This document shows, in pieces, positions 1 to 51,416 of a stretch of DNA of 51,416 bases. Under the pieces are notes generated by a model that was not told the DNA's origin, searched no databases, and saw only the letters and a program-made list of their open reading frames with translations. The position numbers and the translations under genes are program-made. Numbering within the stretch: position 1 is the stretch's first letter; the number at the start of each line of letters is the position of its first letter. Source of the stretch: a virus. The stretch spans positions 1-51,416 of IMG/VR virus record IMGVR_UViG_3300030012_001510; one strand, 5' to 3'.

Positions 1-153
1 ACAGGAAAAATGGTAAATATGATTAAGTCGGGTATTATAGATCCACTACTAGTCACCAAGAGCGCTCTTCAAAATGCAGCTTCTGTAGCGACAACAATAT
101 TATCTACTGATTGTGTAATTAATAATTTAAGGATAGATGAAGGCAATAGGTAG
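1..153 (+). CDS. groEL: Chaperonin GroEL, C-terminal fragment (cut by window edge)
   Basis: The frame is open from base 1 to a TAG at 151-153 and gives about 50 residues, including [20 protein letters not shown] followed by [10 protein letters not shown]. This is the diagnostic C-terminal equatorial segment of GroEL (typically G-[VI]-[IV]-D-P..V...ALQNAASVA). GroEL forms the double-ring ATP-driven folding chamber. The start lies outside the window. There is no Gly-Met repeat tail: the protein ends [12 protein letters not shown]. The groES start at 137 lies inside this gene (17-base overlap), so the two are co-transcribed and probably translationally coupled. The order groEL-groES is the reverse of the usual bacterial groES-groEL operon. 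Identification is firm; whether the whole gene is intact cannot be seen. Confidence 0.9.
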
Positions 154-397
154 AAATTTAATTATAATAAAAGAAAAAGAAGGCACTACTAAAACAGATG
201 GTGGTTTACTTCTTTCAGAAAACCAGAGAGAAGATATACGCTATGTCAAAGCAAGTGTTGTATCTGCAGGAGAAGAAGTAGCAGGCATTAAAGAAAAAGA
301 CATTATATACTTTGATCGCCATGCTGGTCATAAAATAGAGGTTGATAAAAAATCTTATCACGTTATAAAGTCAGGTGACATAGTTGTTGTATTATGA
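137..397 (+). CDS. groES: Co-chaperonin GroES
   Basis: An 86-aa Cpn10-fold protein, slightly shorter than bacterial GroES (about 95 aa). It starts [14 protein letters not shown], has a mobile loop [12 protein letters not shown] in which GGLLL matches the GroEL-binding G-G-[IVL]-[VL]-L tripeptide region, and ends [12 protein letters not shown] like the final GroES strand. It should cap the GroEL chamber encoded just upstream. ATG at 137 lies within the end of groEL; the stop overlaps the next ATG (ATGA at 394-397), so the first three genes form a coupled series. A phage pair of chaperonin and co-chaperonin presumably folds capsid or tail proteins; that is inference. Confidence 0.88.
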
Positions 398-834
398 GGT
401 TAGACGCTAGTGATATTAGAGAACTAAACCTCTTGAAGCACTACCGAATTATAAGAAAATGGGCTTGTCGTAATAATGATTTAAACGATGCAGATCTAGA
501 ACTTCTTATATACCTTGATTGTATGGAGTTTTTCACTAAGAAAGACTTTGAAATGGGTGTTTATTCTTACAGCTGGGATAACCGCAGATGGAATAGGTTG
601 TTGAAACAAGACTGGATTAAAGTCTGGAGGCATAGAAACAGGTCTACTCAAAAGTACCATATATACAAAGTGTCTTTTAAAGGCAAGCAGCTAATAAGTA
701 GAATATACAGAATAATGCTTGGCGAAGAAGATATAAACACAGGTAGACGAAACAAGATAATTAATGGCGATACATATACTGATAAAGTTATGACAAAAGC
801 TATTTATAACGTAAACAAAGATAAAAATAGATGA
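394..834 (+). CDS. Putative winged-helix DNA-binding protein
   Basis: 146 aa, basic, mostly predicted helical. Residues about 15-105 read like a small winged-helix domain: RIIRKWACRNNDLNDADLEL (an N-terminal helix pair), then a helix-turn-helix-like stretch FFTKKDFEMG...RWNRLLKQDWI, then a wing-like KVWRHRNRSTQKYHIYKVS and a final helix KGKQLISRIYRIMLG. This resembles MarR-type folds by eye only. It could be a regulator of the rightward genes or a small-terminase-type DNA binder. It overlaps groES (ATGA) and the next gene (ATGA at 831-834). No clear family name from sequence alone. Confidence 0.45.
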   Translation: MRLDASDIRELNLLKHYRIIRKWACRNNDLNDADLELLIYLDCMEFFTKKDFEMGVYSYSWDNRRWNRLLKQDWIKVWRHRNRSTQKYHIYKVSFKGKQLISRIYRIMLGEEDINTGRRNKIINGDTYTDKVMTKAIYNVNKDKNR

Positions 835-1274
835 GTATATTTCAAGATATGAAAGCTGGAGCAGTAGGGGCATTAGGGGGCATGATAACAAACGATGGAT
901 ATATGTCTGCTAGCGATTTACAAGCGTCTCAAGATAGAGAAGCCGCTAGAAGAGCTCAAAGAGCAGAAGAAATACAAAGTTTTTTTTCGTCAAAACAAAA
1001 CAAAACTAACGCAACACCTAGAACAGCTTTTGTAAACAGAGAGGAGGCAGCAGGCGGCGCTGAAAATCTAGCTAGATTAGAATCACTTAAAACAAGAGGA
1101 CCAGTAGTTAGACCAGTTGAGTTGACAAATGTTCCTCCAGCTCCAGCAGCAGCAGCTGCTATGCAGCCTGTTTTTAATGAACCAACTCAGCAAAGCGCTA
1201 ATCAAATATTCGGTGATTTATTTGCAAGACAAAATGCGGTAGGAGCACCAATGATGTTTAAAATAAATAAATAA
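831..1274 (+). CDS. Small probable virion protein, Ala/Pro-rich
   Basis: 147 aa. N-terminal residues 1-25 are Gly/Ala-rich and mildly hydrophobic (MKAGAVGALGGMI), followed by a charged helix (QASQDREAARRAQRAEEIQ), then a Pro/Ala-rich linker (VPPAPAAAAAMQPV). The composition suits a minor structural or internal virion protein, but no family is recognised. It overlaps the upstream stop by ATGA and is followed after 7 bases by another small gene, all on the same strand. Confidence 0.6.
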   Translation: MSIFQDMKAGAVGALGGMITNDGYMSASDLQASQDREAARRAQRAEEIQSFFSSKQNKTNATPRTAFVNREEAAGGAENLARLESLKTRGPVVRPVELTNVPPAPAAAAAMQPVFNEPTQQSANQIFGDLFARQNAVGAPMMFKINK

Positions 1275-1281
1275 ATAAATT

Positions 1282-1497
1282 ATGCATAAAATAGATAAAA
1301 ATTACAATGCTACAATGGCATCTAAAAATGTTCATGGAGTAGTTGGAGAAAACTCAATATGGGACGGGCCATTAGATCAGAATGGAAGACCTCACGGAGT
1401 TGGATCTAGTTCTGGTATTACAGGCATGCAGGTGCTAAAAGCTAAAAGTTATTATACTGGTCAACCAATTACAAAAACAGCTAAAGTATATAAATAA
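1282..1497 (+). CDS. Hypothetical small protein (71 aa)
   Basis: 71 aa, polar and Gly-rich, with segments NVHGVVGENSIWDGPLDQNG and PHGVGSSSGITGM. There is no hydrophobic segment or recognisable domain. The start has an A/T-rich leader (aaataaattATG). The stop overlaps the next start as TAATG, which supports it as a real member of the small-gene operon. Function unknown. Confidence 0.6.
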   Translation: MHKIDKNYNATMASKNVHGVVGENSIWDGPLDQNGRPHGVGSSSGITGMQVLKAKSYYTGQPITKTAKVYK

Positions 1498-1709
1498 TGT
1501 ATAAGTCTCCATTTTTAAAAAAGAAAGAAGAAGATTTTCCTGAAATTAAGGAAAAGAATCAAGGGAAATTTACAGCTTGGGCTAAGAAAAACGGCTTTAA
1601 AGACGCGTGCTCGGCAGCTAATGCTGTAATGAAAGATAAAGATAATTACAAACCTCACGTTGTCAAAATGGCTAATTATGCTAAAAATTTTGGCTGTAAA
1701 AGAAAATAA
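1497..1709 (+). CDS. Small SP-motif protein with C-terminal conserved helical module
   Basis: 70 aa, lysine-rich. It opens MYKSPFLKKKEE, the first of many short K/S-S-P-F/L/A motifs in this genome. The C-terminal 45 residues (AWAKKNGFKDACSAANAVM, then VVKMANYAKNFGC) look like a compact helical module with two Cys. The stop precedes the next ATG by three bases. No function is assigned; the placement suggests a minor virion or virion-associated protein. Confidence 0.65.
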   Translation: MYKSPFLKKKEEDFPEIKEKNQGKFTAWAKKNGFKDACSAANAVMKDKDNYKPHVVKMANYAKNFGCKRK

Positions 1710-1712
1710 GTT

Positions 1713-2060
1713 ATGACAAAATTTGGATCATCATTTATGATGAAGTCTCCGCTTTATGAGCATGGAGAAAAATTAAGACAAGAAGCTATGAAGCTTTCTA
1801 AAGAATCAAGTGGTAGAGATGATTCACCTGATTACGATAATCCTGAAGTGGTTAAACTTTTAGATCAAGCTAAAAAAGCAGATAAGTCTCATGGATCAGA
1901 TTCTCCAGCTAAAATGAAGTCTCCGCTTCACGCCCCTGTGACGGCAGCTCAAGCACTAACTTCTGACATGTATTATCAGCCTAGAGAACAAGTAGATTAT
2001 TCATCAATGACCGAAACCGCTAAAGCTTTTGGAGAATCATCAAAAAAAAAACTAAAGTAA
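1713..2060 (+). CDS. SP-motif small protein, possibly read through by -1 frameshift
   Basis: 115 aa with N-terminal FMMKSPLYEHG and an internal DSPAKMKSPLH, i.e. two copies of the SP motif, in a polar, probably disordered chain. Its last codons are TCA AAA AAA AAA CTA AAG TAA: a run of ten A (2042-2051) sits nine bases before the stop. The -1 frame after this tract is open and continues TKVKSDPVEDHSRKS into the next gene at 2105. So the product may be 115 aa, or a fused protein of about 215 aa, or the A count may be wrong in the assembly. No known family. Confidence 0.6.
   Translation: MTKFGSSFMMKSPLYEHGEKLRQEAMKLSKESSGRDDSPDYDNPEVVKLLDQAKKADKSHGSDSPAKMKSPLHAPVTAAQALTSDMYYQPREQVDYSSMTETAKAFGESSKKKLK
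2042..2051 (+). other. A10 slippery tract before the stop of 1713-2060
   Basis: Ten consecutive A span the AAA AAA AAA codons just before CTA AAG TAA. The heptamer A AAA AAA is a standard -1 slip context in bacteria. A slip moves ribosomes into frame ACT AAA GTA AAA TCC, open through 2407. A one-base homopolymer error would look the same. Confidence 0.5.
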
Positions 2061-2104
2061 AATCCGACCCAGTAGAAGATCATTCAAGAAAATCAATAAA
2101 TATA

Positions 2105-2407
2105 ATGAATGAAATAAATGCTACAAATAAAAAAAATTATGAGTGGTTTAAGGATAATACTGAAGTAAAGAATCTTCCAGATTATGGCGTCGTAAGAGTA
2201 GATAAAAATGGCAACATCTATAGTGCAAGTATTCTTGGCGAACAAGGAGAGGACAGCGGAGTAGAAGGATACACTGTAAAAAAATACCCTATTATTGGAA
2301 ATATAAATAAAGATCTTAAGAACTTTGATCCAACAAAAACACTTTCAATAATGGACGTTAAAGATTTAAAAGATAATAAAGAAAAACCAATATTTAAAGG
2401 AAGTTAA
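2105..2407 (+). CDS. Hypothetical protein (100 aa), possible C-terminal part of a frameshift fusion
   Basis: 100 aa from ATG 2105 (leader aaatataATG). Segments include NYEWFKDNTEVKNLPDYGVV and RVDKNGNIYSASILGEQ; it looks like a small beta-rich domain. The same frame is open upstream to at least 2042, giving a plausible lysine/serine-rich linker (KSDPVEDHSRKS) that joins naturally to the upstream gene through the A10 tract. The ATG may therefore be an internal methionine. Followed after one base by the next gene. Family unknown. Confidence 0.6.
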   Translation: MNEINATNKKNYEWFKDNTEVKNLPDYGVVRVDKNGNIYSASILGEQGEDSGVEGYTVKKYPIIGNINKDLKNFDPTKTLSIMDVKDLKDNKEKPIFKGS

Positions 2408-2408
2408 A

Positions 2409-2717
2409 ATGGGATATCAAAAAGGACATTACGGAAAATACACAGGTAACGCACCCTGCTGCATGGATCATGCGCACACAAAAGTTACTAGCAAAAATTA
2501 TAAAGCAGCAGAAAGAGATGATGCTGCTCATATTGATTATTTAAAGCGAGATGTGCTTTATGATGATCACCATGGTCATAGCGATGAAAAAATGACTGCT
2601 GATGAAAAGCATATTTCTAAATTAGCAGGCGACATGAAATATGACAAAAAACACCATGGATCTGCAGCGCATTTGCATGATGAATTTACAAGAAAAAACA
2701 ATATAGATCACAAATAA
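2409..2717 (+). CDS. Histidine-rich small protein
   Basis: 102 aa with 13 His, clustered as CCMDHAH, DDHHGHS and KKHHGSAAHLHDE, plus a Cys-Cys pair and many Asp. The composition points to metal binding, but no metalloprotein family is recognised. It lies in the small-gene operon between a hypothetical gene and an MGHSP-repeat protein that is also rich in Met/His, so the two may work together. ATG follows the upstream stop after one base. Confidence 0.6.
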   Translation: MGYQKGHYGKYTGNAPCCMDHAHTKVTSKNYKAAERDDAAHIDYLKRDVLYDDHHGHSDEKMTADEKHISKLAGDMKYDKKHHGSAAHLHDEFTRKNNIDHK

Positions 2718-2728
2718 AAATAAACATT

Positions 2729-3232
2729 ATGCCTTACGGAAAAAAATCACCAGCTGAAATGGGACATAGTCCACTTGAAGGACACTGCATGGGTTCTGCA
2801 GCTAAAATGGGACATGATTCACCAGCTAAAAACCATCATTATGGTACTAGAAAAGGAGAGTCAATAAAACAAGAAAGAAAAAATTTAATGCAAGACATGC
2901 CTGTAGACAATAGAGCTGGTTCTTGGATGTCAAAGCACGCGATGAACTCTAGAATGAGTCCTATGCGTATGGGTCATAGCCCAGCTGAAATGGGACACGA
3001 GTCTCCTGCTAAAAACATAGATCCAAAAAAAGTATTAAAAGGAGCAGCTAAAATAGCAGTAGGTATTAATCCTTTAGATTCAGGGATTGCTGTACCAGCA
3101 AGAGAAATTTATAAAGCAGCGAAAAAAGTAGGAAAAGGATTAAAAAAAGTAGCTAAAAGAGTAAAAGAAGATATGACAGGCGGTTTTGAGCGTGCTAGAA
3201 TAAGACGCGAAATGCGAGGAGGAAAATCATAA
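2729..3232 (+). CDS. SP-motif repeat protein (MGHSPAEMGH repeats) with basic C-terminus
   Basis: 167 aa. The N-terminal 95 residues hold degenerate repeats of about ten residues: KSPAEMGHSPLEGH, AAKMGHDSPAKN, SPMRMGHSPAEMGHESPAKN. The C-terminal 70 residues are strongly basic, with a Gly-containing hydrophobic stretch (LKGAAKIAVGINPLDSGIAV) and helices KAAKKVGKGLKKVAKRVKE, which could bind membrane or nucleic acid. No known family. It is the strongest example of the SP-motif group. Confidence 0.6.
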   Translation: MPYGKKSPAEMGHSPLEGHCMGSAAKMGHDSPAKNHHYGTRKGESIKQERKNLMQDMPVDNRAGSWMSKHAMNSRMSPMRMGHSPAEMGHESPAKNIDPKKVLKGAAKIAVGINPLDSGIAVPAREIYKAAKKVGKGLKKVAKRVKEDMTGGFERARIRREMRGGKS

Positions 3233-3240
3233 ATTAAGAC

Positions 3241-3663
3241 TTGAAAAAAAATATAAGTAAAATATATTATAAACCTAATTGGGATAAAGTTTGCAAATAT
3301 TATTTTAAAGAATCTGATATAGATATTGACAATTTTTACGGTGATGTATTATACGTAGGAATGGGTAGTGCTTATGGTCCTAGAAAACAATCTAATAAAG
3401 TTAATTCAACAACTATAATAGAAAAAAGCCAAGAAATAATTAAAGCATTTAATATACCAGAGAAAAAATGGAAAATAATAGAAGCTGATGCTTATGATAT
3501 TGACTTAAATAAAAATAAATATGATTTTATATTTATAGATATTTTTTTATATAAAATACCTAAATCTAAATATAATTTTCTATTAAATAAATATAGCAAA
3601 TATTTAAAAAAAGAAGGTAAAATATTTTTTGCAAAATCAATACCTTTAGACGAAAACAATTAA
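3241..3663 (+). CDS. Class I SAM-methyltransferase/spermidine-synthase-like protein
   Basis: 140 aa. Rossmann-type signature: GDVLYVGMGSAYG (residues 35-46, motif I with G40, G42, G46), acidic end of strand 2 TTIIEKSQEII (E61), IIEADAYDI (D83), and YDFIFIDI (motif IV). The order matches spermidine-synthase/SAM-methyltransferase folds, but it is short and lacks the C-terminal half of full enzymes. An in-frame stop at 3235-3237 forces a start at TTG 3241 or later; no ATG occurs until 3361, inside motif I. About 14% GC in a sampled 120 bases (3481-3600), far below its neighbours, which suggests recently acquired cargo. Substrate unknown. Confidence 0.6.
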   Translation: MKKNISKIYYKPNWDKVCKYYFKESDIDIDNFYGDVLYVGMGSAYGPRKQSNKVNSTTIIEKSQEIIKAFNIPEKKWKIIEADAYDIDLNKNKYDFIFIDIFLYKIPKSKYNFLLNKYSKYLKKEGKIFFAKSIPLDENN

Positions 3664-3675
3664 TAAAAATAAAAA

Positions 3676-4269
3676 ATGGCAAAATTTTTAAAAGTATACT
3701 GTCACGGAACTCCATGCGGAAACGTTTCATTAAATGACGGTAAAACACAAGGTAATTCTGGTATATTAACAGAAGGCGTAGGAACCGAAGCTAGTGGTTA
3801 TCATTTAATAAATTTAGACAAAGTAATAGGTGTTGATATGACTGATCCTAAATACTTAAGCTTAATATTAAAAACACCTAGTCAAAGTCCACAATATAAA
3901 GACGAGCAAAGTGAATCACCACCTACAAAATTTGATAACAAATCAAACATAATATCTAGTATAGGCTTTGTTTGGGGTTACTGTGGAATGGATTATAACG
4001 CAGAGACTAACACTCTTGTAAGTTTATATGATAAATCGTGGGCCGCCGAATCAAAAGTTCCAGCTTGTACTCAAGAAAAAACTGTAAAATATAAGTGGAG
4101 AGCTCATAAGCAATTACAAGACGTAATAAATTCAGCTCCAGGAAACGGAGTAATAGAATGGACGCCAAACGATATATTAGGCGTAGATCCAGCAAATGAA
4201 GAGGATTGTACTGGTTTTGAATTAAAGCTATTAGGATTTGTATTTATTAACAAAGCAGTCGAAGAATAG
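3676..4269 (+). CDS. Probable minor virion protein (197 aa)
   Basis: 197 aa with an N-terminus MAKFLKVYCHGTPCGNVSLN, a mixed alpha/beta composition and five scattered Cys. It contains YHLINLDKVIGVDMTDP, echoing the 'VI-x-VD' strand phrases of the next three genes. It is a member of a run of similar-sized genes with A-rich leaders (aaaaataaaaaATG), which argues for a shared role such as decoration or tail-fibre-associated proteins. No family recognised. Confidence 0.6.
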   Translation: MAKFLKVYCHGTPCGNVSLNDGKTQGNSGILTEGVGTEASGYHLINLDKVIGVDMTDPKYLSLILKTPSQSPQYKDEQSESPPTKFDNKSNIISSIGFVWGYCGMDYNAETNTLVSLYDKSWAAESKVPACTQEKTVKYKWRAHKQLQDVINSAPGNGVIEWTPNDILGVDPANEEDCTGFELKLLGFVFINKAVEE

Positions 4270-4295
4270 TAAAAACATTAATAAAAAAATAAAAA

Positions 4296-4847
4296 ATGGG
4301 AGCAAAAATACAGTTTAAACCAAGTAAAGAATCGATTCTAGCGCAAGCTGACAACGATGATATAGTAAGACCAAATGTTTCTATAGACGTAGACGATATA
4401 GTGGCGGTAGGATCAAAAATAAATAAGTTTACATGGGAATTTCCAGATGGCGGAGATGAGTATGTTTTTTACACGCCTGAAAAAGTAATACTATTTTTAG
4501 ATGGCCTAGAATACAGCAGTGTTTATGGGGCAGGCGTTGGTGCCTTTGGACCTGCAAATAGATTTATGTGTGGTTTTGGAGTTTATGATTCATTAGATAG
4601 AAGAGCAGCTGATGCCATTAAAAGTGGAGGGGAACCTCTACCAACTAATTTTGGTAAATTTCAAAAAGAATTTAACATAGTAGACGCTACGGTTAAAGCT
4701 ATAGAGTCTTTACCTGGAAATCAGGGCGTTACAGTAGTAGAAGTAGGAGTTGACGCAGGTGAACAATATGGAATTGATTCAAGCCACGCGCCAGGAAACT
4801 TCGGCCCAACACCTTCACAAGCAAATGAACCAGAAGGGGCAAAATAA
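4296..4847 (+). CDS. Probable minor virion protein (183 aa)
   Basis: 183 aa, acidic. It contains VSIDVDDIVAVGSKINKFTW near the N-terminus and a Gly/Pro/Asp-rich tail after residue 155. It has an A/T-rich leader (aaaaaataaaaaATG). It sits between the 197-aa gene and the two tandem paralogues. No recognised domain; assignment as a structural protein is by context. Confidence 0.55.
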   Translation: MGAKIQFKPSKESILAQADNDDIVRPNVSIDVDDIVAVGSKINKFTWEFPDGGDEYVFYTPEKVILFLDGLEYSSVYGAGVGAFGPANRFMCGFGVYDSLDRRAADAIKSGGEPLPTNFGKFQKEFNIVDATVKAIESLPGNQGVTVVEVGVDAGEQYGIDSSHAPGNFGPTPSQANEPEGAK

Positions 4848-4883
4848 ATTTAAAATAAATATTAAAGACTAAACACAAAAAAT

Positions 4884-5168
4884 ATGTCAACAAGATTAAA
4901 ATTATCAGAATCAGTAGTGATAAACGCTGATGAAATAGTTAGCATTACCACAGAATCCGTTAATAAAGTTTTGGTAATTAACACTACTACATCTGGTTTT
5001 GGAGATGAAGTCCAAGGCGGAATAACAATAGAAGCTGGATCAGGTAAAGCGGCTAATTTAGCGGCGGCTATGAACACTGCTTTATTAGGAGCACCAAGCG
5101 GTAGACTAATAAAAGTACCGGCAGGTGATTACACTGTAGGAGCTATCGGATACGCTAACTCATTTTAA
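4884..5168 (+). CDS. Small virion-type protein, paralogue 1
   Basis: 94 aa. It is visibly related to the next gene: ANLAAAMNTALLGAPSGRLI aligns with TALISAVNSALTANPGGRVI, followed by V-P-..-DYT(V/I)..I.Y in both. Both start with a short beta-type N-terminus (KLSESVVINADEIVSITT / KINSQVFNADTFIAVMPG). This indicates a tandem duplication. Likely a small beta-rich decoration or fibre-associated protein; function unknown. Confidence 0.6.
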   Translation: MSTRLKLSESVVINADEIVSITTESVNKVLVINTTTSGFGDEVQGGITIEAGSGKAANLAAAMNTALLGAPSGRLIKVPAGDYTVGAIGYANSF

Positions 5169-5189
5169 TAATTAAAAACAAAAATAAAA

Positions 5190-5507
5190 ATGGCACAATA
5201 TATAAAAATAAACTCACAAGTTTTTAATGCCGATACTTTTATAGCGGTTATGCCCGGCGATGAATTTGAGAACGCAGGCGTAAGTTCATCAGTAATGAGT
5301 ATTGTCACCACTTCAACATTTTTTGATGGTAATAATGAAGAAACAATGAATTACTGGAATATAACTACAGGAAGCGCTGCTCAGGCAACTGCGTTAATTT
5401 CAGCTGTAAATTCAGCTTTAACAGCTAATCCTGGAGGTAGAGTAATAGAAGTACCGTCTTCTAACGACTACACAATATCAAGTATTGTTTACGTAAAAGG
5501 TAATTAA
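5190..5507 (+). CDS. Small virion-type protein, paralogue 2
   Basis: 105 aa, paralogue of the preceding gene (shared N-S-A-L..P-G-G-R-V-I-E-V-P and DYT-I-S-S-I-V-Y C-terminus). It differs by a longer central loop (DGNNEETMNYWNITTGS). The stop shares its A with the next start (TAATG at 5505-5509). No known domain family. Confidence 0.6.
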   Translation: MAQYIKINSQVFNADTFIAVMPGDEFENAGVSSSVMSIVTTSTFFDGNNEETMNYWNITTGSAAQATALISAVNSALTANPGGRVIEVPSSNDYTISSIVYVKGN

Positions 5508-5668
5508 TGAGATCAACAGGTTTAGGAGACAGCATAGAAAAGTTTACTAAAGCTACAGGTATTAAGAAGGTTGTAGACACAATGAGCAAAGGATTAAATA
5601 TTCCTTGTGGCTGTGAAGCTAGAAAAGGGGCTTTAAATAAAATGTTTCCTTACAAAAAAAAACAATAA
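5507..5668 (+). CDS. Small conserved-looking protein (53 aa)
   Basis: 53 aa: amphipathic helix GLGDSIEKFTKATGIKKVVD, then NIPCGCEARKGALNKMFPYK with a C-G-C pair. The compact shape and TAATG coupling to the upstream gene make it a real gene although short. It ends TAC AAA AAA AAA CAA TAA, i.e. nine A (5654-5662) one codon before the stop, and the -1 frame from there is open into the ATP-grasp-like gene that has no start codon of its own. Function unknown. Confidence 0.65.
   Translation: MRSTGLGDSIEKFTKATGIKKVVDTMSKGLNIPCGCEARKGALNKMFPYKKKQ
5654..5662 (+). other. A9 slippery tract linking the 53-aa gene to the ATP-grasp frame
   Basis: Nine A followed by C give overlapping A AAA AAA and A AAA AAC heptamers in the ribosome frame. 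A -1 slip leads to ACA ATA AAA AAC AAC TGG and then 243 further sense codons. It is the second such arrangement in this window. Confidence 0.5.
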
Positions 5669-6396
5669 AAAACAACTGGTATCCTAAGTTTAATTATTCT
5701 TACGTATTAGAAAAATATAAATTAGAATTTGGTAAAGATTATCAAGAAACATTAAATATTAGAAATAATATAAAGTGTGAAAATTTAAAAAAGCTTAATA
5801 ATAAATATTTCGCTAAAAAATTTTTTATAAAGCATGGATTGAATGTTGCAAATTTAATATATTATTCAAATACTAAAGAAAATTTTGAAAGATTTTTTAA
5901 CGGCAAGTTTGTAGTTAAACCAGCTCATATGTCTGAAAGCAGAAATGTTTTTAAAAAGTCAACTCAAAAACTATATGGTAATTACGCCATGAATAAAGTT
6001 TTTGATAAATCTGCTGGAGAAAAAGAACCGTTGATGCTTGATCAAGCCGAAAGAGGTGTTATTATAGAAGAATATATAAGAGCAAAATACGAATTAAAAG
6101 TTTTTGTTCTTTATGGGAATCCTATAATAGCGTCTCTTCAAAACGGTCTAAACAACGTAATAGACTATATACAAGAAGAAAATAAATACATAGATTTAAA
6201 AGATACATATAAAAAAATATCTAACATAGCAAAGGAGTTAAGATTAGATTTTTTTAGAATAGATTTTTTAATAAAAGAAAATATAGCCTATGCTTCAGAG
6301 TTTGCGTTTAGGCCTTCAACAACAATGCCTAAAAACATTACAGAATTAATATATAATAAATGGCTTTTAAACTCAATAATCCACCGTATAAAATAG
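5665..6396 (+). CDS. ATP-grasp-like ligase without a canonical start codon
   Basis: The frame is open from 5641 to 6396; about 240 aa is clearly coding from 5665. Features of ATP-grasp enzymes (TupA-like or D-Ala-ligase type): LNNKYFAKKFFIKHG (start of the ATP-binding lobe), GKFVVKPAHMSESRNVF (strand plus Gly/Ser-containing loop), GVIIEEYIRAKYELKVFVLY (adenine hinge), LRLDFFRIDFLIKENIAYASEFAFRP (metal/phosphate-binding strand pair). Such enzymes join a carboxylate to an amine using ATP. No ATG, GTG or TTG precedes 5839, and TTG 5839 would remove conserved N-terminal sequence; initiation by a rare codon, by -1 frameshift at the A9 tract, or a sequence error are all possible. About 16% GC near its start (5701-5820). 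Confidence 0.6.
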   Translation: MKNNWYPKFNYSYVLEKYKLEFGKDYQETLNIRNNIKCENLKKLNNKYFAKKFFIKHGLNVANLIYYSNTKENFERFFNGKFVVKPAHMSESRNVFKKSTQKLYGNYAMNKVFDKSAGEKEPLMLDQAERGVIIEEYIRAKYELKVFVLYGNPIIASLQNGLNNVIDYIQEENKYIDLKDTYKKISNIAKELRLDFFRIDFLIKENIAYASEFAFRPSTTMPKNITELIYNKWLLNSIIHRIK

Positions 6397-6668
6397 ACAA
6401 TACTCCAATATATCACGTAAATATGGAAGACGATGTTTTGGGTAAAGCTAATAATAATGGTACAATTATTATTAATAAAGACGTAGATCCTTCTAGACTT
6501 CAAGACGTTATAAACCACGAAATGGTTCATATAAACCAAATGAAACGCGGTGATCTTAATTATGATGACAAAAACGTTTATTGGAAAGGTAAAGTTTATC
6601 CAAGAAATAAAATGAACGAAGGAGCAAAAAACCTGCCTTGGGAAGACGAGGCTTATAAAAATGCCTAA
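6360..6668 (+). CDS. Small HExxH zinc-metallopeptidase-like protein
   Basis: 102 aa. The motif VINHEMVHINQ (H53, E54, H57) is a standard zinc-binding HExxH helix, preceded by a beta strand (GTIIINKDVDP) as in many minimal metallopeptidases; E82 or Glu in NLPWEDEAY could be a third ligand. It overlaps the upstream gene by 37 bases and the next by eight (ATG inside AAAATGCC). Possibly a virion-associated or maturation protease, or an inactive binding protein. Activity is inferred from the motif only. Confidence 0.6.
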   Translation: MAFKLNNPPYKIDNTPIYHVNMEDDVLGKANNNGTIIINKDVDPSRLQDVINHEMVHINQMKRGDLNYDDKNVYWKGKVYPRNKMNEGAKNLPWEDEAYKNA

Positions 6669-7119
6669 AAAGAAATTTAAAGATACTAAAGTCGGTCAGT
6701 TTTTAAGTAAAGCCGCACCGGGTATATTAGGAACTGTTGGTGATGTATTACCAGATCAAGGTTTATTAGGCGTAGTAAAAAACTTAATACACAAAGAAGA
6801 TCCAGTAATATTACCACCAGAAGATAAAGAAAAAGCTTTAAAATTATTAGAGCAAGATATGGTAGAAATGCAAGAAATATCAAAGCGCTGGGACAGTGAC
6901 ATGAAGTCTGATTCATGGCTTTCTAAAAATACACGTCCAATGACGTTAATATTTTTAACTGTATCTATGGTGTTTTTAATACTATTAGATAGTTTTGATA
7001 TAGATTTTAGTGTAGACTCAGGTTGGGTTGATCTTTTAAAATCACTTTTAATTACCGTGTATGTAGCCTATTTTGGTTCTCGCGGTGCAGAAAAATTTAA
7101 ATCAATAAGTAATAAATAA
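6661..7119 (+). CDS. Holin (three-helix-type phage holin family)
   Basis: 152 aa. After a Lys-rich and Gly-rich N-terminus and an amphipathic helix (EKALKLLEQDMVEMQEISKR) comes RWDSDMKSDSWLSKNTRPMT and two hydrophobic segments at about 94-110 and 124-139. The W-x-S-D-x-x-S-D-S-W-L-S-K-N-T/x-R-P pattern before the first membrane segment is typical of 3TM-type phage holins. It would time membrane permeabilisation for the endolysin encoded at 40.1 kb; the distance between holin and endolysin is unusual. A structural role cannot be excluded. Confidence 0.7.
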   Translation: MPKKKFKDTKVGQFLSKAAPGILGTVGDVLPDQGLLGVVKNLIHKEDPVILPPEDKEKALKLLEQDMVEMQEISKRWDSDMKSDSWLSKNTRPMTLIFLTVSMVFLILLDSFDIDFSVDSGWVDLLKSLLITVYVAYFGSRGAEKFKSISNK

Positions 7120-7130
7120 AATAAATAAAA

Positions 7131-7754
7131 ATGGGAAGATATACAGCAAGTATAGGTAATTTTTCTGATAGAGCTATAATATATATAGAGAGTATAATAC
7201 AAGACGGTAAAGGTTTACCTACAACTATTAATACAGGTGCTGGTTTTACGCCATCACTTCCACCTACACTTTGTCAACCAAGCGGTGGTACTTTATCAAC
7301 AGGGCTAGCACAAGCAGGTCTGAACTTGAATAGAATATATTCGTTTACTATAACTACAGACGCATCAGGAAATCCAAAAAAAATAAACGCAATAGTTAAA
7401 GATCCTTCTAAAGCTGCTTTATATAACAAATCAATTGATGGTTTAACAATTTTTTTTAATACCGCGGCTTTAGTAGCTGGTTTAGGTGAACCTGGTGGAG
7501 CTGGGACTGCTAGTGGTGAAATTGAAATAACACTGGGATCAAGCGACATTAGATATCCTGATTCTACTATATTTTGGAATAATCAAGCTGTATCTATATG
7601 TGCTAGCAATAAAGACGGAAACGTTGTGGGTGTATTAGCTGGTATGGATAATCCAATAGAAATTGAGTATGAAGCGTACAATACATTGCCTTTTGTTTGG
7701 AAATCTATAGATACTAGTCAAACTAATCTAAAAAGCCCTATACTAATGTTATAG
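7131..7754 (+). CDS. Probable virion protein (207 aa)
   Basis: 207 aa, Gly/Ser/Thr-rich and beta-like (YSFTITTDASGNPKKINAIV, GTASGEIEITLGSSDIRYPD), no membrane segment. The composition fits a capsid decoration or fibre protein. It is the last gene before a 65-base AT-rich gap with a palindrome. No family recognised. Confidence 0.55.
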   Translation: MGRYTASIGNFSDRAIIYIESIIQDGKGLPTTINTGAGFTPSLPPTLCQPSGGTLSTGLAQAGLNLNRIYSFTITTDASGNPKKINAIVKDPSKAALYNKSIDGLTIFFNTAALVAGLGEPGGAGTASGEIEITLGSSDIRYPDSTIFWNNQAVSICASNKDGNVVGVLAGMDNPIEIEYEAYNTLPFVWKSIDTSQTNLKSPILML

Positions 7755-7778
7755 TAAGTAGATTTTAAAAAACAAGTG

Positions 7779-7792
7779 TAACTATATAGTTA
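7779..7792. promoter_or_regulatory. 14-bp perfect palindrome in the gap before the packaging operon
   Basis: TAACTATATAGTTA is a perfect inverted repeat, located in the 65-base non-coding gap 7755-7819 between a structural gene and the terminase operon. It could be an operator or part of a promoter; nothing more can be shown from sequence. AT-rich DNA yields short palindromes by chance. Confidence 0.3.
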
Positions 7793-7819
7793 TAAAACAA
7801 TTAAATTAAATTAAATAAA

Positions 7820-8056
7820 ATGGCAAAAATTACAGACGAGCAATTAAAAAAAGTTGTAGAACAAAATAAAGAACTCGAAGATACCGTTATTGAAATAGGT
7901 GTTTTAGAAAGTAAAAAACACGCACTGCTTCATAAAGTAGCTGAAGTTAACAAAGTTTTAGAAGAACTTAAGAAAGAGCTTGAAAAAGAATATGGTAAAA
8001 TATCTATAGATCTAAAAACAGGCGAGTATACTGAAATAACTGAAGAAGCGGAATGA
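7820..8056 (+). CDS. Small coiled-coil protein
   Basis: 78 aa. Residues 5-60 form an almost unbroken heptad-like helix (VVEQNKELEDTVIEIGVLES, then KVLEELKKELEKEYG), followed by a short acidic tail. It is the first gene of the terminase operon, after a leader of repeated TAAAT units, and ends in an ATGA overlap with the next gene. Likely a small oligomeric accessory protein; function unknown. Confidence 0.65.
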   Translation: MAKITDEQLKKVVEQNKELEDTVIEIGVLESKKHALLHKVAEVNKVLEELKKELEKEYGKISIDLKTGEYTEITEEAE

Positions 8057-8280
8057 GTTCAGTTATAAGAAAAATTAGTATAGGCTCTGATTATAAAAAT
8101 GATGCAATGCATTATTCTATAGGGCAACAAGTTTACGGAGGTCATGAAATAGCTTATATTTTATTTGATGACGCTGATAAATCTTATAATATTCATATAA
8201 AGAAAAACAACGAGGTATTACCATGGAAAAAATTTAATTCTAACATGGCTGTATCTGTTGAGTATGATTTAGAATACTAA
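8053..8280 (+). CDS. Hypothetical conserved-looking protein (75 aa)
   Basis: 75 aa, beta-rich: VIRKISIGSDYKNDAMHYSI, GHEIAYILFDD, YNIHIKKNN, ending FNSNMAVSVEYDLEY. It is coupled on both sides (ATGA at 8053-8056, TAATG at 8278-8282). Its position directly upstream of the terminase genes suggests a packaging or head role; no domain is recognised. Confidence 0.6.
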   Translation: MSSVIRKISIGSDYKNDAMHYSIGQQVYGGHEIAYILFDDADKSYNIHIKKNNEVLPWKKFNSNMAVSVEYDLEY

Positions 8281-8885
8281 TGAAAAGCTTATATGACTTT
8301 ATTGTAAAGCCAATTGGCGATAAATACACAAACACAATCAAAGTAGGAAACAAAAATGTAATTGTTAATACTAAAATTGAAAATTGGAAGTTTGTAAACC
8401 GTTTAGCTCAAATTATAGAAACACCGTTGTCTTTTAAATCTAACATTAAAAAAGGTGATATAGTAGTTATACACCAAAATGTGTTTAGAACCTTTTATGA
8501 TATGAAAGGTAAAAAAAAGAAAAGCAGATCTTATTTTAAAAATGATTTGTATTTTTGTAGCCTTGACCAGGTTTATTTATATAAAAATAAAAAAGGTTGG
8601 AACACTGTTGGTGACAGATGTTTCATAACACCTATAAAAAGTAATGATTCTCTAACGCTTGATAAAGAGCGTAAGCTTATTGGTATATTAAAATATGGCA
8701 ATAAGTCCTTAGAAGCGCTAGGAATAACCCCAGGAAGCTTAGTTGGCTATACGCCAAACGGTGAATGGGAGTTTTTAGTTGAAGGAAAGAGGCTTTACTG
8801 TATGAAATCTAATGATATTGTAATTAAGTATGAACACCAAGGAAACGAAGAAGAATATAATCCAAGCTGGGCAGCGAGCAGTTGA
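8280..8885 (+). CDS. Tandem GroES-like (Cpn10-fold) protein
   Basis: 201 aa, about twice a GroES. The N-terminal half (1-105) follows the Cpn10 pattern: LAQIIETPLSFKSNIKKGDI (the G-x-V..v..GD-x-V strand), IVVIHQNVFRTFYD, then YFKNDLYFCSLDQVYLY. The C-terminal half (109-192) repeats it: DRCFITPI, LIGILKYGN, LGITPGSLVGYTPNGEWEFL, KRLYCMKSNDIVIKYE, which matches the GroES ending '..l.....DI..i'. Neither half has a GG-[IVL]-L mobile loop, so GroEL binding is doubtful. It may be a head-assembly protein using the fold. Its end overlaps the next gene by 56 bases. Confidence 0.55.
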   Translation: MKSLYDFIVKPIGDKYTNTIKVGNKNVIVNTKIENWKFVNRLAQIIETPLSFKSNIKKGDIVVIHQNVFRTFYDMKGKKKKSRSYFKNDLYFCSLDQVYLYKNKKGWNTVGDRCFITPIKSNDSLTLDKERKLIGILKYGNKSLEALGITPGSLVGYTPNGEWEFLVEGKRLYCMKSNDIVIKYEHQGNEEEYNPSWAASS

Positions 8886-9108
8886 AGAATTAATCAAAGT
8901 AGCTAAAGAAGCTATTGTTGATTCAGATGATGATATATCAGCTGACAGACTTAAAAACGCAGCGGCAACTAAAAAGCTAGCTATATTCGATGCCTTTGAA
9001 ATACTTAGTCGTATCGAAGAAGAAGAAAACTTATTAAACGAAAAACCAAAAGAAGTTAAAGAAGAAAGAACTTTTAAAGGTTTTGCAGAAGGTAGATCTA
9101 AGAAATAA
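8830..9108 (+). CDS. Small helical protein upstream of TerL; candidate small terminase subunit
   Basis: 92 aa, helical and acidic: AGQRAVEELIKVAKEAIVDS, then ADRLKNAAATKKLAIFDAFE and ILSRIEEEEN, with a basic C-terminus. It lies immediately before the large terminase, coupled by TAATG at 9106-9110, where phages usually encode TerS. There is no visible helix-turn-helix, so the call rests on position and size. Confidence 0.45.
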   Translation: MNTKETKKNIIQAGQRAVEELIKVAKEAIVDSDDDISADRLKNAAATKKLAIFDAFEILSRIEEEENLLNEKPKEVKEERTFKGFAEGRSKK

Positions 9109-11318
9109 TGTACGAACAATCGTTATATAAAGTTTTAAAAGATCATATAAAACCTAAGGTTTTAAAACGTATGAACCGTTATAAAAAATGGGAGTACGGT
9201 TATAATAAAGAGCATGATATTGTTATAATAAGTAAAGATGGTACAATAGGTGAAATATATGAAATACAAAACTTAAAAATAGCTTTACCTAAAGCTAATA
9301 ATATACATAAGTTTGAAACAAATAAGTGGGAGTATACAGAATATCCTAAAATATTAAAAAAAATAAAGTCAGTATTTGATTGGGAGCAATATCCGATAGA
9401 CTTTAAAGAAAAATGGTATGATTACATCGATAATGAGTTTGTCCGCAGGGAAGAAGGCTTTTGGTTCTATAATAAGGATGTGGCTACTTACCTTACTGGT
9501 ACTCATTACATGTACTTGCAGTGGAGTAAAATTGATGTCGGTCAACCAGACTTCCGTGAATCAAATAGATTATTTTACATATTCTGGGAGGCTTGTAAGG
9601 CCGATCCTAGATCCTATGGAATGTGTTATCTTAAGAACAGACGTTCTGGGTTTTCCTTTATGGCGTCCGGGGAGTGCGTTAATATGGCAACAATATCAAG
9701 CGACTCTAGGTTTGGGATATTATCAAAGTCTGGTCCTGATGCCAAGAAGATGTTTACCGACAAGGTTGTACCGATATCGGTTAATTACCCCTTCTTTTTC
9801 AAACCAATACAGGACGGAATGGATCGTCCAAAGACAGAACTCGCGTATAGAGTACCCGCAACGAAATATACGCGCAAAAAACTTGAAAACAACGAGACGC
9901 TTAGAGAGCTCGATGGTCTTGACACCACAATCGACTGGAAAAACACAGGCGACAACTCGTATGACGGTGAGAAACTCAAACTCCTCGTCCATGATGAAAG
10001 CGGTAAATGGGAGCGCCCGACAAACATACTCAACAACTGGAGGGTTACGAAAACCTGTTTACGACTAGGAAGCAGAGTCATAGGAAAATGCATGATGGGT
10101 TCAACAAGTAACTCATTAGACAAAGGTGGTGATAATTTTAAAAAACTATACAATGACTCAGATGTCACTCAACGAAATGCGAATGGACAAACTCGCTCTG
10201 GATTATATAGCCTGTTCATACCTATGGAGTGGAATTACGAAGGATACATTGATTCTTATGGATTACCTGTCTTCGACACGCCTAAAGAACCAAAACAAGG
10301 TCCTCAGGGTGAAATAATTGATTTAGGTGTAATAGAGTATTGGAATAATGAAGTTGAAGGTCTTAAAAAAGATCAAGACGCTTTAAATGAATTTTATAGA
10401 CAATTTCCACGTACAACTAAGCACGCTTTTAGAGATGAATCAAAAGAATCTTTATTTAATCTAACTAAAATATACGAGCAAATAGATTTCAATGAAGATC
10501 TTAAGAACTCTATAAATATCACTAAGGGTAATTTTATGTGGCAAGACGGTATACAAGACAGTAAAGTTTTGTTTATGCCAAATGATAATGGTAGGTTTTT
10601 AATAACATGGGTTCCACCAGTTAATATGCAAAATGCAGTAATAACAAAAGGAGGCGTTAAATATCCTTTAAATGAAAGCCTAGGAGCTTTTGGTTGTGAT
10701 CCTTATGATATATCAGGTACAGTTGATAAAAGAGGTTCAAAAGGATCTTTACACGGTCTCACAAAGTTTTCAATGACAGATACGCCACCTAATCATTTTT
10801 TCTTAGAATATATAGCTAGACCTCAAACAGCTGAAATATTTTTTGAAGATGTATTAATGGCATGTGTATTTTATGGAATGCCATTATTAGCAGAAAATAA
10901 TAAGCCAAGATTATTGTATCATTTTAAAAGAAGAGGCTATAGAGGTTTTTCAATGAATAGGCCTGATAGAAAAAGAAATAAGCTTTCTGTTACTGAAAAA
11001 GAATTAGGAGGTATACCTAATTCAAGTGAAGATATAAAACAAGCTCACGCCGCAGCTATTGAATCTTATATAGAAGATTTTGTAGGTTTAAAAGAAACAG
11101 GGTATGGTGATGTTTATTTTCAAAGAACATTAGAAGACTGGGCTAAATTTAATATAAATAATAGAACAAAACATGATGCTTCTATAAGCTCTGGGCTAGC
11201 GTTAATGGCATGCAATAAGCATAGGTATGCTCCAAGTGCACCGCGCAAGTTACAGTCGGTTGATTTAGGTATAAAAAAATACGACAACAGAGGAGTTACA
11301 TCAAAAATAATAAGTTAA
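9108..11318 (+). CDS. terL: Terminase large subunit
   Basis: 736 aa, the DNA-packaging motor ATPase and nuclease. The ATPase half has a Walker-A-like CYLKNRRSGFSFMA (about 173-186, variant without GKS/T), and Walker B KLKLLVHDESGKW (about 289-301, D296-E297). The nuclease half has the expected acidic residues in GAFGCDPYDISG (about 526-537) and NRTKHDASIS (about 685-694). It is longer than most TerL (450-650 aa) through an N-terminal extension of about 110 residues. Bases about 9,420-10,080, coding for the ATPase domain, have much higher GC (47% in 9841-9960) than the rest of the gene (27% in 10381-10500). It abuts the portal gene directly. Confidence 0.85.
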   Translation: MYEQSLYKVLKDHIKPKVLKRMNRYKKWEYGYNKEHDIVIISKDGTIGEIYEIQNLKIALPKANNIHKFETNKWEYTEYPKILKKIKSVFDWEQYPIDFKEKWYDYIDNEFVRREEGFWFYNKDVATYLTGTHYMYLQWSKIDVGQPDFRESNRLFYIFWEACKADPRSYGMCYLKNRRSGFSFMASGECVNMATISSDSRFGILSKSGPDAKKMFTDKVVPISVNYPFFFKPIQDGMDRPKTELAYRVPATKYTRKKLENNETLRELDGLDTTIDWKNTGDNSYDGEKLKLLVHDESGKWERPTNILNNWRVTKTCLRLGSRVIGKCMMGSTSNSLDKGGDNFKKLYNDSDVTQRNANGQTRSGLYSLFIPMEWNYEGYIDSYGLPVFDTPKEPKQGPQGEIIDLGVIEYWNNEVEGLKKDQDALNEFYRQFPRTTKHAFRDESKESLFNLTKIYEQIDFNEDLKNSINITKGNFMWQDGIQDSKVLFMPNDNGRFLITWVPPVNMQNAVITKGGVKYPLNESLGAFGCDPYDISGTVDKRGSKGSLHGLTKFSMTDTPPNHFFLEYIARPQTAEIFFEDVLMACVFYGMPLLAENNKPRLLYHFKRRGYRGFSMNRPDRKRNKLSVTEKELGGIPNSSEDIKQAHAAAIESYIEDFVGLKETGYGDVYFQRTLEDWAKFNINNRTKHDASISSGLALMACNKHRYAPSAPRKLQSVDLGIKKYDNRGVTSKIIS

Positions 11319-13706
11319 ATGGGTATATACACCAATACAAGAAGTGCGTTTCCTAGCCAAGTAGTTAGTGAAGAAGAAAAATCTAGCTTAGAATATGGCA
11401 AGCAAGTTGCTCAAGCTATAGAAGGAGAATGGTTTTCTCAAGGCAGAACAACAGGTAATAGGTATATAACTAATTGGAATAATTTTAATCAATTAAGACT
11501 TTATGCTAGAGGCGAGCAAAGTGTTCAAAAATATAAAGACGAATTATCTATAAACGGAGATTTGTCTTATCTTAATTTAGACTGGACGCCTGTACCTATT
11601 TTGTCTAAGTTTGTAGATATAGTTGTAAACGGAATATCTCAAAAATCTTACGATATAAAAGCGTATGCTCAAGATCCTGAATCTGTTAAAAAAAGAACAG
11701 ATTATGCTACAAAGTTATATGAAGATATGATATCTAAAGAATATCTTTTAAACTTAGAGCAAACGCTAGGTATCGATGCATATCAATCTCCAAGCAAAGA
11801 TTTAATACCTGAAACTTCTGATGATTTAGAGTTGCATATGCAATTAAGCTACAAGCAGTCAATAGAAATAGCTCAGGAAGAAGCTATATCTTCTGTAATG
11901 GCTCAAAATAAATATAATCTTACTAGAAGAAGATTAAATATGGACTTAGCGGTTATAGGAATAGCCGCTGTTAAAACTGATTTTAATGTAGCTAATGGTG
12001 TAACTATTGATTATGTAGATCCAGCTTATATGGTTTATTCATATACTGAAGATCCAAACTTTGAAGATATATACTATGTTGGAGAAGTTAAATCTTTAAC
12101 AATACCAGAGCTAAAAAAAGAGTTTCCAGGAATACCTGAAGATGAATTAAAAATTATTCAAAACACTCCAGGCAATAAATCGTATATAACTGGTTACGGT
12201 AATTATGACAATAATACTGTTCAGGTTCTTTATTTTGATTACAAAACATATCACAATCAAGTTTTTAAAATAAAGCAAACTGATCAAGGTTTGTTGAAAG
12301 CTATTGAAAAGCCAGACACTTTTAATCCACCTGAAAATGACAACTTTGAAAGAGTATCAAGATCAATAGAAGTTTTATATAGTGGCGCTAAAGTATTAGG
12401 CACTAATATAATGTTAAACTGGGAATTGTCTAAAAATATGACAAGACCCATGTCTGATACTACTAAGGTTAAAATGAATTACGCCATTTGTGCACCAAGA
12501 ATATACAAAGGCAGAATAGAGTCATTGGTAAGTAGATGTACTGGTTTTGCTGATATGATACAACTTACGCATTTAAAACTGCAACAAGTAATATCTCGCA
12601 TGGTTCCAGATGGTGTATATTTAGATATGGATGGACTTGCTGAAGTTGATCTAGGTAACGGTACTAACTATAATCCTGCCGAGGCATTAAACATGTATTT
12701 CCAAACAGGTTCTGTAGTTGGTAGGTCACTAACTCAAGATGGTGAAATGAACGCTGGTAAAGTTCCTGTTCAAGAATTACAAAGCGGAAGTGGTAATGCT
12801 AAAATAGCTAGCTTAATTCAAACATATCAATATTATTTACAAATGATACGTGACGTTACGGGACTTAATGAAGCTAGAGATGGTAGCTTACCTGATCGAA
12901 ACACGTTAGTTGGATTACAAAAACTAGCTGCTAATGCGTCTAATACAGCCACTAAACATATATTACAGTCTAGTTTGTATTTAACTCTTAGAATATCAGA
13001 AAACGTAGCTCTTAGAGTAGCAGATGCATTAGAGTTTCCTCTTACAAAAAGTTCTTTACAAAACTCTATATCAACTTTTAATATAAAAACATTAGAGGAA
13101 ATAGTAAATTTGAATCTTCATGATTTTGGTATATTTTTAGAACTAGAACCAGACGAAGAAGAACAAGCTCAATTAGAACAAAACATTCAAGCCGCTATAC
13201 AACAAGGCGGTATTAACCTTGAAGATGCTATAGATCTTAGACAAATTAAAAATCTTAAACTTGCTAATCAAATGCTTAAGGTTAAACGTAAAGCCAAGCA
13301 GAAGCAAGATATGGAAATACAGCAGTCTAATATACAAGCTCAAGCAGACGCTCAAGCTTCAGCTGCTGAAAAAACAGCTATGGCTGAAGTTCAAAAACAA
13401 GAGGCTGTTACTGGAAGTAAAGTTCAATTTGAACAATCTAAAAATCAAATGGAAATTGAACGCATGCAAGTGCAAAACGAGCTTGAAATGCAAAAAATGC
13501 AAAGAAGATTTGAGTTTGATATGCAATTAAAGCAAATGGACATGCAGGCTGTTGGAGCAAAAGAAAAAATGATAGAAGACAGAAAAGACAAGCGTATTAA
13601 GATGGAGGGTACGCAACAAAGTGAAATGATAACACAAAGAAATGTCGATGGACCTCCAATAGATTTTGAACAAGATGTAGACGTAGATATGAATGCGTTT
13701 GCTTAA
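11319..13706 (+). CDS. Portal protein with long Gln-rich helical C-terminus
   Basis: 795 aa, immediately after TerL (stop TAA then ATG). The central part has portal-type features: RLNMDLAVIGIAAVKTDF, DYVDPAYMVYSYTEDPNFED, a long helical wing (RCTGFADMIQLTHLKLQQVI) and VTGLNEARDGSLPDRNTL. From about residue 600 the chain turns into a long charged, Gln-rich helix (QAIQQGG...QKQDMEIQQS...MQVQNELEMQKMQRRFEFDM), like the extended barrel of P22-type portals that reaches inside the capsid. The portal forms the dodecameric DNA entry ring. High confidence by content and order terminase-portal-scaffold-capsid. Confidence 0.85.
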   Translation: MGIYTNTRSAFPSQVVSEEEKSSLEYGKQVAQAIEGEWFSQGRTTGNRYITNWNNFNQLRLYARGEQSVQKYKDELSINGDLSYLNLDWTPVPILSKFVDIVVNGISQKSYDIKAYAQDPESVKKRTDYATKLYEDMISKEYLLNLEQTLGIDAYQSPSKDLIPETSDDLELHMQLSYKQSIEIAQEEAISSVMAQNKYNLTRRRLNMDLAVIGIAAVKTDFNVANGVTIDYVDPAYMVYSYTEDPNFEDIYYVGEVKSLTIPELKKEFPGIPEDELKIIQNTPGNKSYITGYGNYDNNTVQVLYFDYKTYHNQVFKIKQTDQGLLKAIEKPDTFNPPENDNFERVSRSIEVLYSGAKVLGTNIMLNWELSKNMTRPMSDTTKVKMNYAICAPRIYKGRIESLVSRCTGFADMIQLTHLKLQQVISRMVPDGVYLDMDGLAEVDLGNGTNYNPAEALNMYFQTGSVVGRSLTQDGEMNAGKVPVQELQSGSGNAKIASLIQTYQYYLQMIRDVTGLNEARDGSLPDRNTLVGLQKLAANASNTATKHILQSSLYLTLRISENVALRVADALEFPLTKSSLQNSISTFNIKTLEEIVNLNLHDFGIFLELEPDEEEQAQLEQNIQAAIQQGGINLEDAIDLRQIKNLKLANQMLKVKRKAKQKQDMEIQQSNIQAQADAQASAAEKTAMAEVQKQEAVTGSKVQFEQSKNQMEIERMQVQNELEMQKMQRRFEFDMQLKQMDMQAVGAKEKMIEDRKDKRIKMEGTQQSEMITQRNVDGPPIDFEQDVDVDMNAFA

Positions 13707-13718
13707 TTTTTATTTAAT

Positions 13719-13740
13719 TATTTAATTATATTATATTATG
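13719..13740 (+). promoter_or_regulatory. Leader element shared with 16481-16502
   Basis: TATTTAATT-A-TATTATATT-ATG immediately precedes and includes the start of the scaffold-like gene. The same string with one change (A to T at position 10) precedes the gene at 16500: 21 of 22 bases identical. This suggests a conserved ribosome-loading leader (Bacteroidota-type, no Shine-Dalgarno) or a promoter -7 region. Confidence 0.45.
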
Positions 13741-14943
13741 TCAGAAGTAAAAACAAATGAACCTGTTAAACAGGAAGGTGACTTTAAAATAAAAAAGAAA
13801 ACACCTAAAAAATTAACTGAAACTAAGAATAATGTTACTAAGGTAAACATAAATCCAAAAGAACCTTTAGTTGAATTAGAGCCTGAAGTTAAAAAAGTAA
13901 TAATTCCAAAACAAGAAGACAAAGATGCCATTCAAATCGGAGAAACAAAGGAGGTATCTGTGGAAAAACCATCCGGAGGTAGCACAAAGGTGGGAGAACC
14001 TGTACAAGAGTCCAACGAGACTGCTGAAGGGTTTTCTCCGATCCAAGAAGTAACTGAAGCTGAAGTTAAACAAGTTAAAGCAGAAGTTAAAGAAGCTATA
14101 AGAGATGAAAAAGTATTAGGCAAACCATTGCCAGAAAATATTGAAAAACTAGTTGCCTTTATGGAAGACACTGGTGGGACAATAGAAGATTATACTCGTT
14201 TAAATGCTGACTACAGCAATATAGACGATAAAACTCTTTTGAAAGAGTATTATAAAAAGAATAAACCTTATTTAGATAATTCAGATGTTGATCTTTTACT
14301 AGAAGATTTTGACTATGACGAAGATATCGACGAAGATAAGGATATACGCAAAAAGAAACTTGCGTTTAAAGAAGAAGTTGCGAAAGCCAAAAACTTTTTA
14401 GAAGAAACTAAGAGTAAATACTACGACGAGATCAAGTTGAGACCGGGCGTTACTCAAGAACAACAAAAAGCTATGGATTTTTTCAATAGATATAACAAGG
14501 AGCAAAAACAAGCTGAGCAACAGCATCAATTGTTTAAAGATAATACAAAAAAACTTTTCAGCGATGATTTCAAAGGTTTTGATATCAGTGTTGGTGAAAA
14601 GAAATATAAGTATAATATTCAAAACAAAGATAAGGTTGCAGAGAGCCAGTCTAATATAACAAACCTCGTTGGGAAGTTCCTAGACGAAAATGGTAATGTT
14701 AAAGACGTTAGTGGTTATCACAAGGCTATTTATGCTGCTGAAAACGTAGATAAGATTGCCGCTCATTTTTATGAGCAAGGAAAAGCAGATGCTGTAAAAG
14801 ACGTTGTAAATAAATCAAAAAATTTGAGTGACACTAAAGCTAGAACTTCTCAAAGTGATGTCTTTATTGGCGGACTTAAAGTTAAAGCTATTTCAGGTTC
14901 TGATTCTACAAAACTTAAAATAAAAACTAAAAAATTTAACTAA
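13738..14943 (+). CDS. Scaffold-like capsid assembly protein
   Basis: 401 aa, highly charged and largely helical. Residues 1-120 are low-complexity, rich in Lys, Glu, Pro and Val; residues 125-175 are acidic (DNSDVDLLLEDFDYDEDIDE); the rest is coiled-coil-like. Position between portal and major capsid protein, size and composition are typical of scaffolding proteins that direct capsid assembly and then leave. A GC-rich patch (47% in 13921-14050) lies in the disordered part. No protease signature, so a fused maturation protease is not evident. It uses the 13719-13740 leader. Confidence 0.7.
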   Translation: MSEVKTNEPVKQEGDFKIKKKTPKKLTETKNNVTKVNINPKEPLVELEPEVKKVIIPKQEDKDAIQIGETKEVSVEKPSGGSTKVGEPVQESNETAEGFSPIQEVTEAEVKQVKAEVKEAIRDEKVLGKPLPENIEKLVAFMEDTGGTIEDYTRLNADYSNIDDKTLLKEYYKKNKPYLDNSDVDLLLEDFDYDEDIDEDKDIRKKKLAFKEEVAKAKNFLEETKSKYYDEIKLRPGVTQEQQKAMDFFNRYNKEQKQAEQQHQLFKDNTKKLFSDDFKGFDISVGEKKYKYNIQNKDKVAESQSNITNLVGKFLDENGNVKDVSGYHKAIYAAENVDKIAAHFYEQGKADAVKDVVNKSKNLSDTKARTSQSDVFIGGLKVKAISGSDSTKLKIKTKKFN

Positions 14944-14958
14944 TAAAAATTATTAATT

Positions 14959-16419
14959 ATGAGTTTAACTCCTCAATTTGGGACTATTATCCCATCGCAA
15001 AAGCAGCAGTTGCTTGACACAAACTTTTTGAAGTTTGATGACGGTACTAATGATTTTGCACAACAATATCTACCAGAAATTTATGAGCAAGAAGTAGAGC
15101 GCTACGGAAACCGTACTTTATCTGGATTTTTAAGAATGGTTGGCGCTGAAATGCCAATGACATCTGATCAAGTTATTTGGTCTGAGCAAAACCGCTTGCA
15201 TATTGCGTACACTGACGTAGCTGCAAACCTTGGTGATCCTGATCGTTTAGATTTAACAACAGTGAATGGAACAACTGTAGTAAATGTTATTTCTTTAAAT
15301 GACACTATTGTAATTATGGACACAGTAACTGGAACCGAGGCTAAAGGTATTGTAGATGAAGTACCTACAGCAAATGGTGGTGCTTTAGCTAATGCCGCAC
15401 ATATCGGTGTTCAGTTATATGCTGGGTCTGATGTACAGACTGTATTTTCTTCGTCTACAACTTTGAAAATATTTGTATACGGATCTGAGTACACTAAAGG
15501 AACTAGTTTAATTGACAATGGTATAGGTAACTCTAAAACTAGAGTTTCTGTAACTCCTCAGTTTTCACAGTTTTCTAACTCGCCAATTATTATTCGTAGC
15601 CAATATGTAATTAGCGGCTCTGATATGGCTCAAATCGGTTGGGTTGAAGTTGCTACTGAAGATGGTACATCTGGATACTTATGGTATTTAAAGGCTGAAT
15701 CTGAAACTCGTTTACGTTTTGAAGATTACCTAGAAATGGCAATGGTAGAAGGTGAATTAAATACAAATGTCGCTGGTGTTGGTGGTGGTAAAGATAAATT
15801 ACCTGGAACACAAGGTTTATTTGCCGCTATTGAAGATCGTGGTAATGTAAATGTTGGATTTACTGCTGCTGCTGGTTTAACTCAGTTTGATGAAATTTTG
15901 AAAAACTTAGATACTCAAGGTGCTATTGAAGAAAACATGCTTTTCTTACAAAGACAAACAGCTCTTGATTTCGACGACATGTTATCTCAAATTTCATCAG
16001 GTGCTGATGGCGGTACTGCGTTTGGATTATTTGAAAACTCTGAAGAAATGGCACTAAACTTAGGTTTTAGCGGTTTCAGAAGAGGATCTTATGATTTCTA
16101 CAAAACAGACTGGAAATACTTAAATGACGCTTCTACACGTGGCGCTATTGACGGTGTTAATTCTATTGAAGGTGTATTAGTACCTGCTGGAACTTCTACT
16201 GTTTATGACCAAATTTTAGGTACAAACATTAGACGACCATTCTTACACGTACGTTATAGAGCTTCTCAAGGAGACGATAGACGTATGAAGTCTTGGTTGA
16301 CTGGTTCTGCTGGTGGAGCTTTTACATCTACTTTAGATGCTATGGAAGTAAACTTCCTATCTGAAAGATGTTTAGTAACACAAGCTGCTAACAACTTTGT
16401 ATTATTCAAAGGAGTGTAA
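14959..16419 (+). CDS. Major capsid protein
   Basis: 486 aa, HK97-fold capsid protein by position and content: starts SLTPQFGTIIPSQKQQLLDT, has LKAESETRLRFEDYLEMAMV in a long helix and RRPFLHVRYRASQGDDRRMK near the end. It is followed by the strongest terminator of the window, as expected for the most expressed gene. Codon use differs from its neighbours: Arg is often CGT/CGC (e.g. around 15100, 15705, 15830), whereas most genes here use AGA, consistent with tuning for high expression. A 15-base leader with ttattaattATG precedes it. Confidence 0.85.
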   Translation: MSLTPQFGTIIPSQKQQLLDTNFLKFDDGTNDFAQQYLPEIYEQEVERYGNRTLSGFLRMVGAEMPMTSDQVIWSEQNRLHIAYTDVAANLGDPDRLDLTTVNGTTVVNVISLNDTIVIMDTVTGTEAKGIVDEVPTANGGALANAAHIGVQLYAGSDVQTVFSSSTTLKIFVYGSEYTKGTSLIDNGIGNSKTRVSVTPQFSQFSNSPIIIRSQYVISGSDMAQIGWVEVATEDGTSGYLWYLKAESETRLRFEDYLEMAMVEGELNTNVAGVGGGKDKLPGTQGLFAAIEDRGNVNVGFTAAAGLTQFDEILKNLDTQGAIEENMLFLQRQTALDFDDMLSQISSGADGGTAFGLFENSEEMALNLGFSGFRRGSYDFYKTDWKYLNDASTRGAIDGVNSIEGVLVPAGTSTVYDQILGTNIRRPFLHVRYRASQGDDRRMKSWLTGSAGGAFTSTLDAMEVNFLSERCLVTQAANNFVLFKGV

Positions 16420-16438
16420 TTGCTTCTTAAATTAACCA

Positions 16439-16474
16439 CGGGGCTACATAGTGAGCGTAGCCCCGAGGTTTTTT
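16439..16474 (+). terminator. Rho-independent terminator after the capsid gene
   Basis: Perfect 9-bp stem CGGGGCTAC / GTAGCCCCG (16439-16447 and 16457-16465), 9-base loop, then AGG and a T6 run (16469-16474). It sits 20 bases after the capsid stop. It probably separates the head operon from the connector/tail operon. Confidence 0.9.
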
Positions 16475-16480
16475 ATTAAC

Positions 16481-16502
16481 TATTTAATTTTATTATATTA
16501 TG
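16481..16502 (+). promoter_or_regulatory. Second copy of the shared leader element
   Basis: TATTTAATT-T-TATTATATT-ATG, one mismatch to 13719-13740, running into the start at 16500. Because it follows a strong terminator, it may include the promoter region of the downstream genes as well as the ribosome-loading site. Confidence 0.45.
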
Positions 16503-17333
16503 GCTAAAAAAGCTAAAGCAGTAAAAACTACTGAGGTTGCACCTCAAGAAACTATTGTACAAGAAGTACAAGTAAAAAAACAAGTTAAACCAACAAAACC
16601 TAGTTGGGAAATTAAGGATAGAATCTATTATTTAAAAGGTAATAAAACACCTTTAACGATGACTATACCAAGTAAGCATACTAGAAAACATTCGCTTTTG
16701 TATTTTGATAAAGAATCAGGAGTTCAAAAAGAAATAAGATATGCTACAAACCAAGATTCTCCATTTGTAGAAGAACAAAAAGGTGAAGCGACTCTTGGAC
16801 ATATTATGTTTAAAAACGGATCATTACAAGTCCCAAAACACAAACAAAATCTACAAAAGCTTTTATCTTTATATCACCCTTTAAGAGGTAGAATGTATGA
16901 AGAGTTTAGCGCGGTTGCTGAAGCAGAAGATGAACTAGACGTTTTAGATCTTCAAATAGATGCTTTAAACGCAGCTAGAAACATGGATATAGATCAAGCA
17001 GAGGCTATATTAAGAGTTGAAATAGGATCAAAAGTTAACTCTATGAGTTCTAAAGAACTTAGAAGAGATTTACTATTGTTTGCTAAAAAAAGTCCAACTT
17101 TATTTATAAACTTAGCAAATGATGACAATGTTCAACTTAGAAACATTGCTATTAGAGCTCAAGAAGCTGGAATAATTAGGCTTTCTAGTGATCAAAGAAC
17201 ATTTACATGGGGATCAAATGGTAGAAAACTAATGAACGTACCTTTTGATGAAAACCCTTACTCAGCATTTGCTGCTTTTTTGAAAACAGATGAAGGTGTT
17301 GAGATCTATAAATCTATAGATAAAAAACTATAA
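16500..17333 (+). CDS. Conserved-looking protein between capsid and connectors (277 aa)
   Basis: 277 aa. It starts with a Lys/Val/Gln-rich disordered tail (1-35), then a beta-type domain (WEIKDRIYYLKGNKTPLTMT, HSLLYFDKESGVQKEIRYAT), then a helical domain with ELRRDLLLFAKKSPTLFINL and NVQLRNIAIRAQEAGIIRLS. It ends FAAFLKTDEGVEIYKSIDKK. It is flanked on both sides by terminators, so it forms its own transcription unit. Possibly a head-completion or regulatory protein; function unknown. Confidence 0.6.
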   Translation: MAKKAKAVKTTEVAPQETIVQEVQVKKQVKPTKPSWEIKDRIYYLKGNKTPLTMTIPSKHTRKHSLLYFDKESGVQKEIRYATNQDSPFVEEQKGEATLGHIMFKNGSLQVPKHKQNLQKLLSLYHPLRGRMYEEFSAVAEAEDELDVLDLQIDALNAARNMDIDQAEAILRVEIGSKVNSMSSKELRRDLLLFAKKSPTLFINLANDDNVQLRNIAIRAQEAGIIRLSSDQRTFTWGSNGRKLMNVPFDENPYSAFAAFLKTDEGVEIYKSIDKKL

Positions 17334-17352
17334 AAACAAGTGATACTAATAT

Positions 17353-17373
17353 AGGCGGTTTCGGCCGCCTTTA
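17353..17373 (+). terminator. Short GC-rich hairpin terminator
   Basis: AGGCGG-TTTCGG-CCGCCT hairpin (stem 17353-17358 and 17365-17370) followed by a weak TTTA, 20 bases after the stop at 17333. A GC-rich stem in an AT-rich genome stands out, but the short U tract makes it a weaker terminator than the one at 16439. Confidence 0.65.
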
Positions 17374-17394
17374 TGGTATAAATAAAAAATTAAT

Positions 17395-18393
17395 ATGGCA
17401 GTAAGCGTAAATACAGTATACACAACAGTCTTGTATATATTAAACAAAGAACAAAGAGGCTATGTTACACCAGCTGAATTTAATAGTATTGCTGATTTAG
17501 TTCAAAAAGAAATATTTCAATCGTACTTTCCTGACGGTAACCAAGTTAATCGTCAAAATCAAAATAATACACAAAACGATACTGAGTTTTTTAATATGTA
17601 TAAAGATATAGCATATAAGTTATATCCTTTTGAAAAGCAAATAGCTTTTACATATAATTCAAATAATGATTGTTTTTATAATAATAGCACTTCTACAATA
17701 TATAAAATAGGTGAAGTTATTACTACTTATTCTGGGCAACCTCAGCATTCCTCAATTACGCAACTTGCAAGCAAAAAAGATTTTGATAAAATTACTAGAT
17801 CAAAATTAACATCACCTACAAAACAATACCCTTTATTTTATACAACTAATGCGTCTATTAACACAGGCGTTAGCTCTTTAATTAGTGGCGGTACTGGTTA
17901 TAACGCTACACCAGCCACAGGAGCCACTACAGGTAGTGCTACTGGTACAGGACTTACTGTTAATGTTACAGAATCTGGCGGCGTAATACAGTCTTTTTTT
18001 GTAACAAATTTTGGTAGTGGTTATAATTTTGGTGATGTTTTGACAATTGTAGGAGGCAATAACGATGCCACGTTTACTATACAACCTTTAAATCAGTTAG
18101 TTTTAAAAATATCTCCATCACCCTCAGCGGCTAATGATAGTGTTTTAGTTAATTGTTTAACTAATCCTACTAGTCCTTTTTGGGATTTTACTATAGGTAG
18201 TGTAGGTCAATATGTTTTTAGACCTGTTGGATTAGGAACATCAGCTTCTACAGACTTTCAATTAGATATATCTGAGCAAAATAACTTAATTATAAATACA
18301 TTAAAGTATTTTGGTGTTGTTATAAACGACCCTACAATTATAGACGTAGCTGCTCAAGAGGCTCAAACTACTGAAGTAAATTTAAAATCTTAA
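17395..18393 (+). CDS. Head-tail connector-type structural protein with glycine-rich repeat insert
   Basis: 332 aa. Residues 1-155 are helical, with a gp-adaptor-like start (NTVYTTVLYILNKEQRGYVT, EFNSIADLVQKEIFQSYFPD). Residues 158-232 are a Gly/Thr-rich beta insert (LISGGTGYNATPATGATTGS ... GSGYNFGDVLTIVGGNNDAT) that matches the repeats of the 1,707-aa tail protein. After the insert the original domain resumes (LVLKISPSPSAANDSVLVNC). The insert looks like a mobile domain placed inside a connector. Position after the capsid module supports a neck/connector role. Confidence 0.6.
   Translation: MAVSVNTVYTTVLYILNKEQRGYVTPAEFNSIADLVQKEIFQSYFPDGNQVNRQNQNNTQNDTEFFNMYKDIAYKLYPFEKQIAFTYNSNNDCFYNNSTSTIYKIGEVITTYSGQPQHSSITQLASKKDFDKITRSKLTSPTKQYPLFYTTNASINTGVSSLISGGTGYNATPATGATTGSATGTGLTVNVTESGGVIQSFFVTNFGSGYNFGDVLTIVGGNNDATFTIQPLNQLVLKISPSPSAANDSVLVNCLTNPTSPFWDFTIGSVGQYVFRPVGLGTSASTDFQLDISEQNNLIINTLKYFGVVINDPTIIDVAAQEAQTTEVNLKS
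17869..18090 (+). repeat. GGTGY-type glycine-rich domain, copy in the connector gene
   Basis: About 70 codons with the pattern GG-T-GY ... TGSATGTGLTV-V ... GG-V ... GSGY-x-x-GD-V-L-T-I-x-GG-N-N-D-ATF. Three further copies are in the next-but-one gene (19981-20430 and 20845-21060). Similar repeats are common in marine phage virion proteins. Confidence 0.75.
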
Positions 18394-18397
18394 ATAA

Positions 18398-19621
18398 ATG
18401 AGTAAAATAACAGAAACAAATCAACAGTATTATCAAGGCGCTCAGCCATTTGTAGTTACTGCAGCAGCTGGACAAACCGCCTTTGTAACGACATTTGATA
18501 CAGATTTAGTATTTGGATCTTCAGATCCAACAGATGTTGATTATGCTTTAAATAATTTTAAAGTTTATACTAGCACAACTGGTTTACCTGGTAGTTTCAC
18601 TGAATATACCTCAACATATACAGTATCGAACAACACAATTAATTTTCCTGGAGCATCTCCAATACCTCAAAATTCATATGTTGTTGTTCAGTTAAAAACA
18701 TTAGATGGAGGTAATTATGGGGCTCAAAATGCTTTTGGTCAAACTGTAGAAGAAAACTATGGAGATTATGAATATATAACTTTAAACGATGCTATAGATA
18801 ATTTTATGGTTGGTTATGTAGGCGATGGTAAAATACTACAAAGAGTAGATAAGTCAGATGTATTATTTTTTGCTAAAAGATCTTTACAAGAGTTTAGTTA
18901 TGACACATTGAAAAGCATACATTCGCAAGAGTTAACTGTGCCATCTTCGCTAAGTTTAGCACTACCTCAAGACTATGTTAACTATGTAAGAGTTTCTAGA
19001 ATAGACTCTTTAGGTATAAAAAGAATTATATATCCTGTAAACAATCTTACAATAAATCCATATAATAATCCTGTGCAAGATAACACCGGCGTTCCCACGC
19101 AGGATAACTTTGGTAAAAACATTGAAGGCACGTCTATTACAGAAGAAAGATGGGCTAAAGCAAACTTGGATTTATTAAATTTTAATTTATTAGATAATTT
19201 TGATGATTTTGCTTATTGGTGGAATTTATATGGTTTTGATGGTAATTTTAATACTGGCAAGCTATATGGTTTAGATCCGCAGACATCTCAAATAAATGGT
19301 TGGTTTAGTATTAATCACAGAGAGGGTAAAATGTCTTTTTCAAATGAATTAGCGAATGAATTAATTGTACTAGAATACATATCTGATGGATTAGGAGCTG
19401 ATTTAGATACTAAAGTCCCTAAGCTTGCAGAAGATGCTTTATATGCCTCTATCTTATACAATATAGTTTCTGTAAGAGCAAATCAAGATCCTAATAACGT
19501 AATGCGACTTAAAAGAGATAGAAGCGCTAAACTTAGAAATGCTAAAATAAGATTATCTAACATAAAACTTGACGAAATAGTACAAGTTATGCGTGGTAAA
19601 TCTAAATGGATAAAACACTAG
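18398..19621 (+). CDS. Tail tubular/neck-type structural protein
   Basis: 407 aa. N-terminal 1-115 is beta-rich (AAAGQTAFVTTFDTDLVF, YTVSNNTINFPGASPIPQNS), in keeping with a tail-tube or fibre-anchor domain. The helical remainder includes SDVLFFAKRSLQEFSYDTLK, LPQDYVNYVRVSRIDSLGIK and a basic C-terminus (MRLKRDRSAKLRNAKIRLSN) resembling tail tubular protein A-type adaptors. It lies between the connector and the 1,707-aa tail protein and starts four bases after the upstream stop. Exact position in the virion is inferred. Confidence 0.6.
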   Translation: MSKITETNQQYYQGAQPFVVTAAAGQTAFVTTFDTDLVFGSSDPTDVDYALNNFKVYTSTTGLPGSFTEYTSTYTVSNNTINFPGASPIPQNSYVVVQLKTLDGGNYGAQNAFGQTVEENYGDYEYITLNDAIDNFMVGYVGDGKILQRVDKSDVLFFAKRSLQEFSYDTLKSIHSQELTVPSSLSLALPQDYVNYVRVSRIDSLGIKRIIYPVNNLTINPYNNPVQDNTGVPTQDNFGKNIEGTSITEERWAKANLDLLNFNLLDNFDDFAYWWNLYGFDGNFNTGKLYGLDPQTSQINGWFSINHREGKMSFSNELANELIVLEYISDGLGADLDTKVPKLAEDALYASILYNIVSVRANQDPNNVMRLKRDRSAKLRNAKIRLSNIKLDEIVQVMRGKSKWIKH

Positions 19622-19627
19622 AATTTA

Positions 19628-22600
19628 ATGGCAGAAGTTAAAAACAGCTTCATGAGGTCTAAAATGAATAAAGACCTCGATGATAGATTAATGCCCAATG
19701 GCGAGTATAGAGATGCAAAAAATATTTCTATAAATAAGTCACAAGGAGATGGTAGTTCGGAAGGAAATGTTGGAACTGCTCAAACTGTTTTAGGAAATTC
19801 CTTACTTATAGATTTTAAAAAAGCTATACCAAGTAACCCAATAAACTTAGAGGTTATAGGTTTATTGCCAAGTGATGCTGAAGATAAAATCTTTGCTTTT
19901 TTAACAAACAACATAATAGAGCCTTACGTTCCTGAAGGAGCAGTAGGCTTAAGTTATTTATATCCTGACAACCAAGGAACAACTTCAAGTACTTTGACTT
20001 TAATTAATGGTGGTTCAGGTTATTCAGGAGCAACAGCTACTTCTTCTGGAGGTTCTGGAACGGGCATGACATTTAATGCTATTACAGTTGTAGCTGGCGA
20101 AATAACAGCTGTATCGATAAACAACAGTGGAACTGGTTATCAAATTGGAGATGTAGTTAATATAGTTCAAGCAGGAGGTTCTAATGCTTATGTAGAGTTA
20201 ACAAGCATTCAAGGGCCGTTGAGAATATCAGCCGCAGGTTCTGGTTATACAGCTGGAACTAAAACAACAACTGGTGGTTCAGGATCTGGTCTTAGTGTTG
20301 CTATAGAAGTAAATGGATCAGGTGGTGTTACGTCGGCTAACATAATAAGTTTTGGTGGTGGATATCAGGTTGGTGATGTTATAACTATATCAGGTGGTAC
20401 TACACCAGCAACATTAACTGTTTTTTCATTACTACAATCTTACTCAGCTATAGTTTCTTATAATCCTATTTTAAACAGTGATTTTAAAATAATAGTAGAA
20501 GGATCTTGGCTTAATTTTTCTACATTAGCACCTATTTACGCTATAAATCTTATAGAAGAACTATTATTTTTTACAGATAATAGAAATCAACCTAGAAAAG
20601 TAAATATAGATAATAGTAATGGTTATTATTTTAACGAAGATCAAATATCTGTAGCAAAATATTATCCTTATGAAGCTATAGAAGTTTATCAACCATGTAA
20701 TATAGTTGGAACAACAGGAGCTAGTGTAAACCCAGTTCATGAAGCAACTTCAGCTGTAACAACAAATAGTACTACTTTAAATTTTACAGGTTTTACCAAC
20801 CCAGCAGATCCTACTAATTTAGGTATTGTAGGAAGTTTAGCTTCAGGTATAGTTGGAGGTACAGGTTACACGGCTGGTTCTGGAATATTAACATCAGGAG
20901 GTACAGGTAGAGGATTAACAGTTACAATAACTGTAGTTGCAGGAGTTGTTACAGGAGTTACTATTGACAATTTAGGAAATGGCTATACTAATGGAGAAAC
21001 TATAACTATATTAAGTGGAGACAATAATGCTACTTTTGTTTTAAACTTTATTTTGCCTCAAACCTTTATAGTTGATGGATCAAATTTTGCTGCTGGTAAC
21101 GTAGTAGTTAATCAAGCTCAAACAATACCAGTTGGTATGGCACTTGATTTTGTAGAACCTGAAACAACATTACAAGATGCTGTAGATGAATATCTATCTC
21201 CAACAGCCACGTCTGTAGCAGCGGCACCTTTTAGTACAACTCAATTTGATTTATTGATAGCTGATTATCAAGGCGTTTATGATGATGCGGGTGCTAATTC
21301 ATCTTTAGTAGGTTATACTGTGTTTAAAGAAAATCCAGCAGGTTCTGGTAATTTTGTTTCTCAAAATACACAAGTAACAAGTGTTACTAAAGTAAGTTCA
21401 ACTAATATTAGAATAATATGTTCTCCTGCTATGTCTGCTCCTTTTGCAGCGGGTGATAAAATTTTATTAGGTATACCAAATCCTTACTTTGATTCTAATT
21501 TTAAAAATAACGCTAATATAGATTATTTAAAAGATAAATTTGTTAGATTTTCTTATAGATATAGATTTGATGATGGTGAATATTCTTTAATAGCGCCTTT
21601 TACTCAACCTTGTTTTATACCTGAACAAGATGGTTATTTTACATCAAACATACAAGGAAGTAGTAATTTTACAGGTAGTGATGTAAATGTAGTATCAGAT
21701 GAAGAACAGGCTTATAGAAGCACAGAAGTTGCTTTTATGGAAAACAAAGTTAATAAAATACTTTTAAACATTCCACTTCCTTCTACAGCAGGAAACTTAT
21801 TTACAAATTTTAAAGTCTCTGAAATAGATATACTATATAAACAATCTGATCAAACTAGTATAAAAGTTGTTGAAACCATACCTACAACTAATAACGTTCA
21901 AGGTAGTTCTAATTTTTACCAATATGAATATGGTTCAAAACAACCGTTTAAAGTTTTACCACAAAATGAAACAACAAGAGTTTATGATAAAGTACCTGTT
22001 AAAGCTTTAAGTCAAGAAGTATCTAGCAATAGAATTATATATGGCAATTATCAAGACAAGCATACGCCACCTTCTTTTTTAGACTATACATTAGCTGTAG
22101 ACATAAAAGGGGGATCAAATCAAGAATTTAGTATATCTAAAAATAAAGTTGACTCTAAAACTAGTATTGTAGAATATCCTAATGCAACATTAAAACAAAA
22201 TAGAAACTATGAAGTAGGTGTAGTGTTGGCTGATAGGTTTGGAAGACAGTCTACTGTTATATTCTCAAAACAGTCTAAATTTGCTTCTTTAGGAGAATTT
22301 TTAGCATCGTCTATTTATTCGCCTTATAGAGGTCCAAACGAAGCTAGCCCAACAAATGGTATTCAAGATTTTGATGGTAATGCTTTAAATATACAGTTTA
22401 ACGATTTAATAAGAAGTGAAAAAGATCCTGCAACTCCTGGTATTCCAGGACTTTATAATTCAGATCAAACATCACCTGACTATAATCCACTTGGTTGGTA
22501 TAGTTTTAAAATAGTTGTAAAACAAACAGAGCAAGAATATTACAACGTATACGTGCCTACTGCAATGGCCGCATATCCATTAAGTAGAGAGAAAGAATTA

Positions 22601-24751
22601 GGTTCTACATCTCATATTATATTAACAAACGATAATGTAAATAAAATACCTAGAGATCTTTCTGAAGTAGGTCCAACACAAAGAGAGTTTCCAAGTAGTG
22701 TAAGATTATTTGGTAGAGTTAATACTGGTGGCGCAAACTCCGCAGCGGCAAACTTAAATGAAGCTTATTTTCCAAGTAGAACTGCTGATTTAAGTACAAG
22801 TGTAGGTACAATACAAGACTTATTTAACTATAAAGAGTTTCCAATTTTATCTACAATTAATTTTGAATATGTTTTTTATAACTATGAATATGTTTCAGAT
22901 GCAGGTGGATCGCCTTCTGGTACTGATACTTCTTTCCCTGATTCAAGTTCGTTAATAGCTAGAATAAACACTCAGTCGCAATTTGGTATACAAGTACCTA
23001 CGCCTTCAGGTGTATTTACTACTTTACCAGCGCTTAACGTTTTTGAAACAGCACCTACGGTATCTTTACTAGATATATATTATGAAACAACAACAGCTGG
23101 AAGAATAGATTTATTGAATACGGCTATAGACGAAGGACCAGCGCCTAATCAATTTGCTAGAATTAGTAATTTTGATTTTATTGGAACAGAAGGTAACGCG
23201 TCTCTTTCAGACGTTTCAGAAAGCTTTAAACCATTAAGATTAGACGGTAGTGACTTTCCAAATCCAGCCGCTAATCAAATGACACTTATAAGTGTTGTTG
23301 ATGGACTTGGGTCTTCAACAAACGCAGCGGCTTTAGGAACACCATCAGAAACTGCAATACCTTATTGTGATCCAGCTACTCCTGAAAATGGTATATTTGG
23401 AATAGCATCTGGAGCTACACCAGGAAGTTTTAAATTAGTATTAAAATTACCGGGTTCTGCCACAGCTGTTTCAGCTAGTACGTCAACTACTACAACTTTA
23501 GATGTTGGTAGCGTTGTAGGCACTATAGTTCCAGGTTCTTCAGTGAGCGGTTCTGGTATATCTTCTGGAACCAAGGTAGTTTCTTTTGTGTCGCCAACTG
23601 TTACTTTTAATCAAAACGTAAATATAGGGGCACTTAACATACCGTTAGAGTTTGGAGCTGATGCGCCTGGCTTAGTTTTTAGAAATCCAACAGTTGCTAA
23701 TGATTTTACATTTACATTTGAATGTTCTAATCCTGGGGCTGGAGCAGATGCTGAGCCAAGCTTATTAAGTGTTACTAAAAGCTTAATTAATGTATTACCT
23801 CCTAAACCAACTGTCGTTCAATTTAATCCTCCTAAAACTGATTTATGTCAAACAGAGCAGTATCCTAATATAGCTACACAAGTAGGATCAAATTTTAGAC
23901 TAGATCATAATTTCGTTAACTTAGGAAGACCAAATATAGCTAGAGTAAACTTTGAAAACGGATCTAGTACTTCTAATTTAGATTTAATAGACGTTATACC
24001 AGAGATAGAAGAAATATATATAAAAGTAGGACCTAACTTTACACCTGGAACAATTTTTGGTTGGATGCCTCTTGCTGATGCTGCAGCTTTTTTAAATGTA
24101 AGTTCAGACCCAAATGATCATGTGTTTTTAACGTCTGAAGTAGATTTTCTAGAACCAGCTGGAACATACTATTTACGAGGTGGAATTAATTTTTTAGAAG
24201 AAACCAGTAATTCTTACGGTTTACCTTATATAGCAAATATTGTTGCAAGAGACGCTGGTGGTACAGGTTCAATATGCCATGCTTTATTTCAAATACTTTC
24301 AACACAAACTATATCTTTTGATAATGGATTAACTAATCCTTTAGTACCTGCTTGTCCAGGCAGCATAACTCAAAGTTTTGTTGTAGGTCAATTAAATGGA
24401 GCTGTTAGTGCTTTTAATCCAGATTCACAGGTAGTGTTTAATACACCTGTAAGTTTAAGTCAAAATGGACCAGTTGAAGTTAAAGCCACATTGTCAATAG
24501 ACAATATTTCAGGCGTTAATCCAGGGAATTTTTCAGCAACAGTATTTTGTCCAGGTTCAGGAGATTATCCTGCGTTTCAGTTTGGAGTACCTGGACCTGT
24601 AGGATCATCTGAAACTCAAACAGTCGGTATAATACAAGGTCCTATAGACGTAAGTTTAGATATTACTATAACTCTTTTTGCAAACGACGCAACGTTAATG
24701 ACGGGCAATGTTGGAGCTACGCTGCAATTAAGTTATTGTGTTCCTGTGTAA
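19628..24751 (+). CDS. Giant tail protein (nozzle/tail tubular protein B-like) with repeats
   Basis: 1,707 aa. The N-terminus NSFMRSKMNKDLDDRLMPNG, then EYRDAKNISI..., is a hallmark start of tail-stem proteins in podovirus-like phages. Three glycine-rich repeats follow at residues about 118-196, 197-268 and 406-478. The middle (about 640-1,010) has beta-propeller-like strands with YRFDDGEYSLIAPFTQP and RNYEVGVVLADRFGRQSTVI. The C-terminal third is Ig-like and Gly/Pro/Ser-rich. No catalytic motif seen. It probably forms the tail stem and carries receptor-contact domains. Next gene follows after 28 bases and may be its partner. Confidence 0.6.
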   Translation: MAEVKNSFMRSKMNKDLDDRLMPNGEYRDAKNISINKSQGDGSSEGNVGTAQTVLGNSLLIDFKKAIPSNPINLEVIGLLPSDAEDKIFAFLTNNIIEPYVPEGAVGLSYLYPDNQGTTSSTLTLINGGSGYSGATATSSGGSGTGMTFNAITVVAGEITAVSINNSGTGYQIGDVVNIVQAGGSNAYVELTSIQGPLRISAAGSGYTAGTKTTTGGSGSGLSVAIEVNGSGGVTSANIISFGGGYQVGDVITISGGTTPATLTVFSLLQSYSAIVSYNPILNSDFKIIVEGSWLNFSTLAPIYAINLIEELLFFTDNRNQPRKVNIDNSNGYYFNEDQISVAKYYPYEAIEVYQPCNIVGTTGASVNPVHEATSAVTTNSTTLNFTGFTNPADPTNLGIVGSLASGIVGGTGYTAGSGILTSGGTGRGLTVTITVVAGVVTGVTIDNLGNGYTNGETITILSGDNNATFVLNFILPQTFIVDGSNFAAGNVVVNQAQTIPVGMALDFVEPETTLQDAVDEYLSPTATSVAAAPFSTTQFDLLIADYQGVYDDAGANSSLVGYTVFKENPAGSGNFVSQNTQVTSVTKVSSTNIRIICSPAMSAPFAAGDKILLGIPNPYFDSNFKNNANIDYLKDKFVRFSYRYRFDDGEYSLIAPFTQPCFIPEQDGYFTSNIQGSSNFTGSDVNVVSDEEQAYRSTEVAFMENKVNKILLNIPLPSTAGNLFTNFKVSEIDILYKQSDQTSIKVVETIPTTNNVQGSSNFYQYEYGSKQPFKVLPQNETTRVYDKVPVKALSQEVSSNRIIYGNYQDKHTPPSFLDYTLAVDIKGGSNQEFSISKNKVDSKTSIVEYPNATLKQNRNYEVGVVLADRFGRQSTVIFSKQSKFASLGEFLASSIYSPYRGPNEASPTNGIQDFDGNALNIQFNDLIRSEKDPATPGIPGLYNSDQTSPDYNPLGWYSFKIVVKQTEQEYYNVYVPTAMAAYPLSREKELGSTSHIILTNDNVNKIPRDLSEVGPTQREFPSSVRLFGRVNTGGANSAAANLNEAYFPSRTADLSTSVGTIQDLFNYKEFPILSTINFEYVFYNYEYVSDAGGSPSGTDTSFPDSSSLIARINTQSQFGIQVPTPSGVFTTLPALNVFETAPTVSLLDIYYETTTAGRIDLLNTAIDEGPAPNQFARISNFDFIGTEGNASLSDVSESFKPLRLDGSDFPNPAANQMTLISVVDGLGSSTNAAALGTPSETAIPYCDPATPENGIFGIASGATPGSFKLVLKLPGSATAVSASTSTTTTLDVGSVVGTIVPGSSVSGSGISSGTKVVSFVSPTVTFNQNVNIGALNIPLEFGADAPGLVFRNPTVANDFTFTFECSNPGAGADAEPSLLSVTKSLINVLPPKPTVVQFNPPKTDLCQTEQYPNIATQVGSNFRLDHNFVNLGRPNIARVNFENGSSTSNLDLIDVIPEIEEIYIKVGPNFTPGTIFGWMPLADAAAFLNVSSDPNDHVFLTSEVDFLEPAGTYYLRGGINFLEETSNSYGLPYIANIVARDAGGTGSICHALFQILSTQTISFDNGLTNPLVPACPGSITQSFVVGQLNGAVSAFNPDSQVVFNTPVSLSQNGPVEVKATLSIDNISGVNPGNFSATVFCPGSGDYPAFQFGVPGPVGSSETQTVGIIQGPIDVSLDITITLFANDATLMTGNVGATLQLSYCVPV
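19981..20430 (+). repeat. GGTGY-type domain, two tandem copies in the tail gene
   Basis: Copy 1 (about 19981-20215) reads NGGSGYSGATATSSGGSGTG ... NNSGTGYQIGDVVNI. Copy 2 (about 20216-20430) reads AAGSGYTAGTKTTTGGSGSG ... FGGGYQVGDVITISGG. Shared frame: GSGY, GGSG-x-G, a V-strand, G-G/T-GY-x-x-GD-V-x-x-I. Confidence 0.75.
20845..21060 (+). repeat. GGTGY-type domain, further copy in the tail gene
   Basis: Reads VGGTGYTAGSGILTSGGTGR, then GLTVTITVV, then NLGNGYTNGETITILSGDNN-ATF. It is closest to the copy in the connector gene (both end GG/SGDNN(D)ATF), suggesting exchange between the two genes rather than simple tandem duplication. Confidence 0.75.
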
Positions 24752-24779
24752 AATAAAATTAAAAAAAGTAACAATATAA

Positions 24780-26204
24780 ATGGCAACTACACTTGAAATA
24801 AAATACTTTAATAGCTTTGTGCTAAAAAAATCATATAACTCAAATACACTTACGCCTATTTGGAATGGTTCTTTTGGTATACCTAAAGCTATTGGAGGAT
24901 TTAATAGATCTACATCTATAGACAATGATAAAAGTTGGATTATAGAAGAAGCTAGAATTAGAGGTGGTTTTAACAATACGTCCACAGATTATGGTGTTAG
25001 AGCATATTTAGTTGAAGAAGAGCCAAATGCTAGTGTTAGATTTAATTCTATGATATACTCTGGTATATACAACTCTAGAACAGGCATAAATCAAACTAAT
25101 GTTTTTAGTATAGCAGAAGATATAACTAAAAGTTTAGACCCAATAAACGGTTCTATACAAAAACTATATGCTGAAGATACTAATTTAATTATATTTCAAG
25201 AAAGTAAAGTAAGTAAAGCTCTTATAGACAAAGATGCAATATATAGCGCTGAAGGAGGTGGTTTACCTGTAAGTTCTTTTACTACTGTTGTTGGTCAAAT
25301 AGTTCCTTTTGCGGGTAACTATGGAATAGGCAACCATCCAGAGAGTTTTGCTGTTTATGGTTACAATAAATATTTTGTTGATTCATATCAAAACTCCGTA
25401 ATGAAATTAGATAATAATGGACTTTCAGAAATATCAGCAACAGGTATGCGTAGTTATTTTAGAAATAAAATAATAAACGTAGATGTTTTAGGCAATAAAG
25501 GTAAATTACTAGGAGGATTTGATATATATAATAAAGATTATGTATTATCTATACAACCAGCTACATCAAATTATGATACAGTTTCTTATGACGAAACCGC
25601 GCAAGGTTGGATTAGTTTTTATGATTATAAACCTAGTCAAACTTTTAGTTTAAAAAACCAATATTATACTACAAACGGGTCTCAGCTCTGGCTGCATAAC
25701 TCATCAGAAGCTGATTATAACAACTTTTATGGAATTGCTTATCCATCTAAAGTTACTTTTATATTTAATCCTCAAGTTAGTTCTTCTAAAGTATTTAAAA
25801 CTATTAATTATGAAGGAACAAGTGGTTGGCAAGTAGATAGTTTTGTTTCAGATGAAGTTGGACCAAACATAAATGGTGAGTTATTTACTTTTGATACTAC
25901 AAACAGTATATTAAGTTATGTTGAAGGTGCTTATGATTCTGCTAATCCACCTAATACTGGAACTTTAGTTGCAACACCGCCTATATTTAGAGCAGGGTTT
26001 TATAGAAAAGAAAATAAATATTGTGCAAATTTAATAAACACTTCACTAATAGCTAGTGGTGAGGTTCATTTTGGAAATCAAATATCAGGAATAAAAGCAT
26101 TTTTTACTAAAGTAACTATGTCTACAGATACAGTAACTGATCCTGGTCAATACAAAGAACTATTTGCAGTATCATCTAATTATGTTTTTTCAAGTGGATA
26201 TTAA
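24780..26204 (+). CDS. Tail-stem associated protein, beta-propeller-like
   Basis: 474 aa of beta-rich sequence with Asn/Tyr/Ser-rich strands: EEARIRGGFNNTSTDYGVRA, LYAEDTNLIIFQESKVSKAL, FAVYGYNKYFVDSYQNSVMK, KLLGGFDIYNKDYVLSIQPA. The repeated 'x-x-Y-x-I-F/V' strands suggest propeller blades as in nozzle-type tail proteins, so this may be the second half of a split nozzle gene, the first being the 1,707-aa gene upstream. It overlaps the following cupin gene by 23 bases. Confidence 0.55.
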   Translation: MATTLEIKYFNSFVLKKSYNSNTLTPIWNGSFGIPKAIGGFNRSTSIDNDKSWIIEEARIRGGFNNTSTDYGVRAYLVEEEPNASVRFNSMIYSGIYNSRTGINQTNVFSIAEDITKSLDPINGSIQKLYAEDTNLIIFQESKVSKALIDKDAIYSAEGGGLPVSSFTTVVGQIVPFAGNYGIGNHPESFAVYGYNKYFVDSYQNSVMKLDNNGLSEISATGMRSYFRNKIINVDVLGNKGKLLGGFDIYNKDYVLSIQPATSNYDTVSYDETAQGWISFYDYKPSQTFSLKNQYYTTNGSQLWLHNSSEADYNNFYGIAYPSKVTFIFNPQVSSSKVFKTINYEGTSGWQVDSFVSDEVGPNINGELFTFDTTNSILSYVEGAYDSANPPNTGTLVATPPIFRAGFYRKENKYCANLINTSLIASGEVHFGNQISGIKAFFTKVTMSTDTVTDPGQYKELFAVSSNYVFSSGY

Positions 26205-26640
26205 AAAAATAAATAAATCAGTACAAGAAATACAAGATATTATTATTAATAATAATGATATCGAGGGTTTCTATGGTGATGGTAAAAACATAGTAGAGGT
26301 TCCTGAAATACCTATAAAGCACAGTTTTGCAGATCAAGTATATATAAGACAAATGAACATGAGCGAAGGCGATATTGTTGTAGGAGCAATACACAACCAT
26401 TTACATGCTTGGTTTTTAATGAAAGGTAGAGTTTTAATAAATAACAACGGTGAACAAATAGAGCATATAGCGCCTTGTTATACGGTATCACAACCCGGCT
26501 CTAAAAGATTTATATATGCTTTAGAAGATTCTATATTTGTAAACGTACATAAAAACCCTAGTAATACTAAAAATATAGAAGATATAGAAAAAGAACTAGT
26601 GTCTATGACAATAGACGAATATAACGAAAAAACAAGTTAA
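26182..26640 (+). CDS. Cupin-fold protein
   Basis: 152 aa from ATG 26182 (GTG 26194 also possible; an upstream TTG is unlikely). The C-terminal 90 residues are a cupin: SEGDIVVGAIHNHLHAWFLM (motif 1-like with H-x-H-x-H-A), a Gly turn in GRVLINNNGEQIEHI, APCYTVSQPGSKRFIYAL (motif 2-like P-G), then SIFVNVHKNP with a last His. This metal-binding barrel is shared by isomerases, dioxygenases and non-catalytic sensors; the substrate is unknown. It lies as a single metabolic-type gene between tail and internal virion genes, so it is cargo or a modified virion protein. Confidence 0.6.
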   Translation: MFFQVDIKKINKSVQEIQDIIINNNDIEGFYGDGKNIVEVPEIPIKHSFADQVYIRQMNMSEGDIVVGAIHNHLHAWFLMKGRVLINNNGEQIEHIAPCYTVSQPGSKRFIYALEDSIFVNVHKNPSNTKNIEDIEKELVSMTIDEYNEKTS

Positions 26641-26641
26641 T

Positions 26642-27373
26642 ATGTCAATGATAGCAGTAGCCGCGATTGGCGGTGGTTTAAAAATAGCAAGTGGTATCTT
26701 TGGATCTAGCGCCGCTAAAAGACGAGCTAGAGCCTTAGCTAGACAATTAAAAAAAGAAAACGCTAAGCTTAATAGGCTACAAAGCTCTAGACAGCAAATT
26801 GTAAATCCTTACAGCGGCGTTACAGATGTATCGGCATTAGCTAAAGATCTTTCTAGTAAAGTTTCTAATCCTTTCGCAAATTTAAGCGTAGCTACAAAAG
26901 CAGCTGAAATACAAATGGAGCAGTCTGATATTGCTTTAGCAAATACATTAGACACATTAAGAGCGACAGGCGCAGGCGCCGGTGGTGCTACCGCGTTAGC
27001 TCAAGCGGCTCTGCAAAGCAAACAACAAGTTGCTGCTAGTGTTGAAAGTCAAGAAGCTGAAAATGAAAAACTAAGAGCTCAAGGTCAACAACAAATGGAG
27101 CAACAGCAATTAGCTGACGCACAAAGAATACAAGGTATACAAATATCTGAAGCTGGTAGAACTCAACAATTAATAGGTATGGGTGAAAATATTAAAATGA
27201 CAATGAAAGAAAATAGAGAGCAAGATAATATAAACTACCAAAGAAATAAAATCGCAGCTTTAATGGGTGCTAAACAATCGGCTCAAAAAGCATCTTCTGA
27301 TGCAATGATGGGTGCAATTGGTGGATTAGGAGATTCAATGATGGGCATGGCGGCAGGAAAATTCGGAAGTTAA
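26642..27373 (+). CDS. Internal virion protein (T7 gp14-like role)
   Basis: 243 aa. N-terminal hydrophobic glycine-rich helix IAVAAIGGGLKIASGIFGSS, then a basic helix (AAKRRARALARQLKKENAKL), then Ala/Gln-rich helices (VAASVESQEAENEKLRAQGQ) and a Met/Gly-rich C-terminus (MMGAIGGLGDSMMGMAAGKF). This architecture, and its place directly upstream of two larger internal proteins, is like the small ejected core protein of podoviruses that inserts into the host outer membrane. Start follows the cupin stop by one base. Confidence 0.6.
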   Translation: MSMIAVAAIGGGLKIASGIFGSSAAKRRARALARQLKKENAKLNRLQSSRQQIVNPYSGVTDVSALAKDLSSKVSNPFANLSVATKAAEIQMEQSDIALANTLDTLRATGAGAGGATALAQAALQSKQQVAASVESQEAENEKLRAQGQQQMEQQQLADAQRIQGIQISEAGRTQQLIGMGENIKMTMKENREQDNINYQRNKIAALMGAKQSAQKASSDAMMGAIGGLGDSMMGMAAGKFGS

Positions 27374-27383
27374 GACATAACAC

Positions 27384-28484
27384 ATGGAAAATAAAAACAT
27401 ACAAAAAAATTTATACCTAAAACAGTTTAACAAAAGCAATGCTCTTGGTTTTAATAAAGAATTTATAGCTAATAATTATGACTTTAATTTTGACATATTA
27501 GGCAAGGCTTTTAGACCTACGGCTAAAACATATGCTAAGTTAATGTCAAATATTAATAATAATAAATGTGTTAATGGAGATTGTAAATATGAATACAGGC
27601 AATTAGAGCTTCTTAATCAAGCCCCACAAAATGCTCTTGATTTTTTAAGAGAACTTACATCTCAACTGGCTATAACTGAAGAATCAAATTTTGATCCTAA
27701 TAACAATTTTAAATACACTGTAGCTAATTCTATGATCACTACTAAGCCAGGTTTTTCTAAAGACAATGGTTACGATATTGCTTTGTATTTACTAGAAACA
27801 GGATCTTTTGAAATTATATTTACAGGACCAATGTTAGAAGAGCCTTTAGTTATAAATAATGTATCGCTATCAACTCTAGCAAAAGAAGGCACAAGCATTG
27901 TAACATCTACGCCAAATATAGAAAAATTAATGATGTCTATTATGCCTCAAACTGGTTTATTTGAAGGTAACTCAATACAGGAAAACGGAGAATTATCTCC
28001 TGTAGCTGTTATATCAGATGAGTTTGTTTTAAAAAATCCAGATGGTTCTTATGATTATGAAATAATAGACATAGGAGAAGGCAAAGGCAGAAACATACTT
28101 AAATTTGATTTAGATAAAATTACAAAAAAATCTATGCCTTTCATAAATGCTGAAGTAGCTGGTATATTATCAACAGAACAAGAAGCTGTTGCGCTTTGGA
28201 ATGTGTATTTAGCTAAACAAACAAGCGTAGAAGAAGACGCTCAAATGGTGCAAAATGCTAATGCAGCTAGTGAAAGTTGGAGTTATGAAGAAGATTTACC
28301 ATTATCACAAGATAAAAAAGTTTTATTTGAACAAAAATTTGTAGAATATTTTATGAATAACTATTTAAAACAATTCATTACAGATAGATTACCTACTGTT
28401 GAAGAAGATGCGGCTGTATTTGATTTATCAGAAGCAAGATCTGCTAAAGCACAAAAATTTTTACAAGATAATAAATTAAGTTAA
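27384..28484 (+). CDS. Probable internal virion protein (366 aa)
   Basis: 366 aa, acidic, mixed helical. Segments: QNALDFLRELTSQLAITEES (helical), EIIFTGPMLEEPLVINNVSL (beta), FEQKFVEYFMNNYLKQFITD. No motif recognised. It lies between the small internal protein and the 3,011-aa protein, i.e. in the place of the middle ejected-core protein of podovirus genomes. Function from context only. Confidence 0.5.
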   Translation: MENKNIQKNLYLKQFNKSNALGFNKEFIANNYDFNFDILGKAFRPTAKTYAKLMSNINNNKCVNGDCKYEYRQLELLNQAPQNALDFLRELTSQLAITEESNFDPNNNFKYTVANSMITTKPGFSKDNGYDIALYLLETGSFEIIFTGPMLEEPLVINNVSLSTLAKEGTSIVTSTPNIEKLMMSIMPQTGLFEGNSIQENGELSPVAVISDEFVLKNPDGSYDYEIIDIGEGKGRNILKFDLDKITKKSMPFINAEVAGILSTEQEAVALWNVYLAKQTSVEEDAQMVQNANAASESWSYEEDLPLSQDKKVLFEQKFVEYFMNNYLKQFITDRLPTVEEDAAVFDLSEARSAKAQKFLQDNKLS

Positions 28485-28489
28485 ATTAA

Positions 28490-31400
28490 ATGACAATAGA
28501 ACAAAAAACTATAGAACTTCAGTCTGTTAGTCCACCATTAACAAGAGATCAAATTATTGCTGAACTTGGCAAGTGGCAAGCAGAACAATCAATGCAAGAA
28601 ACTGAAGGTGTTTTAGCTGAAAAAGAAACACCCGAAGTTGTTGAAAAACAAGAACCAGTTGAAGAGAAAGTTGAAGAAAAAGAAGAGGTAATTGAAGAAG
28701 AGGGAAATCAGGAAGTTGTTGCGGACCAACAGGATGCAGCTGTAACAACTACACCGGACAATGCATCCGAGGAAGAAGATACGGAATCTCAGTCGGAAGA
28801 TGGTTCATCGGAATCACAAGAGCCTGAAGAAGAAGAAGAAGAAGAAGAGAGTTATGAAGTGGTTCGTCAAAGATTTTTTGACACTGTTGAAGGAATAAAA
28901 AATAGAACCGCAAGAATAAGTAAGATACAAAACTATTTACAAACAGAATTTAAAGACGTTAATAGTGAAGTAAATATACCTAATATTGGCGAAGAAATAC
29001 AAGGCAAAGGTGGTTTTACTTATAAATATACGGCTGATGTAGATGATGAAGGTAATTTAGATTTACAAGTTTTTTATAAAGGCAAAGATGACGAAGAATT
29101 TATAAATGCCACTGAAAGAGCTAGAAATAATCCTAATAGTGTAACGCTAAATAATCAAGAGGCATCTATACAATCAGCATTAGGTTTTTTATCTGAAGAT
29201 GTTGCAGATAATATATACAAACAAAGAAAAGCTCGTGAAGCAGCTTTAAAGCAACAACAACAACAACAGCCACAAGATTTTGATCCAAATAGAGAAGGCA
29301 TACAATCTTTTGATGATATGTTGCTTTATAATTATCAAGAGCAGAAGGTAATTGATGGAATGACTACTGCTGATAGAGAAGTTTATTTTTCTGAAAAAAA
29401 CCTACAAGCTTCTAAGTCTAATTTTAATGAAATTCTTAAATCAAATCCAGAATTAAAAAAATGGTTAGAAGAAAAGAAAAGTCAATTAGGAGAATATAAT
29501 ATAGAAAAAGCTAAAATACAACAAAAAATAGATGCTCTTCCTATGGGAGAGACTGGTAAACTAGCTGAATATAAAAAACAGCTTGAAGATTTAGAGGAAA
29601 AATTTAAAACAGTTAATTTAATTAAAGGCGAGTCTATGCGTTTGGCTTTAGACGAAGAGCTTAATGCTATGATGCCTAATATTATAACTAAAGCTAATGA
29701 AGCTACTGTTATTCAACCAGTTGAAGAGCCTTCTATGTTTAACATTGTTGGTAAAGTTTGGAGAGGGGCTGGGCAAAGAGCATTTAGTAGAGGCCAAGCT
29801 GCTATTTCAACTGTGGTGGGAGATATTTTAGATCCAGTAGATAAAGATCTTTTACAACAACAAGAGTTTTATAATCAAGCTAAGTTAGAATACGCTAAAA
29901 AAAATAAAGTAGATATAAATACAGTAACAGATGCTGATGTTGAAGATATTGTAAAAAATAAATATATACAACTTTTTACACAACAAGAAACTGATAAATT
30001 GTATAGAAACTACTCTGAAAGTTTAATAGAAGATTTGCCTTTAGCGATGCAACCTTTTGCAAGAGCTTTTGGTTTTAAAAATATAGCAGATCTTTTTGGA
30101 GATACAACTCAAGAGAAAAAAGAAAAATTAATAACAGCTGCTATAGATTTAGATTTAAAACAAGATATATTAAAACAAAATTTAGCTATACAAAAAGTAA
30201 CTGCTAATAATTTTAAATCTTTAGGTCTTGCTAATACTACTTATCAAACTCAAGAAGAAGCTGCAGAAGCCAGAGAACAATTAAGATTACTTAATTTAGA
30301 AACAAACGCTAATTTAGATATAATAAATAATATATTTGACACAGCTGCCGCTAAAGTAAATGACGCTAATAAGGCAACTATTTTTAATAACTATTATCAA
30401 AAAAATTACGGTTTTTTAACTGAAACAGGTGGTAGATTCGCAACGATGGGTCTAGATTTGTTTGTAAATGGTTTAGCAGAATACTCTGAAAGAATGGGTA
30501 TTAACGTAGCAAGTTTAGGTGTTATAGGTACTGCTGCTGAAGGACTATATAATAAGCTTACTGGTGAAGATTTAAGTAGAAAATTAACAAATAAGTTTAC
30601 AGGTGGGGTTGATTCTGTGGTAAATTATTTAAACGACCAAATGGCACCACCAACAACTCTTGATGACATTGAGTCAGGCATGGATATACTTAGATGGGCT
30701 GGTGGATCATTAGGTCAACAAATACCTATTTATGGAGCTATATATTTGTCGGGCGGAACATATGCACCAGTTGTAATTGGAGCAGCCGTTGCAGGTAGCA
30801 AGTTTAGAGAAATGCAAAAAGAAATAGACATGGGTACAGCTGACTATAACTGGTGGCAAATGTATACTATGGCTAATTTAAGTGGAGTTTCTGCTGCAGC
30901 TACAGAGTATGTAACACAAGGAATGCTTAGTAGATTAAAGTTTTCTTATCAAAATATACCGGGCTTCAAAGAAGGTTTTAGTGACACTATGAAAGGTTTT
31001 TTGTCCGCAGGCGGTAGATGGGCTAGAGACATGGGTGAAGAAATACCTAGTGAAATGCTAGATGAATTAATAAACAATATTGGTGACAAGTATGTCTTGG
31101 GTAAAAAAGATGTAAATCTTTTTGATAATTTGGGTGAAACTGCTTTAAGTACTCTTTGGACAGCTGGTGTAGCGATAAGAGCGCCGTTAATTGGTCAGCA
31201 AATAATAGCTCCTTTTAGAAGTAGACAATCATTTCAAATAATAGGAGAAGGCCAAGCTAGAATAAAAGAGTTGAATGAAACGTTAGAAAACAACAGAGAT
31301 TTAAGTGTTGATGCTGTAAATAAAATAAAAGATGAAATTAACTCTATAATTGTAAACAATGTTAAAGCCTTAAAAACAGACATTAGTAGATTAGATGATC

Positions 31401-34400
31401 TTACCGATAATGAAAAAAGAGTTTTATTAGATAATAAAGCTAAAGAATATGAAATAATAAGATCTATTAGAGATATTACAAATGATACTAGTTTAGATCA
31501 AAAAACTAAAGACAATTTAATAAGCTCTAAACAAAGTCAATTAAATGAAATATCTACTAATTCTTCAAAAATTTTAGCTCCATATATAATTGCAGAAAAC
31601 AAAGCTAAAAATGAGCCTATCATACAAGAGGCTATTGATAAAGTAGAACAAGTAACTAAAAAAGTTTTAGGTGAAAGTATAAACGTTATAGATGATATGA
31701 ATAACCTGCCAGAAGGTGTTCCTAAATTTGTTGATGCTTATGTAGATCCTAAAACTAATCAAATATATATAAACAAAGAGTGGGCAGCTACAGTTGGTGC
31801 GGTAACAGCTGCTGAGCACGAGTTGTTGCATAAAATACAAAAGTCTTTATTTGATACTAATCCTCAAAAAGCTGTTGAACTTGTAGAAGATTTTAAAAAT
31901 ACTTTAAGCAATAAAGAACTTAGATTAGTACAAGAAAGAATTGATGCTAATTACCGTTATGAAATGAACGATGATGGTAGTTTTGTATTAGACGATCAAG
32001 GTAATAAAATAGAAAAAGATCCTGCTACATATGCAGAAGAATATTTCAATGTTTTCTCTGATCTTGTAGGTAAAAATCAAATAGGTTTTACTGATAACTT
32101 AGGTGAAAATCTACTTAGATTTGTAAAGAAGTTAAAAGAATCTGTATTTGGACCAGCTGGTTTTAAGAATCTAGAATATCAAAGTGGTAGAGACGCGTAT
32201 AACTTTATAAAAGATTATAACAAAAGTATAAAAGAAGGTAAAGTGTCTGAAAGAGCAGAGGCTTTAATTAGAAAAGGTGCTTTAACAACTAGTGATAGAA
32301 CAACACGATCTATAACCACAAGAGGTCAAGAGTTTATAGATCTTTCAAGAGATGGAACTCTTACAAACGAAAACCTAGTTGATACTATTAATTCTGAATC
32401 TAGCAACCAAACAGATAAGTTTGCAGCTATAGAAGCTATTGTTGAGACTAACTGGCCTGTGATTAGCAAAGGACTTAAGTTTAATCCAACCGGTAGCATA
32501 CCAATGGATGCTGTTAAAACGGCGGTAACTGAGCAGATGCAAGGCATATTTCCAGGTAGAAACAAACCTTTACTAGCAGATTTTAATGCAGATACGGCTC
32601 AGCTTAATACTTATTTAGGATCTTTAATGAGTCAAAGACAAGGTGAAATACTTGAACGTGCTAAACAAATAGGGGGCACGCTGCAGGAAGGTACTAGCAT
32701 TGATTCTGAGGTAGCTAAACAAGTTGTAGATACTAGTAAAAAACAAACAACAACTAAACGTTCTAGAACGCCTAAAACACCAACCGAAACAGTTAAGTAT
32801 TCTAACACAATTATAGAAAAAGCAGGTGTTAAAGATAAAGGCGAGCTTGAAACTAAAATAACTGAAGCAACTACAGAGAGCTTTAAAGATGTAGATGTTG
32901 ATAGGTTTGGTCAAACAAAAGATGTACCACCAGCTGTAGCTAAAATATATGGTGACATGCTTGGTTTAAATCCTGAAACAATTAGTGATAAAACTAGAAC
33001 ATATCAAAACTACGATGAAGCTGGTTTAAACGCTGCTCAAAGATTTTTGTTAGCTAATGCAGCTAGTGATTATGCAAGGCTGCCTAAAACTAAAGATGAG
33101 ACCACTACTCGTGGTAGAGGTACTTTCATACCTAAAAATATGAAAGATGCTTTATATACTGATGGTAAACTCACAGGTACACTAAAAGATTATATGGATC
33201 TTCTTAGAAGTAAGCCTACAGGTAAGTTATATAGAGATAGTAAATATGCTCAACTAATACGAGGTTTATTAAATACTCATATTAGAAACCGTATGTTTGA
33301 AACCTTAGTACCTACAACACCTCAGCGATTACGTGGTGGCGCTAAGTTTAGTATTACGCAGGCACAGAGACCTGGTGTATACACAGCTACTTTAGGTGAG
33401 CAAGGTGTTAAAGTAATGAGAACAGCTGCTGAAAAGTTTGCTAAAGACAATAATATAAAAGTTGAATTTGAAGGTAAAGAATTAACAGTAAATAACTTTA
33501 ATGCGTCAAATCCTAAAGCTGTAGAATATTTAAAAAGAAATATAGAAAACGAACTTTGGAAGCACGTTCCACTAGAATCTTTAACTAGAGGAACTATGGT
33601 AGATTATAGTTCTAAAGGCAATGCTATATTTTTTGACAAAACACAATTTGGGAAAATATTAGACAACGCTTATAGTAATAGAGAAAAATGGTTAGCTGAG
33701 GGTAATACTCTTTCATACGATCAAGCAGAGTTAAAACAAAGCATTAAAGTAGCGTTTGGAACTAAATCTCCGTCTTTAGTAACTGGAAATTATGCTAAAG
33801 AAAGTGCTAAAAGAAAAGTAGATGCAAATGCTAAAGGTGTTAAGATTATATTGCAAGGCGGTGCAAACGCTATAAAAGCAGACCCAGCTAATTATTTGCC
33901 GTTGCTTACTATTTACGGAACACAATCAGTTTCTTCTTCTCATTTAGTTAGAAACATGGCTGTTGACGTAGGTCTTAGTGAAGAATACATAAAAGCTAAA
34001 CGCTTAAAAGATAACAAAGCAACAGTAAAAGAGCATGTTTATCCTTCTAATGATATGTCTTCATTAATGTATACATCTCAATTGTATAATGATGTAAATA
34101 ATATAATGCCTATTGTTAAAAAAGCTTATTTTCAGCTAGGTATAACAACAATACAAGATAATAAATTAATAAACACTGACGGTAAGGATGGTGATACATA
34201 TAATTATAAAGAAACTCAAACACAGCTTTTTTATGATGGTTTAAAAGAGTATTTTAAAACTGGTGATGTAAGTAAAATAAAAAATCCATTAATTAGATAT
34301 TTTAATCCTCAAGTAAACAGAAATAATAGCGGAGACAATATACAAGGTATTAACAGTAATACTTTAGAGATAATGGGTAAAACCGTAGCTGAAACCTATA

Positions 34401-37400
34401 CGCGTCAATTACCTAAATCAGATCAAAACTCTAATAATATATATGTTCAAAACGAACTTACATATCAGGTTTTGACTGGTGAAATAACTCAAGCAGAAGC
34501 AGTTAAAAGACTTGATGCACAGATCGGCTCTGGTAATGCTAAAGTAAAACCTAGTATTACAAATAACAACATGCAACCTAATAGCCTGAAGTTTAGTGAT
34601 AAAGCCGCTGGTAACAGCGTGCTTGTTACTGACGAGCTAAACACTCTTGACAAGGCTTTAGCTGAAGGTAGAAAAGTAGATAAACCTGTTAAGAAAATAA
34701 GAGTATTTGATTTTGATGATACATTAGCTAAATCTAATAGTAAAGTTATTGTTATAAATCCTTTATCTAGCATTGATAGTGATATGCTTGATATTGTAGC
34801 TAGAAGAAAATTTAAAAAAGAATTTGAAAATCTACCAAGCTTTAAACAAAACTTTAACAGCTTAAATGAGCAGCAAAAACTAGAAGTTTTAAAAGAAGTA
34901 CCAGGTGGAACTAAAGAAATAAACGCAACTCAATTTGCTGAACAAGCTGCCAGACTTGAAGAGCAAGGTGCTACTTTTGATTTTAGTCAATTTGAACAAG
35001 TTATTGATGGTAAAAAAGGTCCATTATTTGACGTTGCTAAAAAAATAGCAGAAACAAGAGGCACTGAAGATTTATTTATATTAACCGCCAGACCACAAAG
35101 CGCAGCTGGTCCTATAAAGGCTTTTATGAAAGCTTTAGGTATTAATATACCTTTGGGAAATATAACTGGTTTAAGTGATGGCACTGCTGGTGCTAAAGGT
35201 AGATGGATTGCTGGCAAAGCAGCTGAGGGTTATAATGATTTTTATTTTGCAGATGATTCTACTGCAAACGTAAAAGCAGTTAAAGATGTATTAGATCAAA
35301 TAGATGTCAAGTCTAGAGTGCAGCAAGCTAAGTTTAGTAAGTCAGCTACATTTAATACTATAGTAAATCAAATGATTGAAGACTCTTCAGGTATTGAATC
35401 ATTCAAAACTTTTTCTGCTGCTAAAGCTAAAACAATAGGTAAAGATAAAGGGAGATTTGATTGGTTAACATTAGCTTCATCAGCTGAAGATTTCAAAGGT
35501 TTATTGTATAGCTTGATAGGTAACGGTAAAAAAGGTGAAGCTCAATATGAGTTCTTAAAAACAAATCTTATTGATACATATAACAAAGCTGAAGATTCTA
35601 TAACTCAAGCTAAAATAGCTGCAGCTAATGACTTTATGGCTTTAAAAGAGCAGTTTCCAGGTTTACCTAAAACATTAGAAACAGAAACAGGTGTTGGTAA
35701 ATTCACATATCAGCACGCGCTTCGTACTTACATGTGGACTCAGCAAGGCATGTCTATACCTGGGCTTTCAAAAGCAGACGCAAGAAAACTTAATAAGTTT
35801 ATAACTGATGATGCTAAGCTTCAAGCTTTTGCAGATCAATTAATGTCAATACAAAAAGGTAAACCATATCCTAAGCCAGGCAAAGATTGGTTAGGTGGTA
35901 ATTTAACTACGGATATTATTGGTGGTATAAACAAAGTAAACAGAACAGAGTATCAACAAGAGTTCAGAGAAAATGTAGATATTATATTTTCAAAAGAAAA
36001 TTTAAACAAAATGGAAGCTGCCTACGGAACTCGTTGGCGTAGAGCTTTAGAGAATACATTAACTAGAATGAAAGCGGGTACAAACAGACTTGGTTACAAT
36101 GATCAAACAAGTGCTGTGCTTGACTGGGTTAATAACTCTGTTGGTGCGGTAATGTTCTTAAATACTAGATCTGCACTGCTTCAAACAATTTCTGCTGTAA
36201 ACTTTATAAATTGGGGTGATAATAATATTATAGCCGCAGGTAAAGCGTTTGCAAACCAAAAACAATTTTGGGGAGATTTTATGACGCTTATGAACTCTGA
36301 CTACTTAACACAGCGGCGTAATGGTCTCAAAATAAACGTAAGTGAATCTGAAATAGCAGATGCTGTTAAAGATTCTAAGAACAAAGTTAAATCTGCTATA
36401 GCATTTTTATTAAGTAAAGGCTTTGTACTTACAAGATACGCCGATAGTTTTGCAATAGCTTCTGGTGGTGCTACATTTTATAGAAATAGACTTAATAAAT
36501 ATATTAAAGAAGGAATGAGTCAAGAACTAGCTACAGAAAAAGCTTTTCAAGACTTTAGATTAATTGCAGAAGAAAGTCAACAGTCTAGTTCGCCGGATAA
36601 AATTAGTATGCAGCAAGCTTCAGCCGCTGGTCGTGTTATACTTAACTGGGCTAATACACCAATGCAGTATGTTAGAATACAAAAAAGATCAATACAAGAT
36701 CTTATTGCTGGTAGAGGCGACGCTAAAACACATATATCAAGAATAGCATATTACGGTGTTATGCAAAACTTAATATTCAATGCTTTACAACAAGCGCTGT
36801 TCGCTATAGGTTTTGGTGATGATGAAGACGACGAAGAAAAAAGCGCGGCTAAAAAGAAACAAGATGACAAGAAAATAGCTAGAGTTGCAAACGGTATGAT
36901 TGATTCTCAATTAAAAGGCTTAGGTATTGCAGGTATGGCTATGGTTGCTGCTAAAAATTCTTTAATGAAAATATATGAAGAGTCTGGTAAGAAGAGACCT
37001 GAGTATGAAAAAGCAGCTATAGAGGCTCTTAGTTTTTCACCAGCTATAAGTTCTAAATATAGAAAAATAGTAGGTGGTTTAAAAAGCTTTAGCTGGAACA
37101 TGAAAGAAATAAAACAAAAAGGTTTTAGTCTTGACAACCCAGCTTATTTAGCAGGTGCTCAAATTATAACAGCTACAACAAATATACCTATTGATCGTGT
37201 TATTAAAAAAGCTAATAATATAAGAGGTATAATGAGTGAGCAATCGCAAATGTGGCAAAAAGTTTCTATGGCACTAGGCTGGTCTTCTTATGACGTTGGT
37301 TTACCATACTATGGTGGTTGGGATAAACCAGTTGAACCTACAGAGGCAGAGCGCAAAAAACAAGAGATTGATATCATGAAGCGTGATACTAATACAGCTG

Positions 37401-37525
37401 AGCAAACACAGATGCTATTAGATCTAGGTCTTGACAAAAAACAAATTAAAGCATTGCGTTATGAAGACGCTAGAGTTAAAAAAATAATTGAACTACAAAA
37501 TAAAAAGAAAAAAGATGCCAAATAA
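28490..37525 (+). CDS. Giant polyvalent internal virion protein (3,011 aa) with HELLH and HAD-type motifs
   Basis: 3,011 aa, 17% of the window. Domains in order: an acidic Glu-rich disordered start (about 20-130, with GC-rich bases 28,680-28,860); coiled-coil and helical segments to about 550; Gly/Ala hydrophobic stretches near 730-800 (GQQIPIYGAIYLSGGTYAPV); a zinc-protease-like AAEHELLHKI with H1110-E-L-L-H1114; a HAD-type phosphatase region at about 2,070-2,270 with IRVFDFDDTLA (D2074, D2076), ILTARP and YFADDSTANV; then a long helical C-terminus with small hydrophobic stretches. Such giant proteins are usually packaged and ejected with the DNA. Role of the enzyme-like domains is unknown. 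No RNA-polymerase motif seen. Confidence 0.7.
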   Translation: MTIEQKTIELQSVSPPLTRDQIIAELGKWQAEQSMQETEGVLAEKETPEVVEKQEPVEEKVEEKEEVIEEEGNQEVVADQQDAAVTTTPDNASEEEDTESQSEDGSSESQEPEEEEEEEESYEVVRQRFFDTVEGIKNRTARISKIQNYLQTEFKDVNSEVNIPNIGEEIQGKGGFTYKYTADVDDEGNLDLQVFYKGKDDEEFINATERARNNPNSVTLNNQEASIQSALGFLSEDVADNIYKQRKAREAALKQQQQQQPQDFDPNREGIQSFDDMLLYNYQEQKVIDGMTTADREVYFSEKNLQASKSNFNEILKSNPELKKWLEEKKSQLGEYNIEKAKIQQKIDALPMGETGKLAEYKKQLEDLEEKFKTVNLIKGESMRLALDEELNAMMPNIITKANEATVIQPVEEPSMFNIVGKVWRGAGQRAFSRGQAAISTVVGDILDPVDKDLLQQQEFYNQAKLEYAKKNKVDINTVTDADVEDIVKNKYIQLFTQQETDKLYRNYSESLIEDLPLAMQPFARAFGFKNIADLFGDTTQEKKEKLITAAIDLDLKQDILKQNLAIQKVTANNFKSLGLANTTYQTQEEAAEAREQLRLLNLETNANLDIINNIFDTAAAKVNDANKATIFNNYYQKNYGFLTETGGRFATMGLDLFVNGLAEYSERMGINVASLGVIGTAAEGLYNKLTGEDLSRKLTNKFTGGVDSVVNYLNDQMAPPTTLDDIESGMDILRWAGGSLGQQIPIYGAIYLSGGTYAPVVIGAAVAGSKFREMQKEIDMGTADYNWWQMYTMANLSGVSAAATEYVTQGMLSRLKFSYQNIPGFKEGFSDTMKGFLSAGGRWARDMGEEIPSEMLDELINNIGDKYVLGKKDVNLFDNLGETALSTLWTAGVAIRAPLIGQQIIAPFRSRQSFQIIGEGQARIKELNETLENNRDLSVDAVNKIKDEINSIIVNNVKALKTDISRLDDLTDNEKRVLLDNKAKEYEIIRSIRDITNDTSLDQKTKDNLISSKQSQLNEISTNSSKILAPYIIAENKAKNEPIIQEAIDKVEQVTKKVLGESINVIDDMNNLPEGVPKFVDAYVDPKTNQIYINKEWAATVGAVTAAEHELLHKIQKSLFDTNPQKAVELVEDFKNTLSNKELRLVQERIDANYRYEMNDDGSFVLDDQGNKIEKDPATYAEEYFNVFSDLVGKNQIGFTDNLGENLLRFVKKLKESVFGPAGFKNLEYQSGRDAYNFIKDYNKSIKEGKVSERAEALIRKGALTTSDRTTRSITTRGQEFIDLSRDGTLTNENLVDTINSESSNQTDKFAAIEAIVETNWPVISKGLKFNPTGSIPMDAVKTAVTEQMQGIFPGRNKPLLADFNADTAQLNTYLGSLMSQRQGEILERAKQIGGTLQEGTSIDSEVAKQVVDTSKKQTTTKRSRTPKTPTETVKYSNTIIEKAGVKDKGELETKITEATTESFKDVDVDRFGQTKDVPPAVAKIYGDMLGLNPETISDKTRTYQNYDEAGLNAAQRFLLANAASDYARLPKTKDETTTRGRGTFIPKNMKDALYTDGKLTGTLKDYMDLLRSKPTGKLYRDSKYAQLIRGLLNTHIRNRMFETLVPTTPQRLRGGAKFSITQAQRPGVYTATLGEQGVKVMRTAAEKFAKDNNIKVEFEGKELTVNNFNASNPKAVEYLKRNIENELWKHVPLESLTRGTMVDYSSKGNAIFFDKTQFGKILDNAYSNREKWLAEGNTLSYDQAELKQSIKVAFGTKSPSLVTGNYAKESAKRKVDANAKGVKIILQGGANAIKADPANYLPLLTIYGTQSVSSSHLVRNMAVDVGLSEEYIKAKRLKDNKATVKEHVYPSNDMSSLMYTSQLYNDVNNIMPIVKKAYFQLGITTIQDNKLINTDGKDGDTYNYKETQTQLFYDGLKEYFKTGDVSKIKNPLIRYFNPQVNRNNSGDNIQGINSNTLEIMGKTVAETYTRQLPKSDQNSNNIYVQNELTYQVLTGEITQAEAVKRLDAQIGSGNAKVKPSITNNNMQPNSLKFSDKAAGNSVLVTDELNTLDKALAEGRKVDKPVKKIRVFDFDDTLAKSNSKVIVINPLSSIDSDMLDIVARRKFKKEFENLPSFKQNFNSLNEQQKLEVLKEVPGGTKEINATQFAEQAARLEEQGATFDFSQFEQVIDGKKGPLFDVAKKIAETRGTEDLFILTARPQSAAGPIKAFMKALGINIPLGNITGLSDGTAGAKGRWIAGKAAEGYNDFYFADDSTANVKAVKDVLDQIDVKSRVQQAKFSKSATFNTIVNQMIEDSSGIESFKTFSAAKAKTIGKDKGRFDWLTLASSAEDFKGLLYSLIGNGKKGEAQYEFLKTNLIDTYNKAEDSITQAKIAAANDFMALKEQFPGLPKTLETETGVGKFTYQHALRTYMWTQQGMSIPGLSKADARKLNKFITDDAKLQAFADQLMSIQKGKPYPKPGKDWLGGNLTTDIIGGINKVNRTEYQQEFRENVDIIFSKENLNKMEAAYGTRWRRALENTLTRMKAGTNRLGYNDQTSAVLDWVNNSVGAVMFLNTRSALLQTISAVNFINWGDNNIIAAGKAFANQKQFWGDFMTLMNSDYLTQRRNGLKINVSESEIADAVKDSKNKVKSAIAFLLSKGFVLTRYADSFAIASGGATFYRNRLNKYIKEGMSQELATEKAFQDFRLIAEESQQSSSPDKISMQQASAAGRVILNWANTPMQYVRIQKRSIQDLIAGRGDAKTHISRIAYYGVMQNLIFNALQQALFAIGFGDDEDDEEKSAAKKKQDDKKIARVANGMIDSQLKGLGIAGMAMVAAKNSLMKIYEESGKKRPEYEKAAIEALSFSPAISSKYRKIVGGLKSFSWNMKEIKQKGFSLDNPAYLAGAQIITATTNIPIDRVIKKANNIRGIMSEQSQMWQKVSMALGWSSYDVGLPYYGGWDKPVEPTEAERKKQEIDIMKRDTNTAEQTQMLLDLGLDKKQIKALRYEDARVKKIIELQNKKKKDAK

Positions 37526-37799
37526 AAACAAAAAACCTAAAAAAGCAAGTAAGCCTAGACCTGAAGATCCAAATTATTTCAGAGAAGTAGAACTTCCAAG
37601 AAGAACTCGCGAGGAAATAAATAAAAAAGCTTCAGGTATAAACATGGGATCACCATTATACGGTAAAATAAGTTCAGCTTGTAAAGCTGCAGCAAAAAGA
37701 AAATTTAAAGTTTGGCCTAGCGCTTACGCTTCAGGTTGGGGCGTAAGATGTACTAAAGCCGGTGGGCCAAGTAATTTTGGAGGTAAAAATAAAAAGTAA
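37515..37799 (+). CDS. Small basic SP-motif protein
   Basis: 94 aa from ATG 37515 (11-base overlap with the giant gene; a TTG farther upstream is unlikely). Strongly basic; contains MGSPLYG and then ACKAAAKRKFKVWPSAYASG-WGVRC, a conserved-looking module with two Cys and Trp. Ends GG...FGGKNKK. TAATG coupling to the next gene. A module of this type occurs in many small phage proteins; function unknown. Confidence 0.65.
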   Translation: MPNKNKKPKKASKPRPEDPNYFREVELPRRTREEINKKASGINMGSPLYGKISSACKAAAKRKFKVWPSAYASGWGVRCTKAGGPSNFGGKNKK

Positions 37800-38206
37800 T
37801 GGCATATAAACAAAAAACACCTATGATGCATTGTGCTGCCACCGTAATGCACTCTAAACCTTGGAATAAAATGCGTAATAGGACTGCAGCTGTTTCTGGT
37901 AGAGGAGATGGGAATAAAGTAGGTTTAGCCCACGCAGAAAAAATGCGCGAAACACCTTTGAATAAACAAAAAGGTGGTGGTACTACTAAAACTTGTTTAC
38001 CAGCTTCTAAAATAAGAAGCATGAGTAAAGAAGAAAGACAAAAGTTAGTTAATTCTAAAAAATCAGCTGGCGCTAAGGGTAAATATAAAAGATCGTCTAA
38101 GACTAATGTTAAAGGCGCTCGTAAAAAAGGAGCTACCCTCAGAGACTGGTTTGAAAAAGAAGACTGGAGAAGAGTTGATGATCCATCTAAAAAATGCGGA
38201 GAATAA
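37799..38206 (+). CDS. Small basic protein with C-terminal TLRDWFEKEDW module
   Basis: 135 aa, basic. N-terminus MAYKQKTPMMHCAATVMHSK; middle SGRGDGNKVGLAHAEKMRET followed by PLNKQKGGG; C-terminal module CLPASKIRSMSKEERQKLVN ... KKGATLRDWFEKEDWRRVDD and KKCGE. The 'LP..K...S..ER..L...KK' and 'W...DW..VD' pattern resembles small conserved phage DUF proteins. It carries a K-T-P-M variant of the SP motif near its start. Possibly packaged or DNA-associated; unknown. Confidence 0.6.
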   Translation: MAYKQKTPMMHCAATVMHSKPWNKMRNRTAAVSGRGDGNKVGLAHAEKMRETPLNKQKGGGTTKTCLPASKIRSMSKEERQKLVNSKKSAGAKGKYKRSSKTNVKGARKKGATLRDWFEKEDWRRVDDPSKKCGE

Positions 38207-38207
38207 T

Positions 38208-39389
38208 ATGAAAAAAATACTATGCCTATTGTTATTATTAGTTACGTTTAATAGTAACGCTCAGTTGTTTAAAAAAATATATGATAATGTATTTAAGTAT
38301 TCTAGTGTATATGCTGCTGGTAATACTTCTAATTCATTTGAAACGCCTCGCAAAGATTATTTTGTAAGGCCTCCAGCTGATGGAAATTTATATGACGTTC
38401 CACAAGTAATAGATGTTACTGAGTATTTTCCTAATGATTACAGGCTCGGTTTTGGTATACGTAAGCTCGCTAGATTTGGTTATGAAAATAAACCTAACTT
38501 TTATAACGGTACAGAAAACAATATAGCTTTATCTGCGCCTACAGCTGCAGTACAAGGTTTAGAGTATTTGTTTCATTATGAAAAAGAACGTCAGCGTGGT
38601 GATGAGTTTGAAAACTCTAGATATTTTATACGTCACACTGGTAAGTATCATATTATAAAAGCTGAACAAAGACAAGCTGGTAATGTAGGATTTAAATACC
38701 AATCTGCTGAAGTAAGGCTTAGAGCACCTATAGGTAATAAATTTAGTGTATCGGCTGGTGCAATATATAGAACACATGAGCAAGCTTTTGGATATAATCC
38801 TATAGAAATATGGCTTAATGAAACTGAAATAATAAATGGTGAAGAATATCCTGCAAACTACTGGTATGAATTAGGGTTTTTATATGGCTATGACGATATA
38901 TTCTTTACAGAAGAAGATGAATTTGGTAATGAAAGATATGACTGGTACTGGATTGATCCTGCAGGTAATAGAGTAGCCGATAGTGATCTTGAGTTTAGAA
39001 ACACAGTGTTTGGTGATCTAATGCTACGTTATAACAATGAACAATGGGATTTATTAGATGCTTTTGGAGAAATAGCACCTATAATTGGCTTTGATTTTTA
39101 TCACTACCAAAACAATTTTTGGATGCACATGTATGGTAATTTAATATTAGGTTATCATAAGTATTTAAAAGGCGATATTGACTTTAGCTATTTAAATAGA
39201 AACAACTGGGGTAAAGGAGGTCTTCGTGAAGACGCGGAACTTGAACAATGGCAAGATATGCAAGGCGGTATTATGTTCGGCTGGAAATTATGGAAGACAG
39301 TAGGATTATTTGCTGAAGCTGAATATGTAAAGTTTTGGGATCGCGAAATATTTAATACCAATTTTGGAATAAACGTAACACTTAAATAA
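38208..39389 (+). CDS. Secreted outer-membrane beta-barrel-like protein
   Basis: 393 aa from ATG 38208; longer in-frame extensions upstream lie within the previous gene and would bury the signal peptide. Signal peptide MKKILCLLLLLVTFNSNA with a cut before QLF. The mature part is rich in Tyr, Phe, Trp, Asn and alternating-hydrophobic strands (KFSVSAGAIYRTHEQAFGYN, FWMHMYGNLILGYHKYLKGD), ending KTVGLFAEAEYVKFW ... NFGINVTLK with a C-terminal aromatic/strand pattern as in barrel proteins. A phage-made envelope protein could alter the surface during infection, for example to block superinfection; that is inference. The next gene starts on its last base (TAATG). Confidence 0.65.
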   Translation: MKKILCLLLLLVTFNSNAQLFKKIYDNVFKYSSVYAAGNTSNSFETPRKDYFVRPPADGNLYDVPQVIDVTEYFPNDYRLGFGIRKLARFGYENKPNFYNGTENNIALSAPTAAVQGLEYLFHYEKERQRGDEFENSRYFIRHTGKYHIIKAEQRQAGNVGFKYQSAEVRLRAPIGNKFSVSAGAIYRTHEQAFGYNPIEIWLNETEIINGEEYPANYWYELGFLYGYDDIFFTEEDEFGNERYDWYWIDPAGNRVADSDLEFRNTVFGDLMLRYNNEQWDLLDAFGEIAPIIGFDFYHYQNNFWMHMYGNLILGYHKYLKGDIDFSYLNRNNWGKGGLREDAELEQWQDMQGGIMFGWKLWKTVGLFAEAEYVKFWDREIFNTNFGINVTLK

Positions 39390-39679
39390 TGGCTAAAATA
39401 CCACAAATAGGGGAAGACACTAAAATAACTTTAGATTTTAAAACAATAGGCATGATAGTTGGCTTTGTTGTAACTTTATCTGGCATGTGGTATACTCTAC
39501 AGGCAGACATACAGGAAGCTATGATAAAACCTGAGCCTGTTATAGATCGTGTTGAATATGATTTAAAAGATGAGCTTATACGTCAAACAATTATGGATAC
39601 ACAAGAAGACGTAGAAGAAATTAAAGAAACTATTGAAAAAATTGATCAACGTTTATACGAAATACAAAGAGGAAGATGA
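39389..39679 (+). CDS. Membrane-anchored coiled-coil protein (possible spanin or lysis accessory)
   Basis: 96 aa. One hydrophobic segment at about 19-36 (TIGMIVGFVVTLSGMWYTLQ), then an acidic coiled coil (ELIRQTIMDTQEDVEEIKET, then IEKIDQRLYEIQRG). N-in, C-out topology with a periplasmic coiled coil is that of inner-membrane spanins or antiholin-like proteins. It is encoded four genes from the endolysin in a tightly coupled set (TAATG upstream, ATGA downstream). Confidence 0.5.
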   Translation: MAKIPQIGEDTKITLDFKTIGMIVGFVVTLSGMWYTLQADIQEAMIKPEPVIDRVEYDLKDELIRQTIMDTQEDVEEIKETIEKIDQRLYEIQRGR

Positions 39680-40086
39680 GAAATTTAATTTTACTTTTAT
39701 TTACAACAATAGCTTTTAGTCAAACAAGTGTACCTAAAGATAAATGGATTGACGACAGTAATTTTGAAAAAGCCATAGCTCAAGTGTCTTCTTTTGGTGA
39801 AAACAATTTTGAAACAATAGTTGTAGAGTTTTGGGCAGATTTTAATAAACAAAATTGCTTTGCAGAGTGGGAAAAAATTAAAAACGCTACATATTACAGG
39901 ATAGATATAGCTAAAGCGCCTAAAGCAAAAAAGAAACATAGAGTACGTATGGCTCCAACTTTACTTATATTTAAAAACGGTATTAAAGAAGCTACATTTA
40001 AAGCTGGATTAGATTTATTACTACCTACGGATCTTGAAGAAGTTCAAGCAACTATAGATGAAATAAATCAAGCTGATAAATTCTAA
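39676..40086 (+). CDS. Secreted thioredoxin-like protein with degenerate active site
   Basis: 136 aa. Signal peptide MRNLILLLFTTIAFS cut before QTS. The remainder has thioredoxin-fold hallmarks: ETIVVEFWADFNKQNC (W53 ... C61, where thioredoxin has W-C-x-x-C), a strand/turn, and MAPTLLIFKNG with the cis-proline P94. Only one Cys remains at the active loop, so disulfide exchange is unlikely; a chaperone or binding role is more probable. It is located between the membrane protein and the endolysin, hence possibly part of the lysis cassette. Start overlaps by ATGA. Confidence 0.6.
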   Translation: MRNLILLLFTTIAFSQTSVPKDKWIDDSNFEKAIAQVSSFGENNFETIVVEFWADFNKQNCFAEWEKIKNATYYRIDIAKAPKAKKKHRVRMAPTLLIFKNGIKEATFKAGLDLLLPTDLEEVQATIDEINQADKF

Positions 40087-40089
40087 TTT

Positions 40090-40551
40090 ATGGAAAAAAT
40101 AAGTGATCATATAACATATGCAGAAGCTATACACTCAAGTACAGCTAAACGTAAAAATATAGACAATACACCTAATCCTACTCAAGTAGAAACAATGGGT
40201 TTAACCGCTAGAAAAATATTTGAACCACTTCGTAAATGGGTTGGTGGAGCAATTAAAGTTACATCGTTTTTTAGATCAGCTGCGTTAAACGAGGCCATAG
40301 GAGGATCAGCAAGTTCTCAACATTGTAAGGGTCAAGCAATTGATTTAGATGACGTCTATGGACACAAGAGCAATGCAGAGATGTATCAATGGATAAAAGA
40401 AAACCTAAACTTTGATCAACTTATATGGGAGTTTGGTACAGATATGAATCCTAACTGGATACACGTGTCTTATGTTAACGATGAAGATAATAGAAACAAA
40501 TGCTTGAAAGCATATAAGGAAAACGGTAAAACAAAATATAAAGTAATATGA
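40090..40551 (+). CDS. Endolysin, peptidase M15 family
   Basis: 153 aa. Zinc-peptidase signature SQHCKGQAIDLDD (H78, D85) and WIHVSYVN (H125), with KVTSFFRSAALNEAIGG before it, the order found in M15 L,D-/D,D-carboxypeptidase-type endolysins (e.g. S-x-H-x-x-G-x-A-x-D ... H-x-S). It would cut cross-linked peptides in peptidoglycan to release virions. No signal peptide, so a holin (6661-7119 here) is needed. The stop overlaps the next gene start (ATGA). Confidence 0.85.
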   Translation: MEKISDHITYAEAIHSSTAKRKNIDNTPNPTQVETMGLTARKIFEPLRKWVGGAIKVTSFFRSAALNEAIGGSASSQHCKGQAIDLDDVYGHKSNAEMYQWIKENLNFDQLIWEFGTDMNPNWIHVSYVNDEDNRNKCLKAYKENGKTKYKVI

Positions 40552-40832
40552 GTTCACCTGCTAAAATAAAAGAAAAAGCTTACGAAAAACAAAATAGAAA
40601 AATGCGGTCAGAATATACATCTGAAACCGGTAAGAAATTAGGTAAAAGACTTACAAAAGGAACTAACAAGCGAAGAGTGTCATTTGCTTGTAGATTTGCT
40701 GGTATGGCTGGAGCAATGAAAGATGCTAAAGGCGAACCAACTAAAAAAGCAATGGCACTAAAAAAGTGGGGTTTCGGTAGCGTAGAAGCGGCTAGAAACT
40801 TTTGTCAAAAAAATAAAACAAAAAAATCATGA
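40548..40832 (+). CDS. Small basic SP-motif protein with RVSFACRFAGM module
   Basis: 94 aa, strongly basic. Starts MSSPAKIKEKAYEK. The C-terminal half RRVSFACRFAGMAGAMKDAK then MALKKWGFGSVEAARNFCQK is a distinct conserved-looking module with two Cys, as in many small phage proteins of unknown function. The stop and next start overlap (ATGA). Confidence 0.65.
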   Translation: MSSPAKIKEKAYEKQNRKMRSEYTSETGKKLGKRLTKGTNKRRVSFACRFAGMAGAMKDAKGEPTKKAMALKKWGFGSVEAARNFCQKNKTKKS

Positions 40833-41167
40833 GTTCACCATTTCAAAAAGAATTTATAAAAAAATCTCCTATAGATAAAAAACTAGTAGGAAAACAACAT
40901 CGATTACCTGAAGAATTAAAAGCTAAGATATTAGCAGCGCCAGAAGATAGTCCAGTTAAAAAAGAAAAAGATCCTAGAGAAGAAGTTAAAGACACTATAA
41001 GAGTTTCTAATAAATATAAAAAAGGAGATTACGTAGAAGAGTTTGAATTAGAAGATGCTGTTAAAAAACAAACTGGAAAATATCCGCAATTAAGCGTTCA
41101 AGATTATTCTACAGTAAAAAAAGATAAAAAAGGCAACTACGTAACACATTTAAAAGATGAAAAGTAA
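40829..41167 (+). CDS. SP-motif small protein (112 aa)
   Basis: 112 aa. Two motif copies near the start: MSSPFQKEFIKKSPIDKK; another as DSPVKK. The rest is charged with a possible small domain (KGDYVEEFELEDAVKKQTGK ... PQLSVQDYSTV). Overlaps both neighbours (ATGA upstream, 11 bases downstream). No known family. Confidence 0.65.
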   Translation: MSSPFQKEFIKKSPIDKKLVGKQHRLPEELKAKILAAPEDSPVKKEKDPREEVKDTIRVSNKYKKGDYVEEFELEDAVKKQTGKYPQLSVQDYSTVKKDKKGNYVTHLKDEK

Positions 41168-41447
41168 ATCACCATTTAAGCAAGATAAGTGTACTGCGGC
41201 TTGGGATAAAATGAAAAAAAAGTATGAAGCTAAAGGTCCTAATGGCTTGAAAGAATATAATGCAGAAAAAAATGAGTTTACTTGTAAAAACGGTAAAATA
41301 GTTCTAAAAGGCGCTGACGAAGATAAAGGCAAAGATGGTAAATTAGCTAGATCTAAGGAAGAAGTAGCGAAGTTTGCTGCTGATAGAAAAAGAGATAAAG
41401 CTTTTAGAACAAGTAAAGCTGATGAGTCAGTAATGAATAAAAAATAA
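41157..41447 (+). CDS. SP-motif small protein (96 aa)
   Basis: 96 aa, lysine-rich. N-terminus MKSKSPFKQDKCTAAWDKMK, then a helix and a short beta segment (NEFTCKNGKIVLKG) with two Cys. Unknown function; part of the dense operon of small proteins after the endolysin. Confidence 0.6.
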   Translation: MKSKSPFKQDKCTAAWDKMKKKYEAKGPNGLKEYNAEKNEFTCKNGKIVLKGADEDKGKDGKLARSKEEVAKFAADRKRDKAFRTSKADESVMNKK

Positions 41448-41450
41448 ATT

Positions 41451-41591
41451 ATGGGAAAATTATTAGTAAAATGGGGATTAGCAATACAAGCATTTTGGTG
41501 CAAGTTTTGCTGTAAGTGGAACTGGTTAGTTTCAAAATTAATCATCAATGTAGCAGACTGTCCAGTTGCAGAATGCGTTTGTAAAAAATAA
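41451..41591 (+). CDS. Tiny Cys/Trp-rich protein (46 aa)
   Basis: 46 aa from ATG 41451 to TAA 41591, four bases after the upstream stop and four before the next start. Contains six Cys and four Trp: WCKFCCKWNWLVSK and DCPVAECVCKK. The N-terminal 14 residues are a hydrophobic helix (LLVKWGLAIQAFW). The Cys pattern could bind a metal or form disulfides. Too short for usual gene finders; supported by tight packing and a leader (aaataaattATG) identical in style to its neighbours. Confidence 0.55.
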   Translation: MGKLLVKWGLAIQAFWCKFCCKWNWLVSKLIINVADCPVAECVCKK

Positions 41592-41595
41592 TATT

Positions 41596-41796
41596 ATGGA
41601 TACAAGTAGTAAATTTTCAAGTCCATTTATGGCAAAAAGCCCTGTAGATGAAAAAAAGAAGCTTGAAGAATTAAGAAAAAAAGCCTTTATTAGATCTAAT
41701 TCAACTTCTGAAGAGTATGAAGAAAGTCGAGAAGAAAAACGAGCTCAAAGAAAACTAAAAAGACTGAAAAGAAAATTAAAAAAAGGGCAAAAATAA
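41596..41796 (+). CDS. SP-motif small protein (66 aa)
   Basis: 66 aa from ATG 41596; a TTG at 41566 inside the previous small gene is rejected. Starts SSKFSSPFMAKSPVDEKKKL, with two motif copies, then a helix and a very basic C-terminus (KRAQRKLKRLKRKLKKGQK-like). Could bind nucleic acid. Starts four bases after the previous stop. Confidence 0.6.
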   Translation: MDTSSKFSSPFMAKSPVDEKKKLEELRKKAFIRSNSTSEEYEESREEKRAQRKLKRLKRKLKKGQK

Positions 41797-41800
41797 AATT

Positions 41801-42565
41801 ATGGCATTTTCAAATAAATTTATGAATAATAGTCCTCTTAGAAAAGAAGAACCTAAAAATGATGATAATTTAGAATACACAAACAAAAGTGATTCTGGAA
41901 TGTCTGATGCTGAATATGCTAAGTATTTTAATGAAGGATCTATTCATAGACCCAACTTAGACGAAGTAGTTGTTAATGCACCAAAAAATAAAAGAGTTGG
42001 AGAAACAGCTTTGGTTGACACATCTAAAGGATCTAGTTTTCCTACAGGAGCAAGCACGGAGACTATTAAGCAGTGGTATGCTAATAATCCTCCAAAAGAT
42101 ACTATTACTAAAGTAGAAGGTAAAAAAGGTTTATCAGGAATGAAAGAAGCTGGTAAAGAATTTCTTCAAGATTTAAAAACATTAACTGGAAACCCTTTTG
42201 ATGGAATTAGATCTGTTTTAAGAACAGATGACAGTGGAGGTGATTTTCCAACTTCATTACAAGATCTTAAAGCTCTTAAAGAATTAGCTGATAAAGACGA
42301 TGGAAGCGTTAATAGTAAACAAGCTAAAAGCATATTATTAGGAACCAAAGGGTTTAATACAGTCTCATCACTTTTACCTCCTGTTTTAGCAGCTGATACA
42401 GCAGCGAGTTTAATTAGTGGAGATCCTGTTGCTGCGATTCTAAAAAAAGGTAAATATCTTAAACCTGTAAGTAAAATTCTTAAAAAAAATAAGCTTGGTA
42501 AACAAATATATGATAGTTTAGATGAAGTTTATTATGGCTATAAAGGAGCTAAAAAATTACTATAA
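41801..42565 (+). CDS. SP-motif protein with helical hydrophobic C-terminal part (254 aa)
   Basis: 254 aa, last gene of the rightward block. N-terminus MAFSNKFMNNSPLRKEE carries the motif. Residues 20-120 are polar and disordered, 120-190 helical, and 190-225 include AILLGTKGFNTVSSLLPPVL-like and AADTAASLISGDPVAAIL, a hydrophobic stretch. C-terminus is basic. No family recognised; probably virion-associated. Confidence 0.6.
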   Translation: MAFSNKFMNNSPLRKEEPKNDDNLEYTNKSDSGMSDAEYAKYFNEGSIHRPNLDEVVVNAPKNKRVGETALVDTSKGSSFPTGASTETIKQWYANNPPKDTITKVEGKKGLSGMKEAGKEFLQDLKTLTGNPFDGIRSVLRTDDSGGDFPTSLQDLKALKELADKDDGSVNSKQAKSILLGTKGFNTVSSLLPPVLAADTAASLISGDPVAAILKKGKYLKPVSKILKKNKLGKQIYDSLDEVYYGYKGAKKLL

Positions 42566-42605
42566 GGAACAAATATAACTGGGCGTACCATACCCAAAAG
42601 TTCCT
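42565..42605. other. Nested inverted repeat in the convergent gap
   Basis: AGGAAC (42565-42570) pairs with GTTCCT (42600-42605); inside, TGGG (42580-42583) pairs with CCCA (42593-42596). It lies between the last rightward stop and the terminator. It may be a 3'-end RNA structure; no known RNA family is claimed. Confidence 0.35.
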
Positions 42606-42611
42606 GTAACC

Positions 42612-42639
42612 AAAGGGGATCTCAAACGAGGTCCCCTTT
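42612..42639. terminator. Bidirectional terminator between convergent blocks
   Basis: AAAGGGGATCTC-AAAC-GAGGTCCCCTTT forms a 12-bp stem (one U-G pair) with a 4-base loop, flanked by A/T on both sides so it can end transcription from either strand. It is located between the stop of the rightward block (42565) and the end of nrdA (42644). Confidence 0.85.
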
Positions 42640-42643
42640 ATTA

Positions 42644-44365
42644 TTATCCGTCACAAGCAATACAATCTTCACTCATAGCTTGTTGCGCTATATCACCACG
42701 TAGCACTGATTCAGTTCTAGTATAATATAAGGTTTTAATACCTTTTTTCCATGCTGACATATGCACTTGATTAATCCACTTTGGTGTGGCTACACTAGGA
42801 AACGCTAGGTTTAAACTAACAGACTGATCTATGTACTGTTGTCTTATACCAGCTTGATTTACTAGTTCGAGTTGATTGATCTCTTTAAACGTTTTAAAAA
42901 CGTCTTTAGCTGGTACATCGTGAGGTCCCATTGTAACCCCATCAAGCTCAGATAAACCTTGAACACTACCACCATCTGCCAGAATTTTATCCCAAGTTTC
43001 ATTTGTATTTATTTTAAGTTTTCTAAGTAATTTTAAAAGTGTAGGATTTTTTCTTATAAAAGTTCCTTTAGCAGACTGCTCTGTAAATACGTTTGCAGCC
43101 CATGGTTCTATTCCTGGCGAAATGTTTCCACTAAGCTTTGAATTACTAACAGTGGGAGCAATAGCCCTAAGGTGAGTATTACGATAACCACTACCAACAC
43201 ACCACAAAGGTTCACCATAAACTTCAGCAAGATCCATACTAGCGCGTTCAGACTCGATTTTAATTTGCGAAAATATTTTCCTAGTTTCAAACTGAGCAAG
43301 CAGACCTTCAAAAGGTATAGCTTTTTCTTGGAGATACGTGTGCCATCCAAGTACACCCAACCCAAGCGCTCGTCCTTTTGTAGCAGAACGAATGGCATTT
43401 TCAAAACCTCTAAGTCCTTTTGCTCTTTGAATAAATTCCTCCATAACGCCATCAAGAAACCACGTGGCGTGGTATATAAGGTTTGTTCCTTTCCATTCGT
43501 CATATTTAGCTAAGTTTAATGAAGACAAGCAACATACAAAGCTATGATTCTCGTCTGTGTGTAATGTAATCTCTGAACATATGTTTGTCATATGAACCTT
43601 TAAGCCATTGTCTTTGTAGGCTTTAGGGTTATTTTTATTTGTATTTCCTTTAAATAAGATGTAAGGTTCGCCAGTAGCTTTACGCTTTTGAAGTAATTTT
43701 CCCCAACGTTTTCTAGCGTCTCTATCTCCTTGTTCAATTTTACGCATAAACTTATCGCCAACGACAACGCACTGGTGCAAATTAAGTGATTGTCTATTGA
43801 CATCACCTTTGGGTTCACGTATTTCGAGCCACTCATCGAAATCGGGGTGATCAATGTTGATATTAACTGATGCAGCTCCTCGTCTGACAGATCCTTGATT
43901 AGTGGCAAGTATTGTTGAATCGTATATTTTACAAAACGGCACAACGCCATCACTTGTTCCATTTCCTGTTATTTTAGCGCCAGCGGGTCTAATTTGATTT
44001 ATACCAATGCCAACTCCACCGCCGTGCTTAGCGAGTAGCATCATCTCTAAGTTTTTACTTCCTATATCTTGTATACTATCTGCTACGTCTATACCAAAAC
44101 AACTAATAGGTAAACCACGATCTGTGCCAGTATTAGACAAAACAGGACTAGCGAGACAAAGCCAACCATTCCATATATACTCGAAGAAAGCTTCTGCAAG
44201 TTCTGGTTTATATAATCTTCTTGCGACTGTTTTAGCAACTCGCTGATAGGCTTCTCTAGGTGTTTCGCCATCAAGTAAATATCCTCCTGCGATAGTTTTT
44301 TTGTATACATCTGTGTCTCCCCACTTTGGGTAGTCTTCACCTTTTTTCCATTCATTATTCCACAT
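42644..44365 (-). CDS. nrdA: Ribonucleotide reductase, class I large subunit, without ATP cone
   Basis: 573 aa, shorter than typical NrdA (about 750 aa): the N-terminal ATP-cone activity site is missing, since the protein starts close to the catalytic barrel (SPVLSNTGTDRGLPISC). Active residues visible: C89 in LPISCF, N261-x-C263-x-E265 in MTNICSEI, C278 in VCCLSSLNL, tyrosine pair in TLYYTRTES, and C-terminal redox C568-x-x-C571 (EDCIACDG). It reduces NDPs to dNDPs with NrdB. Loss of the cone implies no dATP shut-off, useful during phage replication. Last gene of the leftward operon; start is one base past the upstream gene stop. Confidence 0.93.
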   Translation of the reverse strand: MWNNEWKKGEDYPKWGDTDVYKKTIAGGYLLDGETPREAYQRVAKTVARRLYKPELAEAFFEYIWNGWLCLASPVLSNTGTDRGLPISCFGIDVADSIQDIGSKNLEMMLLAKHGGGVGIGINQIRPAGAKITGNGTSDGVVPFCKIYDSTILATNQGSVRRGAASVNINIDHPDFDEWLEIREPKGDVNRQSLNLHQCVVVGDKFMRKIEQGDRDARKRWGKLLQKRKATGEPYILFKGNTNKNNPKAYKDNGLKVHMTNICSEITLHTDENHSFVCCLSSLNLAKYDEWKGTNLIYHATWFLDGVMEEFIQRAKGLRGFENAIRSATKGRALGLGVLGWHTYLQEKAIPFEGLLAQFETRKIFSQIKIESERASMDLAEVYGEPLWCVGSGYRNTHLRAIAPTVSNSKLSGNISPGIEPWAANVFTEQSAKGTFIRKNPTLLKLLRKLKINTNETWDKILADGGSVQGLSELDGVTMGPHDVPAKDVFKTFKEINQLELVNQAGIRQQYIDQSVSLNLAFPSVATPKWINQVHMSAWKKGIKTLYYTRTESVLRGDIAQQAMSEDCIACDG

Positions 44366-44366
44366 A

Positions 44367-44633
44367 TTATCTAATTAAGTGTGTTATCCAAGCCATAAGC
44401 CCATTAATATTTAACGCAACTAAGTTCCACTGTTTTCTAGCTGCAGTTTGTATCATTACACATATAAATCCAAATATATAAAGCTTAGGATCTATAGTCC
44501 ATTGTGCGGCTATTAAAAAACCAGCGCCCATGTAACCTATTCTAGTTGCTAGTCTTTCTTGTGGCGTCAGTCTTTTCTGTCTCACTAGACTTCTTAGCCA
44601 AGTTCTCTTTAAGCTTTTTGATTGCATCTTCAT
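44367..44633 (-). CDS. Small membrane protein next to nrdA
   Basis: 88 aa. Basic N-terminus, then hydrophobic segments at about 33-45 (GYMGAGFLIAAQW), 50-62 (LYIFGFICVMIQ) and a weaker one at 71-84. The segment LTPQERLATRIGYMGAGFLI suggests a real, conserved protein. It overlaps the previous gene by 92 bases and ends one base before nrdA. Function unknown; an inner-membrane protein. Confidence 0.55.
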   Translation of the reverse strand: MKMQSKSLKRTWLRSLVRQKRLTPQERLATRIGYMGAGFLIAAQWTIDPKLYIFGFICVMIQTAARKQWNLVALNINGLMAWITHLIR

Positions 44634-44781
44634 AATCAGGCATTAATTTAATTGTCTCTAAAGTTCCTACAGCTAAATCTTTTAAATAAGCATTTTCATC
44701 TAACAGCTGTTTAACTATATTTATTGTTGCTTGTATTTTTTTCTCTAGCAGATCTGTTCTGCTTTGCTTACTCCCTTTCAT
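44542..44781 (-). CDS. Small coiled-coil protein
   Basis: 79 aa, helical throughout: TDLLEKKIQATINIVKQLLD, AYLKDLAVGTLETIKLMPDY, EDAIKKLKENLAKKSSETEK. No hydrophobic segment. It overlaps the 39-aa gene upstream (14 bases) and the membrane protein downstream (92 bases), so these tiny genes are likely coupled. Function unknown. Confidence 0.5.
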   Translation of the reverse strand: MKGSKQSRTDLLEKKIQATINIVKQLLDENAYLKDLAVGTLETIKLMPDYEDAIKKLKENLAKKSSETEKTDATRKTSN

Positions 44782-44887
44782 ATAAGTCTTTTTCTATATC
44801 TTTTTCTGTTAAATCTATTCCTAAGTTTATTCCTTTTTCATAAACTCTGAGCCAATTACCAAATGTCTTCAAAGTCTTCTCCTTCAT
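44768..44887 (-). CDS. Tiny protein (39 aa) between nrdB and the coiled-coil gene
   Basis: ATG at 44887 lies within the last 32 bases of nrdB; the product is a charged helical peptide (KTFGNWLRVYEKGINLGIDL, TEKDIEKDLYERE). It overlaps the next start by 14 bases, which fits the overlapping style of this operon. A longer reading starting at 45043 would lie mostly inside nrdB and is not supported. Function unknown. Confidence 0.45.
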   Translation of the reverse strand: MKEKTLKTFGNWLRVYEKGINLGIDLTEKDIEKDLYERE

Positions 44888-45824
44888 TAGCCTTACTATA
44901 ATCCGTTGGCCGTATCGAGAAAAAATCAGTATGAGTGACCCCGCCGGTAAGATGATAGAACCAATCAAGATTATTTGCTGAATTTTTGTCATATGCGAAA
45001 TAGTTCCCAAGGTCAACATAACCCAGTTCCATAAGTTTTTCATTTGCTCTCTTTTTTATAAAATGTATAAGATCATTAGCTGATATACCTTCAATATCAC
45101 CCATCTCAAACATTTTGTTAATGTATTTAGTTTCTAGTAATACCATGGTTTCTGCAGCTTTTACTATATCTTCTCGACATAAATGTAGCAATTGGTTGTT
45201 TTCACTACACATATCGCGGAACAGCTTGCAACCCATTTTACTGTGTAAGCTTTCATCTCGAACCGACCATTTCATTTGCTGACCAATACCTTTCAGTAAA
45301 TTTCTTAGCTGAAAAGAATAAAGTACAGCAAAAGCAGAATACAAGCTAACGCCTTCCGCAAAAGCACTAAACACAGCAAGAGACTTGCCAATACCCACAG
45401 CATTGGATCCGTCGTACGCAACCAAGTTATCAAACCTTTCAGCCGTCGCAGGCTCGTGTAAAAATGCTTCATAATCCTCTAGTCCTAATGTTTCATTTAA
45501 ATAACTATATGCTACTGCATGTATCGTCTCTTGAGATCCAAACATCATAGCCATTTGCTGTATTTCATACTTTGGAAACCAGCTTACTACTTTTTGGGTC
45601 CAGTAATCAGAAACCGCGCACTCCGTCTGTGCGAAGCCCAGTAATATATTACCGACCAAGTTCTTTTCTTTATCATTTAATTTTTCGTTCCAGTCTTTAA
45701 CGTCTCCACTCATTGGTATTTCAGTATGTAACCAAAATGCTTGAGCTTGCTTTAACCAACCTTCTGTATAATACTCTGGATATTCAAAAGGTTTATACGG
45801 TATTCTTTTATCAAACAGCCCCAT
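44856..45824 (-). CDS. nrdB: Ribonucleotide reductase, class I small subunit
   Basis: 322 aa ferritin-like radical-generating subunit. Metal ligands and radical site line up: E68 (ECAVSDYW), E99 and H102 (QETIHAVAY), Y106 (equivalent of the radical tyrosine), E157 (FAEGVSLYS), E191 and H194 (RDESLH). The first ligand is Glu where many NrdB have Asp. The C-terminus EGEDFEDIW is the tail that docks on NrdA. It is separated from nrdA by three tiny genes rather than adjacent. Start codon shares its first base pair with the upstream stop (TAATG). Confidence 0.93.
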   Translation of the reverse strand: MGLFDKRIPYKPFEYPEYYTEGWLKQAQAFWLHTEIPMSGDVKDWNEKLNDKEKNLVGNILLGFAQTECAVSDYWTQKVVSWFPKYEIQQMAMMFGSQETIHAVAYSYLNETLGLEDYEAFLHEPATAERFDNLVAYDGSNAVGIGKSLAVFSAFAEGVSLYSAFAVLYSFQLRNLLKGIGQQMKWSVRDESLHSKMGCKLFRDMCSENNQLLHLCREDIVKAAETMVLLETKYINKMFEMGDIEGISANDLIHFIKKRANEKLMELGYVDLGNYFAYDKNSANNLDWFYHLTGGVTHTDFFSIRPTDYSKANEGEDFEDIW

Positions 45825-45967
45825 TAGTTATATATTTCTAGTGCTAAGTCAATAAAAGGTATGTATAGTACGTGTGTTGTTTGTTTATCTTCGTGATAAG
45901 ATCTCATTCCTAGTACTATGCCAGGATAAAAACCTAATGATAAACTCCATGATTTATTTTGTAACAT
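45824..45967 (-). CDS. Small conserved-looking protein (47 aa)
   Basis: 47 aa from ATG at 45967: SLSLGFYPGIVLGMRSYHED, then HVLYIPFIDLALEIYN. The beta-like aromatic text and exact TAATG coupling to nrdB make a real gene likely. Too short for most gene finders. Function unknown. Confidence 0.6.
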   Translation of the reverse strand: MLQNKSWSLSLGFYPGIVLGMRSYHEDKQTTHVLYIPFIDLALEIYN

Positions 45968-46106
45968 TTTTATTTAATATTAAAGGTGATTCATCTTTGT
46001 TTGTTGATACAAAATAGCATGTATCATTTTCTTCTACTAGTATTTCTTTGTTTTTAAATGTTTTAGGATATTTTTCTAAAACATAATCAATAACATTTGA
46101 TTCCAT
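45954..46106 (-). CDS. Small protein (50 aa)
   Basis: 50 aa from ATG at 46106: NVIDYVLEKYPKTFKNKEIL and NDTCYFVSTNKDESPLILNK. Overlaps its downstream neighbour by 14 bases and its upstream neighbour by 20. Contains a DESPLIL string similar to the SP motif, possibly by chance. Function unknown. Confidence 0.5.
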   Translation of the reverse strand: MESNVIDYVLEKYPKTFKNKEILVEENDTCYFVSTNKDESPLILNKNVTK

Positions 46107-46257
46107 ATCTATCTTGTATTTCTACTAATTCTTTATATTTTATTTTGCCTCGCGCTTCCCAACTCCAGTTCCACCACTTATCAATTTGACGCTCGGCATA
46201 TTTTTGTCTTGCTATCCTTTTCGCCTCGAAAGTATTAGCTTTATTGTTTCGTCGCAT
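46087..46257 (-). CDS. Small basic Trp-rich protein (56 aa)
   Basis: 56 aa from ATG at 46257: basic helix ANTFEAKRIARQKYAERQID followed by KWWNWSWEARGKIKYKELVE. Overlaps the nuclease gene end by 46 bases. No family recognised; maybe DNA-binding from its charge. Confidence 0.5.
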   Translation of the reverse strand: MRRNNKANTFEAKRIARQKYAERQIDKWWNWSWEARGKIKYKELVEIQDRYGIKCY

Positions 46258-46670
46258 TCTTTTTGATTTTGTGGTTTATATAGTGTGACGTTTGGAAACT
46301 GATTCATAACAAGTCTTTTAAATAATTTCCAACGCATTGGAAAAGACTCGTTAGCTCTACCTTTTGTTTCAATTATAAAATCATCGCCAATAAAATCAGG
46401 TGTGTATTTTATAGGCAGTATACGCTTGCAGCCGCGATTTTGGTATTTACCCTTACCATTGCTACATCTTTCATATACTTCGTTTTCAAAATGAAAACCA
46501 GCCAGTAAAACAAAAGTTTCTCCTTCGTATTTAGCTTTGATTTTTGCTTTTTTTAAAGCCATATACATATAACGCTCAAGGCCAGATGAAAAATTAATAC
46601 CATCATATGATACCTTCTTTGACTGTACTGGCCCGCGTTTACGCCTACGTTTATAAGATTTCTTCATCAT
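46212..46670 (-). CDS. Endonuclease I-like PD-(D/E)XK nuclease
   Basis: 152 aa. Catalytic pattern SSGLERYMYMAL (E32), KYTPDFIGDD (D92), IIETKGRANE (E101-x-K103): the spacing and S-G-L-E start match T7 endonuclease I (gp3)-type Holliday-junction resolvases, also similar to DUF1064-type proteins. It would resolve branched replicative DNA before packaging. An insertion with two Cys (ERCSNGKGKYQNRGCKR) just before the catalytic Asp is unusual. Basic N-terminus. Overlaps the upstream MazG-like gene by 20 bases. Confidence 0.7.
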   Translation of the reverse strand: MMKKSYKRRRKRGPVQSKKVSYDGINFSSGLERYMYMALKKAKIKAKYEGETFVLLAGFHFENEVYERCSNGKGKYQNRGCKRILPIKYTPDFIGDDFIIETKGRANESFPMRWKLFKRLVMNQFPNVTLYKPQNQKECDETIKLILSRRKG

Positions 46671-46932
46671 GAACTTCTATTTCTTCTATATCAAAACGAT
46701 TTATCATACACTCTTCAACCTCATCTTGCAAGCATCTTTTTGCTGCTTCAATATACAACAAGGCATCCATTAGCTCTTCTTGTACATCAACTAAAAAACG
46801 ATTAAGATCTTTTTCTTGACCTTCGATTTCTTGCATCATTGTAGCTCCGTATTTTTTTTGACCTACTAAACTACGTTCGTCCATTTTCTTTAGTACAGCT
46901 TGTACTATTGCGTCTTTAGTTTTTATCTTCAT
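46651..46932 (-). CDS. MazG-like nucleotide pyrophosphohydrolase-type protein
   Basis: 93 aa, all-helical: KTKDAIVQAVLKKMDERSLV, GQKKYGATMMQ, then FLVDVQEELMDALLYIEAAK containing an E-E-L-M-D motif like the metal-binding helix of MazG/dUTPase-type all-alpha NTP pyrophosphohydrolases. It would trim unwanted NTPs or nucleotide alarmones. Short, so possibly only half of the usual four-helix site. Overlaps both neighbours by 4 and 20 bases. Confidence 0.6.
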   Translation of the reverse strand: MKIKTKDAIVQAVLKKMDERSLVGQKKYGATMMQEIEGQEKDLNRFLVDVQEELMDALLYIEAAKRCLQDEVEECMINRFDIEEIEVHDEEIL

Positions 46933-47717
46933 ACCGTTTCTTTTACAAATGTTCCATTAAGCATTTTGCCTTTACGCATAGATATTTCAGTATAAGCTGA
47001 ATCAATACAGTCTTCAATCGTAAAACCTTCTAGGTGTGCTAAGTTTGTAAGCACTACAACCATATCGCCTATAGCATCTTGTATTTCAGGTTTATCTTGC
47101 TTTAGTATTGCTTGAGCTAACTCACCAGCTTCTTCTTGTAATTTTACATACTGAGTATGTGAGTTACCTTTCTCATACAAGCCTCTGTCTTTTGCCCATA
47201 TCCTTATAAGATCAAAACGAGTAGGCACTTTATCTACACTAGTGTCGTATTTTAACTCAGCTTTAGATTCATGATAAGGATTAAAGAAAGCTTCATAAAA
47301 AGCTTTATTGTATATATAACACCTTTTGTCATTATACATTGATTCTTTAACGTTAGCCATTATCCACAGAATATTTCGTTTAGTGATTTCAAACTGGCCA
47401 AATTCTGTATGCCAAGTAAGACCTATGTTATCATGCAATTGTCCTTTTAATTTATTAATTGGACAAGGGAAAGTTGAGGTTTGTTGTGTTGCGTTTATCT
47501 TCATTTTATTAAATAAGTTTTTATATAGTTTTCTATCGACCTTATAGCCGTAAGACTTTTGAAGTTCTATTTCACGGTCTGATATATAATCTATATCTTC
47601 TGACTGTTCAAGAACTTCATACTCATTCTCCTTATAGCCTTGTATAAGGGTAACTCTAGTATTAAGATCACGTGTAACACCGATCTTTTTACCTGGTATG
47701 TGGTATAAATAATACAT
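46929..47717 (-). CDS. GIY-YIG-like domain fused to MazG
   Basis: 262 aa. Residues 1-65 are GIY-YIG-like: YYLYHIPGKKIGVTRDLNTR, then a Glu helix (ISDREIELQKSYG). Residues about 190-262 are a clear MazG domain: LQEEAGELAQAILK (E195-E196...E199) and IQDAIGDMVVVLTNLAHLEG (D214...D218). The middle (70-175) is a spacer of unknown fold. MazG-type enzymes hydrolyse NTPs to NMP and pyrophosphate and may lower (p)ppGpp. The fused nuclease-like head is unusual. The ATG at 47717 is two bases past the upstream stop. Confidence 0.65.
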   Translation of the reverse strand: MYYLYHIPGKKIGVTRDLNTRVTLIQGYKENEYEVLEQSEDIDYISDREIELQKSYGYKVDRKLYKNLFNKMKINATQQTSTFPCPINKLKGQLHDNIGLTWHTEFGQFEITKRNILWIMANVKESMYNDKRCYIYNKAFYEAFFNPYHESKAELKYDTSVDKVPTRFDLIRIWAKDRGLYEKGNSHTQYVKLQEEAGELAQAILKQDKPEIQDAIGDMVVVLTNLAHLEGFTIEDCIDSAYTEISMRKGKMLNGTFVKETV

Positions 47718-47719
47718 AA

Positions 47720-48361
47720 TTATAATTTATCGTTATATAAGTGCATGTTATGTGCGTGGTGATAATACCAACCAATTGGTAAATTCAGTCTGTCTGCAAT
47801 CATTTTTTGTAATGATGAAAACTGATACTGATCATTACAGAAACCGTACCAGATGTCATTAGAACGCATATAGACAGACATACATAATTGTTTATCTATA
47901 ATTGTAAACTGAACTGCATAAGTACAAGGCGTATCTTTCTTGTATTTACTGTTTTCTTTAGCGTCATATATACTTATAGCAGCGTGTCTTGTGTCTTTAC
48001 AACATTTTAATTTTGCACAAACGTAATCTATTTGAGCATTGCGCTTCCATTGATAACCATAATTAGAATTTACATTGCCATGACTATCTGCCATATTGTA
48101 CCATATCGGTGGTATTTTACCATATAATTCACCAAGCTTTTTAATATTAGGATCACCAGATAAATACCATTGCCATTCAGCTTCTGCGTAATCTAATTTC
48201 CAGTTACGTTGTTTGTTTGATATATAATTATCTTGTGGATCTAATATATAAAAGCCACAATTAAACAAAGCTTTTGTATTTCCAAAGTCTGTTCCTTTAA
48301 TTATAATTTCGTTGAGTACAGCTTCATATGCTTCGTTAGCGTTTGTAAATGTGTTTTTCAT
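47720..48361 (-). CDS. Thymidylate synthase-like enzyme
   Basis: 213 aa, shorter than ThyA (about 264). Signature: AEAEWQWYLSG, NSNYGYQWKRN, RHAAISIYD, DTPCTYAVQF with catalytic C146, VYMRSNDIWYGFCNDQYQFS (R166-S-N-D169; N176 where ThyA binds dUMP), GWYYHHAHNMHLYND. Would methylate dUMP to dTMP with methylene-tetrahydrofolate; a hydroxymethylating variant (dUMP or dCMP) cannot be excluded. N-terminal region is short. Start overlaps the upstream gene by 26 bases. Adds to the dNTP supply with NrdA/NrdB. Confidence 0.75.
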   Translation of the reverse strand: MKNTFTNANEAYEAVLNEIIIKGTDFGNTKALFNCGFYILDPQDNYISNKQRNWKLDYAEAEWQWYLSGDPNIKKLGELYGKIPPIWYNMADSHGNVNSNYGYQWKRNAQIDYVCAKLKCCKDTRHAAISIYDAKENSKYKKDTPCTYAVQFTIIDKQLCMSVYMRSNDIWYGFCNDQYQFSSLQKMIADRLNLPIGWYYHHAHNMHLYNDKL

Positions 48362-48584
48362 AATAATATTTATAATATTCGTAAATCTTTTCCCATATCA
48401 AGCCTTTAATATAATGACTAGGATCTTCATGTGTTCTTCCGTTGTTTGTTATAACAATAGACCAACGTGTATCACTAATAGCTTTTGGTGCAATGTATAT
48501 TTTATTACGTATGCACCAAATATAAGCTTTAGTCTCAACTGATGTTGGATTATATGTTCCCATGTTTATCTTATTCCAAGGCAT
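48336..48584 (-). CDS. Hypothetical protein (82 aa)
   Basis: 82 aa, Trp/Tyr-rich: YIWCIRNKIYIAPKAISDTR, WSIVITNNGRTHEDPSHYIK, ending KIYEYYKYYYEKHIYKR. No family recognised. It is fitted exactly after the primase-helicase stop (start 48584, upstream stop 48585) and overlaps the thymidylate synthase start by 26 bases, so it is co-transcribed with them. Confidence 0.55.
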   Translation of the reverse strand: MPWNKINMGTYNPTSVETKAYIWCIRNKIYIAPKAISDTRWSIVITNNGRTHEDPSHYIKGLIWEKIYEYYKYYYEKHIYKR

Positions 48585-50294
48585 TTACTCCCAAGGCATT
48601 GGATCATCACTAATACTAATTGGTTCGTGTGGTATAAAACAACCAGACTTAGGTTCCCATTTAAAATATGCTTCAGCTCCGTTTTCACCGAGGTTTTGAA
48701 ACTTTACCTTAAGCACCTTAGCTTTGACTGTTTTTTCTTCATAATCCCGATGCACCAATATACCATGATAACTAGCGTCATACCATTCACCACCGCCTTT
48801 GATATTATACATCGTAGGTTCTTCAATCTTTCCATCTTTGTCTTTGTACATTTTAGTTGGGTGAGCAACTACAAAAACTAAAACGTCAAACTTTTTAGCA
48901 AACATTTCAATTTTAGTTAAGTACTCCATTGTATACCTATTGACATCTTCTGTTTTACAGTCTACATCTCTAACTTTATTAAATGGATCAATAACAAGGC
49001 ATTTAATACCTTTACGCTTAACTAGCTCAGCCCCTTTTTTAAGCACTGACTCTAGTGTGTATCGTTCCATGTCAATGTGAAAGAAGTTAGTGTTACAATG
49101 ATCAGCTACTTGATTCCATTTATCACCGTGTATATCTCTAGCTGTTGGCATGCCTTGCCAAACCTTACGCATTAACTTGTGTGCGTGAAGGTAAGTCGGC
49201 ACATTTTCCGGACTAGCAAACGCCGTTTTCCAGCCATAGTTTTGGTTATAGCCAACAACCATCTGATCGACAAAATCCGACTTGCCGCTACTCGGAATAC
49301 CAGTAACAGTAATAAACTGACCAGTGTAAGTTGAAAAGATGTTGTCAAAATTTTGAAGACCAACTTGATATCCTGGTTTAAACCCGTTACGTACAAAGTC
49401 CGTGACCTCGTCTTCAATGTCCCTAAATGTCGTGACATTTTCAAGCGGTACCGGTCTTGCGCTTGCAACACGCTCTGCCAATTTTTGTTTTCCATACTTT
49501 AATAAATATTCGTTAGCATCTTTACAATCATCAAATGTAGCTATGTAACATACTTCAGATCCTAATCTTCTTATAAGTTCTGCTTGTAACGCTAGACCAG
49601 CTTCGTCTGAATCTACAGCTAATATAATCTTATCCTTATCTTCAAAGTAGTCAATACAATTATCGAGATAATCTAGATTATTAGTATTTAATGTAGCGCC
49701 GTTTGGTACAGATATTGCATTTGTAATACCAGCTTCATGTAAAGCTAGCACATCCATCTCGCCTTCAACTATGACACAAGAGTCATAACCAACAGTGCTA
49801 TCAATGTTATAAAATACTTTTTCAGCTCCTTTAAATAATTTAAAGTTTTTTCTTCCGTCGCGATATTTAATGTTTATCAACTCACCGCCTATGAAATAAT
49901 TAAACTTTATAGTGTTCTCGGCTCTACCGGTTTGTGGCATATATTCAGATCCCTCGCCGACGTTTAAGTCAGCAAGGGTTTTCTGAGATATACCTCTTGA
50001 TTTAAACCATTCAACAACTTTGCTATCAGGTGGTTTGATAACCTCTTGTTTGGGTCTTTCATATACCTTAATAGTTTCACCTTTACGTTTGTATGTGTGA
50101 AGTTGAAAAGTTGTATTACAGTTGTGACAAGTTCCGAGACCCCGTTCCCAATCATAAGACGCGCATTTTGCCTTTTGATTTTTAGGTTTTCTAGTGTGCG
50201 AGCAAAGAGGACATATACCCTGCTTTTTCCCTTCTTCTAGCTTATGTTGATTGAACTCATCAATCAAAAATCCATTGATCTCTGTTGTCTGCAT
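48585..50294 (-). CDS. Primase-helicase, T7 gp4-like
   Basis: 569 aa, fusion of a primase and a DnaB-type helicase. Zinc site C28-x-x-C31 ... C56-x-x-C59; TOPRIM CVIVEGEMDVLALHEAG (E177) and ILAVDSDEAG (D228, D230); helicase Walker A TGIPSSGKSD (about 331-340) and Walker B KCLVIDPFNK; VFVVAHPTKM as the later motif. Primes lagging strands and unwinds DNA at the fork. Bases 49,172-49,495 (around Walker A) are more GC-rich (43% in 49201-49320 against 34% in 49501-49620). A 9-base AT gap separates it from ssb. Confidence 0.92.
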   Translation of the reverse strand: MQTTEINGFLIDEFNQHKLEEGKKQGICPLCSHTRKPKNQKAKCASYDWERGLGTCHNCNTTFQLHTYKRKGETIKVYERPKQEVIKPPDSKVVEWFKSRGISQKTLADLNVGEGSEYMPQTGRAENTIKFNYFIGGELINIKYRDGRKNFKLFKGAEKVFYNIDSTVGYDSCVIVEGEMDVLALHEAGITNAISVPNGATLNTNNLDYLDNCIDYFEDKDKIILAVDSDEAGLALQAELIRRLGSEVCYIATFDDCKDANEYLLKYGKQKLAERVASARPVPLENVTTFRDIEDEVTDFVRNGFKPGYQVGLQNFDNIFSTYTGQFITVTGIPSSGKSDFVDQMVVGYNQNYGWKTAFASPENVPTYLHAHKLMRKVWQGMPTARDIHGDKWNQVADHCNTNFFHIDMERYTLESVLKKGAELVKRKGIKCLVIDPFNKVRDVDCKTEDVNRYTMEYLTKIEMFAKKFDVLVFVVAHPTKMYKDKDGKIEEPTMYNIKGGGEWYDASYHGILVHRDYEEKTVKAKVLKVKFQNLGENGAEAYFKWEPKSGCFIPHEPISISDDPMPWE

Positions 50295-50303
50295 TTAATT
50301 TAA

Positions 50304-50612
50304 TTAAAATGGTAAATCATCTACTGGTTGTGCAGCTGGTGCTGCTTGTTGCGGTTGACCATCACGTGGTGCAGCTGCAACATTATCGCCGTTAGTCCAA
50401 ACTACTTGTACATTACCTAAGTAAACTTTAGCAGTCTTAGACTCTCGTTCCTCTTTTGATTGAGCTACAACAATTGGACCTTGATTACCAAACTGATCTG
50501 GCTCATCATTGATCGTAATTGTTATAGGTAAGTATTTACCTTTTTTACCTACAATAATTTTATCTTTAGGTATTTCATTAAGGTTAATACTAGCTTTAAT
50601 TATACTAGCCAT
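50304..50612 (-). CDS. ssb: Single-stranded DNA-binding protein
   Basis: 102 aa. N-terminal OB-fold-like strands (KIIVGKKGKYLPITITIND, GPIVVAQSKEERESKTAKVY), then a Gln/Ala/Pro-rich linker and the acidic tip VDDLPF, which is the SSB C-terminal partner-binding tail (DD-[LI]-PF). Shorter than bacterial SSB. Coats single strands for the primase-helicase and the exonuclease encoded beside it. Start overlaps the upstream stop by TAATG. Confidence 0.8.
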   Translation of the reverse strand: MASIIKASINLNEIPKDKIIVGKKGKYLPITITINDEPDQFGNQGPIVVAQSKEERESKTAKVYLGNVQVVWTNGDNVAAAPRDGQPQQAAPAAQPVDDLPF

Positions 50613-50791
50613 TATACGTATGAATTTATTTGATTAAACATGCGCTGCATTTGCTCTTTTGTAGCATTACTGTTACGTCGCAAATTATCTACAGCTTTAA
50701 CATGTGTTTGGTTTTTATAAAAATTATTTATGCTAGTTTCTAATCCTGTTACACTGCATACTTTTGTTTGGTTTTTTCTGGTTCTTGCCAT
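50612..50791 (-). CDS. Small basic protein (59 aa)
   Basis: 59 aa from ATG at 50791; a longer reading to 50923 would run into the exonuclease gene and is not needed. Sequence ARTRKNQTKVCSVTGLETSI, NNFYKNQTHVKAVDNLRRNS, ending MQRMFNQINSYV. The C-S-V-T-G-L and F-Y-K-N pieces look like a small structured domain. It lies between the exonuclease and ssb (TAATG with ssb). Function unknown; replication/recombination accessory by context. Confidence 0.55.
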   Translation of the reverse strand: MARTRKNQTKVCSVTGLETSINNFYKNQTHVKAVDNLRRNSNATKEQMQRMFNQINSYV

Positions 50792-50795
50792 TTGT

Positions 50796-51416
50796 TTATA
50801 GGGTTTGATTAATAAAAAATTGTTGAGGATCAAAATCCTCGGATTGATAAAATAGTTTATATTGTTCTGATGCTCGTTGAACTTTATCAGCTCCTCTCTC
50901 ATAAAATTGCGGAGAACAGTCAAATATACCTATTTGATGTGTTGTTTTATCTATGGCTATAAATAAAAATTCATAACCAAATAACTTACTGTAAATATAA
51001 GCTTGACTGTCGTAATTGTACTTAGAAGCAGACCACTTAAACTTAGTTAGATCTGCTGTTGTTTTAAGATCAATAATAAGTTTTTCATCATGGTTTACTA
51101 TATCTGCTTTACCTTTCCAGTTTAAACCTTCAAGCTCTGTAACACCTGGTCGTTCGTATTCTACGTTTATACCACGTATAAGATCTCTGCACATATCGTT
51201 TGCTAATACTTTTTCAGTCATTAGCTCTATATGATCAACCTCATGCTGTAATAAACATAGTTCACCGCCAGACATCTCCTTATAAGCTTTAGTATTTCTA
51301 GTTGTAGCTTCTATAACTTTAAACTTTTTAAGTTTATCAGGTTCTAGTATAGCTGTGTGGAAATAACCACCAACTAGAAACGCAGGGCGTGGTGCTTGCT
51401 GCTTTCCTAAAGCCAA
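50796..51416 (-). CDS. RecE/lambda-exonuclease-type PD-(D/E)XK exonuclease (5' end cut by window edge)
   Basis: 206 aa visible; the frame is open at the right edge and the TTG there is not a credible start. Pattern: FLVGGYFHTAILEPDKLKKF (entry of the nuclease core as in RecE/DUF3799-type proteins), LNWKGKADIVNHDEKLIIDL with D...D-x-K (KADIV, IIDLKTT), and YDSQAYIYSK, the QxxxY motif of RecB/Cas4/lambda-exo nucleases. Makes single-stranded ends for recombination or replication. First visible gene of the leftward operon. How many residues are missing cannot be seen. Confidence 0.8.
   Translation of the reverse strand: MALGKQQAPRPAFLVGGYFHTAILEPDKLKKFKVIEATTRNTKAYKEMSGGELCLLQHEVDHIELMTEKVLANDMCRDLIRGINVEYERPGVTELEGLNWKGKADIVNHDEKLIIDLKTTADLTKFKWSASKYNYDSQAYIYSKLFGYEFLFIAIDKTTHQIGIFDCSPQFYERGADKVQRASEQYKLFYQSEDFDPQQFFINQTL

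Follow-up and report, generated by a model that had tools for sequence, protein, structure and literature searches.

The 51,416-bp contig of a virus record analyzed here (the window) carries a giant marine phage gene whose product is probably a polyvalent, virion-carried ejection protein. This protein unites functionally different domains in a single chain, namely a predicted zincin, a sigma-like segment and a HAD domain (Table 1). Such a reading is favored because both active sites are conserved, a HAD fold is predicted and a sigma-like profile is recovered; because gene order, the structural annotation of homologs, the exchange of cassettes and a published precedent (PMC5512222) point in the same direction; and because the zincin profile aligns with N4 and elemo proteins. 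The domains, their conserved catalytic residues, the gene order and the exchange of the front cassette were observed by computation, and from them we infer the packaging, ejection, activities and substrates of the protein. An initial annotation of this DNA had already described a HELLH motif and a HAD set (DFDDTLA, ILTARP and FADDSTANV) in one gene, and both are indeed present in the 3,011-aa ORF; the sigma-like domain and the exchange of the front cassette are absent from that description.

Table 1. Features of the giant gene and its upstream neighbors (window coordinates; res, residues of the giant protein)
Feature	Coordinates	Strand	Basis or remark
243-aa protein, two genes upstream of the giant gene	26642..27373	+	homolog of phi38:1 gp099 (hhalign P 95.5%)
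366-aa protein, next to the giant gene on its upstream side; conserved partner	27384..28484	+	39 related loci; upstream in 63/90 loci
Giant ORF	28490..37525	+	3,011 aa, translation without internal stops
Sole strong hydrophobic stretch, res 749-769	30734..30796	+	Kyte-Doolittle scan
Predicted zincin-type metallopeptidase segment, res 1040-1275	31607..32314	+	HExxH and E1184 invariant in 69 relatives; model pLDDT 89.9
HELLH, res 1110-1114	31817..31831	+	translation
E1184, candidate third zinc ligand	32039..32041	+	invariant among relatives
Sigma-70 region-2-like segment, res 1304-1423	32399..32758	+	family HMM built without the window, E 2.6e-7
Conserved middle domain, res 1440-1640	32807..33409	+	alignment; function not assigned
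HAD phosphatase domain (predicted), res 2045-2315	34622..35435	+	motif conservation, model, Foldseek; insert between motifs I and II
Residue 2050, shared-block edge against L047 (cassette border)	34637..34639	+	DNA similarity starts at 34638
HAD motif I, D2074-x-D2076-x-T2078 (DFDDTLA)	34709..34723	+	invariant
C-terminal conserved region, res 2328-2938	35471..37303	+	41% identity to L002; most conserved part of the family

At the genome level, the large terminase and the portal of the contig are of podovirus type (PHROGs 6681 and 6547). The nearest terminase is that of phage MW202828 (62%), those of Elemovirus phages reach 44%, and Cellulophaga and Tenacibaculum phages were also found by the same search. 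The giant gene is the final gene of the structural block, behind the tail genes, in a locus with a small, medium and giant gene order. The small member of this trio is related to gp099 of phi38:1, a virion structural protein, and its equivalence to N4 gp51 or gp52 was rejected on comparison. The positional counterparts of the giant gene, phi38:1 gp101 and Gundel_1 gp74, are annotated as structural, with labels that derive partly from similarity. When the immediate upstream neighbor served as query, 39 loci were recovered, and the giant ORF lies just downstream in those where the sequence suffices, with 2,280-3,289 aa when complete. At two loci (L008:11107-20090 and L043:11107-19926) the giant ORF is broken into two or three frames, which reflects either sequencing error or a real split. 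Ejected cargo proteins have been described for T7, N4 and crAss001 (PMC10172136), and by analogy the giant protein is probably an ejected virion protein as well. The initial annotation had proposed the same, and the position of the gene, the upstream gp099 homolog and the structural counterparts fit this proposal; ejection itself is what we infer.

Known giant virion proteins offer partial parallels. The N4 virion RNA polymerase gp50 is also a giant protein encoded beside small and mid-size virion genes, but neither an RNA polymerase nor C-terminal similarity is detectable in the window protein. An N4-like polymerase identity was discarded, since blastp with N4 gp50 yields noise only and no T7-like RNA polymerase domain appears, and a correspondence between both C-termini was likewise rejected (P 4%). 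The giants of Pachyviridae and Pervagoviridae (Gundel_1 gp74 and phi38:1 gp101) and the Elemovirus giant share the genome position, and the C-terminus of Gundel_1 gp74 is related to that of the giant protein (P 89%), whereas the isolates of these groups have no match to its HAD. The C-terminal conserved region is the probable packaging and ejection anchor.

The giant protein contains eight histidines in all, and its composition gives a chance expectation of 0.0016 for HExxH. Across 69 zincin segments with a mean column identity of 19%, the only invariant columns are H1110, E1111, H1114 and E1184, and the spacing from the HExxH histidine to the glutamate ranges from 51 to 82 residues. Judged from sequence, this set constitutes a gluzincin-type signature. 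The AlphaFold model (pLDDT 89.9) comprises an N-terminal helix, three strands, the HExxH helix and the Glu helix, with helices at model positions 68-82 and 139-155. A Foldseek comparison of this model with the PDB gave no convincing match (best E 0.6); the zincin fold is thus unconfirmed, and the metallopeptidase is predicted from the invariant signature. Single-sequence searches of Pfam, PHROGs and NCBIfam made no significant zincin call, and a PDB sequence search with the zincin profile gave nothing convincing. In profile comparisons, the zincin profile aligns with the metallopeptidase of the N4 virion RNA polymerase (hhalign P 92%, falling to 1.8% once HExxH is masked), with the elemo structural protein (P 96%) and with Gundel (P 87%). 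Nothing favors the earlier suggestion that the protease clears a periplasmic path; the framework of polyvalent proteins favors self-processing or host-protein targets (PMC5512222).

Some relatives depart from the common arrangement of this segment. The motif is HEKAGH at residue 1182 of L022, an HEXXXH variant known from polyvalent proteins, and the 3,859-aa protein of MW202828 (L003:741-12320) bears two HEFGH sites under the label 'reticulocyte binding/rhoptry protein', which looks wrong. The 3,694-aa structural protein of elemoB_14-3B (L136:798-11882) has a zincin (HEIFH) together with a DUF3293 domain. Three shorter giant proteins of about 2,300 aa (L015, L016 and L044) have the HAD and the sigma-like segment without HExxH.

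Between the zincin and the middle domain lies the sigma-like segment. A profile of these segments from 20 relatives, built with the window excluded, was compared with the PDB, where 59 of 60 matches are sigma-70 factors, with sigma-K (5.5e-5) as the best and RpoS at 5e-4; these matches cover region 1.2/2. Window residues 1308-1423 are in turn matched by the window-free family HMM at E 2.6e-7. After iteration, the HMM detected the segment in 67 of 94 giant proteins, and no reversed decoy was matched in the last round. Sigma factors came first once more (7.7e-4) with a profile of 42 sequences that had the window at its head, and a profile built from the window-like subclade alone found none. The link from the window segment to the family profile is solid and that from the family profile to sigma factors moderate; the putative sigma identity of the window segment itself is indirect. 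As in sigma-70 factors, the profile match falls on region 1.2/2; unlike them, the window segment is embedded in a giant protein, and no match to Sigma70_r4 (region 4) was obtained in Pfam scans.

The HAD domain displays motifs I (DxDxT), II (T/S), III (K) and IV (DD), with DFDDTLA followed by ILTARP (T2199) and then by FYFADDSTANV (D2255 and D2256). Because DxDxT alone would be expected 0.84 times by chance in a protein of this composition, the assignment as a HAD depends on all the motifs together and on how well they are conserved: D2074, D2076, T2078, K2236, D2255 and D2256 do not vary among 55 relatives, and T2199 is almost invariant. The catalytic residues singled out by the initial annotation are thus kept in homologs at both sites. 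Pfam on the single protein gives a sub-threshold HAD match only (E 0.087), single-sequence PHROGs and NCBIfam searches made no significant call, and a PDB sequence search with the HAD profile found nothing convincing. The AlphaFold segment (pLDDT 86.4) has phosphoserine phosphatase as its best Foldseek match (probability 0.99, E 5e-3), also retrieves Ceg4, Lem4 and e(P4), and nearly all of its top 12 matches are HAD phosphatases, with low overall TM-scores. The predicted fold of this segment hence matches HAD phosphatases. Of the two folds suggested initially, structure prediction by segments recovered the HAD one, with HAD phosphatases on top, and left the zincin model without a PDB counterpart.

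The distance between motifs I and II in the kept loci falls into three classes of about 70-89, about 120-129 (the window) and about 280 residues, and the longest class contains a complete P-loop kinase. This nested kinase occurs in 8 of 66 non-redundant giant relatives; the window protein is without a P-loop kinase domain. Inside the HAD of L022 (a contig shared with L066:7638-8219), residues 2153-2350 match AAA_33 at E 1.8e-14, and the same nesting is seen in L078, L079, L080, L084, L086, L089, L090, L092 and L111. The nearest PDB match of the kinase is the Clostridium thermocellum Pnkp kinase (E 2e-4), in an entry listed as 'Metallophosphoesterase' that we take to be Pnkp. Its closest relatives from isolated phages include standalone genes of the marine phages HTVC008M and Melnitz; in these and in Atu_ph07 the kinase relatives are not joined to the giant-protein HAD, which has no match in the isolated-phage collection. 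The idea of the HAD as an optional insert proved wrong, as L009, L034 and L038, seemingly devoid of it, keep DxDxT variants, and it is truly absent only in L002 and distant isolates.

The HAD, with the nested kinase of the relatives, may be a PNKP-like end-repair enzyme delivered against damage by host nucleases, an option that we consider rather unlikely. Phage Pnk-HAD fusions function in RNA repair (PMC7824862), which agrees with this possibility, as do the Pnkp match and the first rank of bacter_Pnkp in NCBIfam. However, the models for shikimate and tRNA(Sec) kinases come close in score, the window has no kinase, and its HAD-IB/phosphoserine-phosphatase-like fold with the motif I-II insert fits small substrates. 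The T4 and bacterial polynucleotide kinase-phosphatases combine kinase and HAD in one chain as the kinase-bearing relatives do, but in the latter the kinase sits inside the HAD, which apparently belongs to another subclass. An insert at this cap position is commoner in small-molecule phosphatases. The initial proposal of a phosphatase acting on nucleic-acid ends accordingly keeps the nested kinase as a hint in its favor and the cap-position insert against it.

A search with the HAD profile gathered at least 584 viral loci, 80 of which were kept. Among the 66 non-redundant giant ORFs, HExxH is present in 62 and DFDDT in 64; those with both HExxH and the HAD mostly measure 2,300-3,400 aa, and roughly 500-1,250 residues separate HExxH from the HAD downstream of it. 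Bacterial and archaeal genome bins gave 15 matches, most of them in similar ORFs broken off at contig ends. Contigs that carry the giant phage gene are found in the Woesearchaeota bin RS366 (L141, L144 and L145) and in an Aliivibrio bin (L138-L140); these are probably mis-binned phage contigs.

Hundreds of related, uncultured phages retain the domain layout of the giant protein but trade its front, zincin included, in the form of cassettes, while the HAD and the C-terminus stay about 90% identical. In 93 pairs with C-termini 88-99% identical, the HAD has a median identity of 87% and the zincin one of 30%; the value falls to 4% over the 500 residues that precede the zincin and is 12% at the N-terminus. 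At the DNA level, L048 and L051 are 93% identical as far as the opening codons of the giant gene, then unrelated for 4.3 kb except for one common 494-bp middle block, and 90% identical again from the HAD onward. Between the window and L047, similarity within the gene is confined to 34638-37541 plus the first few codons. This pattern could mean that the zincin is an effector acting on host proteins, with diversity and cassette exchange driven by an arms race with the host: the zincin region is less than 40% identical in 68% of the pairs, and L048 and L051 diverge from the start codon to the HAD, bar the middle block. Nevertheless, the whole front is exchanged along with the zincin, so selection need not target the zincin, and we regard this explanation as possible but doubtful.

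The zincin might instead be a maturation protease for the giant or other head proteins at assembly, with the HAD and the sigma-like segment as passive or relict parts. In phage P1, processing of DdrB precedes its packaging (PMC5512222), and [KR]FS tripeptides at domain borders (window residues 1619, 2034 and 2281) are enriched in giant ORFs (155 observed against 86 expected; 47 against 42 in other ORFs). Immediately ahead of the HAD, the broader [KR][FY]S motif, present at borders in the window and in relatives, has about 4.5 times the density seen in other upstream parts. This candidate processing or linker motif is taken as a lead only, because other homologous tripeptides are also enriched. 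The invariance of the HAD motifs across 55 relatives argues against a relict, and the zincin is the exchanged rather than the constant part, all of which makes a maturation protease improbable. A purely structural protein with vestiges of a domesticated enzyme, suggested by the structural-only annotation of homologs, is highly improbable given that the most constant positions are the catalytic residues.

The reading as a polyvalent ejection protein finds its closest model in the polyvalent proteins surveyed by Iyer et al. (2017; PMC5512222), which are very large multidomain phage proteins with mosaic domains and include zincins with a Glu-bearing helix after the HExxH helix, an arrangement that the model of the giant-protein zincin segment matches. 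That survey sets a published precedent for injected multidomain phage proteins with zincins; its main text mentions neither a HAD with or without a nested kinase nor a sigma-like domain, and the terms phosphatase, haloacid and sigma do not occur in it (PMC5512222). These three domains hence appear to be additions to the polyvalent kind. By analogy, the giant protein may work like a polyvalent injected protein, with the named accessory domain absent; Pfam scans detected none of the polyvalent-associated domains (LPD, ART, etc.).

According to this model of an ejected polyvalent protein, the giant protein would be packaged together with its two smaller partners by means of its conserved C-terminal region, which would also serve in ejection, and would exit the particle before or with the DNA. 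Once in the cell, the zincin may cut the giant polypeptide into working units or cleave host proteins, the sigma-region-2-like segment may contact host RNA polymerase, and the HAD may remove phosphate from a nucleic-acid end or from a small phosphorylated metabolite, with the nested Pnk-type kinase of some relatives favoring end repair. Taken together, a virion-delivered sigma-70-region-2 domain, a HAD (with nested kinase in some relatives) and exchangeable protease cassettes would form a transcription-takeover and nucleic-acid-repair kit, a proposal that we put forward tentatively and think unlikely to hold.

The early action of tailed phages, before any expression of their genes, is largely unknown beyond a few models, among them T7, N4, P1 and T4. 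The family described above, with at least 584 viral loci, combines three predicted activities and a constant C-terminus with shuffled front modules, and offers testable residues in H1110, E1111, E1184, D2074 and D2255/D2256. Its product resembles a prepared set of tools for the opening minutes of infection. The giant family thereby supplies a candidate injected sigma-like factor and, if the proposal is true, the sigma-70-region-2 domain would commandeer host RNA polymerase as soon as infection begins.
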